Shown here: positions 1 through 20,226 of the stretch, in pieces | How positions within the stretch are numbered: position 1 is the first letter of the stretch | Layout: every line of letters begins with the position of its first letter | Source: a virus | IMG/VR virus record: IMGVR_UViG_3300037508_000472 | Location: 1-20,226 of that record | Length of the DNA stretch: 20,226 bases | Reading direction: 5' to 3' (one strand) | The notes under the pieces: model-generated | Seen by the model: only the letters and a program-made list of their open reading frames with translations | Database searches by the model: none | Told to the model about the DNA's origin: nothing | Position numbers and translations under genes: made by a program

Positions 1-1
1 T

Positions 2-34
2 GAAAAACCCAAGAAAATCAAAGGCGTCAAATGA
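2..34 (+). CDS. Possible 3' end of a phage integrase gene (partial)
   Basis: Only the last ten codons and a TGA stop fall in the window. They read as a very basic tail (EKPKKIKGVK). The stop lies 9 bp before a tRNA 3' fragment that looks like a phage attachment site. Tyrosine-recombinase genes commonly end next to attP and often have lysine-rich C-termini, so an integrase is the natural guess, but no catalytic motif is visible. A second plus frame stays open from base 3 through the tRNA fragment to a stop at about 117-119; I consider that chance, because tRNA sequence often leaves such frames open. The identity is inference from position and composition only. Confidence 0.35.
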   Translation, partial: EKPKKIKGVK

Positions 35-43
35 GCCGCACTT

Positions 44-92
44 CTTAAAATCCGGAGCCATTGGCGTCCGGGTTCGAGTCCCGGCTCGGGCA
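44..92 (+). other. attP-like 3' half of tRNA-Leu(UAA)
   Basis: The segment reads as a tRNA from the anticodon loop to the discriminator base. The loop is CTTAAAA with anticodon TAA, followed by the 3' anticodon strand TCCGG, a class II variable arm (GCC-ATT-GGC), a T arm (CCGGG-TTCGAGT-CCCGG, 68-84) and a 3' acceptor strand CTCGGGC plus A. The bases before the loop cannot pair with TCCGG, and no D arm or 5' acceptor strand exists, so this is not a functional tRNA. The encoded CCA is also absent. A fragment of this kind is typical of a phage attachment core that restores the 3' end of a host tRNA gene on integration. Crossover would lie in or after the anticodon loop. An attR of a resident prophage is the alternative; phage-type genes continuing to the right favour attP. 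Confidence 0.75.
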
Positions 93-170
93 TTCAAAGA
101 CTTACGCCATACTTGCTGAATCTTTCAAGATGACTGTGACGCCATAGGGACACCCCGGCAGAGGCGAAAT

Positions 171-557
171 ATGGGAATGTTCGATTACGTGCGCTGTAAA
201 TACCCTCTTCCGGACGGGGCGCCGACCGATGGGTATCAGAGCAAGGACACGCCGGCTCAGTATCTTGAGCATTACGAGATCCGCGAGGACGGCAGCCTAT
301 GGGGGGAGGAATACGACATTGAAGATCGAAGCGATCCGACCAAGACGGGACTGGCTCGCGGGGGGCGCATGACCCGAGTGAATCGGCGAGCGGTGCCGTG
401 CGATTACTCAGGGCAAATCCATTTTTACCACGACGAGTGGGACTTCTTGGCGTTATTTGTCCGAGGGCGCATGCAGGCATTGCGGAACACGACCGACCCG
501 GACAACCCGGTCGAGATCGCCGTCACTGAGGCGGCGGGCAAGGTGGAGAGATGTTGA
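171..557 (+). CDS. Conserved phage-type hypothetical protein (MGMFDYV family)
   Basis: A 128-residue acidic soluble protein that opens with MGMFDYVRCKYPLPDG and contains a KDTPAQYLEHYEIREDG segment. This N-terminal pattern is one I recognise from many small hypothetical proteins of phages and prophages; no biochemical role is established for it that I can name. Start choice: the ATG has an AGAGG Shine-Dalgarno about 8 nt upstream and is the first good start after the attachment region. The C-terminal third ('CDYSGQIHFYHDEWDFLALF') is rich in aromatics. No signal peptide or membrane segment is visible. It is the first complete gene after the att site and runs toward the minus-strand zinc-ribbon gene at 618. 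A clear promoter was not found in the 78 bp upstream. Confidence 0.75.
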   Translation: MGMFDYVRCKYPLPDGAPTDGYQSKDTPAQYLEHYEIREDGSLWGEEYDIEDRSDPTKTGLARGGRMTRVNRRAVPCDYSGQIHFYHDEWDFLALFVRGRMQALRNTTDPDNPVEIAVTEAAGKVERC

Positions 558-617
558 CGTTGGGTTGCCGGGTTTGGCATGTAGCTGTTGCGACGCCGCA
601 GAAAATCCGCCATCAAG

Positions 618-791
618 TCATTCATGCTCTACCACCCATAACCCTTCAAGCATTGCCGCACAGTTGACGCATTCCACCAAGCCATCGGACCAGCACCGCA
701 ACAGGCTGTTGCCGCACTCGCAGAAGTAGACGCTGGCTTCGCGGTCCTGCCGTTTCCGACGCTCTTCCTCAAGGTCGATAGGCTCGTCCAT
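618..791 (-). CDS. Small zinc-ribbon-like protein, 57 aa
   Basis: A 57-residue frame that short-gene cut-offs would miss. A charged N-terminus (MDEPIDLEEERRKRQDRE) precedes a likely metal-binding segment with Cys at 24, 26, 33, 41 and 44. The spacing CxC...CxxC resembles a zinc ribbon or knuckle. The ATG at 791 follows an AAGGGGA ribosome site about 5-6 nt upstream, and codon use looks normal for the region. Its ribosome site overlaps the -35 box of the divergent plus-strand promoter at 801-828, so the two directions share a short control region. Acidic leader plus zinc ribbon is common among small phage regulatory or host-interaction proteins, but no specific function can be assigned. Confidence 0.75.
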   Translation of the reverse strand: MDEPIDLEEERRKRQDREASVYFCECGNSLLRCWSDGLVECVNCAAMLEGLWVVEHE

Positions 792-800
792 ACATTCCCC

Positions 801-828
801 TTGACATTACGCACTAGTGCGCTATCTT
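801..828 (+). promoter_or_regulatory. Sigma70-type promoter for the 855-1474 small-gene cluster
   Basis: A consensus -35 box TTGACA (801-806), a 16-nt spacer and a TATCTT -10 box (823-828) lie 27 nt before the ATG at 855. The match to the housekeeping consensus is strong at -35 and moderate at -10. The TTGACAT heptamer recurs at 827-833, overlapping the end of the -10 box. The promoter would drive the small genes 855-1070, 1093-1317 and 1307-1474. Confidence 0.65.
810..821. promoter_or_regulatory. Palindromic operator candidate in the promoter spacer
   Basis: CGCACTAGTGCG is a perfect 12-bp inverted repeat placed exactly between the -35 and -10 boxes. A dimeric repressor bound here would block the promoter at 801-828 and could also affect the divergent gene that starts at 791. 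The palindrome and its position are seen directly; its use as an operator is inference. No repressor gene for it is visible in the window, though the small HTH gene at 1307-1474 is a candidate. Confidence 0.5.
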
Positions 829-854
829 GACATCACATACACGGGAGAGCGCAC

Positions 855-1070
855 ATGGAAAACACTCAAAAGCCGACCGTCATCACCAGTGGGGTTTTTC
901 ATTCCATTGAACAAGCGAAGCAGGCCGCCGCTGCATGGAAAAGCCCTGACTTCATGCCGTCTATAAAGGGCAAGCGATTTGCCAGCATTTTTCCGCGAGA
1001 GGTCCGCGCGGGCGGCGTTCGAATGAAAGTATTCGCGGTGGTGTTCAAGGCCCAAAGCGATGCCGCGTAA
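855..1070 (+). CDS. Hypothetical small phage protein, 71 aa
   Basis: A 71-residue protein starting MENTQKPTVITSGVFHS, with a basic, Ala-rich middle (QAKQAAAAWKSPDF) and a beta-rich end (MKVFAVVFKA). No domain is recognised, and no membrane segment or signal peptide is present. A GGGAG ribosome site lies 9 nt before the ATG, and a strong promoter-like element ends 26 nt before it. It is the first gene of a three-gene plus-strand cluster that reaches into the end of the phosphoesterase gene. Promoter with operator plus tiny leading gene is the usual layout of phage early or accessory operons, so an early regulatory or host-modifying role is plausible but unproven. Confidence 0.7.
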   Translation: MENTQKPTVITSGVFHSIEQAKQAAAAWKSPDFMPSIKGKRFASIFPREVRAGGVRMKVFAVVFKAQSDAA

Positions 1071-1092
1071 ATCAGCGCAAATAGAGGAACCC

Positions 1093-1317
1093 ATGCACAC
1101 CATCAAGAAAGACAGCGACACCGGCCTCTGGCACATTGAGAGTGGGCGCTATGCCTGCATGGCGGCCTGCGGCTTTGAGTCACGCGCCCTTGCTCTGAAA
1201 TTCATTCAGTTGTGCGCCGAGCATGACGAGAATCCGGAAGGCCGCCCGCGTGTGCGGATCGGTCGTAAGGCCATTGCAGATGCTCTTGGTGCGGAGTGGT
1301 ACACCGTTGCCGCGTAA
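1093..1317 (+). CDS. Hypothetical small phage protein, 74 aa
   Basis: A 74-residue protein that starts MHTIKKDSDTGLWHIESG and ends IADALGAEWYTVAA. The ATG at 1093 is preferred over an upstream in-frame ATG at 1060 because AGAGGA lies 5 nt ahead of it, while the 1060 start would overlap the previous gene without a clear ribosome site. The pattern 'TGLWHIESGRYACMAACGFESRALALKFIQ' suggests a small alpha/beta fold with an N-terminal beta hairpin; no known domain is recognised. The stop overlaps the proposed TTG start of the next gene at 1307, which points to translational coupling. Confidence 0.65.
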   Translation: MHTIKKDSDTGLWHIESGRYACMAACGFESRALALKFIQLCAEHDENPEGRPRVRIGRKAIADALGAEWYTVAA

Positions 1318-1474
1318 GCCCTCAGAGGCCGTGCAGCGCGCCCTTGCTCTGATCGAGCAGGGCGTGCCGCCTTACCGGGCCGCACTGACCTGCGGCCTGA
1401 GTCCGTCCACCGTGTACCGTGCGCGCAAGGCCCGCAGAAACACCACGCCGTCCTCTGGATGCTCGAAGTCGTAA
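1307..1474 (+). CDS. Small helix-turn-helix protein, 55 aa
   Basis: From a TTG start at 1307, which overlaps the stop region of the preceding gene, the frame encodes MPRKPSEAVQRALALIEQG followed by VPPYRAALTCGLSPSTVYRA. The segment 'PYRAALTCGLSPSTVYRARK' has the helix-turn-helix rhythm of small resolvase/transposase-type or sigma-like HTH proteins. I recognise closely similar short proteins from phages, but with no assigned role. A GCGGAG ribosome site lies about 10 nt upstream. The last ~34 codons overlap, on the opposite strand, the end of the phosphoesterase gene (1372). It is the only obvious DNA-binding candidate near the 810-821 palindrome. Confidence 0.6.
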   Translation: MPRKPSEAVQRALALIEQGVPPYRAALTCGLSPSTVYRARKARRNTTPSSGCSKS

Positions 1475-2553
1475 TGCCGGCCTGACGCGGGGTCGAAAAC
1501 GGTCAAAACGCTTGCGCCGTGCTCTTGGGGGAAGTGGCCTAGCTTTTCGGCGTGGCTGTCAATGAACTTGTAGCCACGGGTGCGAATCAGGCTGTAACTA
1601 AAGCCCCGCTCCGCTGACTCCTCCCGGTACAAGGCCCAGTTATGCCGGTGCCCACACACGTACACGTCGGCCGCTTCTTTCATAGCCGCCGCCTTCTTCG
1701 GCCCGTGCAGCGGGTTCCACATGCTGTTTCCGGGGAAGTCATGCGCCGCCCAGATACGGAATTCCTGCCCGTTGGGACAGGCCAGCACGAACTGCGCGCC
1801 CCATTCTTCAAAGGCAATGGCCTTGCCGCCCACTTCCCGCGTCCATTCGGCGGACGTGTGCCCTTCCCATGCGTCGTGGTTGCCGAATAGCCAGACGAGC
1901 CACCGGATGCCGGAACCCTTCAAGAACCACCGCGCCAGCTTCCGCGCCGTTTCGACACTGGTGTCGGAATGGGCATACAGCCGTATGAGGCGGCTCGCAT
2001 GCGGCCAGTTGTCCAAGGTGTCGCCGATGTTGACGCTGTAAACCCCCGGCTCGCTGGCCAGCTCGGCGTGCGCCTTGAGCATGGGCCAGTTGGTGCCGGC
2101 GTTGTCCAAGTGCGGATCGCCCCACCACATGATTGCAAACGGTTCGCTCGACGGCATTTCGATTCGAAACCATTTTTTCGCCTGTTTATGCTCTGCGCGC
2201 TTACTGTAGCGCCGGCACATCAGGTCGATGATTTCATCGTCCGGAATATCGTCGTCTGGGAGGTCTGGCAGGGTTGGCTCTTCGGGCCTTGTCTCGTTCC
2301 CTACCCGATGCTTCATCGCGTCGGTGACAAGTTTTTTCTTCGACCGCAGCGGGATGTGCCCGCCGATGCCATAACGCTGCTGCCCACTGATGATGCGATG
2401 CTCAACTCGCCGCCTGTCCACGCCTTCAACCCTTGCGACCTCGGCGATGGCGGAAGGCATTTGCCCGTTAAGCTTGAAGCCGCGCTTTATGGCGTCGTCA
2501 ATCAGGGCGATGGTGCGCTCGATTTCCTGCCTGCTCAACGGCTTCTGCGGCAT
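1372..2553 (-). CDS. Calcineurin-like metallophosphoesterase with N-terminal HTH-like region
   Basis: A 393-residue protein with the complete metallophosphoesterase signature in order: GDPHLDN (145-151, metal ligands D146 and H148), GDTLDN (177-182, D178), GNHD (224-227), H271 in HDFPG, and GHRH (301-304). All expected di-metal ligands are present, so it is probably an active phosphomonoesterase, phosphodiesterase or nuclease-like hydrolase; the substrate cannot be read from sequence. Residues 1-55 ('SAIAEVARVEGVDRRRVEHRI') look like a helix-turn-helix, and 90-110 form an acidic linker. Its ATG overlaps the holin stop (TAATG), so it is the distal gene of the lysis cluster. Phosphoesterases of this type occur in several tailed phages, but their role there is unclear. 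The C-terminus is encoded opposite a small HTH gene. Confidence 0.88.
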   Translation of the reverse strand: MPQKPLSRQEIERTIALIDDAIKRGFKLNGQMPSAIAEVARVEGVDRRRVEHRIISGQQRYGIGGHIPLRSKKKLVTDAMKHRVGNETRPEEPTLPDLPDDDIPDDEIIDLMCRRYSKRAEHKQAKKWFRIEMPSSEPFAIMWWGDPHLDNAGTNWPMLKAHAELASEPGVYSVNIGDTLDNWPHASRLIRLYAHSDTSVETARKLARWFLKGSGIRWLVWLFGNHDAWEGHTSAEWTREVGGKAIAFEEWGAQFVLACPNGQEFRIWAAHDFPGNSMWNPLHGPKKAAAMKEAADVYVCGHRHNWALYREESAERGFSYSLIRTRGYKFIDSHAEKLGHFPQEHGASVLTVFDPASGRHYDFEHPEDGVVFLRALRARYTVDGLRPQVSAAR

Positions 2554-2969
2554 TACCGAGCCACCCCCTTCAGTTTTTCAGCCGTCCTAAGCCCGCCCAA
2601 GCCCAACAAACCGCAAAGCAGCACCAACAGGTCGCCCAGTTCGACTTCAGGAATCGGCGTGTCGGCACCCGTCATCAGCAAAAGCCAACTGGCAAACGGC
2701 CTGCCGATGTAATGCCAAGCCAAGGCACTGCCGCACACCCATCCGATGAAGGGTCGCCAGCGGGAAGTAAACGGGTCGCTGCTTCCGGCCTCCACCTTGT
2801 TGACCTCGGTCTGCATCCGCGCCTGCTCAAGGTCAGCGTCCAGGCGCTTCCACTCGTCCTCGCGCTTGAGCTTCTCTATGGCCAGCAGGGCTTCCGCCTT
2901 TTGAGCGGGGTCCGGCCAACTTCTGTCAATCACCTTACCGATAAGCGTGGCGATTGCGTCGGCAATCAT
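2553..2969 (-). CDS. Holin, 3-TM type
   Basis: A 138-residue membrane protein. The N-terminus is amphipathic (MIADAIATLIGKVIDRSWPD), followed by a charged helix (22-60) and the conserved-looking segment RWRPFIGWVCGSALAWHYIG (70-89). Hydrophobic helices lie at about 72-88, 90-100 and 111-127. This arrangement matches the 'holin of 3TMs' family found in phages and gene transfer agents. Holins assemble in the inner membrane and open it at a set time so that the endolysin reaches peptidoglycan. Its neighbours are a small membrane protein (ATGA overlap upstream) and, two genes up, an M15 peptidase, which supports a lysis role. Confidence 0.82.
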   Translation of the reverse strand: MIADAIATLIGKVIDRSWPDPAQKAEALLAIEKLKREDEWKRLDADLEQARMQTEVNKVEAGSSDPFTSRWRPFIGWVCGSALAWHYIGRPFASWLLLMTGADTPIPEVELGDLLVLLCGLLGLGGLRTAEKLKGVAR

Positions 2970-3274
2970 TTGAAGAAACCCACAAACCCGGCGATTTTGG
3001 CCATCAAAGCCCCCGCAGCACCGGCAGCGCCGCCCACCAGCATCAGCGTTTTCCAGCCGCCCCTTGCTTCGGCTAACACGCGGCGTATTTCGGTTAGCTC
3101 ACGGCGCATTTCACGCATTTCGTATTCCAGCGTGCCGATTTTCGCCCCATGCTCACCGATCTGCTGGTAGATTTCATCGCTCACTGTCAGCGCCTCCCAC
3201 ATGCTGATGGGCGCGGTGCGGAATAACAGCGCCGGTTTGATGGCTTGTCCGAATGTCAGTTTTTCGGCGTCCAT
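2966..3274 (-). CDS. Small membrane protein of the lysis cluster
   Basis: A 102-residue protein with an N-terminal soluble part (MDAEKLTFGQAIKPALLF), a heptad-like coiled-coil stretch (about 38-70, 'IGTLEYEMREMRRELTEIRR') and a C-terminal hydrophobic segment (about 75-100, LMLVGGAAGAAGALMAKIAG) that should span the inner membrane. It ends with an ATGA overlap onto the holin start, so the two are translationally coupled. Coiled coil plus a single C-terminal anchor between endolysin and holin suggests an antiholin or accessory lysis protein. A spanin is less likely, because i-spanins are anchored at the N-terminus and no lipobox is present. The function is inference from position and topology. 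Confidence 0.7.
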   Translation of the reverse strand: MDAEKLTFGQAIKPALLFRTAPISMWEALTVSDEIYQQIGEHGAKIGTLEYEMREMRRELTEIRRVLAEARGGWKTLMLVGGAAGAAGALMAKIAGFVGFFK

Positions 3275-3289
3275 GCCGGCTTATTGTCC

Positions 3290-3643
3290 TCATGCCCTGC
3301 CACCGTGGCGGATTGAGAAATGCCCAGGATCTACAGGCCGGGTAAACCGCCCGCCCCACGCGCAATCCGGGGCTAGGCTTTCCCAATACTCACCAAGCAG
3401 GCGGATTTCATCGGCGCTTTGCAGCCACTTGCCGCCGCGAAACACGTTGAAATCCACGGCCAGTCGCTCAGTGTGCAGGCTGTTGGCAATGCCTAGTCCA
3501 CGCTCCGCATTTAGCTTGGCCTGCTCAGGTGTCCGCCACAGCTCGCCGGAAGTGAGTTCAAACCCGTGGGCGTATGCGTATTCGATGAGCAGGCCCATCA
3601 AGCGCACGAAGCGGCTTTGCTTCTGCCTAAGTGTTTCGGCCAT
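3290..3643 (-). CDS. Endolysin, M15-family peptidase
   Basis: A 117-residue protein with the zinc-peptidase pattern of the M15 (VanY/D-Ala-D-Ala carboxypeptidase-like) family: SLHTERLAVD at 55-64 gives H57 and D64, WGG at 96-98, and DPGHFS with H108 as the third ligand. Phage members cut peptide bonds in peptidoglycan (L-alanyl-D-glutamate or D-Ala cross-link peptidases). It has no signal peptide or membrane helix, so it would need the holin two genes downstream to reach the wall. The length is that of a bare catalytic domain. Its start overlaps the end of the preceding virion gene by 17 nt. The bond specificity cannot be told from the sequence. Confidence 0.88.
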   Translation of the reverse strand: MAETLRQKQSRFVRLMGLLIEYAYAHGFELTSGELWRTPEQAKLNAERGLGIANSLHTERLAVDFNVFRGGKWLQSADEIRLLGEYWESLAPDCAWGGRFTRPVDPGHFSIRHGGRA

Positions 3644-4328
3644 TGAGGCTTCCGATACCCATTGCGCCGACCTGGCGGGCCGCCGTCATCGGGTTTGCAA
3701 ACTGCTTGGCTACATTCGCCGCAGCCTGCACAGGGGCTTTCAGGGCATTGATGCCGGGAAGCTTGACTGAAGGAGCCACAGCGGAGCCAAGGCCGCCCAA
3801 GGCCGCGCCAACCGGGCCACCCGTGATTCCACCAAGCGCCGTGCCGGTTGCGATTTTCGCCAGTCCTGCGCCGGGAATGGCCATCATTGCGAGGCCGGGA
3901 ATCAGCGCGCCCAAACCACCTGAAAGCATGCCGGATGCGTTGGCGCGTTTCGTGTCGGCGTCTTTCCAGCTTCCGAAATTCCGTAAGGCGTCGGCGTACT
4001 GAGTACCGCTGGCCATGTTGCTGAGGGCCTGCTGGTATCCAGCATTCCCAGTTCCGGCCTGCCGCGCCATATACCCGGCAAATTCCTGCACCGGCTTTGC
4101 CTGCTGCTGTAGGGCTGCAAACTGCCGCGCATCTCGAGATTGCGGGGCCAGTCCACGCAGCGCGGTCTGTCGGGCGATATTCGGGTTTTGAGCCTGCATC
4201 TGCCGCATCTGCTGGAATGCAGGCATGGCGGCGTTGACGTTGTTGGAATAGCCCTGCGCCATGCTCTGAGCAGGGCCGAATTGGGACATGGGGCGCGACA
4301 TGGCGTTGAGGTTGGGTATGTTCACCAC
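3627..4328 (-). CDS. Probable virion/ejection-associated protein, Gly/Ala-rich
   Basis: A 233-residue protein (GTG start at 4328, or GTG at 4325 giving a GTGA overlap with the previous stop). The N-terminal half is Gln/Met/Asn-rich and helical (about 20-110, 'AFQQMRQMQAQNPNIARQTA'). The second half holds a long Gly/Ala hydrophobic stretch (about 133-190, 'GGLGALIPGLAMMAIPGAGL' and 'GGITGGPVGAALGGLGSA'), which could insert in membranes. Helical plus Gly/Ala hydrophobic composition resembles the internal proteins that podoviruses eject to carry DNA across the envelope, and similar proteins are encoded at 5975-10064. A membrane-active lysis role is the alternative, given the adjacent endolysin. 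No family is recognised. Confidence 0.6.
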   Translation of the reverse strand: MVNIPNLNAMSRPMSQFGPAQSMAQGYSNNVNAAMPAFQQMRQMQAQNPNIARQTALRGLAPQSRDARQFAALQQQAKPVQEFAGYMARQAGTGNAGYQQALSNMASGTQYADALRNFGSWKDADTKRANASGMLSGGLGALIPGLAMMAIPGAGLAKIATGTALGGITGGPVGAALGGLGSAVAPSVKLPGINALKAPVQAAANVAKQFANPMTAARQVGAMGIGSLNGRNT

Positions 4329-4771
4329 TGCACCGCCTGCACGGCTTCGATGGTGGTAGCCGCGTCAATGGCATTTTTCAACTGCGCTTGCTTGGCCCAC
4401 ATGATCTGCTGAGCCTGAAACACCGCCGCGCCCATCTGCGTGAGCTGCGCGATGGTAAGCGTCCTGTCCTTGTTGTCGGCGGTACGCCAAGGAATGGAGG
4501 GCGGGGTTGGAATGCCAATGGCTGCGGCTTCGCGCACCATGCTTAAAGCGTTGGCGATTCGGGCGCTGGTGGCTTCGTCGGCGTCCCAAGTGTCGCCGCC
4601 CCACTGGGCGTTCAAGGCCAATAAAGCCGCGTTGCGGGCTTGAGTGATAGCTTCTGAGCGTTCCGCTTTTCTTTCCTGCAACGTGACTTGAGGGACGCCA
4701 CTTTTCCAGTCGGTGATGTCGGCGGCATCTGACAGGGTTACGGGCTCGCCGTTGATGTAAACGCGAATCAT
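4322..4771 (-). CDS. DUF4376-containing tail-fibre-associated protein
   Basis: A 149-residue protein. The N-terminus (MIRVYINGEPVTLSDAADIT) is short and beta-like. From about residue 40 onward the pattern matches the DUF4376 family of phages: helices with NAALLALNAQWGGDTWDAD, a central WRTADNKDRTLTIAQL and a C-terminal LKNAIDAATTIEAVQAVQW. In phages this domain sits next to, or fused to, tail fibre and fibre-assembly genes. Here it directly follows the tail fibre gene (ATGA overlap at 4768-4771), consistent with a chaperone or cap for that fibre. The domain has no demonstrated mechanism that I know of, so the role is inferred from context. Confidence 0.75.
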   Translation of the reverse strand: MIRVYINGEPVTLSDAADITDWKSGVPQVTLQERKAERSEAITQARNAALLALNAQWGGDTWDADEATSARIANALSMVREAAAIGIPTPPSIPWRTADNKDRTLTIAQLTQMGAAVFQAQQIMWAKQAQLKNAIDAATTIEAVQAVQW

Positions 4772-5811
4772 GATTTCTTGACCCCGTATATCGCGAAGTT
4801 GCCGCTAATGGTCCCGGTGGACGGAAGCAGGCGAAAAGCATTAGCAGTTCCCGTCACCGCGCCCCAGTGATGCAGGAACCCCTGCGAAACCCCTGCTGCA
4901 AAAAAATGCACGCCGCCCGCAAATGTCGAAATGGACGCAATATCAATGTAAGAACTCAGGCCCGACTCATAAGCGCTAGTGAAGCCGGTTCCAAGCACCA
5001 TCCGGGCATCGCCTGCGGACGCGGAAATAAGTGAATTCAAGCCGTTTGATGTAGAGAGAGCGCCCCATCGGGCATGCACGTTTGAAGTTCCTGCAATCCA
5101 TGTTGAGCCGTTATCGGTTGAAAACTGCGCCCACAGGTCGGCGGTGGTTGAAAGCGACAGGTCGTTACCCGTCACCATGTAGCGGTCGTAAGTTGATGTG
5201 AGGATGCTTGAGCCCCACGACACCGCGCTGGCAGCACTGGCGACGGTGCGGTTCAGCAGCACCAAGCTTGCGCCCTGCCTGCTAGGCAGTGCCTGATGGC
5301 CAAGGACGTGAAACCGCGTCCCGTCGTACACCACGGACGCCGGGGCGCCAGCCACCAATTCCCCGCCGACGCAGGCCGCGCCGAAAGCGAAAACGTCTTT
5401 AGGGCCAGCGATGCCGCTAACCTGAAGCGTCGTCGCGCCTGTATTCGTGGACGCCGGGACAAAGTTGAAAACCTGTCCTGCGGCATAGGCCGGAATGGCG
5501 GGCGTCGCGGAAGCCTGAATAGCATTGGCGGTGCCTACGATGCTTGTCAGCCACGCCGCCGCGTTGTCCTGCACCTGCCCCAGATTCGCCGCGTCCGTCC
5601 TGGCGGTGCCATTGGCCAGACTAGTGAGCCGGTTGCTGCCCATGCTCAGATTGGCCGACGCTGCGCCCTTCCCGGAGCGGGAAAGGCTGTCGGTTAGCTC
5701 CGTGGCAAGGTCCGACGTGAGGGCGTTAAACGTCGACGCGCTGATAACCGAGCCAGAAACTACCGGCTGGCCGGAGGGCAGGCTGTAATTGCCCGAGCCG
5801 TCTCGTGACAT
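4768..5811 (-). CDS. Tail fibre / receptor-binding protein
   Basis: A 347-residue Ser/Thr/Ala/Gly-rich protein. The first ~85 residues (opening MSRDGSGNYSLPSGQPVVSG and continuing through 'NLSMGSNRLTSLANGTARTD' and 'AANLGQVQD') form the well-known N-terminal attachment region of phage tail fibres that docks on the tail. The rest is beta-rich with no recognised enzymatic motif and ends in 'GNFAIYGVKKS', typical of a trimeric receptor-binding tip. It should set host range by binding surface polysaccharide or another receptor. An AGGAA ribosome site precedes the ATG. The gene is followed by a DUF4376 gene in overlapping register and faces a divergent small plus-strand gene. Confidence 0.82.
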   Translation of the reverse strand: MSRDGSGNYSLPSGQPVVSGSVISASTFNALTSDLATELTDSLSRSGKGAASANLSMGSNRLTSLANGTARTDAANLGQVQDNAAAWLTSIVGTANAIQASATPAIPAYAAGQVFNFVPASTNTGATTLQVSGIAGPKDVFAFGAACVGGELVAGAPASVVYDGTRFHVLGHQALPSRQGASLVLLNRTVASAASAVSWGSSILTSTYDRYMVTGNDLSLSTTADLWAQFSTDNGSTWIAGTSNVHARWGALSTSNGLNSLISASAGDARMVLGTGFTSAYESGLSSYIDIASISTFAGGVHFFAAGVSQGFLHHWGAVTGTANAFRLLPSTGTISGNFAIYGVKKS

Positions 5812-5832
5812 GATTTATTCCTGTGCTAGGAT
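5805..5832 (+). promoter_or_regulatory. Likely extended -10 promoter for the 5855 gene
   Basis: GTGACA (5805-5810) and TAGGAT (5827-5832) are separated by 16 nt, and TGC directly before TAGGAT supplies the extended -10 TGn motif. It lies 22 nt before the ATG of the lone plus-strand gene and overlaps the start of the divergent tail fibre gene. A private promoter is expected for a gene inserted against the direction of the late operon. Boxes are seen; activity is inferred. Confidence 0.5.
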
Positions 5833-5854
5833 TGTGGAAACGCGAGGGATTGCA

Positions 5855-6001
5855 ATGCAAAACTGGCAGCTTGCCCTGCTTATCAAGCCTTTCGGAATTC
5901 TGGCCTTCTGGCTTGTCGCCGCCGTCATCGCCCGCCTTGTCATGCGGATGATTCCCGATGGCAAAATCAAACGCCTACTGTCCCGCCGCGTAGGCCCCTG
6001 A
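5855..6001 (+). CDS. Lone small membrane protein, moron-like, 48 aa
   Basis: A 48-residue protein on the opposite strand to all surrounding genes. After MQNWQLALLIK comes one hydrophobic helix (about 12-33, PFGILAFWLVAAVIARLVMR) and a basic tail (PDGKIKRLLSRRVG), which by the positive-inside rule would face the cytoplasm. A GAGGGA ribosome site lies 5 nt before the ATG; an in-frame upstream ATG lacks one. I have seen similar short membrane proteins in prophages, with no known function. It sits between the tail fibre and the internal protein gene, has its own promoter, and its end overlaps the minus-strand gene by 27 nt. This is the classic layout of a lysogenic-conversion 'moron', and a role at the host envelope, such as superinfection exclusion, is a reasonable guess. 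Confidence 0.65.
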   Translation: MQNWQLALLIKPFGILAFWLVAAVIARLVMRMIPDGKIKRLLSRRVGP

Positions 6002-7993
6002 GCCGACCGCCGTCGCCGGGAGGGCGTAGCGGTACAGGGACTGTGCAAGTTGCGCCTGCTGGCTTGGCTGTAGCCGCTGCATCATCTGCGCGGCGGTCTG
6101 CGGGTTCATCAGGGCTTCGACAAGGCGCTGCTGGATGGCCTCTTCTGCCGGTCTGGCAATGGCGCTGATACCCCGCCCCACGGATTGAGACAGCACTGAT
6201 TCCGCCCAAGACTGGGGCAGGCCAAGCGGGCCGATGACTTGGCGCATGATGTTCTGCGATGCCAAGTTCTGAGCCGTGTTGGAGCCCGCGGGCCGCGTGG
6301 CGTCAATGGTTGCCCGCCTTGCCAAAAACTCCTGCACGTCGTCCAGCGTCTGCATCTGCGCGGGGTCTAGTACATTGGCCATCGTTGCGCCCTTGAAGCC
6401 CGTGGCCCGCTTGGCGAACTCATCGCCAGAACGCAGGGCCTCGGCAAACTGTTGCGCCCTGCTTCGGTCCAGCGTGACACCTGGGGTGTCCGCCAAGGCC
6501 GGGACGAACTTTTCGTACAGCGCCCGCCCCAGTTCCATCTGATTGATGGGCCGACTGCCCTGCGCGAACGCTTTTTCGGCTTGTGCGAATTCAGGCACCG
6601 TTTTGCTTAGCTGGTGCATCAGCGATTTTTTGACGGTCGTCAGTTCCCGCTTCACGAAAGCGTTGTCCTGATTCGCCATGATGGTTTTGATGTTGTCGAT
6701 GGCGGAAATGATGGCCTGCGGGTTCTGCCTGACGACGTAATCCGGAGTGGAAACGTACTGCTTTGCAAGGTCCAGCGCCTCAGTGAACGCCTTCCCTTTG
6801 GGCGCGATACGCTTCAGGTCTTTCAGCGCCTCATCCGCCGTGACGGTGCCCTTCCTGAGCCTGTCCAGCACCGTCCTTGCGGCTTTGATGTCCGTACTAC
6901 CGGGTGCGCCTGCGTTTCGTCCCTGTAGGGCGTCGTTCAGAACCTTCCACGCATCCGAGCCGCGCTGCTGTGCCGGGTAGGCTTCAAACAGCGTTTCGCG
7001 GATTTCACCCAACGACTGGTTCAGCGCTTTGTTGGCAGGGTTGGCTTTGAGAACGCGGTCAATCAGGCTGACGGTGCGCCCCGGATCTACTTCAGCGGTT
7101 GACTGCCGTGCAGCGGTATACAGCGGATTGGACGCCTGCTTTCTTGCGGTCTGCGCTGCCGCCATAGCCGTGTCATCACCAGCAATGCCTGACAGGGCGT
7201 TACGCACGGCCAGCGTGTTGGACATGTTCCTTTCGGCAATGTCGCCGGCCACGATGGGGTCCATTGACTGCGCGGCACGCTGCAAGGAAGCGAGGCCGGG
7301 GTCTTGTGTTGCCTCGGCTAGCGTCATCTGCACGCCTGGGACACGCGAAGCCCCGGTGGCGTTGGCGATGGCGTCGGGGTCTCGAGCGAAGCGGCGCAGC
7401 ACTTCGGCTGCGATGGTTTCGCGTCCACCTGACGTGAACGGGCGAATTAGCGCCCCGGCAACTTTGGGCGCAGCGTTGCCGAGGGCTTGGCCTGCCGCGC
7501 CGAACGCTACGCCCGTGCCGATGTTGTCCAGCGTGCTTTCACCCGTGGCCGTCGGCTGAAGGCCGCCCATCAGCCCGCCAAGGGCGGCGGAGCCGATTAC
7601 GGTATTTGCCCCGGGAATGGCCGCAGTAGGAGCGGCAATGGCGACGTTACCAAGCAGATTGCCAAATGCGCCCGCGCCCGTATTAAGCAGCGGCGCGTCT
7701 AAGCGCTTGGATTCGTCAATAGACGCTTGCAGGGGCGCTTCTGAGGATTCAGGCATCAGTACCTGGGCAACGCCTCGCCCAGTGTCCATAAGCGCCTTGC
7801 CGAAGCCTGCGCGGGCCTTTTCCAGTGTGCCCATGCCCTCGGTCGGATCTAGCGACTCCGTGAGGCCCACGCTTTTATAAAAATCAGCTACAGGCATGTC
7901 GGAATAGAATTTCCGGTGCAGCGCCGTGGCCAATTCAACGTCACCCATGTCCTCGTACTGCGGGAACTTGGCGCGCACTTCCTGCATGTTCAT
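5975..7993 (-). CDS. Large internal virion / DNA ejection protein
   Basis: A 672-residue protein. The N-terminal ~40 residues (VRAKFPQYEDMGDVELATAL) match a short motif I recognise at the start of many podovirus internal core and ejection proteins. Residues about 105-190 form a Gly/Ala hydrophobic region (GAGAFGNLLGNVAIAAPTAA), and the remainder is predominantly helical with many Ala, Gln and charged residues up to a hydrophobic C-terminus (ALPATAVGSGAYAAG). Proteins of this build are packed in the capsid and released ahead of DNA to build a conduit across the envelope. No lysozyme catalytic motif is evident. It shares a TGATG overlap with the preceding internal-protein gene. The exact counterpart in model phages is not clear. 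Confidence 0.7.
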   Translation of the reverse strand: MNMQEVRAKFPQYEDMGDVELATALHRKFYSDMPVADFYKSVGLTESLDPTEGMGTLEKARAGFGKALMDTGRGVAQVLMPESSEAPLQASIDESKRLDAPLLNTGAGAFGNLLGNVAIAAPTAAIPGANTVIGSAALGGLMGGLQPTATGESTLDNIGTGVAFGAAGQALGNAAPKVAGALIRPFTSGGRETIAAEVLRRFARDPDAIANATGASRVPGVQMTLAEATQDPGLASLQRAAQSMDPIVAGDIAERNMSNTLAVRNALSGIAGDDTAMAAAQTARKQASNPLYTAARQSTAEVDPGRTVSLIDRVLKANPANKALNQSLGEIRETLFEAYPAQQRGSDAWKVLNDALQGRNAGAPGSTDIKAARTVLDRLRKGTVTADEALKDLKRIAPKGKAFTEALDLAKQYVSTPDYVVRQNPQAIISAIDNIKTIMANQDNAFVKRELTTVKKSLMHQLSKTVPEFAQAEKAFAQGSRPINQMELGRALYEKFVPALADTPGVTLDRSRAQQFAEALRSGDEFAKRATGFKGATMANVLDPAQMQTLDDVQEFLARRATIDATRPAGSNTAQNLASQNIMRQVIGPLGLPQSWAESVLSQSVGRGISAIARPAEEAIQQRLVEALMNPQTAAQMMQRLQPSQQAQLAQSLYRYALPATAVGSGAYAAGQ

Positions 7994-9195
7994 CAGCGAA
8001 TCCCCAGCGGGTCTGGCGACTGGCTGGGCGAAATGCTGAAGCCGTCAGACGCAGGCCGCTGCGCGCCCACGCCAAGCTTGGCGCGAACGATTGAGTCGAT
8101 GTTCGCAATCTTGCTGGCCCGCGCTTCCGGCGTGTCTTTTCGCGTCGGAATCATGTTCAGCAGCATCTCCTGGTCCTTGTCCGTAAACGTGCCCTCACCA
8201 GCAACCCGGAAAATCTGTTTCAGCACGGGGGCCATGGCAGCCACGCCGCCTTCGGCCTGCTGTTGCCCCGTGGTAAGTGCCGGAAGCCGCCCAGCAAGTG
8301 GGCCTGTGTCAGCAGAGCCCAAGCCGGAAATAAGGCCGTTACGCGCCGCCTCGTACAGGGCGAAGGTTTCCTGTTTTGCGCGCTGATTTGCGCTCTGTTG
8401 CGCGGCGGCTTCAGCGCTCGCTCTTGCCCCGGCTTCCGCGCCCGCGACTTCGGCTCGGTACTCCGGCTGCTGCTCAGGGCCGGGGTTAATCGGGAAGCTG
8501 GCAATCGGCGGGCCTGCCGGGTTCAGCGGGTCAGGCATGACGCGGGCATCGCCTGTGTCAACAAACGGGCTTGAGCGCTTCATCGTCAGATAGCGCTGCT
8601 GCTCATCCGGCGAAAGCTTGCTGAAGAACTGATACTCCTGCACGTTTGCAGGCGGCTGCGCACCGTTGATTCCGCCGATGCCACGCAGGCGAGCGGCCTC
8701 CACTCGCGCCGCCGCGTCTAGCTGGGCGCGCTCAAACTCCGCCATGCGGTCCTGCATCGCGGCGTTTTCTTCCGCCCTGCGGTCCATTGCGGCTTGGTCT
8801 GCTTCAGCGCTCAGTTTCCTGTCGCCCATCATGGCCTCAAGGCCGAAAGCAGCCGTGTCGGGGTTGTTTAGCAACGCTTCTGCGTTACCGTCCTTGCCGT
8901 AGCCCTTCAGCGCGTCCACCAGCATCTGCTGGCGATCGCGCATGTACTTGTCCTCATCCGCATCAACGCGGCTTTGCGACCGGCTGGCGATGAGGGCCTG
9001 CCCCAAACGCTCAAAGGGTGCCACGGGGCTATTCGGAATCGCCCAACCGCCCGCCATCTGCGTGCCGGTATCTGTGGGGCGCGCCGCCTGCATCCTGAGC
9101 ATTTCAGCAATGCGCTGGCGACGCTCGAGATCACGCTGCTCAGGCGGGGTGAAGGGCGTCATGGCGGATTGGCCGCCGATAAAGGGATTTGCCAT
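7993..9195 (-). CDS. Internal virion / DNA transfer protein
   Basis: A 400-residue protein with a Gln/Arg/Ala-rich helical N-terminal two thirds (for example 'AEENAAMQDRMAEFERAQLD' and 'AEAGARASAEAAAQQSANQR'), which suggests long coiled coils, and a compact C-terminal region with 'LKQIFRVAGEGTFTDKDQEM' then 'LLNMIPTRKDTPEARASKIA'. I recognise this last pattern from several podovirus DNA transfer and internal proteins. Position between two other internal-protein candidates supports a role in genome delivery. No enzymatic motif or signal peptide is present. The ATG is three codons from the preceding stop region and the end overlaps the next start (TGATG). Confidence 0.68.
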   Translation of the reverse strand: MANPFIGGQSAMTPFTPPEQRDLERRQRIAEMLRMQAARPTDTGTQMAGGWAIPNSPVAPFERLGQALIASRSQSRVDADEDKYMRDRQQMLVDALKGYGKDGNAEALLNNPDTAAFGLEAMMGDRKLSAEADQAAMDRRAEENAAMQDRMAEFERAQLDAAARVEAARLRGIGGINGAQPPANVQEYQFFSKLSPDEQQRYLTMKRSSPFVDTGDARVMPDPLNPAGPPIASFPINPGPEQQPEYRAEVAGAEAGARASAEAAAQQSANQRAKQETFALYEAARNGLISGLGSADTGPLAGRLPALTTGQQQAEGGVAAMAPVLKQIFRVAGEGTFTDKDQEMLLNMIPTRKDTPEARASKIANIDSIVRAKLGVGAQRPASDGFSISPSQSPDPLGIR

Positions 9196-9197
9196 CG

Positions 9198-10064
9198 TTA
9201 GCGCCCCATCAAAGCGGCAGAGCCGAGGTTAACCGCCGCACTGCCGATCGGGCCAAGCCATCCGCCGTTAGCGTTGTATGCGCCCATGTTGGCGTTGAAG
9301 AGGCCCTGGTTGTAATTGCCCGCAAGGTTTGCTGCCCCGAGCATGTCGGGGCCTGAGGTTGTGGCCTGTTGGGCAAAGGCGTTAAACGCGGGATTGGTGA
9401 CCTGTGAGCCAGTCCTCACCGCGTTGAGTACGTTGATGGGCCTGTCCTGCAAAGCGGAGAGGAGGCCGAGCTGCTGCGTCTGCGCCTGCTGGCCCGTGTT
9501 GATGCCGTACAGGGCGGCCTGCATCATCGCGTCGTTTTCGCGCTGCGACTGAAGCCGCATTTCGTTGTCGTAGGCTTCCGAGCCGAGCGGGATGCCCTGA
9601 TTCGCCAGCCGGTTTTCGAGGGCTGCGCGGGAGCGGTCGAGGTCGGGCCTGAGTCGCGCCATGATGGCGTCCTGCCCGGTCTGGCCTGCGTTGACCATTG
9701 AGGCCGGGAGGTCGGCTGAGGTGATGTTTCTGCTAAGCGCCTGCCTGACGTAATCGAGGCCCTGATTCTGCAACCCGGCAAGGCCGAGACTGGTCTGATT
9801 CTGCGCGTCCAGCAGGCGGCGCTGCTCCGGGGCAAGGCTTAAGGTCTGCGTCCACCCGGAATCCGGATCGCTGCCGGCTTTTGTGTACGTGAGGTTACCG
9901 TAGGGCGTGACCTGATTGATGCGGTTTGCCGCCGCCGCCGCTCGCGTGGCTTCAAGGTTGCCCAAAGCGGTCTGCTGCGCCGCTGCGGCGTAGTTGGGCG
10001 CAGGCGGGGGGCTTGGCGCGTCCTTGAAGTAAACCCCGACACGTCGGGCGAAATAGTTACGCAT
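9198..10064 (-). CDS. Virion-associated protein, probable internal protein
   Basis: A 288-residue protein with an N-terminal 'APNYAAAAQQTALGNLEATR' then 'AAAANRINQVTPYGNLTYT' segment that recurs in uncharacterised virion proteins of short-tailed phages. The middle is helical with Gln/Asn/Arg repeats (RLRPDLDRSRAALENRLANQ), and the C-terminus is Gly/Asn/Ala-rich (NANMGAYNANGGWLGPIGSA). Composition resembles small internal proteins that accompany the two larger ones downstream. The start at 10064 overlaps the stop of the GNAT-like gene by 8 nt. I do not know a tested function for this family. Confidence 0.65.
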   Translation of the reverse strand: MRNYFARRVGVYFKDAPSPPPAPNYAAAAQQTALGNLEATRAAAAANRINQVTPYGNLTYTKAGSDPDSGWTQTLSLAPEQRRLLDAQNQTSLGLAGLQNQGLDYVRQALSRNITSADLPASMVNAGQTGQDAIMARLRPDLDRSRAALENRLANQGIPLGSEAYDNEMRLQSQRENDAMMQAALYGINTGQQAQTQQLGLLSALQDRPINVLNAVRTGSQVTNPAFNAFAQQATTSGPDMLGAANLAGNYNQGLFNANMGAYNANGGWLGPIGSAAVNLGSAALMGR

Positions 10065-10470
10065 GCTTATCCTCCAGCCATCGGCACATGTCGCGCCACA
10101 TCACATAAACCATCATGTTTCCTGTTGGGTGCGCGCCCCATAAAACCGTCTCAAGCTTGAAGCCCAGGTGCTCGTCAAACTTGCGGGCTTCCGCGTTGCC
10201 CTCGCCTACCAAGCCGGTAACCCGCCTGACCCCGGCCACGTTGAAGGGGTAGTCGAAACATGCCCTCAAATACTCACGGCGCAGCCAGCGCTTCGTCCCG
10301 TCGCTGGCGACGTGCATGCACAGGTTGACGCCGTTGAAATCGCTGTAGACGACGCCCGCCCTTAGCTTTCCGTTTTCTTCCCAACCAATCCCAACGGCCG
10401 CGCCGTAATTGCCATGCTCGCCTGTCCGCTCCGCTACCCACTGCACAACGGAGTCGCCGGTTACGATCAA
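10057..10470 (-). CDS. GNAT-like acetyltransferase-fold protein
   Basis: A ~137-residue protein, starting at a TTG (10470) that overlaps the stop of the preceding tail gene as TTGA; an ATG at 10512 would add 14 residues but would overlap the neighbour by 46 nt. Features compatible with an acyltransferase fold are a beta strand KLRAGVVYSDF, a Gly/Glu segment in the acetyl-CoA region ('VRRVTGLVGEGNAEARKFDE') and a late 'HLGFKLETVLWG', which resembles the common 'LGF..e' ending of GNAT enzymes. Such proteins occur inside the structural clusters of several phages, where they might modify virion or host proteins. The catalytic residue and substrate cannot be assigned. Fold assignment is moderate. 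Confidence 0.65.
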   Translation of the reverse strand: MIVTGDSVVQWVAERTGEHGNYGAAVGIGWEENGKLRAGVVYSDFNGVNLCMHVASDGTKRWLRREYLRACFDYPFNVAGVRRVTGLVGEGNAEARKFDEHLGFKLETVLWGAHPTGNMMVYVMWRDMCRWLEDKHA

Positions 10471-12002
10471 ACGACGCCCCCGTCCTGTATCAGGTAGTCG
10501 ATGGCAATCCACCTGAGTTGCTCAGTGCTGACGGCCCCAAGCATGTGGGCAGCAAACGAATAGCCCATGGCGTAGGCCGTTTGCCAATCCCTGCGAATCG
10601 TCGGGTCGCCGCCCCACGTCCCCACATCCCACAGGCCCGAATCCCATACGGCAGCGCTTGAAGGCACGACGGCCAAAACGCCAGTCGGCGGTGACGTGTC
10701 GAAGTCGGCATTGACGCCAAGGTTGACTGCCGGGGCACCGTCAGAAGCAAACACGGGACGCAGCAGTTTGACTTGCTTCATTTGCGTGTTAGCCCCGTGG
10801 GGGCTGAATGACTGCAAGCCCTGAAAGCGGATGTCCACGCCGTCATCCGCAAACGTGTCCCAGGCTTTTGCGACAAAGCCATTGCCGCCGAAATACATCC
10901 GGTCGTTATGCCGTTCCCAACAGGTCGCATTCCAGCCAACAAACCGGCACCACGACCCTGAAATGGTATTCATGGCAAATTGCACGGCCTGATTCGTCCC
11001 CGTGGGCACGTTCAGCAGCAACATGTTTTCCGCTGGATACAGGATGGCCTGCCAGCCGTAATTCCCCGAATACAGGCTTGCGTATTCATTGAGCGCGTTC
11101 TGGATTTTCGCCGTCACGCGCTGGTTGTTCATGTCCTGCTCAGTTTTAAGCGCACGACTGAGCGGCGTCAGCCCTTCCTTCAGGACGAGAAACAGGTCGC
11201 CGCCGTATTTCATGAAGCAGCGCCGGCCAATGGGGTTGCCGACTTGGTAGACGCCGATCAGCGCCCACGTAGCGGGGGCGGCGGGGTCCGTGCCTTCGTA
11301 AACGGCCACTTGGCCTTCGGAAGTGATGAAAACGGCGTAGTCGTCGATGCCGAAGCCAACGTCCAGCGTCCACGTCGCCATGGCTACAAGCGAGCCGCCG
11401 CGTGAAAAGATGCTGGAGAAATCAAACAGCGTCGCCGCGCCGGATTTGGCATTGGTGGCCAGATACCAAGCCTTGAGGCTGTTTTTCTCAACAAACCACA
11501 GCCGGTTTTTGTGGCTGTTGACGTGAATCAAGTCAGCCGCCGTCGCGCCCGTGATGGTTTCCGTCGCCCAGGTGGTGCCGTTGTAACTGCGCACGCCATC
11601 GGCCCCGTTCACGGCAATCAGCCAATTCCCTGCGGAATTGACAAACATGGTGTGCTGCCAGCGGGCATTGTTGAGGCTCGAGACAGCGGCGGCACCAACG
11701 ACGCCAGCCGTCGTCACGTCGTAGATGGCCGTGCCTGCCGCCGCGAAAAGCTTCTGGCTTCCAGAAGGCGGGCTGTAGTCCATCAGGGTTTCGACGGTGC
11801 CCGTAATGCCGGTCACGTGGTCTGAATAGCCTAAGCGCACGCGCACGTCGGTGACGGTCGGAAACATGTTGTCCAGAATCACCGCGTCGCGCTTGTCCAT
11901 GTCGGCCAAGGAATCGCGGGAATTCCAACCCCCGACAGGCGCGGGGACGCTGACGGTGCGCGCTACCTGCCCGCGTGTCAGCCTTTGGGCCGGCGACCTC
12001 AC
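10467..12002 (-). CDS. Large tail structural protein, beta-propeller-like (nozzle candidate)
   Basis: A 511-residue protein from a GTG start that overlaps the preceding adaptor stop (GTGA). It contains an early 'PAPVGGWNSRDSLADMDKRD' and 'AVILDNMFPTVTDVRVRLGY', then many short beta-strand units (YNGTTWATETITG; YLATNAKSGAATLFDFSSIF; AVYEGTDPAAPATWALIG; NTISGSWCRFVGWNATCW) that suggest a propeller. Proteins opening with this GGWN...AV.LDN.FP pattern are widespread in short-tailed phages directly after the adaptor gene. By order and size the best analogue is the tail nozzle (P22 gp10 or T7 gp12 class). The role is inferred; the phage origin is clear. Confidence 0.72.
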   Translation of the reverse strand: MRSPAQRLTRGQVARTVSVPAPVGGWNSRDSLADMDKRDAVILDNMFPTVTDVRVRLGYSDHVTGITGTVETLMDYSPPSGSQKLFAAAGTAIYDVTTAGVVGAAAVSSLNNARWQHTMFVNSAGNWLIAVNGADGVRSYNGTTWATETITGATAADLIHVNSHKNRLWFVEKNSLKAWYLATNAKSGAATLFDFSSIFSRGGSLVAMATWTLDVGFGIDDYAVFITSEGQVAVYEGTDPAAPATWALIGVYQVGNPIGRRCFMKYGGDLFLVLKEGLTPLSRALKTEQDMNNQRVTAKIQNALNEYASLYSGNYGWQAILYPAENMLLLNVPTGTNQAVQFAMNTISGSWCRFVGWNATCWERHNDRMYFGGNGFVAKAWDTFADDGVDIRFQGLQSFSPHGANTQMKQVKLLRPVFASDGAPAVNLGVNADFDTSPPTGVLAVVPSSAAVWDSGLWDVGTWGGDPTIRRDWQTAYAMGYSFAAHMLGAVSTEQLRWIAIDYLIQDGGVV

Positions 12003-12697
12003 GGCTGATTCCAGCTTCCGGACGGCACGACAACCAGCGGCACGACATCGTACATGGTGCCCGTCATGCTCAGGGTCGGCTTCACGGCATCGCGCTGGAG
12101 CAATTCAGCAATGCGGCGCTCGTACTTGGCGAAGTCCTCCGCATACGTCATGCCTTTTGCCTGCTTCCAGCGCCAGATGGTGCCCAGAATCATCGTCGTG
12201 TCATCAAGCAGGGACGTGTCGGTGTCGGACTGGTATTCCGTCCCACCGGCAGCCGTCCACTGGTTGGTGATGTACTCGAAATAGCAGTCCTGTCCCGCAG
12301 CGGGGACGGGGTAGAAGCGGATGTTGTTGGCAATGATGCGGTAGCGGTTGAAAGGCCCCGCAATCTGGATTGCCTTCTGCTGCTGCCAGTCCTGCAAACT
12401 GTCCGGGCCGTAAACGGGACGGCGCAGGGTGCGGTTCCAGATGGTGTCATTCACAATCCAGCCGAAGCCGGTCGTGATGGCCGCAAGCGAAGTCTGAAGT
12501 TCCGCCGCGGCGGTCGTAAACGTTGCCTCACGCTGTAGCGCCTGCCACTGATACCGCGACGCCTGCTCCTGCCCTTCTTCGTTGGCCAGTTCCACCAATT
12601 GCTGGACCTGAAGGTCGGAGGACGTATAGGCAGCATTCGGCACCGAAATGCCGATACGCTTACACACGCGCTGTATCAGTTGCAGGCAATTCAGCAT
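11999..12697 (-). CDS. Head-tail adaptor protein of short-tailed phage
   Basis: A 232-residue protein. 'MLNCLQLIQRVCKRIGISV' followed by 'QVQQLVELANEEGQEQASRY' and 'WQALQREATFTTAAAELQTS' matches the N-terminal helical pattern of the phage adaptor family (P22 gp4 / T7 gp11 / SU10 adaptor type). A central beta segment includes 'RIIANNIRFYPVPAAGQDCY' and FEYITNQW, followed by a helical 'WRWKQAKGMTYAEDFAKYE'. Adaptors dock twelvefold on the portal and seat the nozzle, and the next gene is indeed the nozzle candidate. The start shares a base with the preceding stop (TAATG). Confidence 0.78.
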   Translation of the reverse strand: MLNCLQLIQRVCKRIGISVPNAAYTSSDLQVQQLVELANEEGQEQASRYQWQALQREATFTTAAAELQTSLAAITTGFGWIVNDTIWNRTLRRPVYGPDSLQDWQQQKAIQIAGPFNRYRIIANNIRFYPVPAAGQDCYFEYITNQWTAAGGTEYQSDTDTSLLDDTTMILGTIWRWKQAKGMTYAEDFAKYERRIAELLQRDAVKPTLSMTGTMYDVVPLVVVPSGSWNQP

Positions 12698-13287
12698 TAC
12701 GCGGCTTCCTCAACCTGAGGCGGACGCCCCCGGCGCTTCTCAAGGGCCTCAAGGCGGCCTTCCAGGCGCTCCACCACTTCTTCAAGGCGGCGCTTGTCCT
12801 CGCGAAGGTCGGCGACCTCCTTCACCAGCGGCGACAGGTCGCGCTTCGCCTGAAGCTCGGCCACGGCCATGTCACGCAGCACGCGCCCGTCCATGCCGAT
12901 TTCACCAAGGGCGGAATCGGGGACAGCGGCCAAGTCCTCAAGCGTCGGATATCGCGCAGCCAACTGCTCGCGGCGGGACTTCAGGATTCGCTCCCAGTGC
13001 ATCAGCGGCGTACCTTCTCGCGGGATTTCCCGGCCTGCCTTGAATGCCGCCAAGCCTTCCTTGAATTCCGAAACCCATGAATGCTCATAGCGCCCTTCGC
13101 GGGCCTCGCGGCCTTTCCGCTCAATCCACTCCTCGGCGAAAAACTCCATCGGGTCGCCCTTGTGCCCGTGTGGCGTCACCTGAATAAACGTGACGATTTT
13201 CGGCACTTCGTAGCCCATTTCGGCGGTTTTCTCGGCATCGACACCGTGCTCACGGTCGATGAAGCGGAAATAAGGAACTCGATTCAT
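12697..13287 (-). CDS. Conserved phage protein with C-terminal coiled coil and AT-hook-like motif
   Basis: A 196-residue protein. The ATG at 13287 is chosen over longer in-frame starts because GGAGAC lies 8 nt upstream and the longer frame would run through an intrinsic terminator. Residues 30-95 (VTFIQVTPHGHKGDPMEFFA, 'WVSEFKEGLAAFKAGREIPR', EGTPLMHW) match a pattern recurrent in phage proteins encoded near capsid genes. Residues about 150-185 form a charged coiled coil (REDKRRLEEVVERLEGRLEA), and the end KRRGRPP resembles an AT-hook, a minor-groove DNA-binding tail. It may bind packaged DNA or act in head maturation; no function is established. The gene is the first after the head cassette terminator. 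Confidence 0.7.
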   Translation of the reverse strand: MNRVPYFRFIDREHGVDAEKTAEMGYEVPKIVTFIQVTPHGHKGDPMEFFAEEWIERKGREAREGRYEHSWVSEFKEGLAAFKAGREIPREGTPLMHWERILKSRREQLAARYPTLEDLAAVPDSALGEIGMDGRVLRDMAVAELQAKRDLSPLVKEVADLREDKRRLEEVVERLEGRLEALEKRRGRPPQVEEAA

Positions 13288-13334
13288 GCTGTCTCCAAGC
13301 GGTTGCGCTTTGTTTTGCCCGCTGTATTGCGAGC

Positions 13335-13363
13335 AAAAGAAAGCGCCCCGGCGAACCGGGGCG
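13335..13363 (-). terminator. Intrinsic terminator after the decoration gene
   Basis: On the minus strand CGCCCCGG-TTCG-CCGGGGCG (13363-13344) forms a perfect 8-bp GC-rich stem with a stable TTCG loop, followed by CTTTCTTTT. It lies 13 nt after the stop at 13377 and before the ribosome site of the gene starting at 13287. It should end or reduce transcription coming from the head genes. Confidence 0.85.
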
Positions 13364-13376
13364 AGGGTGGTGGTGT

Positions 13377-14150
13377 TTAGGCCGCGCCAGCCAGCGTCGG
13401 ACGGTTGCAAGTCACGATGTTGTAGAACGCCGTGCCGTCGTTGTACGTGCCGGTGACGGACACCGCGCCAGTCGTGTTGCCGTTGGCGGCAAGCGTGATG
13501 GTGCGGTTATCCGGGTTGATGTCGTTGATGATGGAAGCCGCTGCCGTCGCGCCCGTGGTGGACACGCCCTGGAACCAGCCGAACGAATCGGACACGGTAA
13601 TGACGGGCGAGCCGCTGCGGACGTTGGCCACCTTGACCACGGTGCTGGTCGCGGCGCGGGTGACGCGGGCATTCAGAATCTGACGGTTGGTCAGCGTGCC
13701 GCTGCCCTGACCGGCTGTCGTGGACGACAGGCCGATACCGGCATCCGCCGCGACGCTCGCCGCAGACCACACCGGGGTCGAACCGCTGATGACGCCCCAC
13801 AGGAAGTAGGTGCCAGTGGCGGTCGCCGACGGGATGCCGACGCTGTTGAACGCCACGGAACGGCCGGTGCTGGCCGTGGTCGCGGCAAGGGCGGCGTTGA
13901 AGCCACCAGCCGAGCCGGGGACGTTGGTATCAACGGCAATGCCCTGGTCAAACGCCAGAATAGTGCCGGTACGCAGCGGGGTGCCCGTGGTGAAGGCGAA
14001 ACGCAGGTACACGAGTTCCTGCGCGCCCCAGTACGGGTCCACAACAGAAACGACGGTGCCCAGCGCATGACGCTGGACGGTATCCCAGGTGGCGAAGTTG
14101 CCGACCGGGTTGGCTCCCGCAATGGGGAGCAGCGAAGAGGCGATGGTCAT
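13377..14150 (-). CDS. Probable capsid decoration / head-associated protein
   Basis: A 257-residue Thr/Ser/Ala/Gly/Val-rich protein, almost entirely beta, with no charged helices. It opens 'MTIASSLLPIAGANPVGNFA', contains a central region (STGRSVAFNSVGIPSATATG) and ends with 'RTITLAANGNTTGAVSVTGT' then YNDGTAFYNIVTCNRP. It lies immediately after the major capsid gene, with a strong AAGGAG ribosome site 7 nt before the ATG, and is followed by a terminator. A highly translated beta-rich gene directly downstream of the capsid gene is the usual position of capsid decoration or cement proteins in tailed phages. The assignment rests on position and composition, not on a recognised domain. Confidence 0.65.
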   Translation of the reverse strand: MTIASSLLPIAGANPVGNFATWDTVQRHALGTVVSVVDPYWGAQELVYLRFAFTTGTPLRTGTILAFDQGIAVDTNVPGSAGGFNAALAATTASTGRSVAFNSVGIPSATATGTYFLWGVISGSTPVWSAASVAADAGIGLSSTTAGQGSGTLTNRQILNARVTRAATSTVVKVANVRSGSPVITVSDSFGWFQGVSTTGATAAASIINDINPDNRTITLAANGNTTGAVSVTGTYNDGTAFYNIVTCNRPTLAGAA

Positions 14151-14160
14151 ATGTTTCTCC

Positions 14161-15922
14161 TTACGCCTTCATCACGCCCTGAAGCGAGCGGTTGCTCACC
14201 GTGGCGTTGCCCATCCACACAATGGTGCGAACCATCGCGTCCTGATTGATGCTTTCCACCTCTTCCAGCATGGTCATGTTGGCGTCGCGGTGGACGACGA
14301 GATCCATGTAGTTGGTGTTGAGGAAGTAGGCATGCTGCGCCGGAATGCCGCCCGACGAATCGAAGAACACGTCGGCGGTCTTGTACTTCATCGAAATCAT
14401 GCCGGCGCGGCCATTCTCGTCAGCGGTATAACGCTTCAGAGAGGTCTGCGACTGCTCGAAGAACGAGAAGTAATCGTCCGACATTACGATGAGGTCCGGG
14501 GTATCCGCGCCACGAGTGAGGCGAATCCACAGCGGCAGCATCAGCGACTCGATGGTGTTGGCCGACGGCGTAATCGCAGCGCCACCCTGAAGCGGGGCCG
14601 CCGCGCTCTGAACCACGTTCTGCCAGAAGGCGTAGGTCGAACTGTTAATACCGCCGACGGTGCCCGTGCCCGCGTCAGCCACCAGCGACTGGAGGCCGCC
14701 AATCTGGTTGGCAGCCGTGCCGTCGCTGTACAGGTCGCTCGACAAGCCGTTCGCCATGCTGTTCTGCGCGTTCTTCACCTTCGCCTTGACGAAGTTGATG
14801 ATGCGATTCTCACCGCTGTTCACGCGCATTTCGTAGCCGGAAATGGCGATGGAAACCGCCACTTGGCGCCACGGGTATTCCGCCGCGCTGATGACGTCCA
14901 CGGCGTTGATGGCCAGCACGTCGAACCCGCTGTAGCGCTGGTAGGTGCTGTTGCTGGCGTATTCCAGCGGCTCGACGACGGAAAGACCGCCGTCCTCGAC
15001 GCGGGTCTTGCCCGCCTCTTTCAGTTTGCGATACAGCGCGTTGTGCTTCGTCAATCGTGTTATCGCACCGGCTCTTTATCCGATGCTTCACCGCCTTTCG
15101 GTCGGTGTTCAGACTACATCATCACTTGTTGACGCTTGGCTCGCTTGGTGGCGCTGATTTTCGCGCCGTGGCCTTTCGGCTTTCCAAGTTGAGCAAGCCT
15201 ACGCTTTTCGTTTGCTTCGGCAGACCAGCGGTTGCCGACGACATGCCTAGCCGCTTCGACGCCCTTTCGGGTCGCCTCGCCGCCTAGCCCTGCCGAGCGG
15301 TCGTGCGCGTTGTACAGCAGGCCCAGGCCGCGGTAGTGGCTAATCCACCGCTGCTCTGCCTCGTTGTGCGCGCCGCGCTTGGGATATTCCGTCTCTTCCA
15401 GCATTTGCATGGAAAAGTCGGCTTCCCCGTACCGCTGCCAGTCCTCAACCAGTTTCGGCGCATGGTGCTTACCGGAGCGGCACAGGCATCGGTGTTCCCG
15501 AAACCGCTTCGACAATTTGGCGCTTGTCACGCCGATGTACGCAAAACCAGTCGACTTACAAACTAAAGCGTAAATTTTCGCCATTCGGGTTCGCCCTCTC
15601 TGGCCTAACAAGTGTCCCGCGCTCGTGGGCGTTTCGTCCGTTCTGGACTACTTCGCCTAGTCGTTGAACCTTCGCCGCATTCCTGCGGCGCTTGGCTGCT
15701 GATTGCCCAATCCGTCCTGTTTTCAAACCGTCACGCTTGCCGTTACCGGCTACGTTGTGGTCAGTGCGGCTTAAGGGGTTTCCAGCAATTCACGGGATTT
15801 TTCAACGTCTACGGTCAAACGTTGTCCGCAATATCCTTACGGTGGGCACGATAGGTCGTGCTCACCAGCTCGCTGAACACGTTAAACGCGCCAGCGGCAA
15901 AGCCCTGTCCCGGTGAAGGCAT
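14161..15922 (-). CDS. Major capsid protein, split by a group I intron (exons 15922-15818 and 15051-14161)
   Basis: Exon 1 (105 nt) encodes 35 residues, MPSPGQGFAAGAFNVFSELV to ...RKDIADNV; exon 2 encodes 296 residues starting TKHNALYRKLKEAGKTRVED. Joined, they give a continuous 331-residue protein whose pattern (helical N-arm, 'LEYASNSTYQRYSGFDVLAI', 'SAAEYPWRQVAVSIAISGYE', late 'HRDANMTMLEEVESINQDAM') is that of an HK97-fold capsid protein of short-tailed phages. A TAGGAG ribosome site precedes the ATG. Unspliced, translation stops at a TGA directly after codon 35. Exon 2 alone has no proper start: the TTG at 15054-15052 is the intron's last three bases and has no ribosome site. The scaffold gene lies just upstream and a decoration candidate just downstream. 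The capsid protein forms the icosahedral shell. Confidence 0.88.
15052..15817 (-). ncRNA. Self-splicing group IA intron in the major capsid gene
   Basis: 766 nt, read on the minus strand. P1: exon CAACGUU (15824-15818) pairs with GACGUUG (15809-15803), with the U.G pair at the 5' splice site. P3: UCCCGUG (15797-15791) with CGCGGGA (15621-15615). P4: UUGCUG (15788-15783) with CAGCAG (15701-15696). A 6-bp hairpin with GGAA loop (15689-15674) fits P6, and GCCG-GUAA-CGGC (15750-15739) fits P5. P7: GACUA (15662-15658) with UAGUC (15116-15112); between them P7.1 GGCG/CGCC, P7.2 GUCC/GGAC and P8 CACUUGUU (15614-15607) with AACAAGUG (15130-15123). P9 has a GAAA loop (15107-15089). The intron ends with G at 15052. 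The 3' exon ACG can pair with CGU of the P1 loop (P10). P7.1/P7.2 mark subgroup IA. Splicing is inferred from structure and reading frame. Confidence 0.93.
15114..15584 (-). CDS. GIY-YIG homing endonuclease encoded in the intron
   Basis: A 156-residue protein from the ATG at 15584, with a GAGAGGG ribosome site 9 nt upstream; an in-frame TTG at 15611 is a weaker start. The GIY-YIG nuclease domain covers about 1-95: KIY (3-5), YIG (16-18), the catalytic Arg in KRFREHR (R27) and the metal-binding Glu in HNEAEQRW (E75 or E77). The C-terminal part is basic, with 'GNRWSAEANEKRRLAQLGKP' and KGHGAKISATKRAKR, resembling the NUMOD3-type DNA-binding repeats of phage homing enzymes. It would cut intron-less capsid genes and so spread the intron by repair. 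The gene fills the P8 loop, and its TAG stop is the first three bases of the P7 3' strand. Confidence 0.92.
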   Translation of the reverse strand: MAKIYALVCKSTGFAYIGVTSAKLSKRFREHRCLCRSGKHHAPKLVEDWQRYGEADFSMQMLEETEYPKRGAHNEAEQRWISHYRGLGLLYNAHDRSAGLGGEATRKGVEAARHVVGNRWSAEANEKRRLAQLGKPKGHGAKISATKRAKRQQVMM

Positions 15923-15932
15923 GATGTAACTC

Positions 15933-16940
15933 CTATGCGCTCGTCAAACGACGCAGCGTCTCTCTGATGGTGTCGTCCATTGTTTGCCCTGCGGCAATGT
16001 CGGCCGGCAAAGCGGGCCGGGAGCGCACGTTGACGCTCGCCATTCGCTTTGCGGCTTCCGCCTTCTTCGCGGCCTCTCCTCTCTGCGCCTGCGCCTGCTG
16101 TTGAGTCAGGGCCTGCCGGGTCTGAGGATTCGCGTAGATGGCTTGCGCGTAGGCATCGTCAAGGGACGTCGCGAGACCGGCTTGCAGTAATGCAGCCATG
16201 TGTTCGCGTACCGCCTCGAAATGCACGTGCGCGGGGTCGGCAGCGAAGCGGGATATCTCGCTGTGTAGCGTTTCTTCCGCCTGCTGCCGGCCAAGGTTCT
16301 GTTGCTGTTCGATGTAGCCCTGCAACTGCCGCATCTGCTGCTGTAGGGCTGAAAGCGTCGGATCTACCGGCGCGGGTTTGTATTCCTGTACCTTTCCGAT
16401 GTCCACGCCGTACTGCTGAGCCAAAAAGCCCAGAAACTGCACCTTTTCGTCAGGCGAGCCGAAGCGCAGCTTGGCGTCGGCCTGCAAAAGGTTTTGCACG
16501 GCGACATCAGGCGTGACGCCCAATGCCTGCATCGTTGGGATAAATGGCTCGAGGGCCTGCCGCATGGAGCCGCCGAACTGCGCCTCCTGCCGGTACTGCT
16601 CAATGCCTTTATGGAAATCCTGCTCGCGCCTCAGCACTTCCTGCTGGACTTCCGGAGGTACAGCGGCCCACTTTTCGGCCACTTCTTTGCGCCAGGTATT
16701 CGGAGGCGGAATGCTTGGGGCTTCTGGGACTTCCGGCTGCACCTCTTCCTGCGCTTCCTGTCGGGGCGCAAACCGCCCGCTGTCGTCCCGCGTGATAGCG
16801 GGCTTTTCGGCTTCAACAGGCTCTGCGGATTCGCCCGCAGTCAGCTTCGCCAGCGTTTCCCTGATGGTGTCGTCCATCGACTTTTCGTCGACTTCTTCCA
16901 CCTCGATACCGTCGGGGGTTGCCCCTTCGTTTTCGAGCAT
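15933..16940 (-). CDS. Capsid scaffolding protein candidate
   Basis: A 335-residue, highly charged, Gln/Glu/Ala-rich helical protein with no hydrophobic core segments. It lies 10 nt upstream of the capsid gene, the standard position for scaffold. The N-terminus is acidic (VEEVDEKSMDDTIRETLAKL), a disordered Pro/Glu linker follows (about 50-85), then helices ('WAAVPPEVQQEVLRREQDFH') and a Gln-rich coiled coil (about 195-225). A basic C-terminal region (AAKKAEAAKRMASVNVRSRP) could bind the inner capsid face as in other scaffolds. The motif MDDTIRETL...LT occurs twice, at 22-34 and 321-333. A GGAGG ribosome site precedes the ATG. I see no protease motif. Confidence 0.8.
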   Translation of the reverse strand: MLENEGATPDGIEVEEVDEKSMDDTIRETLAKLTAGESAEPVEAEKPAITRDDSGRFAPRQEAQEEVQPEVPEAPSIPPPNTWRKEVAEKWAAVPPEVQQEVLRREQDFHKGIEQYRQEAQFGGSMRQALEPFIPTMQALGVTPDVAVQNLLQADAKLRFGSPDEKVQFLGFLAQQYGVDIGKVQEYKPAPVDPTLSALQQQMRQLQGYIEQQQNLGRQQAEETLHSEISRFAADPAHVHFEAVREHMAALLQAGLATSLDDAYAQAIYANPQTRQALTQQQAQAQRGEAAKKAEAAKRMASVNVRSRPALPADIAAGQTMDDTIRETLRRLTSA

Positions 16941-16956
16941 TCGGCCTCCAGAAATG

Positions 16957-16978
16957 AAAAAACCCGCCGAAGCGGGTT
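16957..16978 (-). terminator. Intrinsic terminator, second of a tandem pair
   Basis: Minus strand AACCCGC-TTCG-GCGGGTT (16978-16961) followed by TTTT. A perfect 7-bp stem with a TTCG loop, lying just 5' of the scaffold ribosome site. Confidence 0.85.
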
Positions 16979-16980
16979 AC

Positions 16981-17004
16981 AAAAAAGCCCGCACTAGGCG
17001 GGCT
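16981..17004 (-). terminator. Intrinsic terminator, first of a tandem pair
   Basis: Minus strand AGCCCGC-CTAGT-GCGGGCT (17004-16986) followed by TTTTT. It lies 2 nt after the stop of the 17007-17336 gene. Two strong terminators in a row separate the upstream small-protein genes from scaffold and capsid. Confidence 0.88.
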
Positions 17005-17006
17005 GG

Positions 17007-17336
17007 TTACATGCGTTCTAAGCGTCGCCTCATGTCAGGCGGCAGCTGGTGGTAGGCCCGCCGTGCAGCGGCGTCCAAGCGGGCGTCGGCCTTCGCCTCG
17101 TCATAGGCCCGCGCCCGAGCGGCTTCCTTCTTTTCGGTGTCCATGCCTTCCCACGGGCGGCTACCGGTGCGCTTCAAGTCCTCGCGCCGACCTTTCCGTC
17201 CATGCACGATTCGCCCGTCAACGGGGCTTTCGTAGTCTGGAAGGTCGCCCATCACGTAGTGCGTTTTCGCTTGCGTGTACTGGTTGGCCGGGATGAGTTC
17301 GCCGGTTTCCCTGTCCTGAATGAATCGCTGTCTCAT
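17007..17336 (-). CDS. Conserved basic phage protein, 109 aa
   Basis: A 109-residue charged protein starting MRQRFIQDRETGELIPANQY and containing 'YVMGDLPDYESPVDGRIVHG' and RKGRREDLKRTGSRPWEG. I recognise this N-terminal pattern (RFIQD..TG.LIPA...YV.GD...Y.SPVDGR.I..R..RR..L) from small proteins encoded just upstream of scaffold and capsid genes in many short-tailed phages. The function is unknown. The C-terminal half (about 65-109) is a basic/acidic helix (KKEAARARAYDEAKADARL). Its ATG overlaps the previous stop (ATGA). Two terminators follow directly. Confidence 0.75.
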   Translation of the reverse strand: MRQRFIQDRETGELIPANQYTQAKTHYVMGDLPDYESPVDGRIVHGRKGRREDLKRTGSRPWEGMDTEKKEAARARAYDEAKADARLDAAARRAYHQLPPDMRRRLERM

Positions 17337-17839
17337 AGCAGCAGCAACACTTCCTCGTCGTCTTGTTCCAACAATTCCTGATATTCCCGCAGCCTGATTT
17401 CGATGGCGTGCAGGGCCGTCGCGTAAGCCTGCCAGTCAGGCTCCGCTTTCGGCGTTTTCGGGATTTCGACGGCTTCAACAAGTGCCGGGGCTTCTTCCCG
17501 GACTTCAGCCAGCAGCTTCTCAACCCGCGCCTTCGCCCGCTTGGCCTTGCGGTAAGACCAGATTTCGGTGCGCGGCGCGTCGTCGCCGCCGACCTTGGTA
17601 GCCGTGCCGCCCGGAGCCTCACCGCCACCGGACAAGCCGCCAAGGCCAGATACTTCGCCCGAGCCTTGGGCAGTCGTTGCGCCCTGCCCGACAAGACCGC
17701 CAACGCCGTCAACCGTGCCCGAGCCTGACGCTGCTGCGCTTGGCGCTTGGCCTTCGCCAACAAGTCCGCCTACACCGTCAACGGTGCCCGAGCCATTCCC
17801 CGCGCCCGCTGCCGCGTTTTGGAGCAGGGTCAGCAGCAT
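17333..17839 (-). CDS. Phage protein with N-terminal Gly-rich tandem repeats
   Basis: A 168-residue protein in two parts. Residues about 16-73 carry three copies of a 15-residue unit: GSGTVDGVGGLVGEG (16-30), GSGTVDGVGGLVGQG (39-53) and a diverged GSGEVSGLGGLSGGG (59-73), with Ala/Thr/Ser-rich spacers. Residues about 90-168 form a charged helical region ('RKAKRAKARVEKLLAEVREE') that ends in the acidic-hydrophobic tail DDEEVLLLL. No membrane segment is evident. Gly-rich repeats resemble beta-solenoid or flexible linkers of phage structural proteins; the helical end could bind a partner. Function unknown. The end overlaps the next gene's ATG. Confidence 0.7.
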   Translation of the reverse strand: MLLTLLQNAAAGAGNGSGTVDGVGGLVGEGQAPSAAASGSGTVDGVGGLVGQGATTAQGSGEVSGLGGLSGGGEAPGGTATKVGGDDAPRTEIWSYRKAKRAKARVEKLLAEVREEAPALVEAVEIPKTPKAEPDWQAYATALHAIEIRLREYQELLEQDDEEVLLLL

Positions 17840-17845
17840 TGTGGA

Positions 17846-18010
17846 TTAGCCGATTGCGCGCAGGGTGCTTAGGGTGTTTTCGGTTTCCGCGATTTCGGCG
17901 TCAAGCGAGTCAATGCGGGCAATGTCACCCAGATCCGCCGCTGATGCCCTTGCCTGCGAAAGATTCACCAGCCGACGCGATAGCAAATCAATCAGGTCGG
18001 CGATGCTCAT
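17846..18010 (-). CDS. Small coiled-coil phage protein, 54 aa
   Basis: A 54-residue protein too short for usual gene thresholds: MSIADLIDLLSRRLVNLSQA at the start, then DLGDIARIDSLDAEIAETEN and TLSTLRAIG at the end. It is all helical with heptad-spaced Leu/Ile. The ATG shares a base with the stop of the 480-residue gene (TGATG), which is strong support for a coupled real gene. I recognise similar tiny proteins (MSIADLI.LL..RL..L...R..A...GD) from phage structural clusters, again with unknown function; a helical bundle or assembly chaperone would fit. Confidence 0.8.
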   Translation of the reverse strand: MSIADLIDLLSRRLVNLSQARASAADLGDIARIDSLDAEIAETENTLSTLRAIG

Positions 18011-19452
18011 CAGATCACCATCGCCCGCAGCAGCACGGTGGACGTGTTGAGCAGCATGTACACGTAATCAATTTCAGTGCCGCCGTCCATGTAATGCACA
18101 TCGAACGCCGTGTCGCCAAGCAGGGCCGCGCCTTGGGTGTAGGTCATCGTCGACCACCCGTCCTGCTCCGAGGTCGTCAGGTTTAGCCTAAACCAACGGC
18201 CCGTGGCGTCCTTCTGGCTGTACAGGTTGTTATTGAGATAGACGTGCTTCGTCCCGGTCGTCAGCGTTTCCGTCGCGGGCGAATAGGTAATGGCATTCAC
18301 CCAGGTATTCGCGGCGATGTCGTAGTAATCCATGACGGCACCCGCCGCGCCCCGGAAGCTGTAAATGCGGCGACCGGCGATGATGCTGTTTTCATCATTC
18401 CATGCTGTGTCGCTGGTTTCCCACGCCCAGTGCCCCGACATGCCGGTGTTTGGCGCTGCGGCTCGCGCCAGCGTGGGACTCAAAGTCGTCCACGTTCCAG
18501 CGCTGATGCTGTAGCGGAACAGGGTGACGGCGTTTGACCCCATGTAGTAGATGAAGTCGTCGTTACCCTCAATGCTGTATGCCGAGGTCGCGTCAGGCTG
18601 CGTCGTCCACGCGGCGCTGGTCGTGATGACGGTGGCCGTGTTGGAAGCGATGGTTCGAATCTGGCCCGCGCCAGTGCCGCCAGTGATGCGAATCTGGTAA
18701 TTCGTCCACTGATTGACGGTCCAATTTTTCGCGCTGTTCGTCAGCGTCGATGCGCCGCCGGCGGTGGCCGTGCCGGTGGCAAACGCTTTATAGCCTTCGC
18801 CCTGCCATGACGGGGTGGAAATCAGCTTCGAGTCGGTGCCGATGACGGCGGCGGGGGCAATGCCGTCCGTCGCGCCGGTTTCGGCAGCGGCCCAAGTGTT
18901 GGTTGCGAAGTCGTAGAACCGGAAAACGTTAGCCGTCGTCGTGCCCGCCGCCGTGATGGCATTGAGGACGTACCAGCGGGGCGTTAACAGCCGGAAAGTC
19001 GTCGATGCCGTGAACGCTGAAGCCTGCACGGGAACCCTGATAGTCGCAGTGGCGCCGATGGTGTTTGACTCAATCGCCAGCGTCACGCCAGCATTCGGGC
19101 CGCCCGTGATGTGGATGCTGTAACCCCGAAGGTCGCGAGCCAGTGTCAGGCCGGTGATGATGGTAGATGTCGTGCCGCCCGTGGCGGTGCCCGATGGCCC
19201 GACCGCCGTTGCCGTCCCGCATGCACCTGGCGCAAATGTACCCGCCAGCGCGCCGGACGGGATTTGCACCCACGCGTCCTCTTGCGGGTTGTACAGGTAA
19301 TGCACTGTTGCGCTGACGACATACAACTGCTGTTGCCGGTAATGACGCGATGACGCGATAAACGACCCGGTAACGCTTGCTGTAGGCGCAGGCGTGCAGA
19401 ACTCCCATCGCTTAAGGTCCAGCAGTTTGCGGTTGCCGTTGGTGGTAGGCAT
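18010..19452 (-). CDS. Large beta-rich virion protein with duplicated module
   Basis: A 480-residue Thr/Ala/Gly/Ser-rich protein, predominantly beta. Kelch-like strand units (VFRFYDFATNTWAAA; TLFRYSISAGTWTTLSPTLA; VMDYYDIAANTWVNAITYSP) suggest a propeller. Inserted are two related ~50-residue modules, at 107-156 (RGYSIHITGGPNAGVTLAIE) and 248-296 (TNYQIRITGGTGAGQIRTIA), each continuing through SNT and a beta strand. The protein may be a head fibre, a surface decoration or a tail-associated propeller; its place upstream of scaffold and capsid suggests head or connector. The ATG is coupled to the previous stop by TGATG. Confidence 0.68.
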   Translation of the reverse strand: MPTTNGNRKLLDLKRWEFCTPAPTASVTGSFIASSRHYRQQQLYVVSATVHYLYNPQEDAWVQIPSGALAGTFAPGACGTATAVGPSGTATGGTTSTIITGLTLARDLRGYSIHITGGPNAGVTLAIESNTIGATATIRVPVQASAFTASTTFRLLTPRWYVLNAITAAGTTTANVFRFYDFATNTWAAAETGATDGIAPAAVIGTDSKLISTPSWQGEGYKAFATGTATAGGASTLTNSAKNWTVNQWTNYQIRITGGTGAGQIRTIASNTATVITTSAAWTTQPDATSAYSIEGNDDFIYYMGSNAVTLFRYSISAGTWTTLSPTLARAAAPNTGMSGHWAWETSDTAWNDENSIIAGRRIYSFRGAAGAVMDYYDIAANTWVNAITYSPATETLTTGTKHVYLNNNLYSQKDATGRWFRLNLTTSEQDGWSTMTYTQGAALLGDTAFDVHYMDGGTEIDYVYMLLNTSTVLLRAMVI

Positions 19453-19904
19453 CAGGTCACCGAGATGTTACGGCGCAGGCTGTCCGCAGCCACGCGCATG
19501 AGGGAAGGGATCTGCTCAGTCGCGGCGAGGCCGCCAACCTGCGTCTGGTTTGTCAGGGTGCTGCACGTCGTCACCGTCGTGATCGTTGCCAGCGTGAGAG
19601 ATGCGCTGATGGCGTCAATCGCGACGCGCAGGCGGCCAGCGACATCGGGCATACCCTGCCCCACCATGCGCGTCAGGGCTTGCAGGGCGAAGCGCTGAGC
19701 CTCCAGTGCCTCGATAAGCTCACCATAGCCCGCCACCGGCAGCGGATTGCTTTCGGCAACGTCCGTGACAACCTTCGCGTCGTCCGCGCCCGTCAACGTC
19801 GCAAGGCCGACAACCTGTATCTGCGCCGTTTCCCCGGAATAGGTAACGTCGCGGGACGTGACCTTGACGCCGCTACCCGGGGTGTAACCTACATTGTCAG
19901 CCAT
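19452..19904 (-). CDS. Conserved phage hypothetical protein, 150 aa
   Basis: A 150-residue protein. The N-terminus (GYTPGSGVKVTSRDVTYSGE) with 'TAQIQVVGLATLTGADDAKV' is beta-rich, and the middle is helical (IEALEAQRFALQALTRMVGQ). The C-terminus includes 'LATITTVTTCSTLTNQTQVG' then IPSLMRVAADSLRRNISVT. I recognise this pattern from virion-associated proteins of several phages but cannot attach a function. Both ends are coupled to the neighbours by TGATG overlaps, so all three genes are one transcript and probably one functional group. Confidence 0.68.
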   Translation of the reverse strand: MADNVGYTPGSGVKVTSRDVTYSGETAQIQVVGLATLTGADDAKVVTDVAESNPLPVAGYGELIEALEAQRFALQALTRMVGQGMPDVAGRLRVAIDAISASLTLATITTVTTCSTLTNQTQVGGLAATEQIPSLMRVAADSLRRNISVT

Positions 19905-20226
19905 CAGTCGGTAATCCGCAGCTTCGTGTCAGTGCCTTTGAGCGTGTACTCACCCGCCGCATTCGCCGCCACGTCGCCGCTGGTGATTTGGCCGCTACCC
20001 AGAAACGTCGGGCCGGTGCTGTTCCAAACCGAAAAAAAAGTCACCGGCTGGCTGGCCGCCGCACCCGAAAACGCCACGTCACCCGACATCGCCCGCTCAC
20101 CACTGGCCGCAGCGGCAAACGTGGCGGTCGTCAGGCCGTAGGCTGCGATGGTGTTATTCGTCCCCGATGCGCCGGGGTCGCCGGAATGCAGGCGCACCCG
20201 ATTTGCCGTCAGGGCGTCCAGCATGG
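19904..20226 (-). CDS. Phage virion protein, probably truncated by the window edge
   Basis: At least 106 residues are visible. The first possible ATG is at 20224, two bases from the edge, but the opening MLDALTANRVRLHSGDPGAS corresponds to a motif that in related phage proteins (pattern 'ALADAG..A.WVSLHTGDPG..GTNE') normally lies 15-25 residues from the N-terminus, so the true start is probably outside. The rest, including VAFSGAAASQPVTFFSVWNS and 'FLGSGQITSGDVAANAAGEY', is a beta sandwich-like pattern. The family is found in head/tail structural clusters with no tested role that I know of. Confidence 0.65.
   Translation of the reverse strand, partial: MLDALTANRVRLHSGDPGASGTNNTIAAYGLTTATFAAAASGERAMSGDVAFSGAAASQPVTFFSVWNSTGPTFLGSGQITSGDVAANAAGEYTLKGTDTKLRITD

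Follow-up and report, generated by a model that had tools for sequence, protein, structure and literature searches.

An antisense membrane microprotein family beside the ejection gene of phages and its possible role in DNA entry

What is an open reading frame of 48 residues doing on the strand opposite to the late genes of a phage, between a fibre gene and an ejection gene? The question is raised by positions 5855-6001 (+) of IMG/VR virus record IMGVR_UViG_3300037508_000472 (positions 1 to 20,226); the whole 20,226-nt stretch that was analysed is hereafter called the window. A first-pass annotation had taken this ORF for a moron-like gene expressed from the prophage.

The gene, its neighbours and its coding capacity

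The gene runs from ATG 5855 to TGA 5999-6001 and encodes a membrane microprotein of 48 aa, MQNWQLALLIKPFGILAFWLVAAVIARLVMRMIPDGKIKRLLSRRVGP (translation of 5855-6001, +), which we assign to a family named LKPF. Its position between a fibre and an ejection gene, as annotated at first, is correct: it lies between two minus-strand genes, 4768-5811 (-), which is fibre-like by its PHROG tail fibre matches (best E 6e-6), and 5975-7993 (-), a 672-aa gene of the ejection (DNA-transfer) type and the last of three consecutive internal-protein genes. The latter assignment comes from a relative in DSL-LC05 annotated as 'putative DNA transfer protein' and from the 'internal protein C' annotated at the equivalent position in PBR31; a sequence match between the 672-aa protein and P22 gp16 was not found. 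The LKPF gene is convergent with the ejection gene, and the tail of the former and the 3′ end of the latter form an antiparallel overlap of 27 nt (5975-6001) with aligned codon registers. The claim that this is the sole plus-strand gene of an 18 kb late cluster fits the ORF list rightwards of ~1.37 kb, while the stretch from 0.17 to 1.32 kb has plus-strand genes. The single span and basic tail attributed to the protein are also what AlphaFold predicts (mean pLDDT 80), namely a long hydrophobic helix at residues 3-32 (codons 5861-5950, +) and a basic C-terminal helix at residues 37-43 (codons 5963-5983, +), at which the family conserves G-K/R-x-K-R-x-L.

Codon conservation among relatives, the absence of which had been named as counting against the first reading, was found. 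Homologues with 81% and 53% identity occupy the same position in two other viral contigs. Comparison of the window with the nearer relative, L094, gave a dN/dS of 0.144 at a dS of 0.96, with 10/4/20 substitutions at codon positions 1/2/3, and the variable columns among eight P26218-type sequences are distributed as 18/4/23. The dN/dS was 0.14-0.40 in 13 of the 15 pairs computed; the value of 0.98 for L043-L058 comes from very few changes (dS 0.06), and dS was saturated for L011-L010. Conservation is far higher in the ORF frame than in the other five, with a mean Z of 9.8 and Z >3 in 135 of 136 lineage pairs, and the runner-up, the best late-strand frame, reached a mean Z of 4.6. Evidently, 5855-6001 (+) is a real gene under purifying selection on its protein. 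A chance ORF was ruled out by dN/dS, the frame test and synteny. Coding on the late strand, where the mirror frame is often open, was rejected because the best frame there is far less conserved (4.6 against 9.8) and because 3 of 28 representatives have no late-strand frame open at all.

Two side observations were made on annotation and gene structure. On the late strand of phage MW202557, an annotated 44-aa 'hypothetical protein' (L010:9320-9454, +) overlaps the antisense LKPF gene and is probably a mirror-frame misannotation. Elsewhere in the window, the major capsid gene (14161-15054) is seemingly split by a group I intron at 15055-15900 (-), with an RF00028 match at 15614-15800 (E 9e-10, slightly below the gathering score) and a GIY-YIG endonuclease gene at 15114-15611 (PF01541, E 3.5e-8) within the putative intron; a matching first capsid exon, VFSELVSTTYRAHRKDIADNV, is found upstream of it.

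A family tied to the ejection gene

With the ejection proteins of five phages, 80 loci were fetched, and the antisense strand at the ejection stop was inspected in 78 of them (the incomplete L029 and L033 were excluded), 76 of which have the stop. A recurring antisense ORF was observed there, mostly of 43-57 aa from the likely start, with the motif A-x-x-L-K/R-P-F followed by P-D/E-G-K/R-x-K-R-L-L. A profile of 28 distinct members recovers the members as well as L027 and L070, which were outside the initial length limits, and also matches L089, encoded on the late strand (E 1e-5, and 2.3e-5 in another search); two other matches of this profile were at chance level (E 0.04-0.05). LKPF is thus a new, previously unnamed protein family present in over 30 distinct lineages, among short-tailed phages that differ widely from one another. 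Among named phages, the gene is carried as an unannotated ORF by Rhodoferax phage P26218 (L011:11723-11884, -; 17751-17909, +, in the coordinates of its record) and Manatee Spring phage MW202557 (L010:9277-9438, -), and in Xanthomonas phage PBR31 the profile matches at L096:9016-9366 (E 5e-12) with no annotated feature beneath.

Scans of 26 members against Pfam, PHROGs, NCBIfam and PADLOC gave no match above the cut-off and, for libraries that set none, no convincing E-value. The curated-library scan gave isolated weak matches for one or two members each, the best (E 0.002) being to an adenovirus family; no PDB match was better than E 0.92, and tblastn of the window protein against 50,697 phage records returned chance-level matches only. 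Single-protein searches being too weak for this family, the named relatives were found via synteny and the profile. A DNA pattern for the C-terminus matched just two contigs that were already known. When the profile was run against 13 phage records at E<=1, four matched, three of them known carriers; the fourth, P22, was rejected as a 23-residue partial match that is not at sieA. In a prophage census, one scan of bacterial genome contigs yielded four loci, none of them with an LKPF gene, and one of the genomes concerned, G068, carries the gene on another contig. The profile matched in 3 of 398 (two weakly), 1 of 369 and 2 of 399 bacterial genomes, G068 being common to all three sets. Longer variants with a second hydrophobic stretch were seen on bacterial genome contigs, at L104:1495-1731 (+) and around 2200-2434 (+) of L164; both are convergent with the end of another gene, and the latter runs on into a short-repeat array (about 3226-5457). 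The accessible parts of the literature contain no paper on the LKPF gene and give it no name, slot or function. Small unannotated phage genes have reportedly been predicted in bulk by Fremin et al. 2022, a study referenced in PMC11323111, and such catalogues may include LKPF.

The position of the gene is constant as well: wherever the flank is readable, LKPF lies antisense in the slot between the ejection gene and the next gene, with the exception of L089. Across 53 locus clusters, with 46 readable slot junctions and 289 other junctions, an antisense hydrophobic ORF was found in 25 of 31 gaps of at least 90 nt at the slot (one of the 25, L054, being a spurious gene-call artefact) versus 2 of 53 such gaps elsewhere; the slots of L027, L070, L088 and L091 are occupied, yet below the thresholds of this survey. 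Starting from the protein instead, one search gave 14 loci, all 12 with a readable flank in the slot, and a further search gave 26 of 26. In 28/28 and 26/26 loci, the length shared with the ejection gene is divisible by three; these counts include near copies and repeats of the same record. Since a common ancestor explains a common register, we read this constancy as upkeep of both frames and not as independent events. The Leu after Lys-Arg, invariant in all 32 rows, lies opposite the ejection stop region in the window.

Departures from this arrangement were also noted. The one same-strand case seen, L089:5728-5862 (+), is a likely LKPF homologue of 44 aa that lies in the late direction inside the late operon, with ATGA and TAATG overlaps to its neighbours. 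In L032, a 93-aa lipoprotein-like gene (5836-6117, -; phrog_5685, E 2.5e-7) is immediately upstream of and overlaps the LKPF gene on the same strand. Antisense membrane proteins unrelated to LKPF occupy the slot in other phages: a set marked by VGFxGPxxWL (L080:5723-5944, L088:2236-2442 and L098:7522-7788, all -), a second set (L075:5643-5873 and L084:5268-5456, -) and L091:5363-5584 (-). Apart from a weak likeness of L084 to phrog_14464 (E 0.003), these occupants gave no firm match to a curated family, and on the ejection tree either set forms a single branch.

On the 57-row ejection tree, presence of LKPF requires 5 changes compared with 19.4 in shuffles, and 0 of 500 shuffles were as low; the placement of PBR31 and several other rows is uncertain because of their long branches. 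One branch of 18 rows is without the LKPF gene and mostly has a gap of ~12 nt. Among 29 lineages, LKPF similarity tracks that of the ejection C-terminus (Mantel r 0.24, p 0.01) and not that of the N-terminus of the next gene (r -0.10, p 0.85), which by eye is lysozyme-like in L030 and L093. In its evolution, the LKPF gene goes with the ejection gene rather than with the fibre gene. The term moron-like therefore survives in part: the private promoter and the predicted membrane protein agree with it, but the few changes on the tree, the persistence of the gene alongside the ejection gene across very great divergence and the constant overlapping register do not fit an accessory insert.

Promoters, leaders and lifestyle

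The private extended -10 promoter proposed for the gene is supported by a sigma70-like consensus match, GTGACA-16-TAGGAT, at 5805-5832 (+), with 9/12 consensus matches and TG before the second hexamer. It is the sole promoter-like site in 5700-6100 (shuffle mean 0.0). In a separate score, with weights based on E. coli values, 0 of 300 shuffles reached the window promoter, and with such weights it also has the top score among 32 lineages. Over these lineages, scores upstream of the LKPF ATG exceed those of 784 control ATGs (p 6e-8), albeit unevenly: 10 of 32 are above the control 95th percentile and 11 of 32 are under the 80th. A TAnnnT motif ends exactly 6 nt before the ATG in 7 of 32 lineages versus 0.5% of 3,852 controls (p 1.5e-10), and a -10 box ends 5-7 nt before it in 9 of 32. 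At such spacing, promoter geometry places the transcription start on the A of the ATG, which suggests a leaderless LKPF mRNA in these 9 of 32 lineages; the TATCCT in L043 may be a mere mirror of the Shine-Dalgarno sequence of the fibre gene. By contrast, the window gene has a leader and a Shine-Dalgarno-like GAGGGA (5844-5849, +; a 4-nt anti-SD match). Anti-SD matches of at least 4 nt were found in 17 of 32 lineages versus 23% of 958 controls.

Late-strand terminators occur in the slot of 11 of 32 lineages compared with 12 of 599 control windows; none was found in the window slot, where RNA structure was not above shuffles (late strand z -0.29). Strong terminator-like hairpins of the late strand were seen in the gap between the ejection and next genes in L028, L030, L056, L096, L138, L140, L142, L145, L148 and L160, and in these ten loci the hairpin ends near the -10 or the start of the microprotein gene.

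A tyrosine integrase was found in 5 of 38 carrier records (non-carrier L005 excluded, same-strand L089 included) and, in another set, in 14 of 22, many of the records being fragments; a serine recombinase was found in 0 of 19. As far as the accessible text of the two reports goes, PBR31 is described as temperate (PMC10975493) and P26218 as lytic (PMC4657236), and no integrase was found in the latter. Expression from the prophage, which the first-pass annotation had suggested as common for such genes, is not a general trait of the family, because LKPF occurs in this lytic, integrase-free phage besides temperate ones.

A possible guard of DNA entry and its rivals

The slot, the orientation, the private promoter, the membrane helix and the linkage to the ejection gene lead to a SieA-like role as the best guess. 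We consider it about an even call that LKPF acts as an exclusion factor on the neighbouring ejection machinery. LKPF would be transcribed antiparallel to the late operon from a private promoter read by the host and, from promoter and strand, could be available before and independently of the late genes, either on entry or in the lysogen. The protein would lie in the inner membrane, its basic tail facing the cytoplasm, and may disturb the conduit formed by the adjacent ejection protein, a target suggested by gene neighbourhood; the DNA of a related superinfecting phage would thereby be kept out. Counted against this role are the dissimilarity to SieA, the missing gp16 match, the size, the core status, the lytic carrier and the orientation of L089, whose gene lies within the operon and reads the same way as the late genes, and so fits late expression instead.

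Several of these points would suit a membrane immunity protein or chaperone that binds new ejection protein and blocks its insertion before packaging, exclusion being at most a by-product. Inheritance with the ejection gene and not the next gene, the core status, the lytic carrier and L089 inside its late operon are all in line with such a function, but the antisense orientation and private promoter uncouple LKPF from late expression of the supposed client, and the 18-row ejection branch does without it; on the whole we regard this alternative as unlikely. A moron expressed from the prophage and acting on some other envelope trait (receptor, motility, stress), not on DNA entry, would also be a small membrane protein with a private promoter, and in L032 a lipoprotein-like gene precedes LKPF in the same antisense cassette. 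The clustering on the ejection tree, the tie to one ejection family and the carriage by a lytic phage make that reading improbable.

That an antisense RNA is the functional product, dampening the ejection message at its 3′ end or the fibre message at its start with the ORF incidental or secondary, seems similarly improbable. The transcript would be antisense to late genes from its own promoter, and the terminators in 11 of 32 slots fit; nevertheless, one frame is strongly conserved, second codon positions most (10/4/20 and 18/4/23; dN/dS 0.14), and late-strand folding in the window slot does not surpass that of shuffles. A role as an auxiliary lysis protein, for instance an antiholin or pinholin, appears very improbable. 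Small holins and antiholins are of small size with a hydrophobic helix and a charged tail, and LKPF resembles them in its size, one TM helix and basic tail, but differs in place and strand: the slot is not a lysis cassette, the orientation is opposite to the late genes, and a separate 3-TM holin (PF11351) lies away from LKPF in L001, L031, PBR31 and the window, which has GTA_holin_3TM at 2553-2969 and an M15 endolysin at 3290-3643.

Phage morons such as the Cor and Llp exclusion proteins are small envelope proteins with their own promoters. Unlike them, LKPF is neither a lipoprotein nor a variable insert, and the window protein gave no match to the Cor PHROG. The closer parallel for the exclusion role that we favour is P22 sieA, which has the same slot and orientation, antisense between gene 16, the third ejection gene, and gene 9, which encodes the tailspike, and its own promoter, as the window gene has by consensus match. 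SieA blocks DNA injection at the inner membrane and is sporadic, occurring in 22 of 66 P22-like phages, according to the accessible part of PMC10883804, whereas LKPF is a core gene. The proteins also differ in size (48 aa in the window versus about 164 for SieA) and show no sequence similarity (hhalign of family alignment A5: probability 0.4, 7 columns), and sieA is separated from gene 16 by a 22-nt gap where the window LKPF gene overlaps its neighbour by 27 nt.

The analysis brings to light a conserved family that is unannotated in the named phages P26218 and PBR31 and in many environmental phages. It provides a clear example of two antiparallel genes that have long shared sequence while both frames stay in use, and of phage genes that are likely leaderless although they do not belong to repressor promoters. 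A broader idea can be put forward tentatively, and we hold it somewhat doubtful: the two genes may form a core dual-coded pair, in which the DNA for the tail of the inhibitor also carries, on its complementary strand and always in the same register, the last codons and stop of the ejection gene that it would inhibit. The key and the lock of DNA injection would then be physically inseparable and co-inherited. P22 SieA and at least two other unrelated antisense membrane families would, on this view, be independent occupants of a general 'ejection-lock' slot of short-tailed phages. The single well-studied case, P22 SieA, would thus become a testable rule: to seek the guard of DNA entry antisense, right after the ejection gene.
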